From contig NZ_JAANOY010000001.1 of assembly GCF_011320095.1 (NCBI RefSeq), forward strand, positions 124,001 through 188,000: a DNA stretch of 64,000 nt, in the 5' to 3' direction. Source of the DNA: Cognatiluteimonas telluris. Lineage in GTDB: Bacteria > Pseudomonadota > Gammaproteobacteria > Xanthomonadales > Xanthomonadaceae. The translations under genes were made by a program, and so were the position numbers. Numbering within the stretch: position 1 is the first letter of the stretch; the number at the start of each line of letters is the position of its first letter. Of this stretch, positions 1-64,000 are shown one piece after another. The notes below the pieces were generated by a model. The model was not told the DNA's origin. It saw only the letters and a list, made by a program, of their open reading frames with translations, and did no database searches.

Positions 1-2
1 TC

Positions 3-365
3 GTCGTGCATGGCTGGTTGCTGCAGGGCGATTACAACGCGCTGGTCGCCGCCGGCCTGATGCGCGACCAGGTATCGGCGCAGGCCTACCTGCCGTACAT
101 GCTCGCCGCGCACGTATTGATCGGCTTCGGCCTGACCTGGCTGTATCGCATGGGCATGCACCCCAATCGTCCGGCGCTGGGCCAGGGCCTGCGTTTCGGC
201 GCCGCGATCGCGGCGGTCGCCACCGTGCCGGGCTACCTGATCCATTACGCCGTGCAGCCGCTGCCGGCCGCGCTGGTGCACAAGCAGCTGGTGTTCGGCA
301 CGATCGCCACCCTGCTGCTCGGCCTGTTGCTTGCATGGTTGAACCCGGGACGAAGGACGCTGTGA
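3..365 (+). CDS. Integral membrane protein of unknown function, 5' end outside window
   Basis: The frame is open to the left edge, so the true start is probably outside the window; the first in-frame start codon inside is a GTG at 6. The visible 119 residues contain three hydrophobic segments, at about 32-54, 62-83 and 95-112, counted from that GTG. The last segment is followed by a short basic tail (NPGRRTL). The layout resembles small DUF1761-like membrane proteins, but I cannot assign a family with certainty. No catalytic motif is visible. It lies 86 bases upstream of a lipoprotein gene on the same strand. Confidence 0.6.
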   Translation, partial: VVHGWLLQGDYNALVAAGLMRDQVSAQAYLPYMLAAHVLIGFGLTWLYRMGMHPNRPALGQGLRFGAAIAAVATVPGYLIHYAVQPLPAALVHKQLVFGTIATLLLGLLLAWLNPGRRTL

Positions 366-451
366 TCGCCCGGAACGTCGCTGCCCGCCTCGCCACCCCA
401 CTTTCACCCATGCAGCCCGATGGTGTCGGTCCCGACCGCTGGAGCAGGCCC

Positions 452-1021
452 ATGCGACTGATGCGTACCCTGGGCCTGGCCTTCGCCGCCGCCGGCGTGC
501 TGGCTGCCTGCACCAGCATGGGCGCGATCGCCGGGTTGCTCGGCAACCAGATCTCGCTGGGTGCACCGCAATTGCAGGGCTACCTGGATACGCGGTTTCC
601 GCGCGATTACGACAAGCTCGGTGGCCTGGTCACGCTCACCGTGCTGCATCCGCGCCTGAGCATTCCGCCCGGCAGCCATCGCCTGCGGCTGGACTTCGAC
701 GTGGGTTTCGGCGCGCTCGGGCGCAACAGCCAGCAACCGGCCGGGCATTTCGCGGTCGCGAGCGGATTGCGCTTCGATGCACGTTCGCTGGGCCTGCACC
801 TGGACCAGCCCACGCTGGAGTCGGTCGATGTCCCCTCGCTCGGCGGCGCCATGGGTGGCACCGGGCGTGAACTCATCAGCCGCTGGCTGGCCGATTACGC
901 CCGCAATGAACCGGTCTACAAATTCGACGGCAGCCTCCTGCAACGCCTGGGTGCGCGTCGAATCGGGGCGACCACGATCGACGACGGGCGGGTGGTCGTG
1001 CACCTGGATCAATCGCGATGA
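452..1021 (+). CDS. DUF1439-type lipoprotein (YceB-like)
   Basis: This 189-residue protein has a lipoprotein signal peptide with lipobox L17-A-A-C20, so it is probably anchored to a periplasmic membrane face. The rest fits the DUF1439/YceB family, whose members are small beta-rich lipoproteins of unknown biochemical role. The open frame continues upstream to 335, but I chose ATG 452 because it gives a proper signal peptide and a GGAG sequence precedes it at 441-444. The stop overlaps the next start as ATGA, which suggests translational coupling. Family assignment is from overall resemblance only. Confidence 0.7.
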   Translation: MRLMRTLGLAFAAAGVLAACTSMGAIAGLLGNQISLGAPQLQGYLDTRFPRDYDKLGGLVTLTVLHPRLSIPPGSHRLRLDFDVGFGALGRNSQQPAGHFAVASGLRFDARSLGLHLDQPTLESVDVPSLGGAMGGTGRELISRWLADYARNEPVYKFDGSLLQRLGARRIGATTIDDGRVVVHLDQSR

Positions 1022-1749
1022 GCCTTCCGCGCACAGCCGCACTGGTCGTTCTGCTGGCATCGCTCGTCGCGATCCTCGGCTGCAACCCGAACCCCGGCAC
1101 CGGCAATGGCGACGCCGATCCCGGCGCGGCCAGCGAAGATCAGGTGATCCTCCCCAAGCCCGCGCCCACCGGCGGCTCGGTGACCGGGATGCCGGCGAAG
1201 CCAGGCCCCAACCCGGTCGGCGAGGCGCTCATTGCCCAGGGCGCCGCGGTAACCGACGCGGTGCCCCCAGGTAATGCATCGGCAGCCCTGGCGAATGTCA
1301 GCGGCGATATCACGATGGAAGGAAGTTCCGCGGGCGTGGCTCCCAGCGACAGCTCGATACCGGTCACCGGCGCCGAGCCTTCGGTGCAGGACGCGCTCGC
1401 CGTGATCGCCGATTACTACGCGGCAATCCAGCACCACGATTACGCGCATGCCTGGGCGCTGTGGTCCGATGGTGGACGCAGCAGCGGCCAGACGCTGCAG
1501 CAGTTCGCCGACGGCTTCGCCAATACCGATGCGGTGAGCGTGCAGCTGGGTGCGCCGGGGCGCATCGATGCCGCCGCGGGTTCGCGTTATCTCCAGGTCC
1601 CGGTCACGATCACCGCGACGCTGCATGACGGGGCCACGCGGCGTTACATCGGCAGCTACACGCTCCGGCGCGCGGTAGTCGATGGGGCCAGCGCCGACCA
1701 GCGCGCGTGGCATATCGGTTCGGCAAGCCTGCGCGCGGTGGAGCCCTGA
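1018..1749 (+). CDS. Predicted lipoprotein with a C-terminal NTF2/SnoaL-like region
   Basis: This 243-residue protein starts with a hydrophobic signal ending in a lipobox-like I-L-G-C22. A long low-complexity linker rich in Gly, Pro, Ala and Ser follows (about residues 23-120). A compact C-terminal domain begins at about residue 121 with a helix rich in Tyr, His and Ala (DYYAAIQHHDYAHAW). Helix-then-beta-strand architecture is typical of NTF2/SnoaL-like folds, but no catalytic residues are obvious. It overlaps the preceding lipoprotein gene by 4 bases, so the two are probably co-expressed. Function unknown. Confidence 0.65.
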   Translation: MSLPRTAALVVLLASLVAILGCNPNPGTGNGDADPGAASEDQVILPKPAPTGGSVTGMPAKPGPNPVGEALIAQGAAVTDAVPPGNASAALANVSGDITMEGSSAGVAPSDSSIPVTGAEPSVQDALAVIADYYAAIQHHDYAHAWALWSDGGRSSGQTLQQFADGFANTDAVSVQLGAPGRIDAAAGSRYLQVPVTITATLHDGATRRYIGSYTLRRAVVDGASADQRAWHIGSASLRAVEP

Positions 1750-1753
1750 GGCT

Positions 1754-1847
1754 GCCGCCATGCGCAATTGGCGGCCTTCATCGGGACTCGGCCGGCTGGG
1801 ATCGCATCCCAGTCCGATCCACGAAAGTGGGCGGGATCGTACGATCC
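1754..1847. promoter_or_regulatory. Cluster of inverted repeats before a glycan gene pair
   Basis: Three dyads lie in about 95 bases. One is a 7-bp stem at 1754-1760/1769-1775 (GCCGCCA/TGGCGGC). The second is a 7-bp stem with a 3-base loop at 1796-1812 (CTGGGAT CGC ATCCCAG). The third is a perfect 14-base palindrome at 1834-1847 (GGATCGTACGATCC). The first may end the upstream operon, but no T tract follows it. The palindrome is about 85 bases before the start at 1931 and looks like a dimeric repressor site. This is inference only. Confidence 0.35.
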
Positions 1848-1930
1848 GATGATGCCAACGGGACGGCGTGTCGCCCGACCCATGCAAAATGGGCACAACG
1901 GCAGCGCCTGCGCCTAACCAGAATGAGCTG

Positions 1931-3166
1931 ATGTCGCTTTCAATACTCGTCGCCACGCCGCCTGGATACAACCCGGGCATGTCAGCGGTCGAAACGGGCC
2001 TGCGTCTTTTCCTGCGCCGGCATCGGCTGGAATCTTCGGCGACCGTCTATCGGGTGCACTCGATCGAGGATCGGGTGCCCAGCAAGGAACGTACGGACAC
2101 AGCGCTCCTGGACGCTGCCGCAAGTTCCGGGCTGGCCTGCCGCGATTTTTCCCAGCCCGGGGAGCGGGAACGGTTCCTCGCGGCAGATCGCATCCTGTAC
2201 TGGGGCGATTTCCTGCACATGGCCCAGTACCTCCGCGCGCTCCAAGGCATCGATTCACGCTTGCGTGACGCCGCGAAGGCAGCGGCCGGACCGTCGATCA
2301 ACGATGACTTGTTGATGTCCGGCACGCCGGATCCGGTACTTGCCCGCACCTGTTCGTTCGGCACCACCCTGCTGTTCAACACGATCGAGGATGAATCCTC
2401 GCCTGGTTATGGCGCCGCGTTGAGGCGCTTCATCGCCGGGGCACGTCGGTTATGGGTGCGCGATGTGATCTCCGCCGGCAAGCTGGCACGCCTGTCTGGG
2501 GACTATCGCACCGGATTCTGGGGCGGTGACTGCGCACAGGCGATTGATCGGGACGGACTGGCGTCGCTTTACCCGTCATGCGCGGGAACGGCGACTGCCG
2601 ACGTTGTCGGCTGGTTCGTCGGGCGCGGCGGCGGCAGTCGGGACGTCATCGGCGACGTGGCGCTTCGGTGGGCAACGGCACTGGGCCTGCAACGGCACTG
2701 GTTGCCTTGGGGATCCCGCTCCGCGTTTCCGGCGCTGGCCGCCGGCGAGGGGCATCCGACGACCTCGTTTCCTTCGCTGCTGCGCAGACTGCTCGAATGC
2801 CGGATGGTCGTGACGGACACCTACCATCTCGGGGTCGTGGCCTGGACGCTCGGGATTCCCGCAGTGATGTTCTTCAACCCGTTCTCGCCCGCTGCGCAAA
2901 GCGTCAACAGCGGCCGCAATGGTTACTGGCGCGACAAGCGTGAAGTCTTCTACAGCCAGTACGACATCCTGGATTTCCTGATCCGTCCGGAAGAAGCCGC
3001 GGACGCGGCCGCTCTTGCCGCACGCGAAGCGCGCATCCTTGCCAAGGCCGGGGATGACGCGCTGGTCCATGCGATCTCGCAAGGCGTTCGCGGCCACGCA
3101 CAGGCGGCAAGCGCGGACCTCGCGATGGCGCTCGCCGGAGACCGAGCCGGAGTTCCGGCCGCGTGA
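1931..3166 (+). CDS. Polysaccharide pyruvyl transferase-like protein
   Basis: The 411-residue protein resembles polysaccharide pyruvyl transferases, which add pyruvate ketals to surface glycans or act as related modifying enzymes. The clearest signature is near the C-terminus, where a segment reading VVTDTYHLGVVAWTLGIPAV matches the family's conserved Asp-x-x-His-Gly/Leu region before a hydrophobic GIP turn. An open frame extends upstream to 1868; I prefer ATG 1931 because the beta-strand SLSILVATPP starts right after it. Its stop overlaps the next gene, a glycosyltransferase. Codon use is less GC-biased than in flanking genes, which hints at acquisition. The acceptor is unknown. Confidence 0.6.
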   Translation: MSLSILVATPPGYNPGMSAVETGLRLFLRRHRLESSATVYRVHSIEDRVPSKERTDTALLDAAASSGLACRDFSQPGERERFLAADRILYWGDFLHMAQYLRALQGIDSRLRDAAKAAAGPSINDDLLMSGTPDPVLARTCSFGTTLLFNTIEDESSPGYGAALRRFIAGARRLWVRDVISAGKLARLSGDYRTGFWGGDCAQAIDRDGLASLYPSCAGTATADVVGWFVGRGGGSRDVIGDVALRWATALGLQRHWLPWGSRSAFPALAAGEGHPTTSFPSLLRRLLECRMVVTDTYHLGVVAWTLGIPAVMFFNPFSPAAQSVNSGRNGYWRDKREVFYSQYDILDFLIRPEEAADAAALAAREARILAKAGDDALVHAISQGVRGHAQAASADLAMALAGDRAGVPAA

Positions 3167-3981
3167 GGATCGTTGCCTTGATGACCGTCCGCAACGAGGC
3201 GCTCTACCTGCGTCGCTGCCTGTCCCACCTCCTGGAGCAGGGCATCGATGTCTGTGTGATCGACAACGATTCGAGCGACGGCAGCGCCGACATCGTGCGG
3301 GAGTTCGCCGGGCGCGGCATCTTCCTGGAACGGTATCCCTATCCGGGCTACTTCGATCTCGAGGGGATCCTTCGCAACGAGGAGCGCCTTGCTCGGACAC
3401 TCGATGCCGACTGGTTCATGCATTACGACGCGGATGAGATCCGCGAAGCACCCGAGCCATTCGCCTCTTTGCGTGAGGCCATCGAAGCCGCCGATCTCGA
3501 AGGATTCAACGCGATCAATTTCGACGAATTCCTGTTCTTCCCGACGTCATGCGACGAGCGGTACGAGGGCACGGATTACGTTGCCGCGATGCGCAGGTAT
3601 TACTTCTTCGCGCCGCGGGAAAATCGCCAGGTAAAGCTTTGGAAGCGGACAGGGAGTCCTGTTGACCTCGTATCTACCGGTGGCCACGCCGCGGTGTTCG
3701 AAGGTCGCAAGATCCATCCATCGCCCTTCATCCTGCGCCATTACGTCGCGTTGAGCTATTCGCATGCTGTGGAAAAATACACACGCCAACGCTCGTATTC
3801 GCAGCGTGAGGTTTCAGAGCTTGGATGGCATGGCGTTCGATCGCGCGTGCGGACTGCCGTCGACATCGTCCTGCCGCCAGCAGACAGGATGCACACGCTG
3901 GTGGGAAGGCAATTCGATCGCTCGCGCCCGGAGCCGAAGCATCTGTTCTTCGCCACCCCGAAGGCGGCCGGCAGCCCCTAG
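3163..3981 (+). CDS. Family 2 glycosyltransferase
   Basis: This 272-residue enzyme carries the GT-A fold N-terminus MRIVALMTVRNEALYLRRC, a nucleotide-sugar motif (VIDNDSSDGS) and a DxD metal site in HYDADE at about residues 87-92. It probably transfers a sugar from a nucleotide donor to a surface glycan on the cytoplasmic side. No membrane segment is evident. Translation starts at a GTG overlapping the stop of the pyruvyl transferase-like gene by 4 bases, so the two form an operon. The gene also has more A/T-ending codons than its neighbours. Donor and acceptor cannot be read from sequence. Confidence 0.82.
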   Translation: MRIVALMTVRNEALYLRRCLSHLLEQGIDVCVIDNDSSDGSADIVREFAGRGIFLERYPYPGYFDLEGILRNEERLARTLDADWFMHYDADEIREAPEPFASLREAIEAADLEGFNAINFDEFLFFPTSCDERYEGTDYVAAMRRYYFFAPRENRQVKLWKRTGSPVDLVSTGGHAAVFEGRKIHPSPFILRHYVALSYSHAVEKYTRQRSYSQREVSELGWHGVRSRVRTAVDIVLPPADRMHTLVGRQFDRSRPEPKHLFFATPKAAGSP

Positions 3982-4028
3982 GCACGGCTGGCACCGGCTT
4001 CTGGCCGCTGCTTCGCGCCTGTTGCCGA

Positions 4029-6305
4029 CTAGAGCTCGAACCGGTAACTCAGCTTTACCAGCAACTGCTCGCTGTCGCGCAGCGAGAACGCATCCCCCAG
4101 CAAGGGACCGACCTGCTGCGCGTACGCCTGGGTTCCGGCGCCGCCGCGCACGTAGGCGATATAGAGGTTGGACAGCGGCGCCAGCTCATAGCGATAGCGG
4201 ATCTGAAACCCGAGGTTGCGCAGGCTGAAGTCCGACACCGGCTCGTCGCTGGCCACCGCCGCCCCGTCCGGCGCCACGCGCCACGCCTGGCGCACGCGCG
4301 CATCGAGCGCGATCGTCTCCAGCTTCACCCGCAGTTCCTGCTTCGGGCTGATGATCCATTGCACGCCGCCGTTGAGCGACAGCTGGTTGGCGCGGTAGCT
4401 GGCAAGCAGGTTGCCGGGAGCGTCGACGGTCGGCGGCTGCAGCAACCAGTCCGGGTTGTGCAGTGCTAACAACCCCGCCGAGAAACTCAGGTTGTCGTTG
4501 ACGAAATACGTCGGCTCGAAATCGAGCTCGATCGAACCATGCGCCGGCCCATCGAGCCCCTCGGCCGCGTACCGCAGGTGCCAGTAGCGCGACCAGCGAC
4601 CCTTGCGCGGCGTGAAGCGCTCGTAGAACCCGTAGAGTTTGCCGGGTACGTCGACGACGCCGTTGCCGCGCGTGACCAGGTCGTCGTGGCCGGCGCTGAA
4701 GTACGCCAGCTGCATGAAGTCGTTGCCGCCGTTGCGCAGGTCGCTGGCCACCTCGGCCTGGGCGGCGTCCGACAGGCGCACGCCATGGTCGTTGCGGCGC
4801 GCGGCGAAGGTGTAGCGCCAGTCGTGCGCGGCGTACCGCGAGGCGGCCGGAAGCCCGGTCTCGCGATGCGCGAACTGGTAACGCAGGTAGTTGTAGTTGT
4901 TGCGTTGCAGGTAGCCGAAGTCGTTGAGCTGCAATCCGTCGCCCAGGTGCTCGGCATAGAGCTGCTGGCGCCACTGGTTGCCCAGGTCCTGGTCGACCAG
5001 CACCTGCACGCCTGTGTCCCGTGTCGCCTGGCCCTGCGGCTGTATGTCGCTGCCGACGACAGTGGTGCGGATGCCGAGCCGGGGATTGGGATTCCAGCGA
5101 TGGTCGAACTCGTAGACGGTCGCCTCGCGATCGAGGAACGGACGGTCGACGCGCGTCACCATCGCGCCGATGCCCTGCGAATCGAAATCGCGCGTGGCGC
5201 GCATCGCGTAGAAGTCGCGGCCGACCTCATCGGCTTCGGTGGCGGCGAACAGGCCGTAATTGATGCCCGCCGCGCTGCCGTTGAGTTTCACCGCGGCAGT
5301 GACGTCGCCGGCGCCGCTGCCGTCGTCGGCGGGGCCGCCGACGCGGCGGGTGTAGATCAGACGATCGGCGCCGAGTGATCCGAACGGCACATCGAAGAAC
5401 CCCTGGTTCTCGGTGAAGAACGGACGCTTGTCGCTGAAGAAGGTCTCGACCGCGCTGAAATTGACCACCAGCTGGTCGCTCTCGACCTGGCCGAAGTCGG
5501 GATTGAGCGTGGCGCTGAGCTGGAAGCCGCCGTTGGGCTTCCAGAAGACGTCGGCGCCGGTATCGAAGTCGCTCCGGCCGCGAATGTTGTCGAAGACGCC
5601 GACGGCGAACGGCGTGATCGCCAGCAGTGACTGGCTGTAGGCGGGGATCTCGATCGGCGCCAGCACCGACAGGAACCGCGGCTCGGCGAAGGGCACCGCG
5701 GGCCACGACATGCGCTCGCCGGTCACGCCCACGACGCGATCGATCGAGACGCCGATCGTGCGCTTGCCTCCCTTGCCCGCGCGCATCGGGGCGGCGTTCC
5801 AGGGGATCAGCAACTCCACCGACCAGCCTTCGGCATCGTCGCTGACGGCGTGCCGCCAGTTGCCATCCCAATCGGTGCTGAACTGGTTTTGGTTGGTGAT
5901 CGTGGCGTCGATGATGCTGTCGGACAGCAGCACCGTGAAGTTGTAGCCGGTGCGGCCGTCGCCATCGAAGTCGACATAGAGGTTGACGCGGTCGGCCTGC
6001 GCTCCGGCATCGCGCTGCGCGACCTGGCGCGTGCGCGGCACGCTCGCAGGCTGGGTGTTGTGCATCGCGATCGCCAGGCCTTCGGGCGTGGCGAGGATCC
6101 AGCCTTCGGTCGGATACGGTGCCGGCGCCTTCGACGCCGGGACGGTCAGGCGGAAGTCGGTGACATGTCGCGCGCCGGCCCACTCGGCCGGATCGATGCG
6201 GCCGTCGATGACGACGCGACTCGCGTCGACGGGATGGGTGTCCTGCGCCCGGGCCGGAGGTGCCAGCGCGGCGCCGATGAGGGCGAGCAGCAACAAGCGG
6301 CGCAT
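4029..6305 (-). CDS. DUF5916 outer-membrane protein with N-terminal CBM9-like domain
   Basis: The 758-residue protein begins with a signal peptide (cleavage after APPARA, about residue 20). Next comes a carbohydrate-binding family 9-like domain (VVIDGRIDPAEW, then DFDGDGRTGYNF). The long C-terminal region of alternating polar and aromatic strands, ending in KLSYRFEL, is typical of an outer-membrane barrel with a terminal aromatic. DUF5916 proteins are widespread in Xanthomonadaceae and Bacteroidetes and have no settled role. It converges with the glycosyltransferase across a 47-base gap. Start at 6305 gives a good signal peptide. Confidence 0.85.
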   Translation of the reverse strand: MRRLLLLALIGAALAPPARAQDTHPVDASRVVIDGRIDPAEWAGARHVTDFRLTVPASKAPAPYPTEGWILATPEGLAIAMHNTQPASVPRTRQVAQRDAGAQADRVNLYVDFDGDGRTGYNFTVLLSDSIIDATITNQNQFSTDWDGNWRHAVSDDAEGWSVELLIPWNAAPMRAGKGGKRTIGVSIDRVVGVTGERMSWPAVPFAEPRFLSVLAPIEIPAYSQSLLAITPFAVGVFDNIRGRSDFDTGADVFWKPNGGFQLSATLNPDFGQVESDQLVVNFSAVETFFSDKRPFFTENQGFFDVPFGSLGADRLIYTRRVGGPADDGSGAGDVTAAVKLNGSAAGINYGLFAATEADEVGRDFYAMRATRDFDSQGIGAMVTRVDRPFLDREATVYEFDHRWNPNPRLGIRTTVVGSDIQPQGQATRDTGVQVLVDQDLGNQWRQQLYAEHLGDGLQLNDFGYLQRNNYNYLRYQFAHRETGLPAASRYAAHDWRYTFAARRNDHGVRLSDAAQAEVASDLRNGGNDFMQLAYFSAGHDDLVTRGNGVVDVPGKLYGFYERFTPRKGRWSRYWHLRYAAEGLDGPAHGSIELDFEPTYFVNDNLSFSAGLLALHNPDWLLQPPTVDAPGNLLASYRANQLSLNGGVQWIISPKQELRVKLETIALDARVRQAWRVAPDGAAVASDEPVSDFSLRNLGFQIRYRYELAPLSNLYIAYVRGGAGTQAYAQQVGPLLGDAFSLRDSEQLLVKLSYRFEL

Positions 6306-6427
6306 GCGCGGGGACTCCAGCCAGTGGCGCGCAGCCTACGCGCCAGCGCCCGCGCTGCCGCCTGACGGAAGTCATGGCAACCCTTTGCATGGCTTGCGCA
6401 TCCGCCCTGCGCTACGCCCGGGTCCCG

Positions 6428-6526
6428 GTAGGAGCGGCTTGAGCGGCGAGCTTCCGGCGGTCCTGGTGCAGTCAAGAGCTCGCGGCTGGAGCCGCTCCTC
6501 CGCGCGGCAGCCGCTCCTGCGGGGAA
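6428..6526. repeat. Palindromic intergenic repeat, family A (inverted set)
   Basis: This spacer holds three partial copies of a repeat with core GCGGCTGGAGCCGC. A reverse-orientation copy is at about 6428-6450, a full forward copy at 6477-6499, and a partial copy (GGCAGCCGCTCCTGCGGGG) follows. Similar copies occur at four other intergenic places in the window. The core can form a stable hairpin and could act as a REP-like element or transcription barrier. The copies lie between two minus-strand genes. Confidence 0.7.
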
Positions 6527-6532
6527 CGCCGC

Positions 6533-6997
6533 TCAGCGCTTGGGCTTGAGCATCGTGCCGGTGCAGTTCTTCGCGCCGCAGTGGCAGGCCCAGATCTTCT
6601 TCATGCGCGCGGTGTGCGGCTCGTCCAGGGTGATGCCGTAGTCGTAGGTCAACTCGTCGCCGGGCCTGATCGCGCGCTTGGCTTCGATGAAGACCTTGGA
6701 CTTCTTCGGGTCTTTCTCGTTTTCCTCGAGCACCGCTTCGCAGTTGGGATTGCAGCTGTAGTTGATCCAGCGCGCGCTGTTGCCGCCGAAGTTGGCGTCG
6801 ATCACCCAGTCGTCGTCCAGCGTGAACAGGAAGGTATGGCCACTGTCCGCCGCGCCGGTGTCGCCGGCATCGACCTCGGCATGGGTGCGCCGCTGGCCCT
6901 TGTATTCGACGATGCGTTCGCCCTTGGCGATGGGGACCAGCGCGAACACGCCGTTGCCGTGGATGGCGGATTTGCGGGCGACGATCTTGCGGGGCAT
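6533..6997 (-). CDS. SET-domain protein lysine methyltransferase
   Basis: This 154-residue protein is almost entirely a SET domain. The AdoMet and active-site motifs are visible: NYSCNPN at 79-85 (canonical NHSCxPN) and ELTYDYG at 115-121. A post-SET zinc-binding cluster CHCGAKNC is at 138-145. Family members transfer methyl groups from AdoMet to lysines; free-living bacteria carry a few of them, with mostly unknown protein targets. I chose ATG 6997 because the domain begins at residue 4; the frame is open further upstream without support. It is divergent from the cytochrome c gene, with a 120-base gap. Confidence 0.88.
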   Translation of the reverse strand: MPRKIVARKSAIHGNGVFALVPIAKGERIVEYKGQRRTHAEVDAGDTGAADSGHTFLFTLDDDWVIDANFGGNSARWINYSCNPNCEAVLEENEKDPKKSKVFIEAKRAIRPGDELTYDYGITLDEPHTARMKKIWACHCGAKNCTGTMLKPKR

Positions 6998-7117
6998 GCG
7001 TTGGGTTCCGTGCTGGAGTCGGCCATTGTCGCCCGGAGTGGCGTGACGAAGCCATGGCCATGGCCGCTGCGCGCCATGGCTTGCGTATTGGCGCTTGTCT
7101 CCTCCTGCACCACGACC

Positions 7118-7714
7118 ATGATCCTTCCGTTGAACCGCCCCGCCCTGCCCCTGACGTCGATCGGCACCATCATGCTCTGCGCCGCCGTCGTGACGGCCAC
7201 CGCCGGCTGCAGTCGCGGCGTCGCCCCGGCGAGCGCCGAACCTCGCAGCGACGCGGCTGTTGCTGCGGCCGGCGCCAGGGGCGGCGAAGCGGACACCCTC
7301 GCCCGCGGCGAGTACCTCGTGCGCATGGGCGGCTGCAACGACTGCCACACCCCGGGCTGGAACGAGAGCGGCGGCACCTTGCCGACATCGCAATGGCTGG
7401 TCGGTTCGCCGCTGGGCAACCACGGCCCGTGGGGCACGACCTATCCGGCCAACCTGCGCTTGAAACTGGCCGATATGGATGAGGCGGGCTGGATGCAGTA
7501 CAGCGCCAACCTGCATACCCGCCCGCTGATGCCGGACTTCACCCTGCGCGCGATGCATGAAGACGATCGCCGCGCGCTGTACCGCTTCGTGCATTCGCTG
7601 GGCCCGGCGGGCCAGCCCGCACCGGCCTACCTGCCGCCCGGCGCGACCCCGCCACCGCCCTACCTCGATCTCGTACTGCCGCCGCCCCAGCCACCGGCGC
7701 CAACCGGTACCTGA
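7118..7714 (+). CDS. Monoheme cytochrome c, predicted lipoprotein
   Basis: The 198-residue protein has one covalent heme site, CNDCH at residues 73-77. A hydrophobic N-terminus ends in lipobox-like T-A-G-C31, so the mature protein is probably a membrane-anchored periplasmic electron carrier. A Met in RPLMPDF is a likely sixth ligand. The C-terminal quarter is Pro-rich and probably flexible. Start codons at 7076 and 7171 are also possible; 7118 gives a reasonable signal peptide. The partner enzyme is not evident from neighbours: upstream is a divergent SET protein, downstream the SUF regulator. Confidence 0.8.
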   Translation: MILPLNRPALPLTSIGTIMLCAAVVTATAGCSRGVAPASAEPRSDAAVAAAGARGGEADTLARGEYLVRMGGCNDCHTPGWNESGGTLPTSQWLVGSPLGNHGPWGTTYPANLRLKLADMDEAGWMQYSANLHTRPLMPDFTLRAMHEDDRRALYRFVHSLGPAGQPAPAYLPPGATPPPPYLDLVLPPPQPPAPTGT

Positions 7715-7732
7715 CCCGGCCGCCGGGAGTGC

Positions 7733-7770
7733 TTGGCCCGGGGACGGGGAAATCGTACAATTTCGGTACG
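7733..7770 (+). promoter_or_regulatory. Sigma-70-like promoter with overlapping dyad for the SUF regulator
   Basis: A -35-like TTGGCC (7733-7738) and a -10-like TACAAT (7756-7761) are separated by 17 bases and lie about 28 bases before the regulator ATG. The dyad CGTAC-N7-GTACG (7754-7758/7766-7770) covers the -10 and the expected start site. This is a good position for repression by the Rrf2-type product of the downstream gene. The boxes are seen in sequence; function is inferred. Confidence 0.5.
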
Positions 7771-7788
7771 CTTTCTCCGGCCAGGGCC

Positions 7789-8235
7789 ATGCTCCGCGTC
7801 ACCAAGCTCACCGATTACGCCACCGTGGTCCTGACCGTGCTCGCCGCGCGGCCGGACGACGTGCTCAGCGCGACCGAACTGGCCGAGCAGGCCGGACTCG
7901 AGGTCCCCACCGTCGCCAAGCTGCTCAAGCCGCTGGCGCAGGCCGGGCTGGTCGCGGCCTTCCGTGGCAGCAACGGCGGTTACCGGCTGGCGCGCGCCGC
8001 GAGCGACATCTCGCTGGTGCAGATCGTCGAGGCGATGGAAGGCCCGCTGGGGATGACCGAATGCAGCCTGCATGACGGCGCCTGCGGCATCGAATCCTCC
8101 TGCGGCGTGCGCGCCAACTGGCGCCGGATCAACGACGTCGTCGCCGATGCCCTGCGCGAAGTCACCCTGGCGCAGATGCTGGCCCCGCCGCCGCGGCTCC
8201 CGCGACGCATCCCCGCCACGCTGGCCACGGCCTGA
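7789..8235 (+). CDS. Rrf2-family SUF operon regulator (Fe-S sensing)
   Basis: The 148-residue protein has an N-terminal winged helix typical of Rrf2/IscR regulators ([11 protein letters not shown], then [20 protein letters not shown]). Cysteines at 92, 99 and 105 match the spacing expected for a [2Fe-2S]-binding Rrf2 protein. It belongs to the SUF-specific subgroup and probably adjusts cluster synthesis to Fe-S status. ATG 7789 is chosen over an upstream GTG at 7729 because the domain begins at its fourth residue and the promoter lies between. It precedes sufB by 8 bases, so it is the first gene of the operon. Confidence 0.9.
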
Positions 8236-8243
8236 GGCACGAC

Positions 8244-9701
<1,458 letters not shown>

Positions 9702-9785
9702 CCCGGCCGTGGTGGGCAGGCGCGGCGCCAAGCGCGAGCTCTGCCGTACCCGCCATCGCCAGCCACAGACTTCCCGGACAAAAAG

Positions 9786-9809
9786 CCCGCGGCTGGAGCC
9801 GCTCCTACC
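9786..9809. repeat. Palindromic intergenic repeat, family A
   Basis: One forward copy with core GCGGCTGGAGCCGC followed by TCCTACC lies in the sufB-sufC spacer. A hairpin here could attenuate transcription between sufB and sufC or stabilise the sufB end. Confidence 0.65.
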
Positions 9810-9830
9810 AAAGAATCCTGGAACCGTTGC

Positions 9831-10600
<770 letters not shown>

Positions 10601-10601
<1 letters not shown>

Positions 10602-11869
10602 TGAGCGCCCTGCTCGACTCGCTGGCGGCTGGCTTTGGTGGCGACGCCGGACGGCGCGCGCAGCTCGACGCGATCGTCGCCGAAGGCCTGCCGGGTCCGC
10701 GCAGCGAAGCCTGGAAGTACGCGCCGCTGCGCGCGCTGGAGCGCCGGAATTTCGAGCCGGCACCGATCGCGCTCGCGACGTACGACCCGGCACTGGTCGC
10801 TGCCCTCCCCGCGCCGCGGCTGGTGTTCGTCAATGGCCGCTTCGATCCCTCCGCTTCGGATGGCCGCGGTTTGCCGGACGGGGTCGAACTGCTGCCCTTG
10901 TCGCAGCTGCTGCGCGAAGGCAGCCCACGCGACGGCAACGTGCTGCAGCGGCGCTTCGACGGTCGCGACGAAGTCTTCGCACGTTTGAATGCCGCGCTCG
11001 CCGACGAAGGCGCGGTGCTGCGGATCGACGACGGCGTGTCGGTCGCGCCAACGATCCACCTGGTCTTCATCGGCGCGCCGGCGATGGGCGATGTCGCCTG
11101 GCACGCGCGGCATCTCATCGCACTGCGCGCGGACGCAAGCGCCTCGGTGGTCGAGCACCATCTTTGCGGCGGCGCGCACGCCAACCTCGGCAATACGCTC
11201 GCCCACGTGCACCTGGGCCGGGGCGCGCAACTGGTCCACGCCCGCGTGCAGGACGAAGCCACGGGCGCGATCGCGCTGGCGCGCACCGATGCGGTACTGG
11301 CGGGCCAGGCGCGCTACACCCGCGTCGACCTCGAGCTCGGCGGCGCCCTGTCGCGGCATGAACTCAACGTGCGGCTGGAAGGCACCGGCGCCAGCGTGCG
11401 GGCCAACGGCGTGCTGCTCGGCAGCGGCCGGCAGCACCTGGAAACCCGCCTGGGCATCGAGCACATCGCGCGCGACACCCGCTGCGACCTGGTCTGGCGC
11501 GGGCTGGCCGCGGGCCGCGCGCGCAGCGTCTTCCACGGTGGCATCGTCATCCGGCCGGGCGCCGACGGCAGCGATGCGACGCTGTCGAACAAGAACCTGT
11601 TGCTCGGCGACAACGCCGAGATCGATGCGCAGCCGGTGCTGGAGATCCATGCCGACGAGGTCAAGGCCGCGCATGGCGCAACCGTCGGCCAGCTCGATCC
11701 CACCGCGCTGTTCTACCTGCGTTCGCGCGGCCTGCCGGAACCGGCCGCGCGCCGGTTGCTGACCGGGGCGTTCTGCCGCGAAGTCGTCGCGCTGATCGAA
11801 CACGCTGCCCTGCGCGATGTCCTCACGGCCGCGCTGGACCACGCGCTGGCGCGGATGGAGGTGGCATGA
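10601..11869 (+). CDS. sufD: Fe-S cluster assembly protein SufD
   Basis: SufD (422 residues) pairs with SufB in the scaffold complex and helps iron acquisition. The N-terminal region contains RSEAWKYAPLRAL, and the C-terminal signature is DPTALFYLRSRGLPEPAARR, which parallels the SufB C-terminus. It overlaps sufC by 1 base and sufS by 4 bases, which indicates tight translational coupling. Length is normal. Confidence 0.95.
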
Positions 11870-13128
11870 ACACCGCCCGCCCGACGCCAGCACTGGCGGG
11901 CGCGGCCGACCCGGCCGTCGACTGGGCGCGCGTGCGCGCCGACTTCCCGCTGCTCACGCGCCAGGTGCATGGCAAGCCGCTGGTCTACCTGGATTCGGCC
12001 AATACCGGGCAGAAACCCGCGGTCGTCATCGACACGGTCGACGACTTCTACCGACGCCACAACGCCAACGTCAGCCGCGCCGTGCACGCGCTCGGCAGCG
12101 AGGCGACGGAAGCCTACGAGGCCGCGCGCGGCAAGCTCGCACGCCACCTCAACGTGCGCGCCGACGAGATGGTCCTCACCAGCGGCACCACTTTCGCGAT
12201 CAACCTGGTCGCCTATGCGTGGGCGTTGCCGCGGCTCAAGCCGGGCGACGCGATCTTGCTCACGCGAATGGAGCACCACGCCAACATCGTTCCCTGGCAG
12301 CTGATCGCCGAGCGCGCCGGCGCGGTGATCAGGGTCGCCGAGATCACGCCCGACGGCGCCCTCGACCTGGATGCGCTGCACGCGGCGATGACGCCGGAGG
12401 TCAAGCTGCTCGGCGTCACGCACGTCTCCAACGTGCTTGGCACGGTCAATCCGGTGCGCGGGATCTGCCGCGAGGCGCGCCGGCGCGGGATCGTCACCGT
12501 CGTCGACGGCTCGCAGGCGGTGCCGCACATGGCGGTCGATATCGCCGCGATCGGCTGCGACTTCTATGCCTTCACCGGCCACAAGATGTGCGGGCCGACC
12601 GGCACCGGCGGCTTGTGGGGCCGCCGCGAACACCTGCAGGCGATGCCGCCGTTCCTTGGCGGTGGTGAGATGATCCGGCAGGTGCGCTTCGAGGGCACGG
12701 TCTTCAACGATCCACCGCACCGGTTCGAAGCCGGCACGCCGAACATCGCCGGCCACATCGGCCTCGGGGCCGCGGTCGATTACCTCGATGCTCTGGGCAT
12801 GGACCGCGTCGCCGAGCGCGAGGCCGACCTGCTGGCGCATCTCACCCAGGCCATGCAGCAGGTCGAGGGATTGCGCATCTTCGGCACCGCGCCGCACAAG
12901 GCGTCCGTCGTCAGCTTCCTGGTCGAAGGCGCGCATGCGCACGACCTGGCCACGCTGCTCGACCTGGAAGGCGTCGCAGTGCGCTCCGGCCATCACTGCG
13001 CGCATCCACTGATGCAGTATTTCGGCGTGCCCGCGACCTGCCGCGCGTCGGTCGCGTTCTACAACACGCATGACGAGATCGAGGCGTTCGTCGCGGCGCT
13101 GCGCAAGGTCCGGCGCTTGCTGGGCTAG
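11866..13128 (+). CDS. sufS: Cysteine desulfurase SufS
   Basis: SufS (420 residues) is a PLP enzyme that takes sulfur from cysteine as an enzyme persulfide. The PLP lysine is K240 in TGHKMCGPTG; the reactive cysteine is C378 in RSGHHCAHP. This RSGHHC form places it in the SufS rather than the IscS group. Class II desulfurases normally need a SufE or SufU acceptor, and none is visible in this operon. It overlaps sufD by 4 bases. Confidence 0.96.
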   Translation: MNTARPTPALAGAADPAVDWARVRADFPLLTRQVHGKPLVYLDSANTGQKPAVVIDTVDDFYRRHNANVSRAVHALGSEATEAYEAARGKLARHLNVRADEMVLTSGTTFAINLVAYAWALPRLKPGDAILLTRMEHHANIVPWQLIAERAGAVIRVAEITPDGALDLDALHAAMTPEVKLLGVTHVSNVLGTVNPVRGICREARRRGIVTVVDGSQAVPHMAVDIAAIGCDFYAFTGHKMCGPTGTGGLWGRREHLQAMPPFLGGGEMIRQVRFEGTVFNDPPHRFEAGTPNIAGHIGLGAAVDYLDALGMDRVAEREADLLAHLTQAMQQVEGLRIFGTAPHKASVVSFLVEGAHAHDLATLLDLEGVAVRSGHHCAHPLMQYFGVPATCRASVAFYNTHDEIEAFVAALRKVRRLLG

Positions 13129-13151
13129 AATTTTCCGGTGGTGTCGCGAGG

Positions 13152-13177
13152 GCTCGCGGCTGGAGCCGCTCCTGGGG
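13152..13177. repeat. Palindromic intergenic repeat, family A
   Basis: A forward copy (GCTCGCGGCTGGAGCCGCTC then CTGGGG) lies between sufS and the next gene, about 18 bases before the start at 13195. It could form a hairpin that limits expression of the three distal genes. Confidence 0.65.
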
Positions 13178-13194
13178 AAGGCGAACGGGGACCG

Positions 13195-13482
13195 ATGACG
13201 ATGACCGAAGAGATCGCCAGCCTGCTGCGTGAGATTCGCGACCAGCAGCGGCTTCAGATCGAACGCCAGGGCGAGGCGCTGGCGCTGCAGCGGCGGCAGT
13301 TCGAGATGTACGAGGCGCAGCTGGGCCGGGTGGAGAACATCAATACCCGCGCCGAAGCCATCCAGGGTCGCGCCGCGAAGGCCATCAAGCTCGTGCTCTG
13401 GGTTGCGCTGCCCCTGCTGCTTTTGTTGCTGGCAGCGATGGCGTGGCCGTGGCTGCGCTATCTCGCGTACCGATTCGCATGA
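13195..13482 (+). CDS. Small coiled-coil protein with C-terminal membrane anchor
   Basis: This 95-residue protein has a heptad-like polar helix (about 8-60, rich in Glu, Arg and Gln) and one strong hydrophobic segment at about 66-88 (VLWVALPLLLLLLAAMAWPW). The expected topology is a cytoplasmic coiled coil with a C-terminal membrane anchor. ATG 13195 is chosen over a GTG at 13138, which lies before the repeat; CGGGG precedes it. It sits between sufS and an acetyltransferase and overlaps the latter by 4 bases. I recognise no family and assign no function. Confidence 0.7.
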   Translation: MTMTEEIASLLREIRDQQRLQIERQGEALALQRRQFEMYEAQLGRVENINTRAEAIQGRAAKAIKLVLWVALPLLLLLLAAMAWPWLRYLAYRFA

Positions 13483-14024
13483 CGGCCGCGCTGCAGTTCC
13501 GTCTTGCCGGCCGCGACGACGTCGATGCGATCGTCGCGCTGGTGGAATCGGCGTACCGCGGCGACGCCAGTCGCGCGGGCTGGACGACCGAAGCGGACCT
13601 GCTCGATGGCCGTCGCACTGGTGACGATGAAATCCTGGCGACGCTGGCATCGCCGGGCAATGTGTTCCTGCTCGCCGAGCAGGCGTCCGGGGGAGCGGGC
13701 ACGCGCGACCTGCTCGCGTGCGCGCACATCGCCGAACAGGACGGCGCCGGCTACTTCGGCATGTTCTCGGTGCAGCCGCGCCTGCAGGGCGCCGGCATCG
13801 GCAAGCAGGTGCTCGCCGAAGCCGAGCGCATCGTGCGCGATGACTGGCAGCTGCCGGCGATCCGCATGACCGTGATCGACGTGCGCGACGAACTGATCGC
13901 CTTCTACGAGCGACGCGGGTATCGCCGCACCGGGATCCACAAGCCCTTCCCCTATGGCGACGCGCGCTTCGGCGATCCCAAACGCGACGACCTGCGCTTC
14001 GAAGTGCTGGAGAAGCCGCTGTGA
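13479..14024 (+). CDS. GNAT-family N-acetyltransferase
   Basis: This 181-residue protein carries the acetyl-CoA pyrophosphate loop QGAGIGKQ within FSVQPRLQGAGIGKQVL, followed by the usual C-terminal ERRGYRRTG strand-helix. It should acetylate a small amine or protein amino group; the substrate is unknown. Start ATG 13479 overlaps the upstream stop as ATGA; the frame continues upstream to 13443 without need. It is part of the distal SUF operon. Confidence 0.85.
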   Translation: MTAALQFRLAGRDDVDAIVALVESAYRGDASRAGWTTEADLLDGRRTGDDEILATLASPGNVFLLAEQASGGAGTRDLLACAHIAEQDGAGYFGMFSVQPRLQGAGIGKQVLAEAERIVRDDWQLPAIRMTVIDVRDELIAFYERRGYRRTGIHKPFPYGDARFGDPKRDDLRFEVLEKPL

Positions 14025-14362
14025 GCGCGGCTGGCGGCACTGTCGGCTGGGTGCGTGTGTGCGCCACCGGCGAGCTGCTGCCGGGCGAATCGCGGGTGGC
14101 GTGGGACGGCGACACGGCGATCCTGGTCGTCAACTACGACGGCGATTTCTACGCGCTGGAGGATCGCTGCAGCCACGAGGATTTCGAATTGTCGGCCGGC
14201 CCGTTCGACGCCGAGGAGGCGACCATCGAATGCGTGCTGCACGGTTCGAAATTCGACGTGCGCAATGGGCTCGCGCTCAATCCGCCGGCCTATTCGCCGG
14301 TGGTGAAGTTCCCCACCCAGGTGGCGGAAGGCGCGGTCTGGACGCGCGACGATCGCGGGTGA
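14021..14362 (+). CDS. Rieske-type [2Fe-2S] ferredoxin
   Basis: The 113-residue protein has the Rieske motif C50-x-H52 and C71-x2-H74 (CSH and CVLH), which binds a [2Fe-2S] cluster with two Cys and two His. Similar proteins are ferredoxin subunits of non-heme iron oxygenases, but no oxygenase lies next to it. Its place as the last gene of the SUF operon suggests a redox role in cluster assembly or repair. It starts at a GTG overlapping the previous stop. Confidence 0.88.
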   Translation: MSAAGGTVGWVRVCATGELLPGESRVAWDGDTAILVVNYDGDFYALEDRCSHEDFELSAGPFDAEEATIECVLHGSKFDVRNGLALNPPAYSPVVKFPTQVAEGAVWTRDDRG

Positions 14363-14513
14363 CCGGTTTGCGCGCGGCAGCGGTGCATGGTCGCTGGCGG
14401 CACGCCAATGGACGACCCGCGGACGATCCGCGACTGATCCTCCCGTCATCCGGCTGAGCCCGTTTGCGGCTTGGACGCCCGCTCCCGGACGCGACATGCG
14501 CCGTCCAGTTGTT

Positions 14514-14532
14514 GCGAATGCTTATCATTTGC
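14514..14532 (+). promoter_or_regulatory. Fur-box-like site upstream of the TonB receptor
   Basis: The 19-mer GCGAATGCTTATCATTTGC matches the classical Fur consensus at 13 of 19 positions by manual alignment. It ends 40 bases before the receptor start and overlaps a -10-like TATCAT (14523-14528). Iron repression by Fur is inferred and fits the genes downstream. Confidence 0.6.
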
Positions 14533-14572
14533 GGTTGAATGGGCGGATTCCCGCACCGGTTTCCCTCCCTGC

Positions 14573-16915
14573 ATGTCCCCCATCCGTAGCCGTAAGCACC
14601 TGCGCAATCCGCTCCTGTTCGCCAGCCCGTTGTCGCTCGCCACCCTCCTCGCCGGGGGCCTGCTTGCCCTGCCGGCATCGGCGCAGGATGCCCAGGACGC
14701 GGTGAACGCCGCGGGGGGCAGCGGCGGCACGTCCGGCCCTGCCGAGGCCCTCGACCATATTTCTGTGGTGGCCCAGCGACTGAAGTACGGCCCCTCGGAC
14801 CTGAGCTCGCCGAAATTCACCCAGCCGCTGGTCGACACCACGCGCACGGTGAGCGTGATCGGCAACGACCTGTTCAACGAGCAGGGCGCGACTTCGCTGG
14901 TCGAGGCGCTGCGCAACAGCCCGGGCGTCGGCACCTTCTATGCCGGGGAAAATGGCAGCACCAGCACCGGCGACACCGTGTACATGCGCGGGTTCGACGC
15001 GTCCAGCAGCATCTTCGTCGACGGCGTGCGCGACCTGGGCTCGGTGTCGCGTGATGTGTTCAACATCCAGCAGGTCGAAGTGCTGAAGGGGCCGGCGGGG
15101 ACGGATTTCGGCCGCAGTTCGCCGACCGGCGCGATCAACATGGTGAGCAAGCAGCCGCGCATGGAGGACGCCGTCGACGGCAGCGTTTCATTCGGCAGCG
15201 CGGACCAGAAGCGCACCACGGCCGACCTCAACCGCGCCATCGGCGAGCACAGTGCATTCCGCGTCAACGTGATGGCGCAGGACGGCGGCGTCGCCGGTCG
15301 CGACGAAGTGAGGAACAAACGCTGGGGCATCGCGCCGACGCTGGCCTTCGGGCTGGGCACGTCGACCCGCGTCTATCTGGACTACCTGCACGTGCGCCAG
15401 GACAACATTCCCGATGGCTTCGTGCCGACGATCGGGTTGCCTGGATTTTCCTCGCCCGATCCCGCGCGCCCGTGGCTGTCGGACGCGCCGCCGGTGGACA
15501 GCAGCAATTTCTACGGCACCGCGTCCGACCATGACGACCAGACGATCGACATGGCGACGGTGCGCGTGGAGCACGCGTTCTCCGACGGCGCGCGGTTGCA
15601 GAACACCACGCGTTGGGGCCGCAACCAGCAGGACTTCCTGTTGACCTCGTTCACTACCACCGAGGCGAACTGGGTCACGCCCGATCCGGACGACCGCTCG
15701 ACCTGGACCATCGCGCGCAGCAATCCCAACTTCAAGGACCAGCGCAACACCATCGTCACCAACCAGACCAACTTCGGCCTGCATTCGGGCGAGGTCGGCG
15801 GCATGCAGAACGACCTGAGCGCAGGCGTGGAAGTCAGCCGGGAAACGCTGCTCACGCACGGACAGGCCGCCCTTGATGGCAGCACCTGGCCAGCCGCGAA
15901 CCTCTATCGGCCCGATGCCAGCGCTAGCAGCCCGGCCTACGGACGCAACGGCGCGCACGGCCGCGCGCGCACGGACACCGCGGCGCTGTACGCATTCGAT
16001 ACGCTCGCGTTCAATGCGCGCTGGCAGGCCAATGCCGGCGTCCGCCTGGATCGCTACCGCACCGCGCTGGACGCGATCGCGGTCTGCAGCGCCACCCGCT
16101 CGCCGTTGTGTGGCACGTTGCCGGCGGGCTCGCTGGTCCCCAACAACGCGCGTGCCCGCGACACGCTGTTCAACTGGAACGTCGGCCTGTTGTACAAGCC
16201 GGCGGCCAACGGCAGCCTCTACGCCAACTACGCGACTTCGCAACAGCCTCCCGGCGGCGCCACGCTGGAGCTGAGCACGGCGAGCAACAACGCCAACAAC
16301 CCGATCTTCGACCCCCAGAAGGCGCGCACTGCGGAAGCCGGCACCAAGTGGGAGTTCTCCGATGGTCGCCTGCTGCTGGCCGCGGCGCTCTACGACACCC
16401 GCATCAGCAATGAAGTCATCGTCGATCCCACCGACGACAGCGCCTACCTGCAGGCGGGCGAGAAGCGCGTGCGCGGCGTGGAGCTCGGTGCGATCGGCCG
16501 CATCACCGACGCGTGGTCGCTCTCGGCCGGCTACACCACCATGGATACCAGCGTCGCCGCCGGACCGGCGGTGACCGCGGATGGCTCGGGCAACCTGGCG
16601 TACACGCCGCGCAACGCGTTCACCAGCTGGTCGACCTACGACGCCGGCAACGGCCTGACGTTTGGCGGTGGCGCCCGCTACAACGGCGGGCTGCACCGCG
16701 GCACAGACCGCGCCATCGGCACGCCCGCCAGCACCGACGGTTACTGGGTGGTCGATGCGGTGGCGACGTATGCCTTCAGCCCGAAGTTCGGCTTGCGGCT
16801 GAATGTCTACAACCTGTTCGACAGGGATTATGTCGCGGCGATCAACAAGAGCGGTTATCGCTACGTCCCCGGCGTGCGCCGTTCGGTGCTGCTGAGCGCG
16901 GATTTCCACTTCTGA
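14573..16915 (+). CDS. TonB-dependent siderophore receptor
   Basis: This 780-residue outer-membrane receptor has a signal peptide ending near LPASAQD, a plug domain (TRTVSVIGNDLF, then EVLKGPAGTDFGRSSPTGAI) and a 22-strand-type barrel ending in the aromatic LLSADFHF. It should import ferric catecholate-type siderophores using TonB energy; the ligand is inferred from resemblance to Fiu/PiuA-like receptors and from the PiuC gene that follows. ATG 14573 is chosen because the frame upstream overlaps the Fur-like box. Confidence 0.92.
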   Translation: MSPIRSRKHLRNPLLFASPLSLATLLAGGLLALPASAQDAQDAVNAAGGSGGTSGPAEALDHISVVAQRLKYGPSDLSSPKFTQPLVDTTRTVSVIGNDLFNEQGATSLVEALRNSPGVGTFYAGENGSTSTGDTVYMRGFDASSSIFVDGVRDLGSVSRDVFNIQQVEVLKGPAGTDFGRSSPTGAINMVSKQPRMEDAVDGSVSFGSADQKRTTADLNRAIGEHSAFRVNVMAQDGGVAGRDEVRNKRWGIAPTLAFGLGTSTRVYLDYLHVRQDNIPDGFVPTIGLPGFSSPDPARPWLSDAPPVDSSNFYGTASDHDDQTIDMATVRVEHAFSDGARLQNTTRWGRNQQDFLLTSFTTTEANWVTPDPDDRSTWTIARSNPNFKDQRNTIVTNQTNFGLHSGEVGGMQNDLSAGVEVSRETLLTHGQAALDGSTWPAANLYRPDASASSPAYGRNGAHGRARTDTAALYAFDTLAFNARWQANAGVRLDRYRTALDAIAVCSATRSPLCGTLPAGSLVPNNARARDTLFNWNVGLLYKPAANGSLYANYATSQQPPGGATLELSTASNNANNPIFDPQKARTAEAGTKWEFSDGRLLLAAALYDTRISNEVIVDPTDDSAYLQAGEKRVRGVELGAIGRITDAWSLSAGYTTMDTSVAAGPAVTADGSGNLAYTPRNAFTSWSTYDAGNGLTFGGGARYNGGLHRGTDRAIGTPASTDGYWVVDAVATYAFSPKFGLRLNVYNLFDRDYVAAINKSGYRYVPGVRRSVLLSADFHF

Positions 16916-16969
16916 TCGAGCGTGGATGGCCGGCGGACATCGCCAGAGCCAACGCACACGGAGCCTTCG

Positions 16970-17647
16970 ATGCTGCTGCACATTCCGCAGGTGCTGGAAC
17001 CGTCCCAGGTCGAGCGCATGCGCCAGCGCCTGGAAGCCGCGCCATGGGTCGACGGGCGCGAGACCGTGGGCGCGCAGGGGGCGCAGGTCAAGCGCAACCG
17101 GCAGTTGCCCGACGCCTCCCCGCTGCGGCGTGAACTGGGGGCCGAGGTATTGGCGGCATTGGCGGGCAATGCGCTGTTCCATGCCGCCGTGCTGCCGGCG
17201 CAAACGATGCCGCCGCGCTTCAATCGCTACGAAGGCGGCGGCGAATACGGCATGCATGTCGACGGCGCGATGATGGCACTCGATGGCGGCGGGTGGCTGC
17301 GCAGCGACGTGGCCGGCACGTTGTTCCTCAGCGAACCGGACAGTTACGACGGCGGCGCGCTGATCGTCAGCGACACCTACGGCGAGCACGAAGTGAAGCT
17401 GTCCGCAGGCGACCTCGTCGTCTACCCGGCCGACAGCCTGCATCGGGTCGAGCCGGTGACGCGCGGTGCGCGACTGGCGGCGTTTTTCTGGGTACAGAGC
17501 ATGGTCCGCGACGCGCAGCGGCGCCGCATGTTGCTGGAGCTCGATGCCAGCGTGCGCAAACTCACGGCCGCCAACGCCGATCGCGATGCGCTGCTGCAAC
17601 TGACCAACCTCTATCACAACCTGCTGCGACTCTGGGCCGAGCCCTGA
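16970..17647 (+). CDS. piuC: PiuC-like Fe(II)/2-oxoglutarate (PKHD-type) hydroxylase
   Basis: The 225-residue enzyme has the facial triad H96-x-D98 and H158, and an Arg in the TRGAR segment for 2-oxoglutarate. These match PKHD-type hydroxylases of the PiuC/YbiX group, which accompany catecholate siderophore receptors. The reaction is iron- and 2OG-dependent hydroxylation of an unproven substrate. It lies 54 bases after the receptor; CGGAG precedes ATG 16970. Length is normal. Confidence 0.92.
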   Translation: MLLHIPQVLEPSQVERMRQRLEAAPWVDGRETVGAQGAQVKRNRQLPDASPLRRELGAEVLAALAGNALFHAAVLPAQTMPPRFNRYEGGGEYGMHVDGAMMALDGGGWLRSDVAGTLFLSEPDSYDGGALIVSDTYGEHEVKLSAGDLVVYPADSLHRVEPVTRGARLAAFFWVQSMVRDAQRRRMLLELDASVRKLTAANADRDALLQLTNLYHNLLRLWAEP

Positions 17648-17685
17648 GCGCAGCCAGGCCGCCATCCGATCTTCCACGCCGCGCA

Positions 17686-18330
17686 ATGACCATTCCTTCC
17701 ATGCACCGCAAGCCCACCCCGACCCGCACCCACCACGCGCGTACCCACCGCTGGATCCGGCAACTGCATCTGTGGATCGGCGCGTGGGGCGCGCTCGCCG
17801 CCGTGCTCTACGGCTTGACCGGGCTGGTGATGAACCATCGCAGCGGCGACAACGCCTGGCCGCAGGGCGAAAGCAGCGATGCCGGTCGTGTGCAACTGTC
17901 TGTCCCGGTTTCCGCACGCGCATCGGCCGAGGCGCTGTCGCTCTGGCTGCGCGACAGCCAGCACCTGGACGCGCAGACGATCCGCAAGGGACCGCCACGC
18001 GGCAGCGATGGCGGCGCCGAACAATGGAACCTGTCGGGAGGCGACGCGCGCGCCTCGTGGTCGCTGCAATACACACCGGGCGCGGCGCAGGCCGAAGTCA
18101 AACACAGCCGGCAAAGTTGGTTGGCGGCCTTCAACCGCCTGCACAAGGGTGTCGGCGGCGGCTGGGCGTGGGTGCTGCTCGGCGACAGCTTCGCCGTCGG
18201 CATGCTGCTGCTGGGGCTGTCGGGGCTGTGGATGTGGGCGCGCGGACGCAGTGCGCGGCAATGGGCGCTGAGCGTGTTCGGGCTGGGTGCCGCGGTATCG
18301 GCCGCGGTGGTGTTGCCGGCGTTGTTCTAA
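17686..18330 (+). CDS. PepSY-associated membrane protein
   Basis: This 214-residue protein has an N-terminal membrane segment with paired His residues (WIRQLHLWIGAWGALAAVLYG) and two C-terminal segments (WAWVLLGDSFAVGMLLLGLS and VFGLGAAVSAAVVLPALF). This is the layout of PepSY_TM/PiuB-like proteins, thought to reduce iron or assist in siderophore use. Its place behind receptor and piuC supports an iron-uptake role. ATG 17686 or ATG 17701 could be the start. Confidence 0.8.
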   Translation: MTIPSMHRKPTPTRTHHARTHRWIRQLHLWIGAWGALAAVLYGLTGLVMNHRSGDNAWPQGESSDAGRVQLSVPVSARASAEALSLWLRDSQHLDAQTIRKGPPRGSDGGAEQWNLSGGDARASWSLQYTPGAAQAEVKHSRQSWLAAFNRLHKGVGGGWAWVLLGDSFAVGMLLLGLSGLWMWARGRSARQWALSVFGLGAAVSAAVVLPALF

Positions 18331-18347
18331 CGGCGCCCGGTATCCGG

Positions 18348-18947
18348 TCAGCGCTGTGGCTGCAAGCGGGCCAGCAGCAGTTCGCCGCCACCATCGAGCA
18401 CGAAGCGCTCGCGCGCGCTGCCCGGCGCCGCCAGCAGCGCGGTGTCCGCCGTCGCCAGATCCGGTAGCCCGGAGGCAGCGGCAAAACGCGCCTGGCCGGC
18501 CATCAGGTGCACGGCCCACAGGCTGCCTGGTTCGACGAACACCACCATCGGCCCCACCAGCGGCCGGTGCCAGAGCTGGGCATCGATCGCATCGCGACGC
18601 CACATCAGGTTGAAATCCTGGGTCGGGCCATCGATCAGCTGCCCGCTGACAGCGCGCTCACCGGAAAACCGCAGGCGATCGTGAGGCGGCAGCAACTCGT
18701 TGACCTGGCCATCGTCGAAACACAACCGCAGACCGTTGCCCGACAGCAGCACGAGCTCGCGGTCGACGCCATCGAAACGCGAAAACGCCGCATCCTGTTC
18801 GATCTCGGCGATCGACAACCGCCAGGTCCAGTCGCCCTCGCCGGCCGAACGGGCGATCTCGCGCGTCCATCCGAGCTGGTTCTTCCAGCGCTCGCGCCGG
18901 TACAGGCGCGCGGGGATGACGCGGGTGCGTTCGGCGGACAAAGGCAT
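18348..18947 (-). CDS. HutD-family cupin-like protein
   Basis: The 199-residue protein matches HutD, a beta-barrel cupin-like family often linked to histidine utilisation. Typical features are YRRERWKNQLGWTREIA near the N-terminus and the central WTWRLSIAEIEQDAAFSRF. No hut enzymes lie nearby, so the role here is open. I chose ATG 18947; the frame is open further upstream but that part overlaps the comEA terminator region. It converges with the PepSY gene across 17 bases. Confidence 0.85.
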   Translation of the reverse strand: MPLSAERTRVIPARLYRRERWKNQLGWTREIARSAGEGDWTWRLSIAEIEQDAAFSRFDGVDRELVLLSGNGLRLCFDDGQVNELLPPHDRLRFSGERAVSGQLIDGPTQDFNLMWRRDAIDAQLWHRPLVGPMVVFVEPGSLWAVHLMAGQARFAAASGLPDLATADTALLAAPGSARERFVLDGGGELLLARLQPQR

Positions 18948-19034
18948 GCCCACAGTGTAGTGCGGCCGCGACGGCGGCCGTTGGCGGGCGCGTCCCGGCC
19001 ATCGTCCGGCGCATCGGAGCCATGCACGCGAGCG

Positions 19035-19079
19035 ACGAAAAGAAGCCGCCCGACCCTGCTTCCAGCGGGGCCGGGCGGC
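19035..19079 (-). terminator. Rho-independent terminator for comEA and its 3' RNA
   Basis: On the minus strand, GCCGCCCG (19079-19072) pairs with CGGGCGGC (19052-19045), an 8-bp GC stem, followed by the T-rich TTCTTTTCG (19044-19036). It is one of the few convincing intrinsic terminators in the window. Confidence 0.75.
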
Positions 19080-19190
19080 ATACGTCCCTGTTCCGGCCTC
19101 CTTGCCGGGCTTCCTCGGGGCGTCCTTGCCTGGTGCCAGGCGCGCTCCGCGCTGCCTGCCCCAGTGGATCGGGGGCGGCACGCGGCCGCG
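19035..19190 (-). ncRNA. Candidate GGA-rich structured RNA downstream of comEA
   Basis: On the minus strand between the comEA stop and its terminator there are seven GGA triplets between 19148 and 19061. One is in a textbook CsrA/RsmA-binding hairpin: stem CCGGC/GCCGG with hexaloop AAGGAG (19108-19093). A second AAGGAC sits between GGC and GCC (19130-19119). A strong hairpin followed by TTCTTTT ends the region. It may be a 3'UTR-derived or independent RNA that titrates CsrA/RsmA. No independent promoter is clear, and the ends are approximate. Confidence 0.35.
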
Positions 19191-19213
19191 CGCGCCCCGG
19201 TTGTCGCGTTGCG

Positions 19214-19576
19214 TCAGCGGCGGGCCGACGGGGCCGCTGGCCGCGATGCGTGTGCCGGCACGGCGCTGCCGCCAAGCACGATGCGCCCGCGGTTCTTCTC
19301 GACCGTCTTCAGCCCGATGCCCTTGACCAGCGCCAGCTGCTCGGGGCTCTTGAAGCTGCCGTGCGCCTTGCGATAGGCAACGATGGCTTCGGCCTTGGAG
19401 GGGCCGATGTTGAGCAGCACGCGATCGATGGTGGCGGCGTCGGCGGTGTTGAGGTTGACCCGGTCCACGCCACTTGCAGGGGCACGGTCGGCGGCATGGG
19501 CGGCGCTGGCGAGCAGCAGCGAGAGGGCGAGTGCACGGCCCAGCAGCCGGGCCCTGGTGGCGATTGCAGTATTCAT
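19214..19576 (-). CDS. comEA: ComEA-like exported helix-hairpin-helix DNA-binding protein
   Basis: This 120-residue protein has a signal peptide (residues 1-28, cleavage after ASAAHA) and a ComEA helix-hairpin-helix domain (40-100), with hairpins at IGPSKAEAI (57-65) and VKGIGLKT (84-91). ComEA proteins bind incoming DNA in the periplasm during natural transformation. GGAA lies a few bases before ATG 19576. Its 3' side holds a terminator and a possible structured RNA. Confidence 0.9.
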   Translation of the reverse strand: MNTAIATRARLLGRALALSLLLASAAHAADRAPASGVDRVNLNTADAATIDRVLLNIGPSKAEAIVAYRKAHGSFKSPEQLALVKGIGLKTVEKNRGRIVLGGSAVPAHASRPAAPSARR

Positions 19577-19709
19577 GTCGATTCCTTCGAGGGTGGGATT
19601 CCGTTCATGCCGGCCTGGTCCCTGCCGGTGGAGAAAGTCTGCGCGAATCCCATGCAGGCACCGTATCGCCGCAGCCCCTGGCGCGAAGCCGGTCAATGCC
19701 GCGCGAGGC

Positions 19710-19727
19710 TGTCGGAAAAGTCCTACA
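19710..19727. promoter_or_regulatory. Inverted repeat in the comEA / M20 peptidase spacer
   Basis: The sequence TGTCGGA-AAAG-TCCTACA (19710-19716/19721-19727) is an inverted repeat with 6 of 7 pairs. It lies 134 bases before comEA and 60 bases before the peptidase start. It could be an operator for either gene. A second stem-loop (AGCCCG...CGGGCT) follows directly. Function is inferred from position only. Confidence 0.35.
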
Positions 19728-19786
19728 GACGAGCCCGTGAGGAGCGGGCTTGTAGAATGACGGTTCGACCTTCGGAACCGCTGCCC

Positions 19787-21340
19787 ATGGATGCCACCCC
19801 CGCCCAGCCCACCGCCCCCGCGCCACAGGGCCCCGCGTCGCTGCAGGCGACCGCGATCGACAGCTTCGTGTCCGACATGTGGGACCAGGACATCGTCCCG
19901 CAGCTGTGCGACTACATCCGGATCCCCAACAAGTCGCCGATGTTCGATGCCGACTGGGTCGCCCATGGCTATATGGACGCCGCAGTGACCTTGATGGAGC
20001 GCTGGGCACGGAAGCAGCCTGTCGACGGCATGATCGTCGAGGTGGTGCGGCTGGACGGCCGCACGCCACTGATCTTCCTCGACATCCCGGCGACCGACGG
20101 ACGCAGCGGCGAGGACTGCGTGCTGCTCTATGGCCACCTGGACAAGCAACCGGAAATGACCGGCTGGGATGAAGGCCTGGGTCCGTGGGAACCGGTGCTG
20201 CGCGAGGACCGGCTCTATGGCCGCGGCGGCGCCGACGACGGCTACGCGATCTTCGGTTCGCTGGCGGCGATCCAGGCGCTGCAGCAGCAGGGCGCCCCGC
20301 ACGCGCGCTGCGTGGTGCTGATCGAAGCCTGCGAGGAATCCGGCAGCGGCGACCTTCCCGCCTATGTCGACCACCTGGCCGATCGTATCGGCAAGCCGTC
20401 GCTGGTGGTGTGCCTGGATTCGGGCTGCGGCAATTACGACCAGCTGTGGTGCACGACGTCGCTGCGCGGCCTGGCCGGTGGCAACCTCACCGTGCAGGTG
20501 CTGGAGGAAGGCGTGCATTCGGGCGATGCCTCCGGGATCGTGCCATCGAGCTTCCGGCTGATGCGGCAACTGCTGGCGCGGATCGAGGACGCCGACACCG
20601 GCCGCATCCTGGTCGACAGCCTGCATGTCGAAGTCCCGCCCGACCGCCTGGCGCAAGCGCGCAAGGTCGCCGAGGTGCTGGGCGACGAGGTCTACGACAA
20701 GTTCCCGCTGCTGCCGGGAATGACGCCGATGTTCGACGGCGGCGATGACGTATCCGAGCTCGTGCTCAACCGCACCTGGCGGCCGGCGCTGTCGGTGACC
20801 GGCGTCGACGGCATCCCGCCGCTGGCCTCGGCCGGCAACGTGCTGCGTCCGTTCACCGCATTGAAGCTGTCCCTGCGGCTGCCGCCGACGCTGGACGGCA
20901 AGCGCGCCGGCGAGGACCTCAAGCGCATCATCGAACGCGATCCGCCCAATGGCGCCAAGGTCACGCTGGAGCTGGAGAAGGCCAGCAGCGGCTGGAACGC
21001 ACCGGCCAGCGCACCGTGGCTGGAGCGCGCGATCGACACCGCCAGCCAGGAATTCTTCGGCCGCCCGGCGATGTACATGGGCGAAGGCGGCACGATCCCG
21101 TTCATGGGCATGCTTGGTGAGAAATTCCCCGGCGCGCAGTTCATGATTACCGGCGTCCTCGGGCCGCATTCCAACGCGCACGGCCCCAACGAATTCCTGC
21201 ACGTCCCGATGGGCAAGCGGGTGACGTCGTGCGTGGCGCGGGTGATCGCCGAGCACCATGCGGCGAGCCTGCGCGGGGAAACCACCGGGGTCGGCGCCGT
21301 GGCCGGTGGCGAGCACCACGGCAAGCACGGCTGCTGCTGA
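19787..21340 (+). CDS. M20-family metallopeptidase (dipeptidase type)
   Basis: The 517-residue enzyme has the di-zinc motifs of the M20 family: YGHLDKQPEM (His and catalytic Asp), GRGGADDGYA (bridging Asp), EACEESGSGD (catalytic Glu pair) and HGPNEFLHV near the C-terminus. It probably hydrolyses dipeptides or short peptides. The dimerisation lid lies in the middle of the chain as expected. ATG 19787 is preferred with GGAA at about 9 bases upstream; ATG 19757 adds ten residues. No clear signal peptide is seen. Confidence 0.9.
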   Translation: MDATPAQPTAPAPQGPASLQATAIDSFVSDMWDQDIVPQLCDYIRIPNKSPMFDADWVAHGYMDAAVTLMERWARKQPVDGMIVEVVRLDGRTPLIFLDIPATDGRSGEDCVLLYGHLDKQPEMTGWDEGLGPWEPVLREDRLYGRGGADDGYAIFGSLAAIQALQQQGAPHARCVVLIEACEESGSGDLPAYVDHLADRIGKPSLVVCLDSGCGNYDQLWCTTSLRGLAGGNLTVQVLEEGVHSGDASGIVPSSFRLMRQLLARIEDADTGRILVDSLHVEVPPDRLAQARKVAEVLGDEVYDKFPLLPGMTPMFDGGDDVSELVLNRTWRPALSVTGVDGIPPLASAGNVLRPFTALKLSLRLPPTLDGKRAGEDLKRIIERDPPNGAKVTLELEKASSGWNAPASAPWLERAIDTASQEFFGRPAMYMGEGGTIPFMGMLGEKFPGAQFMITGVLGPHSNAHGPNEFLHVPMGKRVTSCVARVIAEHHAASLRGETTGVGAVAGGEHHGKHGCC

Positions 21341-21435
21341 TCGTGCGGCCCGATGCCCACGGCGTGGGTCTCCTTCGCCGTGCGTACACCGCGGCTGGTT
21401 AAGCTCGCGTCCGTTGCTCCGCCACCGAGGCCCGC

Positions 21436-21717
21436 ATGCACTGGAACCTGTTCGGCACCCACAACTGGCTGGCCATCATCCTGATCGGCTTCGTCGTGGG
21501 CGTGCTCGCACGCCTGCTCAAGCCCGGCCGCGATCGCATGGGCCTGATCTTCACCACGTTGCTGGGCATCGCCGGCGCGCTGCTGGCGGGCTGGTTCGGC
21601 CAGCAGATGGGCTGGTACCGGCCGGGCCAGCCGGCGGGATTCCTCGGTGCCTTGCTGGGCGCGATCGCGATCCTGCTGGTGGTGAGCCTGTTCCGCCGGC
21701 GGCGTCGCCTGCCCTGA
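21436..21717 (+). CDS. GlsB/YeaQ/YmgE-family small membrane protein
   Basis: This 93-residue protein has three hydrophobic segments and the Gly-rich pattern of the family: WLAIILIGFVVGVLARLLKPG, then FTTLLGIAGALLAGWFGQQMG, then FLGALLGAIAILLVVSLF, ending in a basic RRRRRLP tail. Such proteins are induced by envelope or acid stress in some bacteria, but the molecular function is not known. It stands alone, 95 bases after the peptidase. Confidence 0.88.
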   Translation: MHWNLFGTHNWLAIILIGFVVGVLARLLKPGRDRMGLIFTTLLGIAGALLAGWFGQQMGWYRPGQPAGFLGALLGAIAILLVVSLFRRRRRLP

Positions 21718-21760
21718 CGGTGCCCGGCGACTTGCACGCGAAATAGTCGCACTTGTCGCA

Positions 21761-21859
21761 GCACCCCGGGTGCGGCATTCGGCCTTACCCGGGCTACACG
21801 ATCCCGAGCACCACACTCTTCGCGAAACCGTGGCCGCGGTAAGCGCGGCGCACCCGGGT
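21761..21859. repeat. Palindromic intergenic repeat, family B
   Basis: Two copies face each other. One at 21761-21797 reads as a reverse arm (CCCCGGGTGCGGC...TTACCCGGGCTAC) and one at 21839-21859 contains GTAAGCGCGGCGCACCCGGG. The same elements occur after purM (29997-30097) and after mgtE (46819-46955). Here they lie between the converging yeaQ-like and manC genes, where they may block read-through. Confidence 0.7.
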
Positions 21860-21940
21860 CGCAGCGCGAAAATGAACGCCATGCCGCCGGGCCGCCGCGA
21901 TCCCAGGCGCCTTCCGAACGACGTGGCGATCTGGAACGCG

Positions 21941-23350
21941 CTAAGCGCGCCCGTACACGTCGTCGTAGCGGACGATGTCGTCCTCGCCCAGGTAATCGCC
22001 CGACTGCACCTCGATCAGCTCCAGCGTCTGCCTGCCGGGATTCTCCAGGCGATGCCTGGCGCCGATCGGGATGTAGGTCGACTGGTTGGCATGCAGCTCG
22101 AATACGTCGTTGTCGCGCGTCACCCGCGCCGTGCCGCTGACCACGATCCAGTGTTCGGCGCGCCGGGTATGCGACTGCAGCGACAGCCGCGCTCCCGGCT
22201 TGACCTTGATCCGCTTGACCTGGAAGCCGGGGCCGACATCGACCGAGTCGTAACTGCCCCACGGCCGATGCACTTCGCGGTGCAACGCGGCCTGGCTGCG
22301 CTGGTCGGCCTTGAGCCGGGAAACGACGTGCTTGACGTCCTGCACGCGGTCCTTGCGCGCGACCAGCACCGCGTCGTCGGTGTCGATCACCACCAGTTCG
22401 TCCACTCCCACCAACGCCACCAGCCTGTGCGCATGCACATAGCTGTCGTGGCTGTCGATGGCGATGACGTCGCCGAACGTGGCGTTGCCCTCGGAATCGC
22501 GTGCGGCCACATCCCAAAGCGCCGCCCAGGAGCCCAGGTCGCTCCAGCCGATGTCGACCGGCAATACCGCAGCCTCGTCGGTATGCTCCATCACCGCGTA
22601 GTCGATCGAATCGGCGGGGCAGGCGACGAATGCGTCCTTGTCCAGGCGGATGAAATCGCCGTCGCGTCGCGCCAGCGCGAAGGCCTGCCGGCTCGCGGCC
22701 AGGATCTCGGGGCGGAAGCGTTCGAGCTCGGCCAGGTAGCGCGAGGCGCGGAACAGGAACATGCCGCTGTTCCAGTAATAGTCGCCCGCGGCGAGATAGG
22801 ACCGCGCGGTGTCGGCATCGGGCTTCTCGACGAAGCGCGCGACCCTGCGCAGTCCGTCGCCTTGGCCGGTGGCGGCCTGGATGTAACCGAAGCCGGTTTC
22901 CGCCGCGGTCGGCACGATGCCGAAAGTCACCAGCGCGCCCTGCGCGGCCGCCACGCCCGCTTCAACGACGGCAGCACGGAACCCGCCAGCATCGCGCACC
23001 ACATGATCCGAAGGCAGCACCAGCAGCAGGGGATCCTCTCCCGAGGCCATCGCCTGGAGCGCCGCCACCGCGATGGCCGGTGCGGTGTTGCGCCCGACCG
23101 GCTCGAGCACGATCGCCGGCGTTGGCGCGCCGATCTGTCGCAGCTGCTCGGCGACCAGGAAGCGGTGCTCCTCGTTGGCGATCACGATCGGCGGTGCGCC
23201 AGCGATCGCGGCGACGCGCTGCCAGGTCGCCTGCAGCATCGTCTCGTCGCCGGCCAGTGGCAGGAACTGCTTGGGATAGGCCTCGCGCGACAGCGGCCAC
23301 AGGCGCGTGCCCGATCCGCCGGACAGCAGCACCGGTTGCAGTTGGGTCAT
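21941..23350 (-). CDS. manC: Mannose-1-phosphate guanylyltransferase / mannose-6-phosphate isomerase
   Basis: This 469-residue fused enzyme makes GDP-mannose precursors for exopolysaccharide and LPS. It corresponds to XanB of Xanthomonas and AlgA of Pseudomonas. The N-terminal nucleotidyltransferase starts with LLSGGSGTRLWPLS and PKQFL. The C-terminal type II isomerase is a cupin (HRPWGSYDSVDVG, then LSLQSHTRRAEHWIVVSG) over about 330-469. ATG 23350 is set by the start of the first domain. It is divergent from amgK with 66 bases between. Confidence 0.96.
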   Translation of the reverse strand: MTQLQPVLLSGGSGTRLWPLSREAYPKQFLPLAGDETMLQATWQRVAAIAGAPPIVIANEEHRFLVAEQLRQIGAPTPAIVLEPVGRNTAPAIAVAALQAMASGEDPLLLVLPSDHVVRDAGGFRAAVVEAGVAAAQGALVTFGIVPTAAETGFGYIQAATGQGDGLRRVARFVEKPDADTARSYLAAGDYYWNSGMFLFRASRYLAELERFRPEILAASRQAFALARRDGDFIRLDKDAFVACPADSIDYAVMEHTDEAAVLPVDIGWSDLGSWAALWDVAARDSEGNATFGDVIAIDSHDSYVHAHRLVALVGVDELVVIDTDDAVLVARKDRVQDVKHVVSRLKADQRSQAALHREVHRPWGSYDSVDVGPGFQVKRIKVKPGARLSLQSHTRRAEHWIVVSGTARVTRDNDVFELHANQSTYIPIGARHRLENPGRQTLELIEVQSGDYLGEDDIVRYDDVYGRA

Positions 23351-23416
23351 GGTCGCCTCGCAAGGATCCGGCGCGCAGTTTACCCTGCGCATCGACGCTG
23401 CCCTGCCGGAGACCGC

Positions 23417-25849
<2,433 letters not shown>

Positions 25850-26432
25850 GCCGCTTCGTCCACGACCAGGCCGCGCCGCTGGGCGCGTTCGCGCAGCACG
25901 TCACGACGTCCGGCGTCGTCGAGCGGCGACAGCACGATCCGCGCGCACTGCGCCAGCCGCGAGCGCAGGTCCGGCAGGGTCAGCGGGAGCGCATCGGGCG
26001 CGACCCGCGCGGTGTACAGCAGGGCGATGCCCGCGGCGCGCGCACGATTGTGGAAATCGAACAGTGCCACTTCGTCGTTGCGCATGCCTGCGATCGCATC
26101 CAGCCCATCGAGCGCCACCAGCGCACTGCCTTCCAGCGCGTCCAGCGCGTCGCCCAGCCGGCCGCGCGCGACGGGGAGTGGCACGTACGTGGCCTGCCGG
26201 CCCGCGCCTTCGGCGGCGGCGCAGACGGCCAGTGCGAGGTGGGTCTTGCCGGCGCCCTCGCCGCCTTGCAGGTAGGCATCGCCAACCTGCCCCCCGGCCA
26301 GCGCGCGCAATTGCGCCAGGGTCGCCCCGCCTGCTCCGACGAAGGTCTGCAGGCGCTGGTCGGGCGGGTACCGCAGCGCCAGCGGCAACTGCCTGGCGAT
26401 CGTCGCGCGCTCGGCGAGCGGCTGGTCGTCGC

Positions 26433-27674
26433 TCACGCCGGAGCGTCCCCGGCGGGCGATCGGCCCGCGGCGGGGTGGCCAGTCGCGGTTTCCTGCACGG
26501 ATGCCGCGACGGGCTCGATTGCGACGACCGCAACCGCCGCCAGCCCGGCATCGACGTCGGCATCGACACGCGCGTGGGCGGACACCGGCCCCTCGCCCGC
26601 GTACAGCCGGCTGTGCGTGTAGCGCTGGTGTGCGTAGCGCAGCAGCACGTTGGCGATCGCCGCCACCGGCAGCGCCAGCAGCATGCCGAGGAATCCGAAG
26701 AGCTGGCCGCCGGTGAGCACGGCAAAGATCACCGCCGCCGGATGCAATCCGATGCGATCGCCGACGATCTTCGGCGTCAGCCAGAAGCTTTCGATCACCT
26801 GGCCGATCCCGAACACCGCCAGCACGCCGGCGACGTGCTGCCAGTCGCCGTATTCGACCAGCGCCGCGATGCCGCCGAGCACGATGACCGTCGCCGGGCC
26901 CAGGTAGGGCACGAAGGTCAGCACGCCGGCGATCAGGCCGATCAGGATGCCCAGGTCCAGGCCGATGCCGGTCAGGCCCGCGGCGTAGAGCACGCCCAGG
27001 ATCAGCATCACCAGCAGTTGCCCGCGAAGGAACCCACCCAGCACCGAACTGGACTCCTGCGCCAGCCGCGACACCACCGGTGCGTGGTCGCGCGGCACCA
27101 GCGCCGCCACCCGCTCCACGATCAGGTCCCAGTCGCGCAGGAAGAAGAACGTCAGCACCGGCAGCAGCACCAGGTTGGTCACCCAGCCCAGCAGCGCGAA
27201 GCCCGAGCGCGACAGGTAGCCCAGCAGCGTCGCCGCGGTTCCGCCCGCCTGCTCCCAGTGCGCGCGCACCAGCGCGATCAGGTGCTGCGGATCCAGCCAT
27301 TCCACCAGCACCAGGCCGGTCTTCTGCTCCAGCCATGGCAGGCCGGTGCCGACCAGCCAGTCGCGGTAATGCGGCAGGGACTCGACCAGGGTCACGACCT
27401 GGCGCTGCAGCAGTGGCAACAGCAGCAGCAACGCCAGCAGCACCAGCGCCGTCATCACGCTGAACACCACCGCGACGGCGGCGTTGCGCGAGCGGCAGGA
27501 ACGTTCCAGGCGGTCCACCAGCGGGTCGCCGAGCCAGCCCAGCAGCGCCGCCACCACGAACGGTGTCAGCACCGGCGCCAGCAGCCATAGCAGCCAGCCG
27601 GCGAGCAGCGCGCCAAGCCCCCACTGCAGGCGCCGGAGGAAGAGCGCCACCTCGTGATTCGCCGACGGGGTCAT
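26433..27674 (-). CDS. AI-2E family transporter (PerM-like permease)
   Basis: This 413-residue inner-membrane protein has about eight hydrophobic segments with the family's central cytoplasmic region. Conserved stretches are TNLVLLPVLTFFFLRDWD, FLRGQLLVMLILGVLYAAGL and TFVPYLGP. Family members are proposed exporters or Na+/H+ antiporters, and the AI-2 role is not general. The C-terminal 50 residues are a polar Ala-rich tail. ATG 27674 was chosen because the frame upstream overlaps the DUF2066 gene end. Confidence 0.9.
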   Translation of the reverse strand: MTPSANHEVALFLRRLQWGLGALLAGWLLWLLAPVLTPFVVAALLGWLGDPLVDRLERSCRSRNAAVAVVFSVMTALVLLALLLLLPLLQRQVVTLVESLPHYRDWLVGTGLPWLEQKTGLVLVEWLDPQHLIALVRAHWEQAGGTAATLLGYLSRSGFALLGWVTNLVLLPVLTFFFLRDWDLIVERVAALVPRDHAPVVSRLAQESSSVLGGFLRGQLLVMLILGVLYAAGLTGIGLDLGILIGLIAGVLTFVPYLGPATVIVLGGIAALVEYGDWQHVAGVLAVFGIGQVIESFWLTPKIVGDRIGLHPAAVIFAVLTGGQLFGFLGMLLALPVAAIANVLLRYAHQRYTHSRLYAGEGPVSAHARVDADVDAGLAAVAVVAIEPVAASVQETATGHPAAGRSPAGDAPA

Positions 27675-27681
27675 GGCTGTG

Positions 27682-28788
27682 TCAGCGCAACCGGAAGACC
27701 GAGCCGATGTCCTGGGCACCGGCGTCGGCCGGCCGCTCGCCGGATTCATCGACCAGCACGTCGTCATCGATCAGGCGCCGGAAGCCTTCCATTCCCGTGG
27801 CCAGGTCCAGGTCGACCTCCAGTCCAGCCGGGGTCGCGCGCACCGGGGTGATGTGGCGTACGACGGCGATCCCCTGCAGGTAGCCCGACAGGCGCATGAA
27901 GTCCTCGCTGCTGTCGATCCCCACGAAGGTGACGCGGAAGATGCCCGGCGTCCCGGCGCTCTCGGCCTTGGCGTAGCGACGCACCAGCGCATCGGCCGCG
28001 CCATCGGCGCCGGCCGCCATGGCGCGGCGGGCATCGGGCTCCTCGTCGGTCCAGTGGCCCAGGACCCGGCCGTGGTCGACGAATGTCCAGTCGCCGGTCC
28101 AGCCGCCACTGCTGCGGTAGAGCTTGCCGATCAGCTGCATCGGCGGGTTGTAGCGCGCCGAGATGCGCGCAACGGCAGCCGTATCCCCGCGCCAGATCGC
28201 GCCGACCGCGGCCTGTTCGGCGGCGCTGCCGGCGGGCAGGCCGAGCTTGAACCCGCGGTCGACCGCGCGATCGAGCACCGCGCGCGCTGCGCTGGCCTGC
28301 GGCAGGCCCACCAGGCGCGCACCGCGGCCGTCGTCGATCGCCAGCCACAGCACCGGCTTGGGCCGGGGTTGCGGCCACACCGGAACGCCCAGGGCGGCGA
28401 CCAGGTTGTCGACCTTGTCCGGGTCGAACCGCACGATCAGGGTCGTGTCGAAGGTCGGCGCGCCGGTGGTGGGCGAGACCCCCTCGTCCTGGCGGTAGTC
28501 GTAGCTGTCGACCAGGTCCTTCGCAGTGCGCAGCGCCTGGCCCACGCCTGGGCGCTGGGCGGCGTTGCGGTCGCCGGAGATCCTGCCGAGAACCTGCGCC
28601 AGCGCGCGCGCGAAGCCGGTACCGCGCTCGCTCTCGCCCTGGCTGTGGACGCTGACTTCGGCCTGGTAGAGGCCCTGCGCGGCAGCGCGATCGCCCTCGA
28701 CACGCTGCGCCGAGGCCACGCCCATCCCCATGGCAAGCAGGCCCAGCAGCGACCCCGTGATCCACGCCATCCGGATTGCCCGACGCAT
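27682..28788 (-). CDS. DUF2066 exported protein
   Basis: The 368-residue protein has a signal peptide (about residues 1-27, ending VASAQ) and fits DUF2066, a periplasmic family of unknown role found in Xanthomonadaceae and related bacteria. It shows the usual order of an N-terminal alpha/beta domain (YQAEVSVHSQGESER) and a C-terminal repeat of similar folds. It is first of a three-gene operon with the permease and hda, and is divergent from purM. The arrangement purM/DUF2066/permease/hda is common in this family. Confidence 0.82.
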   Translation of the reverse strand: MRRAIRMAWITGSLLGLLAMGMGVASAQRVEGDRAAAQGLYQAEVSVHSQGESERGTGFARALAQVLGRISGDRNAAQRPGVGQALRTAKDLVDSYDYRQDEGVSPTTGAPTFDTTLIVRFDPDKVDNLVAALGVPVWPQPRPKPVLWLAIDDGRGARLVGLPQASAARAVLDRAVDRGFKLGLPAGSAAEQAAVGAIWRGDTAAVARISARYNPPMQLIGKLYRSSGGWTGDWTFVDHGRVLGHWTDEEPDARRAMAAGADGAADALVRRYAKAESAGTPGIFRVTFVGIDSSEDFMRLSGYLQGIAVVRHITPVRATPAGLEVDLDLATGMEGFRRLIDDDVLVDESGERPADAGAQDIGSVFRLR

Positions 28789-28865
28789 CGTCCATCCTTC
28801 CGCGAAACGAGCCGAAATGGTGCCGTACCCGCGCCATCGCGTCCATGCCGGCGTCCGCGCGCTGC

Positions 28866-28871
28866 TAAAAT
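28866..28871 (+). promoter_or_regulatory. Possible -10 element for purM
   Basis: TAAAAT at 28866-28871 lies 40 bases before the purM start in the 122-base divergent spacer. No good -35 match lies at the usual distance, so this call is weak. I see no clear PurR-like operator nearby. Confidence 0.3.
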
Positions 28872-28910
28872 CGCCGGCCCAGCGCCTGCGCGCGTGCTGC
28901 CTGGATCGGC

Positions 28911-29984
28911 GTGAACAGCCCCAACTCCCCTGCTTCGGGCGCTCCGGCGCCGATGACCTATCGCGATGCCGGCGTCGACATCGATGCCGGCAATGCCGTC
29001 GTCGAGCGCATCAAGCCGCTGGTGCGACGCAGTTTCCGGCCCGAGGTGATGGGCGGACTCGGCGGCTTCGGCGCGCTGTTCGACCTCTCCGGGAAATACC
29101 GCGAGCCGGTGCTGGTGTCCGGCACCGATGGCGTCGGCACCAAGCTCAAGCTGGCGCAACAGCTCGGCCGCCACGACACCATCGGCATCGACCTGGTCGG
29201 CATGTGCGTCAACGACGTGCTGGTGCAGGGCGCCGAGCCGCTGTTCTTCCTCGACTATTTCGCCACCGGCAAGCTCAACGTCGAGACCACGGTCGCGGTC
29301 GTCGGCGGCATCGCGAAGGGCTGCGAACTCGCCGGCTGCGCCCTGATCGGCGGCGAGACCGCCGAGATGCCCGACATGTATCCGCCGGGCGAATACGACC
29401 TGGCCGGTTTCACCGTCGGCGCGGTGGAGAAATCGAAGCTGCTCGACGGCCACAAGGTGCGCGCGGGCGACGTGCTGGTCGGGATCGCGTCCAGCGGCCC
29501 GCATTCCAACGGCTACTCGCTGATCCGGCGCATCTTCGACCGCGCCGGGCGTCCGGGCGATGTCGACGTCGGTGGGGTCAAGCTGATCGACGCGCTGATG
29601 GCGCCGACGGCGTTGTACGTCAAACCCATCCTCGAACTGCTGTCCCGGCACGACGTCAGCGACGGCGGCATCCATGCGATGGCGCACATCACCGGCGGCG
29701 GCCTGACCGAGAACATCATCCGCGTGATCCCCGACGGGCTCGGGCTGCGGATCGAAGCGTCGACGATTGTTTTGCCGCCGGTGTTCGACTGGCTGCAGCG
29801 CGAAGGCGCGGTCGCCGACGAGGAAATGTGGCGCACGTTCAACTGCGGCGTCGGCTTCGTGCTGGTGGTTGCCGCGGGCGATGTCGCCGCGGTCGGCGCC
29901 GACCTCGATCGCCTCGGCCTGGCGCATCGGCCGATCGGTGAGGTCGTGGCCGCGGCCGGCGGCGAACGCGTCCGCATCGGCTGA
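28911..29984 (+). CDS. purM: Phosphoribosylformylglycinamidine cyclo-ligase PurM
   Basis: PurM (357 residues) closes the imidazole ring to give AIR in purine synthesis. The signature [14 protein letters not shown] and the conserved [11 protein letters not shown] are both present, and the length is normal. The start is a GTG at 28911. It is followed after a 127-base gap by purN; that gap is filled by a long family B hairpin. Confidence 0.97.
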
Positions 29985-29996
29985 CCGCGATGGTCC

Positions 29997-30097
29997 GTAG
30001 CCCGGGTAAGCGCAGCGCACCCGGGACGAATCGCGCCGCGACGACACCACGGATTCTCCCAGCCAGACCCCGGGTGCGCCGTGCTTACCCGGGCTAC
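29997..30097 (+). repeat. Long family B inverted repeat between purM and purN
   Basis: The left arm (29997-30025: GTAGCCCGGGTAAGC, then GCAGCGCACCCGGG) and right arm (30067-30097: CCCCGGGTGCGCC, then GTGCTTACCCGGGCTAC) are near-perfect inverted copies. A transcript would fold into a stem of close to 30 bp with a loop of about 40 bases. It may lower purN expression or protect the purM mRNA end. Confidence 0.75.
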
Positions 30098-30111
30098 GAA
30101 AACCCAGCCCC

Positions 30112-30768
30112 ATGAGCCTCGATCTCGCCGTCCTCGTCTCCGGCCGTGGCAGCAACCTGCAGGCGCTGGTCGATGCGATCGGCGACGGACAGCTGGACGC
30201 GCGCATCGTCGGCGTGTTCTGCGATCGCGCCAATGCCCCGGCGGTGGAGCGCGCGCGATCGGCGGGACTTGCGACGCAGGTGGTGGCGCCGCGCGGCTTC
30301 GCGACGCGGCTGGAGCACGACGCGGCCCTGTTCGATGCCATCGATGCCCGGAAGCCGGACCTGATCGTCTGCGCCGGGTACATGCGCCTGATCGGCGAAC
30401 GCGAGGTCCAGGCGCGGCGTGGACGCCTGGTCAACATCCATCCGTCGTTGCTGCCCGCCTTCAAGGGCCTGCATACGCACGCCCAGGCGGTGGCGGCCGG
30501 CGTGGCCGAGCACGGCGCCAGCGTGCATTACGTGACCCCGGATCTCGATGGCGGCCCGGTGATCGCGCAGGCGCGGGTGCCGGTGCAACCTGGCGACGAT
30601 GCCGAAACCCTCGCCCGCCGGGTGCTGGCGCGCGAGCATCCACTGCTGGTGCGGACGTTGCAGCTGATCGCGCAAGGCCGCATCGCCCTGCGGGACGAGC
30701 GCGTGCAGCTCGATGGCAGGCCGCTCGCGACCCCGCTTCAGCTGGCAGCCAACCAGCGCTTCCCATGA
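30112..30768 (+). CDS. purN: Phosphoribosylglycinamide formyltransferase PurN
   Basis: PurN (218 residues) transfers a formyl group from 10-formyltetrahydrofolate to GAR. The catalytic Asn-His pair is in NIHPSLLPAFKG and the catalytic Asp in TPDLDGGPVI. The N-terminal VLVSGRGSNLQAL binds the phosphate. Length is normal. The downstream DUF3108 gene starts 11 bases after its stop. Confidence 0.96.
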   Translation: MSLDLAVLVSGRGSNLQALVDAIGDGQLDARIVGVFCDRANAPAVERARSAGLATQVVAPRGFATRLEHDAALFDAIDARKPDLIVCAGYMRLIGEREVQARRGRLVNIHPSLLPAFKGLHTHAQAVAAGVAEHGASVHYVTPDLDGGPVIAQARVPVQPGDDAETLARRVLAREHPLLVRTLQLIAQGRIALRDERVQLDGRPLATPLQLAANQRFP

Positions 30769-30778
30769 TGGCGCCCCT

Positions 30779-31558
30779 ATGAGCCGTCTCCTTCCCCTCG
30801 CCGCGCTGTTGCCGCTGGCATTGCTCGCGGCGCCGCGACCACTCCCGGCCCAGCAGCTGGCACCCGTGGTGCCGGCGACGGCGGAGATGTCGACGCTGCC
30901 GGTACCGCCACTGCAACCGTTCAGCGCCACCTACCAGGTCTTCCATGATGGCCATGAGCTGGGACAGGCGACGCTGCAGCTGACGCATGTCGACGGCGCG
31001 CGCTGGCGCATCGACCTGGGCATGCAGGGCCGCGGACTGGCGCGCCTGACCGGGTTGAACCTGCAGCAGAGCACGCTGTTCGACACCGACGGCCACGCTT
31101 ACCGGCCGCTGGCGCAAAGCACGGTCAAGCGCGCCTTTTTCTCCAGCCGCAAGACCGTGGGCGTGTACGACTGGACGCGCGGCACGGCGACCTGGACCGG
31201 CGACGTCAAGCCCGGTCACGCCGGCCCCGTCGCGTTGCGCGATGGCGACATGAGCGGCCTGCTGATCGACCTGGCCGTGATCCGCGATGCGGCGCCGGGG
31301 CGCGTGCTCGACTATCGCTTCGTCGACGACGGCCGCGTGCGCGACCATCACTGGATCGTCGCACCGCAGACCGAAACCATGGCGGCAGGCGACCTGGCTT
31401 ACGACGCCATGCGCGCCAACCGCCTGCAGGACGGCGGCGACGACACCCTGATCTGGGTGGCTGCCGGCGTCCCCACGCCGATCCGCATCCTGCAACGCGA
31501 GGACGGTGCCGACAGCACCGACCTGCGCTTGATCCAATACCAAGGAGTCGCCCGATGA
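30779..31558 (+). CDS. DUF3108 exported protein, first copy
   Basis: The 259-residue protein has a signal peptide (ending near PLPAQQ) and a DUF3108 beta-barrel-like domain from about residue 50 (FSATYQVFHDGHELGQATLQL). Members often follow purMN in Xanthomonadaceae; the function is unknown. ATG 30779 lies just after purN. Its stop overlaps the second DUF3108 start as ATGA. The two copies share blocks such as TYDW/VYDW followed by SGDVKP/TGDVKPGHAGPVAL. Confidence 0.85.
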   Translation: MSRLLPLAALLPLALLAAPRPLPAQQLAPVVPATAEMSTLPVPPLQPFSATYQVFHDGHELGQATLQLTHVDGARWRIDLGMQGRGLARLTGLNLQQSTLFDTDGHAYRPLAQSTVKRAFFSSRKTVGVYDWTRGTATWTGDVKPGHAGPVALRDGDMSGLLIDLAVIRDAAPGRVLDYRFVDDGRVRDHHWIVAPQTETMAAGDLAYDAMRANRLQDGGDDTLIWVAAGVPTPIRILQREDGADSTDLRLIQYQGVAR

Positions 31559-32262
31559 ACCGAGTTCCGTTGTTCCGCGCCGCCGTCGGCCAGCGCCTGG
31601 CACCGCTGCTGCTGGGTGCCTTCGTCCTCGCCGCCAGCGCACCGGCACTGGCGATCAAGCCGTTCACCGCCGACTACCAGGCCAACTACATGGGCCTGCA
31701 GGCGCAGGGCCGGATGACGCTGGCATCGGCGGGCGCCAACCGCTGGAAATACACGCTCGACGTGCACAACGGCCTGGCCAACCTCAGCCAGAGCACGACG
31801 TTCGAGGACAAGGACGGCAAGTGGCGGCCGCTGTCGGGCACCGATTCCTCGATGTTGCTGGTCAAGCACAGCGACAAGAACGCAACCTACGACTGGGCCA
31901 AGGGCGAGGCGCGCTGGAGCGGCGACGTCAAACCCGAACGCAGCGGTCCGGTGGCGCTGCAGGCCGGCGACCTCGATGCGATGCTGGTCAACCTGGCGAT
32001 CGCGCGCGATGTCGCCGCGGGCAAGCCGCTCAACTACCGGATGGTCGACGACGGCCGCGCCAAGCAGATGAGCTACCAGGTCGCCGGCAAGGAAACCATC
32101 ACCATCGCAGGCAAGCCGCAGGAAGCGACCAAGGTCACCCGCACCGACGGCGACAAGCAGACGATGCTATGGGTGGTCGACGGCATTCCGGTGCCGGCGC
32201 GCATCCTGCAGCGCAAGGATGGCAAGGACGAGATGGACCTGAAGCTGACCGCGCTGCACTAG
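31555..32262 (+). CDS. DUF3108 exported protein, second copy
   Basis: This 235-residue paralogue of the preceding gene has a signal peptide (ending SAPALA) and the same domain (FTADYQANYMGLQAQGRMTL, WSGDVKPERSGPVAL, MLWVVDGIPVPARIL). It lacks the longer Pro-rich linker of the first copy. The 4-base overlap suggests both are made in similar amounts and may work as a pair. Function unknown. Confidence 0.86.
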   Translation: MNRVPLFRAAVGQRLAPLLLGAFVLAASAPALAIKPFTADYQANYMGLQAQGRMTLASAGANRWKYTLDVHNGLANLSQSTTFEDKDGKWRPLSGTDSSMLLVKHSDKNATYDWAKGEARWSGDVKPERSGPVALQAGDLDAMLVNLAIARDVAAGKPLNYRMVDDGRAKQMSYQVAGKETITIAGKPQEATKVTRTDGDKQTMLWVVDGIPVPARILQRKDGKDEMDLKLTALH

Positions 32263-32342
32263 CGCGGCGCCCGCTCCCCGCCGCAGCGGCTTGTGTAGCC
32301 GCAGCTTCAGCCGCGCGCTCTCGTGTCGATCGCAAGAGCAGC

Positions 32343-32368
32343 AGCTCGCGGCTGGAGCCGCTCCTGCC
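32343..32368. repeat. Palindromic intergenic repeat, family A
   Basis: A forward copy (AGCTCGCGGCTGGAGCCGCT then CCTGCC) lies between the converging DUF3108 and murA genes. A degenerate hairpin (AGCGGCTTGTGTAGCCGC, about 32285-32302) precedes it. Both may stop transcription in either direction. Confidence 0.65.
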
Positions 32369-32375
32369 AAACGGG

Positions 32376-33905
<1,530 letters not shown>

Positions 33906-33927
33906 CTAGCGGAAAGCCGCGACCCGC

Positions 33928-34935
33928 ATGCCGTCCGAGTCCCTGATTTCGATGCCCAAGGCGGTCGCGTTCGATGTCGCCGAGAGCGGCCGGCGCGTGT
34001 TCGCGGTGGAGATCCAAGGCCTCGAGGCGGTGGCCGCGCGGATCGACGGCGCCTTCACCGCCGCCTGCCAGCTGCTGCTCGCCTGCCACGGCCGCGTGGT
34101 GTGCATCGGCATGGGCAAGTCGGGGCATGTCGCGCGCAAGATCGCCGCGACCTTCGCCTCCACCGGCACCCCCGCCTTCTACGTCCATCCGGGCGAAGCC
34201 GGGCATGGCGACCTGGGCATGATCACCGATGCCGACGTCGTGCTGGCCTTGTCCAATTCCGGCGAGACCGACGAACTGCTGATGCTGCTGCCGGTGCTCA
34301 AGCGCCAGGGCAACCGGCTGATCGCGATGACCGGGCGGCCATCGTCGACGCTGGCGCTGGAGTCGGACGTGCACCTGGATGTCAGCGTGCCCGCCGAAGC
34401 CTGTCCGTTGGCGCTGGCGCCCACCACGAGCACCACCGCCGCGCTGGCGCTGGGCGACGCGCTGGCGGTCGCGCTGCTCGAGGCGCGCGGGTTCACCGCC
34501 GATGATTTCGCCCGCTCGCATCCGGCCGGCGCGCTTGGCCGGCGGTTGTTGCTGCACATCACCGACGTCATGCATTCGGGCGACGATGTCCCGCGCGTGC
34601 GCGCCGATGCGACCCTGAGCCAGGCGCTGGTGGAGATGAGCCGCAAGCGCCTGGGGATGACGGCCGTCGTCGACGACGACAACCGGCTGCTGGGCCTCTA
34701 CACCGACGGCGACCTGCGACGCACGCTCGACGACGCCGCGATCGACCTGCGCCGCACGCGCATCGACGAGGTCATGACCCGGGCGCCGAAAACCATCGGC
34801 TTCGACGCCCTTGCCGTCGAAGCCGCCAAGCTGATGGAAACGCACCAGATCAACGCATTGCTGGTGCTCGATGGCGCCGGCTGCGTGGTCGGCGCGCTCA
34901 ACATTCATGACCTGTTGCGGGCGCGGGTGGTTTAA
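33928..34935 (+). CDS. kdsD: Arabinose-5-phosphate isomerase KdsD
   Basis: KdsD (335 residues) interconverts ribulose-5-phosphate and arabinose-5-phosphate, the first step to Kdo of LPS. The SIS sugar isomerase domain holds GMGKSGHVARKIAATFASTG and LSNSGETDELL; two CBS domains fill the C-terminal half (about 210-335). It begins a long plus-strand block for LPS assembly. kdsC follows after 141 bases. Confidence 0.96.
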   Translation: MPSESLISMPKAVAFDVAESGRRVFAVEIQGLEAVAARIDGAFTAACQLLLACHGRVVCIGMGKSGHVARKIAATFASTGTPAFYVHPGEAGHGDLGMITDADVVLALSNSGETDELLMLLPVLKRQGNRLIAMTGRPSSTLALESDVHLDVSVPAEACPLALAPTTSTTAALALGDALAVALLEARGFTADDFARSHPAGALGRRLLLHITDVMHSGDDVPRVRADATLSQALVEMSRKRLGMTAVVDDDNRLLGLYTDGDLRRTLDDAAIDLRRTRIDEVMTRAPKTIGFDALAVEAAKLMETHQINALLVLDGAGCVVGALNIHDLLRARVV

Positions 34936-35076
34936 GGGCCCGGCCCATGTCGCCCCGCCCGCGAGGGATCGCGGCAGCCCGACATGCCACCGGCCACCGC
35001 CGTCCGCCTGCCTTACCGACAGCATCGGGCCACCCCTCCACGGCCGTGACTTCGCCACCACCCTTCGCGACATTCG

Positions 35077-35667
35077 ATGACCTACTCGCATATTTCCGAC
35101 TATCCCGCCGACGTGCTTGCCCGTGCGGCCGGCGTGCGACTGGTGTGTTTCGACGTCGACGGCACGCTCACCGACGGGCGGCTGCTGTTCGACAGCGAAG
35201 GGCGTGAACTCAAGGCCTTCCACGTCCGCGATGGGCTCGGCCTGGCCTTGCTGCGCCGGCATGGGTTCGAAGTCGCGCTCGTCACCGCCCGCGCCAGCGT
35301 GATCGTCGAGCGCCGGGCGCGGGAACTGGGCGTGCGCGCCTGCACCAAGATCGCCGACAAACTGGCCTGCGTCGGCGGCATCGCCAGCGAGCTCGGCATC
35401 GACATGCCCGCCGTCGCCTTCATGGGCGACGACCTGGTCGACCTTGCCGCATTGCAGGCGGCGGGCCTGTCGGTGGCGCCGGCCGATGCGCACGCATGGG
35501 TACGCGAGCGCGTGCACTGGCGCACCGTCGCCTGCGGTGGCCTCGGCGCCGCGCGCGAACTGTGCGACCTGCTGCTCGCCGCACACGGCAAGGCTGGCGA
35601 CGCCCTGGCACAGTCTCTGGAATCGCAGACACCCTCGGCGCAACTCACCCCTGCGGTGACGCAATGA
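35077..35667 (+). CDS. kdsC: Kdo-8-phosphate phosphatase KdsC
   Basis: KdsC (196 residues) is a HAD phosphatase that makes free Kdo. The catalytic Asp pair is D26 and D28 in FDVDGTLTDG, and the C-terminal GDDLVDLAAL is motif IV. Its length fits a C0-type HAD without a cap domain. The stop overlaps the lptC start. Confidence 0.95.
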   Translation: MTYSHISDYPADVLARAAGVRLVCFDVDGTLTDGRLLFDSEGRELKAFHVRDGLGLALLRRHGFEVALVTARASVIVERRARELGVRACTKIADKLACVGGIASELGIDMPAVAFMGDDLVDLAALQAAGLSVAPADAHAWVRERVHWRTVACGGLGAARELCDLLLAAHGKAGDALAQSLESQTPSAQLTPAVTQ

Positions 35668-36221
35668 ACTGGCGTGCCGTCGCCACCGTGTTGCTGCTGG
35701 CCGGCGCGCTGGTCAGCGGCTGGGCGGTGCTGCACCAGCGGCCCAAGGCGCCCACCCAGGGGGCGGGCACCGGCCTGTCTGATTACGTCCTGCGGGACTT
35801 CGAGTTGATCTCGCTGGACGACCATGGGAAGGAGGCGTTCACCCTACGCGCGCCGATGCTGCAGCAGACCCCGGGCGCCAGGACCATGGACCTGACGACG
35901 CCGCTGTTCCTGCTCCCCAACGAGAGCGGCCACTACTGGCATGTGAAATCGAACAAGGGTTGGGTAAGCGCCAATCGTGACCAGATCCGCCTGACGGGCA
36001 ACGTGCGGACGCTCAGTCCATCGGAGGAGCCCAGCCGGATCGCGATGAAGACCTCGCAGCTGAACGTTTTCCCCAACTCCCGCAAGGCAGCCACCCGCGC
36101 GTTTGTGACCGTGACCCAGCCCGGCCTTACAATGCATGCTCGTGGCATGCAGGTCGACTTCGGCACGCGACGCTACCAACTCATGTCCCAGGTACGCTCC
36201 CACTATGTCCCGCCTCGCTAA
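35664..36221 (+). CDS. lptC: LPS export protein LptC
   Basis: LptC (185 residues) is a bitopic inner-membrane protein that passes LPS from LptBFG to LptA. It has one N-terminal segment (VATVLLLAGALVSGWAVL, about 6-23) and a periplasmic beta-jellyroll. ATG 35664 overlaps kdsC by 4 bases. The 3' end overlaps the lptA start by 17 bases. Confidence 0.9.
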   Translation: MNWRAVATVLLLAGALVSGWAVLHQRPKAPTQGAGTGLSDYVLRDFELISLDDHGKEAFTLRAPMLQQTPGARTMDLTTPLFLLPNESGHYWHVKSNKGWVSANRDQIRLTGNVRTLSPSEEPSRIAMKTSQLNVFPNSRKAATRAFVTVTQPGLTMHARGMQVDFGTRRYQLMSQVRSHYVPPR

Positions 36222-36804
36222 ATCGACGATGCTCCTGCTGGGATTGCTGGCCTTCGGCGCGGCATGGGCCCGGACCTCGGACCGCAACCAGCCGATGAAC
36301 ATCGAATCCGGCCACCAGAGCGGGACGTTCCAGAGTGACAGCGTGTCGTTGCTGACGGGTGGTGTCGAGATCACGCAGGGCACGTTGCACATCACGTCCG
36401 CGACGGCCGAGATCACGATGCACGACGACGAGATTGCACGTGCCGTCTTCAAGGGCAATCCGGTCGTGCTGAACCAGCAGATGGACGACGGTACGCCGAT
36501 GACGGCGCGTGCGGGCAACGTCGACTACAACCTGCACAACGAGGTCGTGGTCTTCACCGGCAATGTCGAATTGCAGCAGCCACGCGGGTCGATGAGCGGC
36601 GAGCGGGTCGTCTACAACCTCAAGACGGGTGCGATCGAAAGCGGCGGCGAAGGCAACGGCCGGGTCAAAATGCGGATCATGCCCAAGCACCCGGCGTCGC
36701 CGCCCGCAGCCGCGACTCCGGCGACCGGAACGGCTCCGGAATCCACTCCGGGGGCCGGGGCGACCCCCCCCGCGGCGCCCACCTCGACGCCGACCACGCC
36801 CTGA
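36205..36804 (+). CDS. lptA: LPS transport periplasmic bridge LptA
   Basis: LptA (199 residues) is the periplasmic jellyroll that polymerises into the LPS bridge. The signal peptide ends near GAAWARTS; core strands include [17 protein letters not shown] and [17 protein letters not shown]. The C-terminal 45 residues are a Pro/Ala/Thr-rich tail. That tail contains a C8 tract at 36764-36771 in which -1 slippage would put the frame in phase with lptB. The stop overlaps lptB as TGATG. Confidence 0.92.
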
Positions 36805-37523
36805 TGCTGGTCGCCGAAGGACTGCGCAAGCGCTATCGCGCGCGCGAAGTCGTCCATGATTTCGGATTGACCCTGGACGCCGGCGAGGTGGTCGGGCTGC
36901 TTGGCCCCAACGGCGCCGGCAAGACCACCTGCTTCTACATGATCGTCGGCCTGGTGCCGGCGGACGCCGGGCGCATCGTGCTCGACGGCCGGGACATCAC
37001 CGCCGAGCCGATGTATACCCGCGCCAAGCTCGGGGTCGGCTACCTGCCGCAGGAACCCTCGGTGTTCCGCAAGCTCAGCGTCGCGGACAACCTGCGCCTG
37101 GTCCTGGAACTGCGCCCGGACCTGGATCGTGCCGGCCGCGAGCGCGAACTCCAGAGCCTGATGGAGGAATTGCAGGTCGCGCACGTGGCCGACCAGAGCG
37201 GCGCCAGCCTCTCCGGCGGCGAACGGCGCCGGGTGGAGATCGCCCGCGCGCTGGCGGCCAAGCCGCGGCTGATGCTGCTGGACGAGCCGTTCGCCGGTGT
37301 CGACCCGATCTCGGTAGGGGAAATCCAGCGCATCGTCCGTCACCTGAAGAACCGCGGCATCGGTGTATTGATCACCGACCACAACGTCCGCGAGACCTTG
37401 GGCATTTGCGACCGCGCGTATATCCTCAGCGAGGGTGGCGTGCTCGCGCAGGGGGCTCCGGACGCGCTGCTGGCCAATCCTGACGTGCGACGCGTCTACC
37501 TGGGCGAATCCTTCCGTCTGTAG
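36804..37523 (+). CDS. lptB: LPS export ABC ATPase LptB
   Basis: LptB (239 residues) powers LPS extraction with LptF and LptG, which are not in the window. Walker A is [12 protein letters not shown], the signature [15 protein letters not shown], Walker [14 protein letters not shown], and the H-loop TDHNVRETL. It overlaps lptA by 1 base. rpoN follows after 72 bases, the conserved order in gammaproteobacteria. Confidence 0.97.
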
Positions 37524-37595
37524 TTCCCGGTGCGCCGGGGGCCCAGCGACCGGCCAGAGCGCATCGCCGTCCGAACCCTGGACGCGTCCTCCGGT

Positions 37596-39017
37596 ATGAA
37601 GCCCCGTCTGACGACATCGCTAGGCCAGCAGCTGGTGCTGACACCACAGCTGCGCCAGGCGATCCACCTGCTGCAGCTGTCGGCGCTGGAACTGGAGGCC
37701 GAATTGGCCGAAGCCGTGGAGTCCAACCCACTGCTGGACTGGGCCGAACCCGGGGAGCTGCGCACGACCGAAGCTGGCGCCGGGGACGCCCCGGGTACCG
37801 CTGGCGGCGATGACGACGCGCCGCCGCCGGACGACGTGGCGCCCTGGACCGGCGGCGACGAGCCCTGGCAGCAACGGATTGGCCATTCCGACGATGACGA
37901 CGATGGCGATGCCGCCGACCGGGTCGCCGAACCGCAGTCGCTGCGCGACCACCTTCAGTGGCAATTGCACCTGACCCACCTGTCCGCGCGCGACCGTCGC
38001 ATCGGTGCCGCGCTCATCGACGCCATCGACGACGACGGCTACCTGCGCGAGTCGCTGCAGGCGCTGTGCGAGGCGGTCCGTCCCGACCTGGTCGTAAGCG
38101 AAGACGAGATGCTCGCGGTCCTGCGCCAGTTGCAGGGATTCGATCCGGCCGGAGTCGGCGCGCGTGACCTCGGCGAGTGCCTGCTTCTGCAACTGGCGCC
38201 ATTGCCGGACGACACCCCGGGCAAGCCGCTGGCACTGCGCATCGCCGCTGGCCCGATCGACCGGCTGCCGAAAATCGGCATCGACGGCGTCGCCGGCGAG
38301 TTGCACTGCACGCTCTGCGAAGCCGATACCGCGCTGCGACTGCTGCGCTCGCTCGATCCACGCCCGGGCGCCCAGATCGGCAGCCTGCCGGCCGATACCT
38401 ACATCACGCCGGACTGCGTCATCTGGCGGCGGCAGGGCGTCTGGCGCGTCGGACTGGCCTCGGGGCGCGCGCCACGCCTGACCATCCATCGCGGCTACGA
38501 GCAGATGATCGGCCACGCCGGGGCCAGCGACGGCTACCTGCGTGGTCGCCTGCAGGAGGCGCGCTGGCTGCTGCGCAACATCGAGGCCCGCGGTGAAACC
38601 CTGCTCAAGGTGGTGCGCTGCCTGGTCAGGCAGCAATCCGGCTTCCTCGAGTTCGGAGCCCAGGCGCTGCGTCCGTTGACCCTGCGCGAAGTGGCGGCGG
38701 AGGTCGGGTTGCACGAATCGACGGTGTCGCGCGCGATCGCGCGTAAATACGTGCGTACCCCGCGTGGCACGGTGGCGTTGCGCAGTTTCTTCGCCTCCGG
38801 GATCGACACCGACGGCGGCGGGGAGGCCTCCAGCATCGCCATCCAGAGCATGATCCGGCGCCTGGTCGAAGCCGAGAACCCCCGAAAGCCCCTGTCCGAT
38901 GCCCTCCTGTCGGAAGCGCTCAAGGCCGCCGGGGTCCCGGTGGCGCGGCGCACGGTCGCCAAATACCGCGAGGCAATGGGGATCGTGTCCTCGCAGGAGC
39001 GCGTTCGGATCGGCTGA
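37596..39017 (+). CDS. rpoN: RNA polymerase sigma-54 factor RpoN
   Basis: RpoN (473 residues) directs transcription from -24/-12 promoters with enhancer-binding proteins. Region I starts with LGQQLVLTPQLRQAIHLLQL, region II is strongly acidic (SDDDDDGDAAD), an HTH lies in LREVAAEVGLHESTVSRAI, and the RpoN box ARRTVAKYRE is intact near the C-terminus. ATG 37596 is chosen as the start of region I; the upstream frame to 37530 lacks support. Confidence 0.97.
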   Translation: MKPRLTTSLGQQLVLTPQLRQAIHLLQLSALELEAELAEAVESNPLLDWAEPGELRTTEAGAGDAPGTAGGDDDAPPPDDVAPWTGGDEPWQQRIGHSDDDDDGDAADRVAEPQSLRDHLQWQLHLTHLSARDRRIGAALIDAIDDDGYLRESLQALCEAVRPDLVVSEDEMLAVLRQLQGFDPAGVGARDLGECLLLQLAPLPDDTPGKPLALRIAAGPIDRLPKIGIDGVAGELHCTLCEADTALRLLRSLDPRPGAQIGSLPADTYITPDCVIWRRQGVWRVGLASGRAPRLTIHRGYEQMIGHAGASDGYLRGRLQEARWLLRNIEARGETLLKVVRCLVRQQSGFLEFGAQALRPLTLREVAAEVGLHESTVSRAIARKYVRTPRGTVALRSFFASGIDTDGGGEASSIAIQSMIRRLVEAENPRKPLSDALLSEALKAAGVPVARRTVAKYREAMGIVSSQERVRIG

Positions 39018-39110
39018 ACGGCGTACGGCTCATGCCGCCCCACGCCGTCCCGGGGTAGTCTGTGGCCGTGGCCTGTCGAAAGCGACGCGGCCACGGTCCA
39101 CCCACCGTTC

Positions 39111-39117
39111 AAGGAGG
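39111..39117 (+). promoter_or_regulatory. Perfect Shine-Dalgarno for hpf
   Basis: AAGGAGG lies 6 bases before ATG 39124 and fixes that start over earlier in-frame codons. Most other genes here have weak or no such site, so hpf is probably translated strongly. Confidence 0.8.
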
Positions 39118-39123
39118 TTGCCG

Positions 39124-39450
39124 ATGCGCATCGAGACCCACGGCCAGCAGATCGACGTCACCCCGGCGCTGCACGAATACGTGCAGAGCAAGCTGGCCCG
39201 GCTGGAGCGGCATTTCGACCAGCCCATCGACGCCCGTGTCATCCTGGGCGTGGAAAAGACCGACCAGCGCGCCGAGTGCACGGTCAACTTTGCCGGCCGC
39301 ACGCTGCACGCGGACGCCAGCGGCGTCGACGTGTACGCGGCGATCGACCTGCTGGCCGACAAGCTCGACCGCCTGCTTGGCAAGCACAAGGAAAAGCTCG
39401 TCGACCACCACCGCGGCGAAAGCCCCGCCCGCAGCGGCGATTTCGCCTGA
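39124..39450 (+). CDS. hpf: Ribosome hibernation promoting factor HPF (short form)
   Basis: This 108-residue protein is the short HPF/YfiA type that binds the 30S subunit and favours ribosome dimers in stationary phase. The fold is seen in IETHGQQIDVTPALHEYVQSKLARLERHF and DVYAAIDLLADKLDRLLGKHKEK. It lies between rpoN and ptsN, the conserved order. The start is fixed by a perfect ribosome-binding site. Confidence 0.95.
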   Translation: MRIETHGQQIDVTPALHEYVQSKLARLERHFDQPIDARVILGVEKTDQRAECTVNFAGRTLHADASGVDVYAAIDLLADKLDRLLGKHKEKLVDHHRGESPARSGDFA

Positions 39451-39472
39451 GTTGCCCGGGACCCTGCCCGCG

Positions 39473-39928
39473 ATGTCCCTGTCCGAAGTGCTAGCGCCCG
39501 ACCGCATCGTGGTGCTGACCGATGCCGGCAGTCGCGATGGCGTGCTCGACGCCGCCGCGCGCCTGCTGGCTGGACCGGCCGGCGATGGGCCGGCCGGCAC
39601 GATCGCCGAGGGCCTGCGCCAGCGGGAACGCATGGGCAGCACCGCGATCGGCCATGGCGTGGCGATCCCGCATGGGCGCATCGCCGGGATCACCCGGACG
39701 CGCGCGGCATTCCTGCGCCTGCAACCGCCGATCGATTTCACCGCGGCCGACGGCGCGCCCGTCGACCTGGTGCTCGCCATGGCCGCGCCGGAGCATTTCA
39801 CCCAGCAACACCTGCAATTGCTGTCGCAGGTGGCCGAACGCTTCGCCGACCCGGAATTCCGCGCGGCGCTTCGCGACGCGCCGGATGTCCTGGCGTTGCG
39901 CGGCGTGCTGGGCGCCGGGATTCCATGA
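39473..39928 (+). CDS. ptsN: Nitrogen-regulatory PTS component EIIA-Ntr
   Basis: PtsN (151 residues) is the terminal phosphoacceptor of the PTS-Ntr, which in other bacteria controls potassium transport and stress responses. The phosphorylated His is H67 in [12 protein letters not shown]. The domain is complete. It lies 22 bases after hpf; a TTG at 39451 could extend it slightly. No sugar-specific EIIB or EIIC domain is attached. Confidence 0.94.
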
Positions 39929-40019
39929 TGGCGCGCGGCCTGCGATTTGCGCCGGGCCCCGCGGCAGGCTGGCCTGGCCTGGCGATACCGCACGAATCCG
40001 CGACCACCCCGCTGCCCGC

Positions 40020-40982
40020 ATGACGTCCAAGATCAGCGCCCGCGAATTGTTCGAACAGCAGCGCGAACGCCTCGGCCTGCGTTGGCTGGCCGGGCTCAAT
40101 GGCGCATGCCGCGTGCTGGAGTCGGTCGACACGGTCGCCCGGCGGCCATCGCTGGCCGGCTACCTCAACGCGATCTATCCCAACAAGGTGCAGATCCTGG
40201 GCAGCGAGGAACTCACCTGGCTCGACGGCCTGGATTCGCGCCAGCGCTGGGAGACGATCGCCAAGATCGTGGGCTTCGCGCCGCTGGCGCTGGTGATCAG
40301 CAAGGACCAGCCCTGCCCGGAGGACCTGCGCCTGGCCGCCGAGGAATTCGGCACGCCGCTGTGGACGTCGCCCAAGCGCGGCCACGAGCTGCTCAACCAC
40401 CTGCAATACCACCTGGCACGCACACTGGCGCCGCGGGTGACGTTGCATGGCGTGTTCATGGAGATCTATTCGATCGGCGTGCTGATCACCGGCGAATCGG
40501 GCTCGGGCAAGAGCGAGCTCGCGCTCGAGCTGATCACGCGTGGCCACCGGCTGGTCGCCGACGACGCACCCGAGTTCACCCAGATCGCACCCGACGTGCT
40601 CGACGGCACCAGTCCGGAAATGCTGCAGGACATGCTGGAAGTGCGCGGCCTGGGCGTGCTCGACATCCGCCAGATGTTCGGCGACACCGCGGTGAAGAAG
40701 AACAAGTACCTGCGCCTGATCGTGCACCTGACCCAGCCGAACCAAGGCTCGACCGAAACCGCCCGGTCCACCGGCGGGCTGGAGCGCATCACCGGCGACA
40801 TCGGCGCGCGCCGCGTGCTCGACCTCGACGTTCCCATGATCACCTTGCCGGTGATGCCGGGCCGCAACCTCGCGGTATTGACCGAAGCCGCCGCGCGCGG
40901 GCACATCCTGCGCGCCAAGGGTGTCGATCCGGCCGCTGCATTCATGGCCCGCCACAGCCATTTCCTCGAACGCTCCTCCTGA
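40020..40982 (+). CDS. hprK: HPr kinase/phosphorylase HprK
   Basis: HprK (320 residues) phosphorylates and dephosphorylates the regulatory Ser of HPr. Walker A is GESGSGKS (158-165), and the family signature [11 protein letters not shown] is at 206-216. HprK is common in Firmicutes and rare in enteric bacteria, but present in Xanthomonadaceae and some other proteobacteria. Here it stands between ptsN and rapZ and has its HPr target encoded downstream. Confidence 0.95.
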
Positions 40983-40987
40983 CCGGC

Positions 40988-41863
40988 ATGCAGCCGCCCA
41001 CCGCCCCCTCCCTGATCATCGTCAGCGGCATGTCCGGCTCGGGCAAGTCGGTCGCGCTCAACACCTTCGAAGACCTTGGCTTCTACTGCGTCGACAACCT
41101 GCCCGCGGAACTGCTGCCCGAATTCGTGCGCAGCGTCGCGCGCGACGATGGCGCGCCAGGCAAGCTCGCCGTCGGCATCGACGTGCGCAACCGGCATACC
41201 GACCTGTCCAACATCCCGGAGTGGCTGTCGGCGGTCGGGGCGCTGGGCCTTGACCCGAAGCTCGTCTTCTTCGACACCACCGAGACGGTGCTGCTCAAGC
41301 GCTACGCCGACACGCGTCGGCGGCATCCGCTGAGCCACCTCGGGCTTGCGCTCGCCGACGCGATCTCGCTGGAGCGCCAGGTGCTCAAGCCATTGCGGCA
41401 GATCGCCGACATCGTGATCGACACCAGCCAGCTCAACGTCCACCAGATGCGACGCCAGGTAATCACCGATTTCGGCCTGGCGACCGAGGATTCACTGTCG
41501 CTGCTGTTCGAATCCTTCGCTTACAAGCGCGGGGTGCCGGCGGACGCGGATTTCGTCTTCGATGCACGGGTGCTGCCCAACCCACACTGGAATCCGGAAC
41601 TGCGGCCGCTGTCCGGACGCGATGAGGCCGTGCGCTGGTACCTGGACAGCCAGGACTTCGTCAACGAGTACGTCAACCAGGTCGAGCAGTTCCTCGACAC
41701 CTGGCTGCCGCGCCTGCGCTCGGACACGCGCAGCTACGTCACCGTCGCCTTCGGCTGCACCGGGGGACGCCACCGCTCGGTGTACCTGGCCGAACGGCTG
41801 GCCCAGCATTGCCGCACCCGCGATTACGGCGAGGTCGCGGTCTACCACCGCGAGCTGGACTGA
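40988..41863 (+). CDS. rapZ: RNase adapter protein RapZ
   Basis: RapZ (291 residues) in E. coli binds small RNAs and directs RNase E to them in control of glucosamine-6-phosphate synthesis. The P-loop is SGMSGSGKS (13-21), and the conserved C-terminal motif is [15 protein letters not shown]. Its role in Xanthomonadaceae is not established. ATG 40988 lies 5 bases after hprK. Confidence 0.95.
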
Positions 41864-41928
41864 GCGACGAGGGTGCCGACGCGACCACGGTGCTTCCGGT
41901 GCATCGCCGCGCCTGCTAACTTCATGAC

Positions 41929-42321
41929 ATGACGGTCGGCGTCCTGCTCATCACCCACGAAGGCATCGGCTCGGCGCTGATCGCCGCGGCCACGCGGCTG
42001 CTTCGCCAGCTGCCGCTGAAGACCGAGGCGTTCGAAGTGCCCTGGGACGGCGATGCCGACACCCTGCTGCCGGCCGCGAGCGCGGCACTGCGGCGCGTCG
42101 ACGATGGGGACGGCGCGCTTCTGCTGACCGACCTCTATGGCGCCACGCCCAGCAACCTGGCGTCGAAGCTGGCACGCATCGGCACGCCCGTGCGGCGGGT
42201 GTCTGCGCTCAACCTGCCGATGCTGCTGCGGGTGATGAATTACGCCGACCTCGAACTCGACGAACTCCCTGCCATTGCCGCCGCCGGCGCGCGCAATGGC
42301 GTCATCCAGGACGATGCCTGA
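41929..42321 (+). CDS. PTS mannose-type EIIA domain protein
   Basis: This 130-residue single-domain protein belongs to the mannose-family EIIA. The phosphorylated His is H10 in VLLITHEGIG, and TDLYGATPSN is conserved. No EIIB, EIIC or EIID partner is encoded nearby, so it is probably a regulatory EIIA. The ATG lies 65 bases after rapZ; its end overlaps the ptsH start. Confidence 0.93.
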   Translation: MTVGVLLITHEGIGSALIAAATRLLRQLPLKTEAFEVPWDGDADTLLPAASAALRRVDDGDGALLLTDLYGATPSNLASKLARIGTPVRRVSALNLPMLLRVMNYADLELDELPAIAAAGARNGVIQDDA

Positions 42322-42592
42322 CGTGATCGAGCGCGAACTCACCATCGGCAACCGCCTGGGCCTGCATGCCCGCGCCAGCGCGCGCCTGGTCCAGGTGCTT
42401 GCCGGTTACCGCTCCAATGCAACGCTTATCGCCAAGGGTCGCGAGGTCAACGCCAAGAGCATCATGGGCGTGATGCTGCTCGCCGCCGGGCCGGGTACCA
42501 GCGTGCTGCTGCGCGTCGATGGCGTGGACGAAACCGCCGCCGCCGCCGCCGTGGCCGACCTGTTCGAGCGCAAGTTCGACGAGGACGCCTGA
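42314..42592 (+). CDS. ptsH: Phosphocarrier protein HPr
   Basis: HPr (92 residues) carries phosphate from EI at His18 (GLHARAS) and has the regulatory Ser49 (NAKSIMGVM) that HprK acts on. Both residues are present, so dual control is possible. It overlaps the EIIA gene by 8 bases and ptsI by 1 base (TGATG). Confidence 0.96.
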   Translation: MPDVIERELTIGNRLGLHARASARLVQVLAGYRSNATLIAKGREVNAKSIMGVMLLAAGPGTSVLLRVDGVDETAAAAAVADLFERKFDEDA

Positions 42593-44313
42593 TGCGGCTG
42601 TCATTGCCCGCCAACGGCGCCTCGCGCGGCAGCGCGCTGGGGCGCGCACGCGTGCGGCTGCCGCACGTGCTGGAGGTCACCGAGCAGCGCATCGAGGACG
42701 TCGATGCCGAACTGGATCGCCTGCACGATGCGATCCGCGTGGTCCGGGGCGAGATGCGCGCGCTGCGCCAGCGCCTGCAGGGCGTGCTGGCGCAGGAGGT
42801 CGGCGAGTTCCTCGAGTTGCACGCCCTGCTGCTGGACGATCCGGAACTGCTGCAGGGCCTGGACGCGCTGATCCGCAAGGAGCGCTACTCGGCCGACTAT
42901 GCGCTGCGCCTGCAGCGCGACCGCATCGCCGCGATCTTCACCGGCATGGACGATGCGTACCTGCGCACCCGCATCGACGACATCGACCAGGTGATCAGCC
43001 GCATCCATGCCGCGCTGCATCGACGCGAGACCGACGTCAGCGGGGTGGCCGGCGAGATCGTGGTCGCCGACAACATCGCCCCGACCGACATGCTGCAACT
43101 GCAGTCACAGGGCGTCATGGCGGTGGTCACCGCCGGCGGCAGCACGCTGTCGCACAGCGCCATCCTCGCCCGCAGCCTGCACCTGCCGCTGGTGGTCGGC
43201 GTGGCCCAGGCATTGTCCAAGATCAACGATGGCGACGTCCTGGTGGTCGACGGCGGCATCGGCCTGGTGGTGCGCGACCCGGATGCCGACGACCTTCGCG
43301 CGCATCGCGCCCGCACCCGCGAGTATGCACGCGAGCGCAAGCAGCTCAACCGCCTGCGCCGCGAGCCATCGCGCACCCGCGATGGCGTCGACATCAAACT
43401 GTGGGCCAATGCCGAATCGCGCGAGGACGTGGCCGAATCCCACGCGCTCGGGGCGGCGGGCATCGGCCTGTACCGTACCGAATTCCTGTTCCTGAACAGC
43501 CGGGTGCTTCCAGACGAGGACACCCAGTTCCGCGCCTATCGCGACCTCGTCCTGGGGATGACCGGCCGCACCGTCACCATCCGCACCCTGGACGTCGGCG
43601 CCGACAAGGCCGATCGCACGGGGCTGGCATTGGGCAACGAGCCCAATCCCGCGCTGGGCGTGCGCGGCGTACGCCTGTCGATGCGCAATCCCGGCCTGTT
43701 CGAAGCACAGTTGCGCGCCATCGTGCGCGCTTCTGGCTACGGACCCGTCCGCCTGCTGGTGCCGATGGTGTGCTGCCGCGAGGAAATGGTCGCCGTGCGC
43801 AGCCTGCTCAGGAAGGTGGTTGCCGACCTGCGTCGCGAAGGCCACGAGGTCGCCGACGCGATCCCGGTGGGGGCGATGATCGAGGTGCCGGCGGCGGCGA
43901 TCGCAGTGCCGGGTTTCGTCGGCCTCACCGATTTCCTGTCGATCGGCACCAACGACCTCGTCCAGTACCTGCTGGCCATCGATCGCAACAACGAGGCGCT
44001 GGCGGACCTGTACACGCCGCTGCACCCCGCGGTACTGCGGCTGCTGCAATCGGTGATCACGCTGGCCAACAAGCGCGGCATCCCGGTGGCGGTCTGCGGA
44101 GAGATGGCATCGGAACCGGACTTCGTCCCGCTGCTGCTGGCCCTTGGCCTGGTGGAGTTCAGCATGCACCCGGGCACCCTGCTGGAAGTGCGCCGCGCCA
44201 TCCGAGCCTGCGACCTGACGACCCTGCGCGCGCGCGCGCCGGCCTTGCTCCGGGCGGGCGACCGTGCCGCGATCCAGGCCTGGCTCGACGACAACCGGCC
44301 TGCCGCTGGATGA
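42592..44313 (+). CDS. ptsI: PTS enzyme I (PEP-protein phosphotransferase)
   Basis: EI (573 residues) takes phosphate from PEP. The active His lies in GGSTLSHSAILAR, and the catalytic Cys in AVCGEMASEP. The C-terminal PEP-binding barrel is complete. It closes the PTS block and overlaps the following broken oxygenase gene by 4 bases (ATGA). Confidence 0.97.
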   Translation: MRLSLPANGASRGSALGRARVRLPHVLEVTEQRIEDVDAELDRLHDAIRVVRGEMRALRQRLQGVLAQEVGEFLELHALLLDDPELLQGLDALIRKERYSADYALRLQRDRIAAIFTGMDDAYLRTRIDDIDQVISRIHAALHRRETDVSGVAGEIVVADNIAPTDMLQLQSQGVMAVVTAGGSTLSHSAILARSLHLPLVVGVAQALSKINDGDVLVVDGGIGLVVRDPDADDLRAHRARTREYARERKQLNRLRREPSRTRDGVDIKLWANAESREDVAESHALGAAGIGLYRTEFLFLNSRVLPDEDTQFRAYRDLVLGMTGRTVTIRTLDVGADKADRTGLALGNEPNPALGVRGVRLSMRNPGLFEAQLRAIVRASGYGPVRLLVPMVCCREEMVAVRSLLRKVVADLRREGHEVADAIPVGAMIEVPAAAIAVPGFVGLTDFLSIGTNDLVQYLLAIDRNNEALADLYTPLHPAVLRLLQSVITLANKRGIPVAVCGEMASEPDFVPLLLALGLVEFSMHPGTLLEVRRAIRACDLTTLRARAPALLRAGDRAAIQAWLDDNRPAAG

Positions 44314-45246
44314 CATCCTTTCCGAGCGACCTGTCCACCTGCATCGCGCCTGCCGTCATCGCCCGGGCGGGCACGATCCGCGCCGGCTTCGGGCAGGCGC
44401 GACCGTTCCGCCACTGCGTCATCGATGGCTTCTTCACCACACCGTTCGCGCAGACGCTGCTGCACGCGTTCCGGCATTCGAGCGCGGCAACCCGCTCAAC
44501 GAGGATGGCGTGGCCGGCAATAAGTCGGTGCTCGAACGCATCCAAGCGCCCGGCGGCGCCTACCAGCAACTCGACGCCTGGTGCAGTCGCCAGCCTTCCT
44601 CGAATTCGTCGGACGCCTGACCAACATCCCGGACCTGCTTTATGACCGCGATTACTGCGGCGGCGGCACGCATGAGAACCGCCACGGGCAGGCGCTGGAC
44701 AACCACATCGACTTCAACCTCCACCCGGGCACCGGCGGGGCATCGGCGGCTGAACCTGATCGTGTACCCGACGCCGGAGTGGCAAGCTGGCTGGGGCGGC
44801 GCGCTGGAGCTGCATCGCGCCCCCCCGATCCGGACACCGATGAAGTGGTCGAAGTCGTGCCGGCCTTCAACCGTTGCGTGATTGTCGAGACCACCGAGCA
44901 CAGCTGGCATGGGTTCCCGCGCATCACCCTGCCCGCGGACCGCAAGGATCTGAGCCGCAGGTCGATCGCGCTGTATTTCCATACCCGCGAACGTCCGGCC
45001 GAGCAGACGGCGTTGAAGCATTCCACCGTCTACGTCGATCGCGCCCTGCCCCCGCACCTGCAACCCGGGCGCGTGCTGACCGAGCGCGATGTCGCCGACT
45101 TGCGCGAGCTGCTCGCCACCCGGGACGGCCACAACCGGCGCCTGTATTGCGACATCGCCACCCTGCAATCGCGGCTGGATGGCGGTTTCGCCGGGCAGGT
45201 ATTCAACGCGATACGTCGCATGCTGGGACGACTGCGCGAACGCTAG
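44310..45246 (+). pseudogene. 2-oxoglutarate/Fe(II) oxygenase-like gene with four frameshifts
   Basis: Read across frames, the region encodes an oxygenase of about 310 residues with the triad in NHIDFNLHP (His-x-Asp) and HSWHGFPR (His), and an Arg in SRRSIALYFHT. Continuity is broken at about 44472 (CC where CCC is needed), 44579 (GG for GGG), 44735 (GGGG for GGG) and 44832 (C7 for C8). All four are single-base changes in short homopolymers and no internal stop is otherwise needed. It may be a recent pseudogene or a locally poor consensus. The start overlaps ptsI. Confidence 0.75.
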
Positions 45247-45386
45247 GCGGTCCTGCCCAGGCCATTCGCGCGCGGGGTGGGCAGCAGGCAGGCCGCGGGC
45301 GATAATGCCCCGCATGCACGCCCTGCATTGACGTCGTCCCGCCCTCGCGGGGACGCGCGCCCCGCCCCAGGCAACCGGACCCCCGC

Positions 45387-46748
45387 ATGGTCGAAGCCGT
45401 CCGCCACGACAAGACCGCGCGCCAGCTGCGTCTGCTTTCCGACGCGCTGGACAGCGGGCGCCTGGGTCCGGTGCGGCGGCTGGTCAACACCCTGTCGCCG
45501 GCGGAGATCGGCAACCTGCTCGAATCGCTGCCGCCCGGCGAGCGTACCGTGGTCTGGGGCCTGGTCGATCCGGAGGATGATGGCGAGGTGCTGCTGCATG
45601 TCGGCGACGACGTGCGCGAAGGGCTCATCGCCGACATGGACCCGGACGAGATCCTGGCCGCGGTCGAGGACCTGGACATCGACGACCTCGCCGACCTCGT
45701 CGAGGACCTGCCCGACACCGTCATCGACGAAGTACTCAAGTCGATGGACCGCGAGAACCGCGAGCGGCTGGAGCAGGTTCTGTCGTATCCGGAGGACAGC
45801 GCCGGGCGCCTGATGAACCCCGACGTGGTCACCGTGCGCGCCGACACCACCGTCGACGTCGTGCTGCGCTACCTGCGCCTGCGCGGCGAGTTGCCCGACC
45901 ACACCGACCACATCTACGTCGTCAGCCGCCGCCACCAGTACCTGGGGCGGATCGCGCTGCAATCGCTGCTGACGCACGAAGCCAGCACCCCGATCAACGA
46001 GCTGCTCGACGACGAGCAACCCGCAATCGACGTCGAGGAATCCTCGGGCGCGGTCGCACGGCAGTTCTCCGACCACGACTGGATCTCCGCGCCGGTGGTG
46101 GACGACAACAACATCCTGCTCGGCCGCATCACCATCGACGACGTGGTCGACATCATCCGCGACCAGGCCGAGCACCAGGCGCTCGGCGCCGCCGGCCTGG
46201 ACGAGGACGAGGACTTGTTCTCGCCGGTCAAGCGCGCCACCAAGCGCCGGTTGCTGTGGCTGACGATCAACCTCGGCACCGCGTTCCTCGCCGCCGGCGT
46301 GGTCAAGCAGTTCCAGGGCACGATCGCGCACATCGTCGCGCTGGCGGTGTTGATGCCGATCGTCGCCGGCATGGGCGGCAACGCCGGCACCCAGGTGCTG
46401 GCGCTGGTGGTGCGCGGGCTCGCGCTCGGGCAACTGGCGGCGTCCAACGTGCGGGTGCTGATCTGGAAGGAGATCCGGGTCGCGTTGCTCAACGGGCTGG
46501 CGCTCGGACTGCTGCTGGGCGGAATCGTCTGGTTGTGGTTCGGCGAATGGCCGCTGGCGCTGGTGATCGCCAGTGCGCTGACGATCAACCTCGCCTCGGC
46601 CGCGCTGGCCGGCGTCATGGTGCCGGTGACGCTCAAGCGCATGGGCTTCGATCCGGCGCTGGCGGGAAGCGTGATCCTCACCACGGTGACCGACGTGATG
46701 GGGTTCCTGAGTTTCCTCGGACTGGCGACACTGGTGCTGCTGCACTAG
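45387..46748 (+). CDS. mgtE: Magnesium transporter MgtE
   Basis: MgtE (453 residues) is an Mg2+ channel gated by cytosolic Mg2+. An N-terminal superhelical domain (about 1-130, with many Asp/Glu) and two CBS domains form the sensor. Five membrane segments follow, with the conserved GMGGNAGTQVLALVVRGLALG. ATG 45387 lies 140 bases after the broken oxygenase gene. It converges with pyrB across a family B repeat array. Confidence 0.95.
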   Translation: MVEAVRHDKTARQLRLLSDALDSGRLGPVRRLVNTLSPAEIGNLLESLPPGERTVVWGLVDPEDDGEVLLHVGDDVREGLIADMDPDEILAAVEDLDIDDLADLVEDLPDTVIDEVLKSMDRENRERLEQVLSYPEDSAGRLMNPDVVTVRADTTVDVVLRYLRLRGELPDHTDHIYVVSRRHQYLGRIALQSLLTHEASTPINELLDDEQPAIDVEESSGAVARQFSDHDWISAPVVDDNNILLGRITIDDVVDIIRDQAEHQALGAAGLDEDEDLFSPVKRATKRRLLWLTINLGTAFLAAGVVKQFQGTIAHIVALAVLMPIVAGMGGNAGTQVLALVVRGLALGQLAASNVRVLIWKEIRVALLNGLALGLLLGGIVWLWFGEWPLALVIASALTINLASAALAGVMVPVTLKRMGFDPALAGSVILTTVTDVMGFLSFLGLATLVLLH

Positions 46749-46818
46749 CGATCGCGCACTGCGCGACCATGCCAGTGGTCGCATCGACACCGCCCGCGCT
46801 GCAACCTGGCGCAGAGCG

Positions 46819-46955
46819 CCCCGGATGCGCTGCGCTTGTCCTGGCTACGATGACTGGCGCGAAGTCCGCCGATGCGCTGCGCTTATCCGGGCTGCGGCAA
46901 TTTGGAATTCCACGCGACGCAGCCCGGGTAAGGCCAAAGGCCGCAGCCGGGACTC
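46819..46955. repeat. Family B repeat array between mgtE and pyrB
   Basis: Three related elements are seen: CCCCGGATGCGCTGCGCTTG then TCCTGGCTAC (46819-46848), a second forward copy GATGCGCTGCGCTTATCCGG (46872-46891), and an inverted copy GCAGCCCGGGTAAGGCC then AAAGGCCGCAGCCGGG (46919-46952). The copies are more diverged than those after purM. Confidence 0.65.
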
Positions 46956-46956
46956 C

Positions 46957-47904
46957 CTAGCGACCCAGCACGGCTTCCAGTATCGCCATCCGCACCGCGA
47001 CGCCATTGGCCACCTGCTGCAGGATGCGCGATTGCGGTCCGTCGGCGACGGCATCGTCGATCTCCACGCCGCGATTCATCGGCCCCGGATGCAGCACAAT
47101 GGCATCGGCAGCGGCACGGCGCAGGCGCTCGACGCCCAGGCCGTAATCGCGGTGGTAGCCATCGATCGATTCGATCAGCCCTTCCTGCATGCGCTCGCGC
47201 TGCAGGCGCAGCATCATCACCACGTCGACGCCTTCGAGCGCGGCGTCGAAATCGTCGAAAACCTCGCAGCCTTGCAACGTGTCGTCGTCGGGCAGGAGGC
47301 TGCCCGGGCCGCAGGCGCGGATGCGTCGTACGCCCAGCGCGCGCAGTGCATGGAGATCCGATCGCGCGACCCGCGAATGCCTGATGTCGCCGACGATCAG
47401 CACCGCCAGGTCCTCGAAGCGGTCGCCCTTGGCCTGCCGGATCGTCAGCATGTCGAGCAGGCCCTGGGTCGGGTGCGCGCTGCGCCCATCGCCGGCGTTC
47501 ACCAGGGCCGTGCCCGGGCGGGCGGCGCTGGCGAGCGCCGCGACCGCGCCATCGATCCTGTCGCGCACCACGAAACCGCGCACGCCCATCGCTTCGATGT
47601 TGCGGAAGGTATCGACGGCCGTCTCACCCTTGCTGGTCGACGACGTCGCGGCATCGAAGTTGAGCACGTCAGCGCCCAGTCGGGTTGCCGCCAGCTGGAA
47701 GCTCGAACGCGTCCGTGTCGACGGCTCGAAGAACAGCGTGCAGACCGCGGTACCGGCGAGCATGCCGCGCAACGCATGCGATGCCGCAGGGGAGGCATGC
47801 AGCTGCTGGGCACGATCGAGCAGCCCGCGGATCGTCGCTGCCGGCAGGCCGTCGAGCGTGAGCAGGTGCCGCAGGCGGCCATCGTCGTCGGTTTGCTGGT
47901 TCAT
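46957..47904 (-). CDS. pyrB: Aspartate carbamoyltransferase catalytic subunit PyrB
   Basis: PyrB (315 residues) condenses carbamoyl phosphate with aspartate in pyrimidine synthesis. The carbamoyl phosphate motif is FFEPSTRTRSSF, and LHPGPMNRGVEID is near the C-terminus. No pyrI or pyrC lies next to it. ATG 47904 lies 26 bases after ruvX. Length is normal. Confidence 0.96.
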   Translation of the reverse strand: MNQQTDDDGRLRHLLTLDGLPAATIRGLLDRAQQLHASPAASHALRGMLAGTAVCTLFFEPSTRTRSSFQLAATRLGADVLNFDAATSSTSKGETAVDTFRNIEAMGVRGFVVRDRIDGAVAALASAARPGTALVNAGDGRSAHPTQGLLDMLTIRQAKGDRFEDLAVLIVGDIRHSRVARSDLHALRALGVRRIRACGPGSLLPDDDTLQGCEVFDDFDAALEGVDVVMMLRLQRERMQEGLIESIDGYHRDYGLGVERLRRAAADAIVLHPGPMNRGVEIDDAVADGPQSRILQQVANGVAVRMAILEAVLGR

Positions 47905-47930
47905 CGTTGACGTCGTCGAAGTAGGAAGAT

Positions 47931-48422
47931 TCAGGGGATCGCGACCGCATCTTTCGGCGCCGCCAGCCAACGTTCGACGATGACCGCGGCGGCCACGGCA
48001 TCCAGGGCGACCGCATCACGGCGTTTCCTTCGCCCCTGCGCACGCTCTGCGGCGAAACGCTGCGCGGCCTCGATCGAGCTCGCGCGCTCGTCGACCAGCA
48101 CCACCGGCAGCGCATAGCGCGAGCGCAGCTGGGCTGCGAACGCATGGGCGGCCTGTCGGATCGGCTGGTCGCCACCGTCGAGCGTCATCGGGTCGCCGAC
48201 GATCAGTCCATTGGGCCGCCATGCGGCGTGCAGGCGATCGATCGCGACCCAGTCCGGGCCGTGGCCATGCACGTCGATCACCGCCAGCGCCCGCGCGCCC
48301 TGGCCGAAGAGGCTGGCGACCGCGACCCCGATCCGGCGCGAACCGACATCGAAACCAAGCACCGTCCCATCGCGGGGGATTGCGCCAGGCATCGGGTCGG
48401 TGGCGATGGCGTCCTCAGGCAT
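47931..48422 (-). CDS. ruvX: RuvX/YqgF-family nuclease, pre-16S rRNA processing
   Basis: This 163-residue RNase H-fold protein matches YqgF/RuvX, implicated in 16S rRNA 5'-end maturation. Catalytic Asp is in [15 protein letters not shown] and the conserved Glu in [13 protein letters not shown]. It overlaps algH by 8 bases and precedes pyrB, the usual cluster in gammaproteobacteria. Confidence 0.95.
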
Positions 48423-48993
48423 GGCCGCTGTAATCGGCGATGCGGCTCATGTCGACGCCGATGCGTCCTGCCGCCGCCCGCCAGCGCGCATCCAGCGGCA
48501 GCGAGAACAGCAGTTCGGGATCCGCCGGGGCGGTCAGCCAGCTGTTGTCCACCAGCTCGCTTTCCAGCTGGCCAGCGCCCCATCCGGCGCAGCCCAGCGC
48601 AACCGTGGCGTGAGCCGGGCCGTCGCCGCGCGCGATCGCCTCCAGGATGTCGCGCGAGGTGGTGACGTACAGCCGCGAGGCGATCGCGAGCGTCGAATCC
48701 CATTCGCGCTCCCCGTCGTGCAGCACGAAGCCGCGCTCCGGATGCACGGGACCGCCGGCGAGCACGGGCTGTGCGCACAGGGCCTGGTCGGCACTTTCGA
48801 TGCCCATCTGCTGGAAGACCTCTCCCAGGGTGTATTCCGAAGCGCGGTTGAACACGACGCCCATCGCCCCTTCCTCGTCGTGCTGGCAGATCAGCGCCAC
48901 GCTGCGCTCGAACGGGGAATCGGCCAACGCCGGCAAGGCGATCAGCACCTGGTTGGCCAGCGAAACCGCGGCCTGGGACGACATGTCGGACAT
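48415..48993 (-). CDS. algH: AlgH/YqgE-family protein
   Basis: The 192-residue protein belongs to the UPF0301 family, whose member AlgH was linked to alginate control in Pseudomonas; the biochemical role is unknown. Conserved parts are [20 protein letters not shown] and [14 protein letters not shown]. It is first in a conserved algH-ruvX-pyrB operon. Confidence 0.94.
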
Positions 48994-49051
48994 GCGCCAA
49001 TTCTAACAAGGGGGCGGAAGATGCCCGCAGCGGATACCCCTGGTGAATCGA

Positions 49052-50572
49052 TCAAGTCGTATCCGGATTGCGCCGCCCCTGTGACGGATCGCAGGGACAC
49101 GGCGGCCGGGGCCGGACAGCAGGACGCCCGCCGAAGCGGGCGCCTGCCGTTGCGCCGTGCGACGTCGCCCACGGCGATGCCGAACGCTGCCGGAGTTCCC
49201 GGGTGATGGCGATGACCTCCGGCAGCTCCATCGTGCCTTCCACCGCCGAATGGCTCGACAGGATCTGCTCGACCAGGGTGGACCCGGCGCGCGGCAGGCC
49301 AACGATGAAGATCGGATCGCGCGCCTGGCTGCCAGCGCCCGCGCGTGCCTCGAAGAACTCGCGCGTATAGACCTGCCGTGCCCGGCGCATGCGCGCGGTG
49401 ATGTCGTCGGGGTCATGCGGCGCGGTCGCCTTGCGCAGCGTATTGCCGGCCAGATAATGGCGGAACGACGCGGCGTAGTCGCCCTCGTCCTCCAGGGCCT
49501 TGCCCAGGGCGAACTCCAGGTGGTGGCGGGCTTCCTGCGTCAGTCCGGGGCGTTGCAACTGCTGGCGCATCACGACGATGTCGTCGGCGTCGAAGCGGAA
49601 CGTCTTCAGGTGGGCCAGGCTCCACCAGGCTTCGCCGTGCCCCGGGTCGAGCGCGATAGCGCGACGATAGGCATCGATCGCGCGCGGCTGGAATCCCGCT
49701 GTCTTCAGCGCGTGGCCGTGGCTGGTCCAGAGCCTGGGGTGCGCGGGATGCTCGGCGACCAGCGCTTCATACAGTTCGATTGCCTGAGTGGCGTCGCCGA
49801 TGCGGCTGAGGATCACCGCCTTGAGGTTGCGATAGCTGGCGTTGCCGGGCGCGGCGGCCAGCAGTAGCTCCGCTTCGGCCAGCGCTTCGGCGTGGCGGTT
49901 GCAGCGATTGAGGATCAGCGCGTGGTTGTGGCGGGCGGCGTGGAAGCCGGGCGCCAGTTCCAGGCAGCGCGCGAGCAATTGCAGCGCATCATCGTCGCGG
50001 CCCAGTCGCGCAGCGACCTCGGCCAGCATCCGGATCGCGGCGACGTCCGTAGGCGCGCGACCCAGGTGCGCACGCAGTAACGCCTCGGCTTCCGGGATGC
50101 GATCGTCGCAAAGCGCGGCGGCGGCCTGCAGCAGGCCCGGGTCGCGGGTCGAGTGGCGCACGTGGCGGGCATAGGCCTGGCCCGCGGCGTCGGTGTCGCC
50201 GGACGCCTGCAGCACGTCCGCAAGGATCCGCCAGCCTCCCGGCATGTCGGGCTTGAGCGCAAGCGCATGCCGCATCGCGACGATGCCATCGTCCGCCCGG
50301 CCGGTTCCGGCCAACGCCTGCCCATGTTCCAGGTGCGCGCGGGCCCAGGACGGATGCGCGGCGGCCAGCGGGGCGGCCAGCGCCAGTGCCTCGGCGTGGC
50401 GGCCCAGCGCATTGCAGCCGGCCGCCTGCAGCAGCCGTGCCACCGGGTGGCCGGGGGCAGCGGCGAGGATCTCGGCGGCCTGCTCGACCGCCAGCGCCGG
50501 GTGGCTCGCCAACAGCCGCTCCGCGTGCGCCAGCGCCTGCGCAAGCGGCCCGGTGGCGTCGCCCTCACCCAT
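49052..50572 (-). CDS. TPR protein with truncated C-terminal sulfotransferase domain
   Basis: The 506-residue frame has an N-terminal tandem TPR array (about residues 1-330) followed by the start of a sulfotransferase domain. The PAPS 5'-phosphate loop DPIFIVGLPRAGSTLVEQIL is intact and continues to ELPEVIAITREL. After this about 45 low-complexity residues end the frame, and the 150-200 residues expected for 3'-phosphate and acceptor binding are missing. A 3' deletion is likely, so sulfotransfer is improbable; the TPR part could still work. ATG 50572 is the probable start. Confidence 0.7.
   Translation of the reverse strand: MGEGDATGPLAQALAHAERLLASHPALAVEQAAEILAAAPGHPVARLLQAAGCNALGRHAEALALAAPLAAAHPSWARAHLEHGQALAGTGRADDGIVAMRHALALKPDMPGGWRILADVLQASGDTDAAGQAYARHVRHSTRDPGLLQAAAALCDDRIPEAEALLRAHLGRAPTDVAAIRMLAEVAARLGRDDDALQLLARCLELAPGFHAARHNHALILNRCNRHAEALAEAELLLAAAPGNASYRNLKAVILSRIGDATQAIELYEALVAEHPAHPRLWTSHGHALKTAGFQPRAIDAYRRAIALDPGHGEAWWSLAHLKTFRFDADDIVVMRQQLQRPGLTQEARHHLEFALGKALEDEGDYAASFRHYLAGNTLRKATAPHDPDDITARMRRARQVYTREFFEARAGAGSQARDPIFIVGLPRAGSTLVEQILSSHSAVEGTMELPEVIAITRELRQRSASPWATSHGATAGARFGGRPAVRPRPPCPCDPSQGRRNPDTT
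49119..49147. repeat. Strong 12-bp hairpin near the end of the truncated TPR gene
   Basis: GCAGG-A-CGCCCGC, loop CGAA, GCGGGCG-CCTGC gives a 12-bp stem with one bulged A. No T tract follows on either strand, so it is not a standard intrinsic terminator. It lies inside the degenerate tail of the sulfotransferase frame and may mark the junction of a deletion or a short inserted repeat. Confidence 0.55.
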
Positions 50573-50807
50573 GCACGTGGCCGGCCGCACGACGACGCGA
50601 TGGCCGCGACGCGCGCACGCCTGCCCCGATGCCGCACAAGCGCTGGATCGCACGGGAAGGAATCGGCGCTCTCCACGCTGCCGTCGGCCACCGGCAATCT
50701 ACGATGCGCCCGTTCCGCACGTTCAGTACGGGCCGGGGTGGGCGCCATCACGTCGATTTAGCCAGCGGCTGCCTAGGCTCCTTCCACCCCGCCAAGAGAA
50801 GCCCGCG

Positions 50808-51104
50808 ATGCCCACCCTGCGTATGCGCCTGACCGGTTCCGAAGACGATACCCGGGCCGTCATCAACCTGCTGCAAAGCCTCGACGGAATCGAGCACGTC
50901 GAGGAGGTGGGCGACCTGATGCCGCACATGGACGACGCCGACTCCAGTTCCGCGGGCCTGAGCGAGAACACCATCGCGGCCGATGCCCACGACATCGAAA
51001 TCAACGCCCCCAACCAGGCAACCGCATCCAAGGTCCGCGAAGCCGTCGAAGCGCTCGCGTTCGACCTGGATGTCCTGGTGGAATTCGAGGCCGAAGACGA
51101 CTGA
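50808..51104 (+). CDS. Small acidic protein of unknown function
   Basis: This 98-residue protein starts with a beta-strand and helix (MPTLRMRLTGSEDDTRAVIN), has a central acidic loop (PHMDDADSSSAGLSE) and ends in a second strand-helix-strand (NQATASKVREAVEALAFDLD) with an acidic tail. The pattern could be a ferredoxin-like or ACT-like fold. It is strongly acidic and lacks Cys. AGAGAA lies about 7 bases before ATG 50808. I recognise no family. Confidence 0.65.
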   Translation: MPTLRMRLTGSEDDTRAVINLLQSLDGIEHVEEVGDLMPHMDDADSSSAGLSENTIAADAHDIEINAPNQATASKVREAVEALAFDLDVLVEFEAEDD

Positions 51105-51239
51105 TCCGGCGCGCGACCGGATTGCCGACCATCCCGCGCCGGCAGCGCCAGCCGGCGCCTGGCGCATGGCCCGCGCCCTTGACGGCACCCATCACCGCCA
51201 GGATGGCGGCTTTGATGGATACTTGACGAAGATTTCGCC

Positions 51240-54161
51240 ATGGACACCAGGATGTCGGATTCCACCTGCGAAAGCGAAGCCGCGTCACTGGCCGACCGGC
51301 TCCTGCATGCCACGACGCCTTCGCAGGTCGCCGCCGTGCTGCTCGATGGCGATGGCGCACCCGCCGAGGCGGGCACCTGCCTGTTTTGGTCGAACCAATG
51401 GCCGCAGAACATCGAATCCTATCCCTCGCCAGCGCTCGAACCCGCTGCCTTGGCCGCGGCCACGCAGGCCCTGGGTGCCGCGCGCGAAGGCCGCGACCGC
51501 CCGCCGCAGGCGTGCGTGCTTTGCGACCGCGACGGCGGCGTCGCCGTGCTGCACGAGTCCCAGGCCATCTCCAGCGACCGGTTGGTCACGCTCCAGGCCG
51601 CCGGGGCGCGCATGGCCGAAGTGCTGGTGATCCAGCGGCTGCACGACACCGTGGCCCAGCTCGCACAGACCGAAAAGCTGCAACGAGCGCTGTTCGCGAT
51701 CGCCGACATGGCCGGTTCGGACCTCGACATGCCCGACATGCTGCGCGGAGTACACCGCATCGTCGGCGAACTGATGTATGCGGAGAACTTCTTCATTGCC
51801 TTGTTCGACCAGGCGTCCGACAGCATCCGCTTCCTGTACTTCGTCGACAGCGTCGACGAGGAAGGCCCCGTCGCCGGCACCGAATTCCCCCTGGACCGGA
51901 TCAAGCATGGCCCCACCTGGTGGGTGATCCGCGAGGGCAAGCCGCTCATCGGCAACGCCGAGCAGCACAAGCTGCAGGTGCCGGGCCCGATGAGCCCGCA
52001 TGGCGCCGACAGCATCGACTGGCTGGGCGTGCCGATGCTGCGCGAAGGCCAGGTCCAGGGCGTGATCGTGGTGCAGAGCTACCAGCAGCAGAGCATCTTC
52101 AGCAGCTCCGACATGGCGCTGCTCGGTTTCGTCTCCCAGCACATCCTCACCGCGCTGGAGCGCAAGCAGACCCAGGAGGAACTGGAGCGCCGGGTCGACG
52201 AGCGCACGCGCCAGCTGGCCGACATCAACGAGGAGTTGCGCCAGGAAGTGACTGAACGCCTGCGCGGCGAGCGCTTGCAGGCGGCCCTGTACCAGATCGC
52301 CGCGCTCGCCAGTTCCGACGAGAGCAGCGAGCGGTTTTTCGCGCACGTGCACTCGATAATTTCCGACCTCATCAACGCCGACAACTTCTACATCGCACTG
52401 TTGTCCGAGGACGGCCAGACCCTCGAGTTTCCCTACCGCGTCGACCAGAAAGGGGCGCACCCGGCCGCGCGGCCTCTCGGGCGCGGGCTGACCGAATACA
52501 CCCTGCGCAGCGTGCGCCCGCAACTCGTCGACGGCCCCGAGGCCGCACGCGCGCTGGTCGAGTCCGGCGAGATCGACAGCAACTACATCGACTCGCCTAC
52601 CGCATGCTGGCTCGGGGTACCGCTGATCGGCAGCGACGCGGCCTTCGGCGTGGTTGCCGTGCAGAGCTACATGCCGCAGATCCGCTACAACCCGCGCGAC
52701 GCCGAACTGCTGACATTCGTGTCCTACCAGCTGGCGAGCAGCATCCAGCGCCGGCGCGCGGCCGAAGCCCTGCTGGAATCGAACGTGCGCCTGGAAGAGC
52801 GCGTCGAGGAGCGCACCTTGGAGCTGCGCGAGCAGATCGCGGTGCGCAAGCAGGTCGAGGCACAGTTGCAGCACCAGGTGATGCACGACCCGCTGACCGG
52901 ACTGCCCAACCGGGTGTACCTGCGCGACCGGGTCGAACGTGCGATAGCCGGCGTGCGTCGCAATGGCGATCGCCATTTCGCCCTGCTGTACCTGGATGTC
53001 GACCGGTTCAAGGTGATCAACGACAGCCTGGGGCACCTGGCCGGTGACCAGGTGCTGCAGGAAGTCTCGCGACGACTGGGCGAGTGCGTGCGCGAACCCG
53101 ACGTGGTGGCCCGCCTGTCGGGCGACGAATTCGCCTTGCTGCTGGAGAACGCCCCCATCCCGCAGACCGCCTGCAAGGTTGCCCAGCGCGTGCTCGAGGC
53201 GCTCAAGCGCCCGCTGGTCGTCAACGACCACGAGCTGCATCCATCGGCGAGCATCGGCATCGCGGTCGGTGATGCGCGTTACCAGACCACCGACGAGATC
53301 CTGCGCGATGCAGACATCGCGCTGTACCGGGCCAAGAGCGCCGGGCGGCACCGCTTCGTGTTGTTCGACGAGTCGCTTCAGCGCACCGCCATGGACGTCC
53401 TGGGCGTGGAGCACGAGCTGCGCACCGCGCTTTCCGATGGCCAGTTCGAACCATATTTCCAGCCGCTCGTGCGCCTGGCCGATGCGCACACTGTCGGCTA
53501 CGAGGCGCTGGTGCGCTGGAACCACCCGCAACGCGGCGTCCTGCTGCCGGGGGAATTCCTGCGCGTCGCGGAGGACAGCGGCCAGATCGAGGCGATCGAC
53601 TGGCAGATGTACCACATGGCCTGCACCGCGGGTGCCGGACTGGTGCGCGAGGGCGGCTTCATCACCGTCAACATCTCGCCCCGCCATTTCCAGAACGAGG
53701 ACCTCGACGAACGCCTGCTCGCGGTGACCACCGATACCGGCTTCGATCCCGCCAAGCTTCGGATCGAAGTCACCGAAGGGACGCTGCTGGGCGACCCAGC
53801 GGCGGTGGCCAAGGTATTGCAAAGACTTCGCGCGGCCTGCATCGAGGCGGCGCTCGACGACTTCGGCACCGGCTATTCGTCCCTGGGTTACGTCCACCGC
53901 TTCCCGCTGAAGATGATCAAGATCGACCAGTCGTTCGTCTCGCCGCTGGGACAGGAGGAGTCCTCGCGCAGCCTGGCCGTGATCGGCGCGATCCTTGCCC
54001 TGGCGCGCTCGCTCGGGCTGGAAGTCGTCGCCGAGGGCATCGAGAACCAGCAGCAACTACGCATGCTGCGTGACATGGGCTGCGTGTACGGCCAGGGCTA
54101 CCTGTTCGGCCGCCCGCAGCCGGCTGAATACTGGCTGGCACAACACCCCCACGAGGCGTAA
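51240..54161 (+). CDS. GAF-GAF-GGDEF-EAL cyclic-di-GMP protein
   Basis: The 973-residue protein has two GAF sensor domains (about 150-310 and 360-510), each followed by a helical linker, then GGDEF (about 545-700) and EAL (about 720-965). The cyclase motif is SGDEF at 626-630, with an inhibitory-site RxxD (REPD) ten residues before it. The EAL residues look complete: YEALVRW, NISPRHF, EVTEGT, DDFGTGYSS, IKIDQSFV, AEGIEN. It could both make and degrade c-di-GMP. No membrane segment is seen, so it should be cytosolic. Confidence 0.93.
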   Translation: MDTRMSDSTCESEAASLADRLLHATTPSQVAAVLLDGDGAPAEAGTCLFWSNQWPQNIESYPSPALEPAALAAATQALGAAREGRDRPPQACVLCDRDGGVAVLHESQAISSDRLVTLQAAGARMAEVLVIQRLHDTVAQLAQTEKLQRALFAIADMAGSDLDMPDMLRGVHRIVGELMYAENFFIALFDQASDSIRFLYFVDSVDEEGPVAGTEFPLDRIKHGPTWWVIREGKPLIGNAEQHKLQVPGPMSPHGADSIDWLGVPMLREGQVQGVIVVQSYQQQSIFSSSDMALLGFVSQHILTALERKQTQEELERRVDERTRQLADINEELRQEVTERLRGERLQAALYQIAALASSDESSERFFAHVHSIISDLINADNFYIALLSEDGQTLEFPYRVDQKGAHPAARPLGRGLTEYTLRSVRPQLVDGPEAARALVESGEIDSNYIDSPTACWLGVPLIGSDAAFGVVAVQSYMPQIRYNPRDAELLTFVSYQLASSIQRRRAAEALLESNVRLEERVEERTLELREQIAVRKQVEAQLQHQVMHDPLTGLPNRVYLRDRVERAIAGVRRNGDRHFALLYLDVDRFKVINDSLGHLAGDQVLQEVSRRLGECVREPDVVARLSGDEFALLLENAPIPQTACKVAQRVLEALKRPLVVNDHELHPSASIGIAVGDARYQTTDEILRDADIALYRAKSAGRHRFVLFDESLQRTAMDVLGVEHELRTALSDGQFEPYFQPLVRLADAHTVGYEALVRWNHPQRGVLLPGEFLRVAEDSGQIEAIDWQMYHMACTAGAGLVREGGFITVNISPRHFQNEDLDERLLAVTTDTGFDPAKLRIEVTEGTLLGDPAAVAKVLQRLRAACIEAALDDFGTGYSSLGYVHRFPLKMIKIDQSFVSPLGQEESSRSLAVIGAILALARSLGLEVVAEGIENQQQLRMLRDMGCVYGQGYLFGRPQPAEYWLAQHPHEA

Positions 54162-54242
54162 GGCGTCCCGTACCGCGATCCCCATTGGCGCCCCGGGGCC
54201 CGCGGTCCGTATGCTTGCGATTCTCCAACGCCGGGACCTGCC

Positions 54243-56057
54243 ATGCGCCCTTCGCTGCTTGCCGCTGCCCTGCTCACCGCCGTGGTGGCGGGGTGCCAGT
54301 CGATGCCTGCTTCCACCGTCGCGTCTTCCGCCGCCGCACCCGCCGGCGCACCCATGACCTCCAGTGCCGACGCGCGTTTCGCCGATCTGTCCCGACGCTG
54401 GCTCGATGGCTGGATGCAGCTCAACCCGATCACCGCCACCCAGCTGGGCGACCATCGCTTCGACAATGAGGTCGACGACCTCAGCGCCGACGGCCGCCAG
54501 CGCATGGTCGATTTCAGCCAGGCGCTGCTGGCCGAACTGGATGCGATGGATCCCGCGCGCCTGTCGCGCGAGAACCAGGTCGACGCCGCGATCCTGCGCA
54601 ACCAGCTGCGTTCGGACATCTGGAACATGCAGACGTTCCAGAGCTGGGTCTGGGATCCTCAGGTCTACAACAGCCTTGCCGGCGGCGCGATCTACAACAC
54701 CATGGCGCGCGATTACGCGCCGCTGCCGCAGCGGCTGAAGGCGGCGACCGTGCGCATGGAGAAGATCCCGGGGATCTTCGCCCAGATGCGTGCCAACCTC
54801 GACCCGGCGCGGGTGCCGGCGATCCACGCCGAAACCGTCGCCAAGCAGAACGCCGGCATCCTGAGCCTGGTCGATGAATTCATCACGCCCAACGCCGCTC
54901 AGCTCACCGGCGCCGACCGCTCGCGGCTGGACGCCGCTGTGGCCGGCCTGCGCAAGGCGGTGGCCGACAACCAGGCGTGGCTGGACACATCGCTGGTTCC
55001 CAACGCCAAGGGCGACTTCCGCATCGGCCAGAAGCTCTACGACGAGAAGCTGCGGTTCTCGCTGGATTCGGCGCTGTCCCGGCAGGAGATCAAGCAGCGC
55101 GCACAGGCCGAGCTCACACGCGTGCGCGGCGAGATGTACGACATCGCGCGCGGCGTGCTGAAGGGCAAGCCGCATGCGCCGCCGACCCCGGCCGCGCCGA
55201 CCGATGCGCAGCAGCAGAAGGCGATCGAGGCGGCGCTGGAACTGGCCTACGTGCAGCATCCGGCGCGCAGCGATGTCGTCGATGCCGCCAAGCAGGCATT
55301 GGTGAAGGCGACGGCGTTCGTGCGCGACAAGGACCTGGTCACCGTGCCCAACGATCCGGTGAAGGTGATCCTGATGCCCGAGTTCCAGCGTGGCGTCGCG
55401 GTGGCCTATTGCGATTCACCCGGGCCGCTGGACAAGGGGCTGGATACCTATTTCGCGATCTCGCCGATCCCGGACGACTGGACGGATGCGCAGGCCGAAA
55501 GCTTCCTGCGCGAATACAACTCGCGGATGATCCAGCTGCTCACCATCCACGAGGCGATGCCGGGCCACTACCTGGAAGGCGCGCATTCGGCGCAGTTCCC
55601 CTCCACCCTGCGCGCGGTGCTGCGGTCGGGCCTGTTCGCAGAAGGCTGGGCGGTCTACACCGAAAACATGATGACGCAGGCCGGTTACATGGATTCGGAC
55701 CCGCTGTTCCGGCTGGTGCAGCTGAAGTTCTACCTGCGCACGATCGCCAACGCGATCCTCGACCAGGGCGTGCACGTCGACGGCTGGAGCCGCGAGCAGG
55801 CGATGCAGCTGATGACGCAGCAGGCGTTCCAGCAGGAGCGCGAGGCCGCCGGCAAGTGGGTGCGCGCGCAGCTGTCGTCGGCGCAGCTGCCGACCTACTT
55901 CGTCGGCGTGCAGGAGCAGTACGACCTGCGCCGCGCGATGGAGGCCAGGCTTGGCGACAGGTTCAACCTCAAGGCCTACCACGACCGCGTGCTTTCCTAT
56001 GGGGCGCCGCCGACGCGCTACGTCCATGAGCTGATGCTGGACGAACCGATCCGATAA
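54243..56057 (+). CDS. DUF885 lipoprotein, putative metallopeptidase
   Basis: This 604-residue protein has a lipobox V-A-G-C18 and belongs to DUF885. The zinc motif HEAMPGH begins at about residue 436 with a downstream Glu in EGWAVYTE, as in gluzincin-like peptidases. It is probably an envelope peptidase; the substrate is unknown. It stands 81 bases after the GGDEF-EAL gene. Confidence 0.9.
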   Translation: MRPSLLAAALLTAVVAGCQSMPASTVASSAAAPAGAPMTSSADARFADLSRRWLDGWMQLNPITATQLGDHRFDNEVDDLSADGRQRMVDFSQALLAELDAMDPARLSRENQVDAAILRNQLRSDIWNMQTFQSWVWDPQVYNSLAGGAIYNTMARDYAPLPQRLKAATVRMEKIPGIFAQMRANLDPARVPAIHAETVAKQNAGILSLVDEFITPNAAQLTGADRSRLDAAVAGLRKAVADNQAWLDTSLVPNAKGDFRIGQKLYDEKLRFSLDSALSRQEIKQRAQAELTRVRGEMYDIARGVLKGKPHAPPTPAAPTDAQQQKAIEAALELAYVQHPARSDVVDAAKQALVKATAFVRDKDLVTVPNDPVKVILMPEFQRGVAVAYCDSPGPLDKGLDTYFAISPIPDDWTDAQAESFLREYNSRMIQLLTIHEAMPGHYLEGAHSAQFPSTLRAVLRSGLFAEGWAVYTENMMTQAGYMDSDPLFRLVQLKFYLRTIANAILDQGVHVDGWSREQAMQLMTQQAFQQEREAAGKWVRAQLSSAQLPTYFVGVQEQYDLRRAMEARLGDRFNLKAYHDRVLSYGAPPTRYVHELMLDEPIR

Positions 56058-56063
56058 TCGAAC

Positions 56064-56909
56064 ATGGCCAAGCCAGCCACCGGCCCGCAGTTGCCATCGA
56101 CGTGCCCGCCGGCCGTCGATGGCATCCGCGTCGGCATCGGCGGCTGGACCTACGCGCCGTGGCGCGACAACTTCTACCCGAAGGGCCTGGTGCAGCGACG
56201 CGAGCTGGAGTTCGCCAGCCGCCATGTCAACACGATCGAGGTCAACGGCACCTGGTACGGCGCGCAGAAGCCGGCAACCTACGCGAAGTGGCGTGACGAG
56301 GCCCCAGCCGGATTCGTGTTCTCGGCCAAGGCGCCGATGCGCATCACCATGGCGCGCACGCTCGCCAGCACCGGCGCGCAGGTCGACGCCTTCCTCGGCG
56401 ACATCGCCGTCATGGGCGACAAGCTCGGGCCGATCGTGTGGCAGTTCGACCCGGCGCGAACATTGGCCAAGAAGGATTTCGCCGCCTTCCTCGACCTGCT
56501 GCCCGACACGGTCGATGGGCGAAGCATCCGGCACGTGCTCGACGTGCGCGTGCACGACTTCGTCGACGCCGGGTACCTGGCGCTGGCCCGCCGCCGCGAC
56601 ATGGCGACGGTCTTCACCGACTCGGACGAACATCCGTCCTTCGCCGACGTCACTGCCGACTTCGTCTACGCGCGCCTGATGCGTTCGCGCAGCGACATCG
56701 CCACCGGCTACACGGCGCCGCAACTGCGCAGATGGATGCAACGCGCGCGGACCTGGGCCAGCGGCGGGCAACCGGACGACCTGCCGCGGCTGGAGCCGGC
56801 CCGCAGGCTCGCCAGTCGGCCACGCGACGTCTTCATCTACTTCATCGCCAGTGCCAAGGAGCGCAACCCGGCCGCCGCGATCTCGCTGCTGCGCGCGCTC
56901 GCTAAATAG
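56064..56909 (+). CDS. DUF72 TIM-barrel protein (YecE-like)
   Basis: The 281-residue protein matches DUF72/YecE. Typical are IRVGIGGWTYAPWRDNFYP, FASRHVNTIEVNGTWYG and a C-terminal DVFIYFIASAKERNPAAA. DUF72 proteins fold as TIM barrels related to UV endonucleases, but no activity is proven. It starts 6 bases after the DUF885 gene, so co-expression is likely. Confidence 0.9.
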   Translation: MAKPATGPQLPSTCPPAVDGIRVGIGGWTYAPWRDNFYPKGLVQRRELEFASRHVNTIEVNGTWYGAQKPATYAKWRDEAPAGFVFSAKAPMRITMARTLASTGAQVDAFLGDIAVMGDKLGPIVWQFDPARTLAKKDFAAFLDLLPDTVDGRSIRHVLDVRVHDFVDAGYLALARRRDMATVFTDSDEHPSFADVTADFVYARLMRSRSDIATGYTAPQLRRWMQRARTWASGGQPDDLPRLEPARRLASRPRDVFIYFIASAKERNPAAAISLLRALAK

Positions 56910-57210
56910 CGCCCGGGACGGCCCGTCGCCTTGACGGTCGCGTGCCGCGTCCCGTGCCTGGATGGCAGGCCCGAGGCGAGCAGGCATCGACTCGGTGCAG
57001 GCCGTCGCTGCCGTCGTGCCGGAAACCGACGGGTCATTCAGCATCCTGCGGACGCTGTCGAGCTTCCCCGGCGCGCTGGAGGACGTCGAAGGCGAGCCGG
57101 GCGAGGCGCCCGGTGCACGGCAGCGGCTGGCAAAGGCCGGTCGTGGCTTCCCGCGCGACGAGTGAGGCAAGACCCGCATCGTGCCGCGGCCCGGCGGCGA
57201 TAATGCACGG
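56910..57210. other. 301-base spacer without a convincing gene
   Basis: A plus-strand frame at 56962-57165 (67 codons) has no ribosome-binding site and no recognisable motif, so I do not call it. No tRNA, repeat family A or B copy, or intrinsic terminator is seen. The sequence GGCGATAATGC (about 57196-57206) just before the next gene might supply a -10 element. Confidence 0.5.
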
Positions 57211-58158
57211 ATGCCCATGACCGACACCCGCAAGGCGTTCCTGCAGATCCACGCCTGCGTGCTGCTGTGGGGATTCACGGCGATCCTGGGCAAGCTCATC
57301 ACCCTCGCCGCGCTGCCGCTGGTGTGGTGGCGGATGCTCATCGTCGTGGTCGCTCTGGCGCTGCTGCCGCCGGTGTGGCGCGGCCTGCGCGCGATGAGCC
57401 CACGCCTGTTGCTGGCGTATGCCGGGATCGGCGTGCTGGTGTCGCTGCACTGGCTGACGTTCTACGGCGCGATCAAGTTGTCGAATGCTTCGGTCGGCGC
57501 CACCTGCATCGCGCTGGCCACGGTGTTCACCGCCCTGGTCGAGCCCAGGCTCGCGCACCGGCGCTTTTCGCGCCGCGAGCTGCTGTTGGGCATCGCGGTG
57601 CTGCCTGGCGTCGCGCTCGTTGTGGGCGGCGTCCCGCACGGCATGCGCCTTGGGATCGCCGTGGGCACGGTGTCTGCGGTGTTCGTGGCGCTGTTCAGTT
57701 CGCTCAACAAGCGCCTGGTCGAACACGCCGATCCGCTGACCGTGACCGCGATCGAGCTCGGCGCCGGCACCCTGGCGCTGACCCTGCTGGCGCCGCTGCT
57801 GCCGCGGCTGTTCCCCGCCTTGTCCGGAAGCCTGTTGGTGTTGCCGGGCCTGCACGATGCACTGCTGCTGCTCGCGCTCTCGCTGGCCTGCACGTTGCTG
57901 CCGTTCGCCCTGTCGCTGGTGGCGCTGCGTCACATGAGTGCCTTCGCCGCGCAGCTGGCGGTGAACCTTGAGCCGGTCTACGCCATCGTGCTGGCGATGC
58001 TGCTGCTGCACGAACAGCGCCAACTGTCCGTGCAGTTCTACGCCGGCGTCGCCATCATCCTCGGCGCGGTGGTCGTGCATCCGCTGATCAGCCGTCCCCG
58101 GCCGTTGCAGCATCCGGAAATGCTCGGGACGGCGGAGGCGAAGGGGGCGGCCGAGTGA
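57211..58158 (+). CDS. EamA-family (DMT) permease
   Basis: This 315-residue protein has ten hydrophobic segments in two EamA repeats, the drug/metabolite transporter layout. Conserved parts are CVLLWGFTAILGKLI in the first repeat and QLAVNLEPVYAIVLAMLLLHE in the last. The substrate cannot be predicted. ATG 57211 or 57217 may be the start; a further upstream start at 57181 is less likely. Confidence 0.9.
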   Translation: MPMTDTRKAFLQIHACVLLWGFTAILGKLITLAALPLVWWRMLIVVVALALLPPVWRGLRAMSPRLLLAYAGIGVLVSLHWLTFYGAIKLSNASVGATCIALATVFTALVEPRLAHRRFSRRELLLGIAVLPGVALVVGGVPHGMRLGIAVGTVSAVFVALFSSLNKRLVEHADPLTVTAIELGAGTLALTLLAPLLPRLFPALSGSLLVLPGLHDALLLLALSLACTLLPFALSLVALRHMSAFAAQLAVNLEPVYAIVLAMLLLHEQRQLSVQFYAGVAIILGAVVVHPLISRPRPLQHPEMLGTAEAKGAAE

Positions 58159-58294
58159 CGACGATCGCCGCGGCGCTGGACCGCGGCTGAGTGATCACAG
58201 TTCGCGCCACTCCTGGAAACGCGCCGCGCAGCGCCTGGTTTCGGGCATTGCCGCTTTCGTGGCAGGCTAGCGCTCCCGTCCGACCGGTCCACGC

Positions 58295-59836
58295 ATGTAT
58301 CTCGAGCACTTCGGCCTGAAGGAGCCGCCGTTCTCGATCACCCCGGATCCGCGCTTCGTCTTCCTCAGCGAGCGCCACCGGGATGCCTTGGCGCACCTGT
58401 TGTTCGGGATCGGCCAGGGCGGCGGCGGCGGTTTCGTGCAATTGACCGGCGAAGTCGGCACCGGCAAGACCACCCTGTGCCGGCTGCTGCTGGAGCAGGT
58501 GCCGGCCAACACCCGCGTCGCACTCGTGCTCAATCCGCGGCAGACGCCGGTGGAATTGCTGGAGACGATCTGCGAGGAACTGCACGTCGACATCGACGGC
58601 GCCCAGCGCCCCGCGCGCGGCAGCCTGAAGGCACTGGTCGACGCACTCAACCGCTACCTTCTCGATGCCTACGCGCAGGGACTGCGCGTGGTGCTGATCA
58701 TCGACGAGGCGCAGGACCTGTCGATCGAAGCACTGGAACAGGTGCGCCTGCTCACCAACCTGGAAACCGATACCCAGAAACTGCTGCAGGTGATCCTGCT
58801 CGGGCAGCCGGAGCTGCGCACGCTGTTGGCGCGCGAGGACCTGCGCCAGCTCGCGCAGCGCATCACCGCGCGCTTCCACCTCACCCCGCTGGACGCCGCG
58901 GAGACCGAGCGTTACCTGCGCCATCGCCACGCCATCGCTGGCGGGCTGCACCTGCCGTTTTCGCCCGCGGCGATCAAGCGCCTGCATGCGCATGCCGGCG
59001 GCGTGCCGCGCCTGATCAACATCATTGCCGAGCGCAGCCTGCTGGCGGGCTACGCGCGCGAAGCCACGCGCGTGGATGCGCGACTGGTGGACAGTGCCGC
59101 GAAGGAAGCGCTGGCACCCCGCAGGCGGCAGGAAGGCTTCTCCAAGGAACTTCTTGCTGCGTGCGCGCTGGTCGTGCTCGGTTGCGCGGCCTGGCTGGTC
59201 CTGCGCCCAGCACCGACCGCAACGGTCGCCGTCGCCCGCGCGGCAGCGCCGCGCATGGCCGCGATCACCGCGCCACCGCCCACCGGGAAGGGAACGATCC
59301 GGCCCCCGCGACTGCAGGGCGATGCGCTGGTCCAGCATGTCGCTGCAGTCCCGTCGGCGTCCCCCGAGGCATGGCGTGCGCTGTTGCAGGCGTGGAGCCT
59401 GCCGACCGACGACGCCGACATCACCATCGCCGCGCGCTGTGCGCCGACCCTGGCGGCGGATGTGTTCTGCCTGCGGCTGCGCGCTGGCATCGACACGCTG
59501 GCGACGATCGGACGACCGGTGCTGTTGCGATTGCACGCTGCCGACCACGGCGCATGGGCGCTGTTGCTGGGCGTCGACGCGCTGGATGCGCGCCTGGACG
59601 TTGGCGGCGCAGTCATCGACGTCCCACGCGTCGCACTGCAGCGAATCTGGACCGGCGACTGCATTGCCATCTGGCGTACCCCGCGCGCAGGCAATGCGTC
59701 CCCGACGCCGAGCGGCGACGTGCGCGCGTTCCAGGCCGAGCATGGCCTGGCCAGCGATGGCGTGATCGGTCCGGAAACACGCTTCGCGCTCGCAGCCGAC
59801 GGCCCCGGACCACGCCTGCTGCGGGAGCTCGACTGA
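58295..59836 (+). CDS. gspA: GspA/ExeA-type AAA ATPase with peptidoglycan-binding domain
   Basis: The 513-residue protein begins with MYLEHFGLKEPPFSITPDPR and carries an AAA domain with Walker A TGEVGTGKTTL (51-61) and Walker B VVLIIDEAQDL. A membrane segment lies at about 279-297, and a C-terminal peptidoglycan-binding motif (FQAEHGLASDGVIGPETRF) faces the periplasm. ExeA with ExeB helps the type II secretin cross peptidoglycan. It is followed 1 base later by gspB. Confidence 0.93.
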   Translation: MYLEHFGLKEPPFSITPDPRFVFLSERHRDALAHLLFGIGQGGGGGFVQLTGEVGTGKTTLCRLLLEQVPANTRVALVLNPRQTPVELLETICEELHVDIDGAQRPARGSLKALVDALNRYLLDAYAQGLRVVLIIDEAQDLSIEALEQVRLLTNLETDTQKLLQVILLGQPELRTLLAREDLRQLAQRITARFHLTPLDAAETERYLRHRHAIAGGLHLPFSPAAIKRLHAHAGGVPRLINIIAERSLLAGYAREATRVDARLVDSAAKEALAPRRRQEGFSKELLAACALVVLGCAAWLVLRPAPTATVAVARAAAPRMAAITAPPPTGKGTIRPPRLQGDALVQHVAAVPSASPEAWRALLQAWSLPTDDADITIAARCAPTLAADVFCLRLRAGIDTLATIGRPVLLRLHAADHGAWALLLGVDALDARLDVGGAVIDVPRVALQRIWTGDCIAIWRTPRAGNASPTPSGDVRAFQAEHGLASDGVIGPETRFALAADGPGPRLLRELD

Positions 59837-59837
59837 C

Positions 59838-60536
59838 ATGTCGCTGATCCTGGAAGCGCTGCGCAAGTCCGAGGCCGAGCGCCGCCGCGGGCAGGCACCC
59901 GACATCCACCGCGAACTGCCGCTCGCCGTGGCCAGCACCCGTCTCGGACCGCCGTCGTGGCTGGGGTGGTCGGGCGCGGCCGTGGTCGTCTCCGTATTGC
60001 TGTTTGTCGCCTGGCACCGGTGGCCTGCCCGGGCGCCCACGCCATCCGTGCCTGCCGGCGTCGAAAGTGACCGCCACGAAGCCGCGCGGGCAACGTTGCC
60101 ACCGGTCGCACGCCTCTCGCCGGTGGACCAGGTGCCAAGGCAACCGGCGCCCATGCCAGCAGCCTCCGCATCGACCGCAGCACCCGGCGCCTCCGCGCCG
60201 GCTCGAGTTGTGGCGCCCGCGCCGCCACCACCGGCTGCAGCGGGCCGCGACACGCCGATGCCGTCCCCCACGCCGGCGCAGCCGGCCTCGCCGGCAAACA
60301 CCATCGACGACACCATCGCCCTCTCCGACCTGAGCATCGGCGAGCGCAAGGCTTTGCCGCCGTTGAAGCTGAGCATGCACTTGTGGAATGCCGATTCGTC
60401 CAGGCGCTTCGTCATCATCGACGGCAACCGGCTGCGCGAAGGCGATCGTGCCGGCGACGCGGTGGTGACCGCGATCACCGAAGACGGCGTGATCCTCGAC
60501 TGGAACGGTCGGCGGATCCGCTTGTCGATCCGCTAG
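59838..60536 (+). CDS. gspB: Type II secretion accessory protein GspB
   Basis: GspB (232 residues) is the partner of GspA. It has the N-terminal signature MSLILEALRKSEAERRRG, a single membrane segment at about 44-60, a long Pro/Ala-rich periplasmic linker, and a C-terminal GspB domain (LSMHLWNADSSRRFVIIDG, then EDGVILDWNGRRIRLSI). The core type II secretion genes are not in the window. Confidence 0.93.
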   Translation: MSLILEALRKSEAERRRGQAPDIHRELPLAVASTRLGPPSWLGWSGAAVVVSVLLFVAWHRWPARAPTPSVPAGVESDRHEAARATLPPVARLSPVDQVPRQPAPMPAASASTAAPGASAPARVVAPAPPPPAAAGRDTPMPSPTPAQPASPANTIDDTIALSDLSIGERKALPPLKLSMHLWNADSSRRFVIIDGNRLREGDRAGDAVVTAITEDGVILDWNGRRIRLSIR

Positions 60537-60577
60537 CCAGCCGGCGGAAGCACCCGCGACGCGAAAAACGCTTCGTT

Positions 60578-60628
60578 CGATCCGGCGCCTGCCGCAAGCG
60601 TGCCCCCGTCCGAAGGCATGCCGGATCG
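60578..60628 (-). terminator. Weak possible terminator for the cupin gene
   Basis: On the minus strand CGATCCGGC (60628-60620) pairs with GCCGGATCG (60586-60578), a 9-bp stem with a 33-base loop; a T5 run follows 9 bases later (60568-60564). The long loop and the gap make this weak. Confidence 0.3.
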
Positions 60629-60634
60629 CGCGTG

Positions 60635-60660
60635 AACTCGCGACTGCAGCCGCTGCTCCC
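60635..60660. repeat. Diverged copy of palindromic repeat family A
   Basis: AACTCGCGACTGCAGCCGCT then GCTCCC resembles the family A element with three or four changes. It lies between the converging gspB and cupin genes. Confidence 0.45.
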
Positions 60661-60691
60661 GGGTCGCGGAATTCATTGCTCAAAACGCGGA

Positions 60692-61048
60692 TCAATCCTG
60701 CCCTGGCCCCACCGGATTGCCGTCGCGGTCGAACGCCGGCGGGGAGTAGAAGTTCACCGTCTGCAACGGGGCGTTGCCGTCGTTGCGGATCTCGTGCGCC
60801 TCACCACGCTCGATCACCAGCAGGGTGCCGGGGCGCAACGCGATTTCGCGACGTTCGCCCCCGGCGGGTTGAACGACGGCGACACCCTCGCCACCGACCA
60901 CGAACAGCCACTGGTCCGCGCCACGATGGCGATTGCCGGGCCCGCCTTCGCTTTCGCCCGGGGCGATCACCATTTCCGCCGCCTGCAGCTGGCGGATATC
61001 GAAGGCCACCCTGAAGCCAGGTTCGAACTTCAATTCGGTCGTGCGCAT
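60692..61048 (-). CDS. Small cupin-domain protein
   Basis: The 118-residue protein is a single cupin. Motif 1 is around GNRHRGADQWLFVVGGEGVAV and motif 2 around LLVIERGEAHEIRNDG, giving His, Glu and His ligands for a metal. The activity is unknown; such cupins include isomerases, dioxygenases and sugar sensors. ATG 61048 is chosen over the upstream frame to 61090. Confidence 0.85.
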   Translation of the reverse strand: MRTTELKFEPGFRVAFDIRQLQAAEMVIAPGESEGGPGNRHRGADQWLFVVGGEGVAVVQPAGGERREIALRPGTLLVIERGEAHEIRNDGNAPLQTVNFYSPPAFDRDGNPVGPGQD

Positions 61049-61170
61049 GGCGACTCCTGCGGTCCCGCCTCCAACGCTGTCGCAGCGCACGTCAAGGCCG
61101 CATGCAGGCGCACGCTGGGGTTATGCTCGCGACAGCCGGCCGGGGGCCGGCGACCATCGGGGAGCGATGC

Positions 61171-61566
61171 ATGAACCAGAACAACCAGGTCGACGTTGGC
61201 AAGCTCATCCTGCGGATTGCATTGGGTGTGCTTGTGCTGCTGCACGGCATCGCCAAGCTCCGCGGCGGCATCGGACCGATCGAGGGCATGGTCGCCGCGC
61301 ATGGCTGGCCGACCTTCATCGCCTACGGCGTGCTGGTCGGCGAGGTCCTCGGCCCGCTGATGCTCCTGCTGGGCTTCTACGCCCGTATCGGCGCGGCGCT
61401 GGTGGCGATCAACATGCTGTTCGCCTTCGCACTCGCGCACATGGCCATGCTGACGCAACTGGGCCCGCAGGGGGGTTGGGCGCTGGAGCTGCAGGGGATG
61501 TTCCTGGGCACCGCGCTGGCACTGATCCTGCTCGGTCCGGGACGCTACGGCATCAACGCGCGCTGA
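61171..61566 (+). CDS. DoxX-family membrane protein
   Basis: This 131-residue protein has four hydrophobic segments and the DoxX pattern: LILRIALGVLVLLHGIAKL, then VLVGEVLGPLMLLLGFYARIGAAL. DoxX proteins are inner-membrane proteins, some tied to thiosulfate oxidation or thiol stress. ATG 61171 is supported by GGGGAG 5 bases upstream of the spacer. It is divergent from the cupin gene, with 122 bases between. Confidence 0.9.
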   Translation: MNQNNQVDVGKLILRIALGVLVLLHGIAKLRGGIGPIEGMVAAHGWPTFIAYGVLVGEVLGPLMLLLGFYARIGAALVAINMLFAFALAHMAMLTQLGPQGGWALELQGMFLGTALALILLGPGRYGINAR

Positions 61567-61753
61567 GCGGGCCAGGCGGGCACGCGCCGACGTCCAGGGG
61601 ACGCTGAACCGACCCGAAACCCGATGCCGGGGCAGACGCCGGATGCGCCCCCAGGGTGAACCGCCGCGGCGGCGCGCGGTCCGACCATGGCGCGGCCGAC
61701 GTCGCGCGCATAGGTTTTTTCGCCCCGCATTCATTTCCCAGGACGCGTCAGGC

Positions 61754-62350
61754 ATGAATCGTCATCCGCCCCACCCTCTGCCGCATGCGCCCCTGTCGCG
61801 GCGCGCGTTCCTCTCCCATTCCGGCATCGTGCTGGCCGGGTTGGCGATCGGCTGCGCCCGCCAGAGCGAAGCCGCGGTCGCCGGGACGACGGCCTTGCCG
61901 GCCAAGGTCAAGCTCAGCGAGTTCTCCAATGACGGCCGGTTGCTGCGCAGTGTCAGCGTCGACAAGCTGGCCAAGACCGAGGCCCAGTGGCGGCAGCAGC
62001 TCACCCCGCTGGCATTCGAGGTCACCCGCCATGCCGCTACCGAACGCGCCTTCACCGGATCGCTGCTCGAGGAGCACCGCCGGGGCGTCTTCCGGTGCAT
62101 CTGCTGCGACACCGCACTCTACGACTCCAGGACCAAGTTCGACTCCGGCACCGGCTGGCCGAGTTTCTGGAAGCCAATTTCGCGGCGCAACGTGCATGAA
62201 TCCACCGACAAGGGGTTCGGGATGCTCCGCACGGCGATTTCCTGCGCGCGTTGCGACGCGCACCTGGGTCATGTCTTCAACGACGGACCCGATCCCACCG
62301 GCCTGCGCTATTGCATGAATTCCGTCGCGCTGGCATTCGCCGCGGCATGA
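61754..62350 (+). CDS. msrB: Exported methionine sulfoxide reductase MsrB (Tat/lipoprotein signal)
   Basis: This 198-residue enzyme reduces methionine-R-sulfoxide in proteins. Zinc cysteines are C115/C118 and C164/C167; the catalytic Cys is C187 in RYCMNS. The N-terminus has a twin-arginine motif SRRAFL (15-20) followed by a hydrophobic stretch and lipobox A-I-G-C34. It is therefore probably exported folded by Tat and lipid-anchored. msrA follows, overlapping or 24 bases later depending on start. Confidence 0.93.
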   Translation: MNRHPPHPLPHAPLSRRAFLSHSGIVLAGLAIGCARQSEAAVAGTTALPAKVKLSEFSNDGRLLRSVSVDKLAKTEAQWRQQLTPLAFEVTRHAATERAFTGSLLEEHRRGVFRCICCDTALYDSRTKFDSGTGWPSFWKPISRRNVHESTDKGFGMLRTAISCARCDAHLGHVFNDGPDPTGLRYCMNSVALAFAAA

Positions 62351-62373
62351 CCCCGCCTGACTGGAGCCTCGCC

Positions 62374-63102
62374 ATGCGTCAGCCACGATCCCATGCCCGG
62401 CCCTGGTCCCCGCAGGCGGAACCGAACCGGGGGCGGCCCATGCAGGCGCTGCTGGGGATGTCGCTGCTGGCCGGCCTGATGGCCTGCAGCGCCGGCTTCG
62501 CGCGCAGCAATCCGGTTGCGTTGCCCGATCCCAAGCTCGACATTCCAGCCACTGCGGCCCGGGGCGAGCAGACGGCGGTGTTCGCCGGCGGCTGTTTCTG
62601 GGGCGTGGAGGCCGTCTTCGACCACGTGCGCGGCGTCACCAGCGCCATCTCGGGCTACAGCGGCGGCACGGCAATGACCGCGCAATACCATGTCGTCGGC
62701 ACCGGACGCACCGGCCATGCCGAGTCGGTCAAGGTCGTTTTCGACCCGACGAAAGTGAGCTACGGACAACTGCTGAAGATCTATTTCTCGGTGGCGCACG
62801 ATCCGACCCAGCTCGACCGGCAGTCTCCCGACGTCGGTCCGCAATACCGGTCCGAGATCTTCACAACGACTCCCGCGCAGCAGAAAGTCGCCAATGCCTA
62901 CATCGCGCAACTGACGGCAGCCAAGGTGTTTTCCGCGCCGATCGTGACCCGGGTCGAACCGCTCGACGGGTTCTATCGCGCGGAGCGCTACCACCAGAAC
63001 TACCTGAGCCAGCATCCCAACGATCCCTACATCGTCTACAACGACGCGCCCAAGCTTGTACACCTGAAGGCCATGTTCCCCGGCCTCTACAAGGGCGGTT
63101 GA
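62374..63102 (+). CDS. msrA: Exported methionine sulfoxide reductase MsrA
   Basis: MsrA reduces methionine-S-sulfoxide. The catalytic Cys is in AGGCFWGVE (C74 from this start), followed by YSGGTAMTAQYHVVGTGRTG and a C-terminal EPLDGFYRAERYHQNYL. A hydrophobic N-terminal segment with a possible lipobox L-M-A-C38 suggests export. ATG 62374 has GGAG upstream; ATG 62347 would overlap the msrB stop, and ATG 62440 would shorten the signal. Together with MsrB it covers both sulfoxide isomers in the envelope. Confidence 0.92.
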   Translation: MRQPRSHARPWSPQAEPNRGRPMQALLGMSLLAGLMACSAGFARSNPVALPDPKLDIPATAARGEQTAVFAGGCFWGVEAVFDHVRGVTSAISGYSGGTAMTAQYHVVGTGRTGHAESVKVVFDPTKVSYGQLLKIYFSVAHDPTQLDRQSPDVGPQYRSEIFTTTPAQQKVANAYIAQLTAAKVFSAPIVTRVEPLDGFYRAERYHQNYLSQHPNDPYIVYNDAPKLVHLKAMFPGLYKGG

Positions 63103-63185
63103 GCCGCGCGGCGGTTGAGCCGCACGGCGCTTGCATCCGGCCTGCGCCGCTGCAAATCTGGGAGGATCCCCTCATCGCCGCCCCT

Positions 63186-63398
63186 ATGCGACACCATCGG
63201 TTCAAGCTCGAACAGGCGTACGTCGAACTCAACCAGCTCCTCAAGCTCACGGGCCTGTGCGATAGCGGGGGCGCGGGCAAGGCGATCGTGGCTTCGGGCA
63301 TCGTCAGCGTCGACGGCCGGATCGAGCTGCGCAAGACCTGCAAGATCCACGCCGGGCAAGTGGTGCGGGTGGGCGACGACGAGATCAGCGTGGCCTGA
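63186..63398 (+). CDS. S4-domain RNA-binding protein (YbcJ-like)
   Basis: The 70-residue protein is a single S4 domain: FKLEQAYVELNQLLKLTGLC, then GKAIVASGIVSVDGRIELRK and GQVVRVGDDEI. Such proteins bind structured RNA, probably ribosomal. ATG 63186 is chosen; the frame upstream runs through an unlikely segment. It converges with the last gene, 7 bases away. Confidence 0.9.
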   Translation: MRHHRFKLEQAYVELNQLLKLTGLCDSGGAGKAIVASGIVSVDGRIELRKTCKIHAGQVVRVGDDEISVA

Positions 63399-63405
63399 CG
63401 CAGTT

Positions 63406-64000
63406 TCAGCCCAGGTGCGCGGCGTCCTTGTCGCGGCCCTTGCCGAACCAGGGATCGATCCGCCCGATCAGCCATTTGATCGCACGCGATGTGCGACCGC
63501 GCCTCGCCTTGCGATCCACTGCGGCGGCGTCGACGAGCCAGGCGACCTGGATCACGTGGCGTTCGCCCTGGTAGGGCAGGTGTCCGTGGAAGGAATTGTC
63601 GGTGCGACGGAATGCCGCCAGCGTTCCATAGACCGGCCTGATTTCAGGGCAGGCCAGCGCCTCGATGTCGTTGCTCGCCCGCAGGAAGCGAAGGCAGCCG
63701 GCATGCGACGGCATCCAGTCCGGATTGAGGTAGACCAGCGCAGTGGCGACCTTGGATGGGCTATCGGTGTGGATGGTGCCGTGCCGCAGGTTCAGCGCGC
63801 GGCAGATCGTCACCAGTACGGGGTATTGCGACATCTGCGCGATGCCCAGCAGCTCCCCCAGTGCGTCGGAGAACGCCGGCCCGGTGAGTTGATCGACCAG
63901 GGAGTTGATCGCCGGTCCGCAATCCTCGCGCGCGTGCGGGAAAAAGCCTGCGCCACGATAACGGGGAAAATCTTCGCCCAAGGCGGCAGCGGCCAGCGGA
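63406..64000 (-). CDS. 2OG-Fe(II) oxygenase family protein, 5' end outside window
   Basis: The frame is open to the right edge, so the N-terminus is missing. The visible part of about 195 residues has a His-x-Asp pair in GTIHTDSPSK and a second His-containing segment NSFHGHLPYQGERHVIQVAW with Arg for 2-oxoglutarate, as in 2OG-Fe(II) oxygenases. The C-terminus is basic (WLIGRIDPWFGKGRDKD). Codon use is somewhat less GC-rich than in neighbours. The substrate is unknown. Confidence 0.72.
   Translation of the reverse strand, partial: PLAAAALGEDFPRYRGAGFFPHAREDCGPAINSLVDQLTGPAFSDALGELLGIAQMSQYPVLVTICRALNLRHGTIHTDSPSKVATALVYLNPDWMPSHAGCLRFLRASNDIEALACPEIRPVYGTLAAFRRTDNSFHGHLPYQGERHVIQVAWLVDAAAVDRKARRGRTSRAIKWLIGRIDPWFGKGRDKDAAHLG

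Follow-up and report, generated by a model that had tools for sequence, protein, structure and literature searches.

The 3′ end of the comEA mRNA of Cognatiluteimonas telluris is most likely (probability about 0.85) an RsmU-type RNA presenting GGA sites that bind and titrate CsrA/RsmA, a tail that, judged by comparison with relatives, very probably soaks up this global regulator. Its anatomy, its recurrence in relatives, its single copy, its link to the comEA locus, its retention without comEA and a palindrome upstream were computed here. RsmU-type RNA was already known in Xanthomonas; the range beyond Xanthomonas, the presence without comEA and the candidate Gac site are new.

The comEA tail in the window

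The window, i.e. the whole 64,000-nt stretch of DNA analysed, carries comEA on the minus strand (Table 1). The comEA product scored above the cut-off of the ComEA helix-hairpin-helix model TIGR00426 and below that of the full-length comEA model TIGR01259. The stop codon occupies 19216-19214 and the GGA region follows directly 3′ of comEA (coordinates checked by script); the 177 nt after the stop codon end with an intrinsic terminator on the minus strand. The original prediction had described a GGA-rich stretch between the comEA stop and a good terminator, with a CCGGC/GCCGG stem and the loop AAGGAG at 19108-19093, and these parts are present. By script, seven GGA start at 19148, 19125, 19114, 19101, 19094, 19087 and 19063 on the minus strand and span 88 nt, the hairpin lies where it was claimed, and the terminator has its stem at 19079-19045 with the TTCTTTTC tail behind it. 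A pattern scan missed this terminator, and an internal mismatch is suspected as the cause.

Table 1 Features of the comEA region, in positions of the window.
Feature	Position	Strand	Remark
Palindrome TGTAGG-ACTTTT-CCGACA (TGTAGGACTTTTCCGACA), GacA/UvrY-box-like	19710-19727	minus	begins 151 nt before the start codon of comEA
−10-like GATACGGT	19660-19667	minus	51 nt from the palindrome centre; −10 role presumed
comEA coding sequence, host mRNA of the RNA	19217-19576	minus	HHH_3, E 1.4e-19
comEA 3′UTR holding the RsmU-like RNA	19037-19213	minus	fold and match to model R1
Stem-loop A, GCGC-GGA-GCGC	19142-19152	minus	predicted when the RNA starts at 19165; absent from the fold of all 179 nt
Stem-loop B, GGC-AAGGAC-GCC	19119-19130	minus	in relatives e.g. 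GGGGCAGGACGCCCC
Stem-loop C, CCGGC-AAGGAG-GCCGG	19093-19108	minus	hairpin named in the original prediction
AACAGGGACGTA	19081-19092	minus	contains the conserved site ACANGGANGT; counts in the text
Intrinsic terminator, then TTCTTTTC	19037-19079	minus	GGA in loop; from the fold; paired positions covary in relatives

Taken by itself, the window gave weak evidence. Seven GGA in 179 nt compare with a mean of 4.4 in mononucleotide shuffles (P 0.12, i.e. about one time in eight), a count unremarkable for such G-rich DNA; the comparison with relatives carries the case. One other stretch in the 64-kb window, both strands considered, has seven GGA within 88 nt. It lies at minus 14648-14549, antisense to the start of an open reading frame that reads like a TonB-dependent receptor. 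At the gathering score the window had no Rfam match, including to the Rsm/Csr families (clan CL00106), and RsmY scored at best 14.6 bits with 57 required; membership in these Rfam families was rejected on this ground.

The fold of 19213-19035 was more stable than dinucleotide shuffles (z −2.58). In this full-length fold, the GGA at 19101 and 19063 lie fully in hairpin loops. With the start set at 19165, the GGA at 19148 does so too, and our guess for the mature 5′ end is near 19165-19150. The remaining four are paired or partly open. Looped GGA, which the original prediction had proposed to count, thus number three of the seven, which speaks against the sponge reading. Stem-loop B is not the best fold of the window sequence itself, where another fold competes; at the position of stem-loop A, GGA hairpins are also present in relatives.

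Recurrence in the family

Relatives' comEA genes were anchored by tblastn, and the sequence after the stop codon was compared. The family set comprised 121 loci, distinct but not independent, which remained after identical and short ones had been dropped from 127 tool-assigned loci and 31 named loci placed by name. The outgroup consisted of 31 of 49 other comEA loci (Pseudomonas, Marinobacter and others); 18 were omitted for doubtful family or frame, or too little sequence.

In the first 150 nt after the stop codon, which in some loci run into the next gene, the 121 family loci had on average 6.1 GGA versus 2.1 TCC, with 3.6 GGA in mononucleotide shuffles. In loops on stems of four or more perfect pairs there were 1.93 GGA per family locus, versus 0.25 TCC and 0.49 in dinucleotide shuffles. 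At least five GGA were present in 90/121 family loci and in none of the 31 outgroup loci, whose means were 1.3 GGA and 1.5 TCC.

Many family loci have the same ordered parts: one or two GGA hairpins like GGGGCAGGACGCCCC, a hairpin like GGCAGGATGCC, the site ACANGGANGT, and a GC-rich terminator, often with AGGA in its loop. Judged by their sequence, the hairpins GCGC-GGA-GCGC, GGC-AAGGAC-GCC and CCGGC-AAGGAG-GCCGG, followed by AACAGGGACGTA, are the window's local versions of these parts. The site ACANGGANGT, which we take to resemble the CsrA consensus, occurs within 260 nt in 80 of the 121 family loci, in 0/31 outgroup loci and on 0/121 antisense strands; 41 family loci are without this core motif. 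Among the named records, those of Lysobacter, Luteimonas, Vulcaniibacterium, Pseudoxanthomonas and Stenotrophomonas are some that carry the motif, and it is absent from the named Thermomonas records (L037, L049). The original prediction hung on conservation of the hairpins in relatives. A lack of conservation is excluded, as the parts recur in many relatives, but they are not universal in the family. Of eight congeners, only G006 showed the region by DNA-level similarity alone (76% over 109 nt). Around 19018-18989, short matches to other contigs fall in unrelated sequence and were dropped.

Stenotrophomonas- and Pseudoxanthomonas-type loci (L055, L057, L058, L062, L046, L067, L075) are GGA-richer, with up to 12-13 GGA in 180 nt. 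ACANGGANGT is found twice in L046, L067 and L075, and in six family loci in all; from these sequences, the GGA array seems to grow by duplication. One record titled Bacillus subtilis (L062, JAHREJ010000005.1) has comEA and a GGA array like the Stenotrophomonas records L055 and L058, and is probably mislabelled or contaminated.

Covariation was assessed on an alignment, A1. Of 66 non-redundant core-bearing loci it takes in 45; the search had not placed the terminators of the other 21 well. The rows were picked by the core motif, so its invariance there is by construction. A 17-pair structure gave 87.8% standard pairs on A1, versus 76.7% in shuffles and 29-37% when slid. Fourteen of the 17 pairs change on both sides, and double-change cells numbered 100, versus 34.7 in shuffles and 7-25 in slid controls. 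Nearly all of this covariation came from the two-part terminator hairpin, with hairpins A-C outside the structure assessed, and it therefore supports a transcribed, terminated RNA rather than CsrA hairpins. A small stem around ACANGGANGT was unsupported by covariation in A1: two of its pairs never vary, owing to row selection, and a third is unpaired in 31/44 cells. Only 40 of 81 core-bearing loci have at least four T in the 8 nt after the search-chosen terminator stem, and this weak T tail in half of the relatives' placed terminators slightly lowers our confidence in the RsmU-type reading.

The covariance model R1, built from A1, had one strong match in the genome of C. telluris, the window site (61.1 bits, E 8e-11), whose sequence is in the training set. 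The next matches reached 20 bits at E 0.29 or worse, and further RsmU copies in this genome were rejected; the weak matches L219 and L220 look like coding or chance. At E<=1e-4, R1 matched 174 of 297 family genomes in 34 of 54 genera, a count in which some matches could be a dispersed repeat rather than RsmU; 123/297 had no match at this threshold (stricter filters). When 106 of the matches listed were taken, 82 had a located comEA, and in all 82 genomes with both coordinates the match lay 37-247 nt behind comEA on the same strand. A comEA check on 30 loci found the gene within 3 kb of 27; the other three were two non-family matches and the comEA-less G077. Within the genus, R1 matched five of eight other genomes, and in the three negative ones (L009, L016, L022) a hutD-like gene starts within about 80 nt of the comEA stop.

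Among 200 genomes drawn from the order, 32 matched R1 at E<=1e-3, 28 from the family itself and four from others (one f3, three f12). These four held six matches, five of which were examined, and none was RsmU-like: L255 and L270 have the look of coding sequence or chance matches and L271 that of an ordinary terminator, and L256 and L272 belong to the dispersed repeat. This intergenic repeat is found in Xanthomonas-like genomes (L257-L267 in G013, G088, G114, G139 and G161; also L256, L268 and L272), and G013 has 17 R1 matches, one of them RsmU. In 11 loci from genus g6 it has two GGA hairpins, GGCGTAC-ATGGAT-GTACGCC and GGGGC-AGGAT-GCCCC, and similar layouts also occur in another genus and family. 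We take it to resemble a multi-copy set of CsrA-type sites. Six repeat loci had no Rfam match at gathering score; beside the repeat, L272 scores 34.8 bits for RsmW, below the threshold of 52.

If the tail were an ordinary G-rich terminator or 3′UTR with GGA triplets by chance, the shuffle result for the window alone (P 0.12) and the missing Rfam match at gathering score would be expected. However, the GGA loops and the ACANGGANGT site are specific to strand and family, and the RNA is retained without comEA. The GGA excess, the ACANGGANGT distribution and the R1 matches appear to refute this explanation in the main, and we consider it highly improbable.

RsmU of Xanthomonas campestris and genomes without comEA

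An RNA from the same place was described in X. campestris pv. campestris 8004 (Tang et al. 2020). According to the available part of that report, RsmU (sRX061) is cut from the comEA 3′UTR in isoforms of 77 and 117 nt, starts 25 nt after the comEA stop, has its terminator at positions 78-117, and was shown by EMSA and co-IP to bind RsmA (PMC7694677). When all four predicted GGA were changed to AAU, RsmA binding was left, the complex was smaller, and the RNA was still active on overexpression. From a BLAST search, the authors judged RsmU to be restricted to Xanthomonas (PMC7694677).

The terminator stem of L026, which we infer to be Xanthomonas, lies at the published RsmU distance from the comEA stop within a base or two, and because of this match the family RNA and RsmU are taken as one thing. 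L026, L155 and the window sequence are all in A1, i.e. the window is alignable with Xanthomonas-type members among rows chosen by core motif. RsmU and the window RNA have in common the comEA 3′UTR, the strand, the terminator and several GGA motifs. The proposal of a 3′UTR-derived candidate CsrA/RsmA-binding RNA is supported, with order, layout and motifs that match those of RsmU. Processing and RsmA binding have been demonstrated for the X. campestris counterpart only and would, by analogy, also take place in C. telluris. The C. telluris genome has two csrA genes, L031 (G000 C56) and L032 (G000 C34). One is canonical; the other is divergent (MLIITRKEGE..): its score clears the cut-off of Pfam and falls short of those of the NCBIfam CsrA equivalogs.

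Unlike RsmU as published, the family RNA extends beyond Xanthomonas, with R1 matches in 34/54 genera (here from sequence alone), and in some lineages it is GGA-richer or without comEA. A partial search of the open-access literature gave no report of RsmU outside Xanthomonas, nor of a Gac site before comEA. RsmX, RsmY, RsmZ and RsmW of Pseudomonas and CsrB and CsrC of E. coli have repeated GGA hairpins and an intrinsic terminator. The family RNA is like them in GGA hairpins and terminator, and a candidate palindrome of similar layout (18 nt, 6-nt spacer) lies upstream; in contrast to them, it is an mRNA tail and no separate gene in most genomes seen, and is without Rfam match at gathering score.

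No comEA match at E<=1e-3 was found in nine of the 297 family genomes. Five of these, all from genus g65, match R1 at E<=1e-6; among the other four were three weak R1 matches (E 0.01-0.04) and one genome with none. The comEA of a congener, used as query, reached a best E of 0.18 in the five comEA-less g65 genomes, and the same query found comEA in three congeners, one of which (G192) has no R1 match. In G077, the RNA occupies the same place as in the window, with a divergent M20-type peptidase gene on one side and a hutD-like gene on the other (names from translations). The peptidase flank is common to all five loci, and the hutD flank was seen in two loci checked. Two of the five assemblies are 86-90% complete, and that of G077 is 100% complete in 3 contigs. 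Upstream of the RNA, which keeps its GGA sites and terminator, all five loci have TGTCGGATTTTTCTGACC or a sequence close to it.

As the RNA is retained where comEA is missing, it seems to be maintained in its own right. The original prediction had also suggested a tie to DNA uptake. This tie is physical, comEA and the RNA sharing a transcript in X. campestris, yet dispensable, given the five comEA-less relatives. A purely cis-acting 3′UTR, in which RsmA bound to the tail would stabilise the comEA mRNA or serve its processing without any titration, would agree with observations from X. campestris in the available part of the report: without RsmA, comEA mRNA is less stable and RsmU undetectable, and RsmU loss left the tested traits (virulence, HR, swarming) unaltered (PMC7694677). 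Such a tail is, however, hard to reconcile with five comEA-less genomes that keep the RNA with GGA sites and terminator, and with loci that have at least 10 GGA in 150 nt, more than a cis site should need; we regard it as unlikely.

The upstream palindrome and possible Gac control

Many relatives have an 18-nt palindrome, TGTAGG-N6-CCTACA, upstream of comEA. According to the available parts of two reports, the GacA/UvrY site of rsmY, rsmZ and csrB is TGTAAG-N6-CTTACA, an 18-nt palindrome with a 6-nt spacer, and TGTAGGAGA adjoins the UvrY site in the E. coli csrB promoter (PMC4682653, PMC4950607). The window palindrome, TGTAGG-N6-CCGACA, differs from this canonical site and is alike in 6-6-6 layout and size. 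Within 330 nt upstream, the best 18-mer scored at least 9 of 12 in 67/92 family and 7/30 outgroup loci, with shuffles averaging 7.6, for a pattern defined post hoc on the same loci it was counted in. The C. telluris genome has four exact matches to the pattern, the comEA site among them. Palindromes of this type whose spacers are rich in A/T lie at three other places, G000 C34:202030, C47:21648 and C51:2812. The best match to a UvrY/GacA-like regulator in this genome scored 215 bits (strict UvrY cut-off 280), the next best 149. From their sequences, palindrome and regulator point to a possible Gac control of the RNA.

The palindrome sits between two divergent genes, and it may instead serve the M20-type peptidase gene or another regulator. 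With one mismatch allowed, its pattern has 66 matches in the genome versus 30 for a control, and it is also present in 12 of 29 loci without the RNA core. It was found, however, in 55 of 63 loci with the core (Fisher P 1e-5, ignoring phylogeny), and a −10-like box opening with GATA lies on the comEA side, 51 nt from the palindrome centre, in 40 of the 67 loci; in 6 the distance differs, and 21 have no such box. We hold service to the peptidase gene or another regulator to be possible rather than probable. A sigma-70 scan of 18900-19900 on both strands reported no promoter, other promoter types being outside its reach; a promoter inside the RNA region was rejected with this result, and the proposed −10-like box GATACGGT was likewise not reported.

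In the comEA leader, a stretch recurrent in relatives, GGANACTG..CACCGGC, reads CGCAGACTTTCTCCACCGGC here (19643-19624, minus strand), and comEA leaders often have GGA near the ribosome site. This stretch is perhaps a second CsrA site.

For an RsmU-type RNA that titrates CsrA/RsmA, the comEA transcript would start at a promoter with the GacA/UvrY-like palindrome upstream, pass through comEA and end at the terminator (19079-19037). Whether cleaved off, as in X. campestris, or still attached to its mRNA, the tail would bind CsrA/RsmA dimers at its several GGA sites, titrating them from other mRNAs. Titration would be the effect and a GacA-like regulator the putative driver. In a more general form, to which we give an even chance, RsmU would be the general Gac/Rsm output RNA of Xanthomonadaceae: a GacA-like regulator at TGTAGG-N6-CCTACA would drive comEA-RsmU, and in one genus that lost comEA the sponge would have become a stand-alone gene at the original location.

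Xanthomonads have CsrA and, in the available parts of two reports, no recognised CsrB/CsrC or RsmY (PMC7286519; PMC7694677), which makes it an issue how their CsrA is switched off. With a candidate sponge in a large part of the family and a candidate Gac site, this question becomes directly testable. The comEA-less genomes amount to a natural experiment and suggest that a regulatory RNA that arose in a 3′UTR can outlive its host gene. If the general Gac/Rsm output reading is true, the stand-alone sponge in the comEA-less genus would show selection on the RNA itself, and one signal would make both a DNA-uptake protein and a CsrA sponge.
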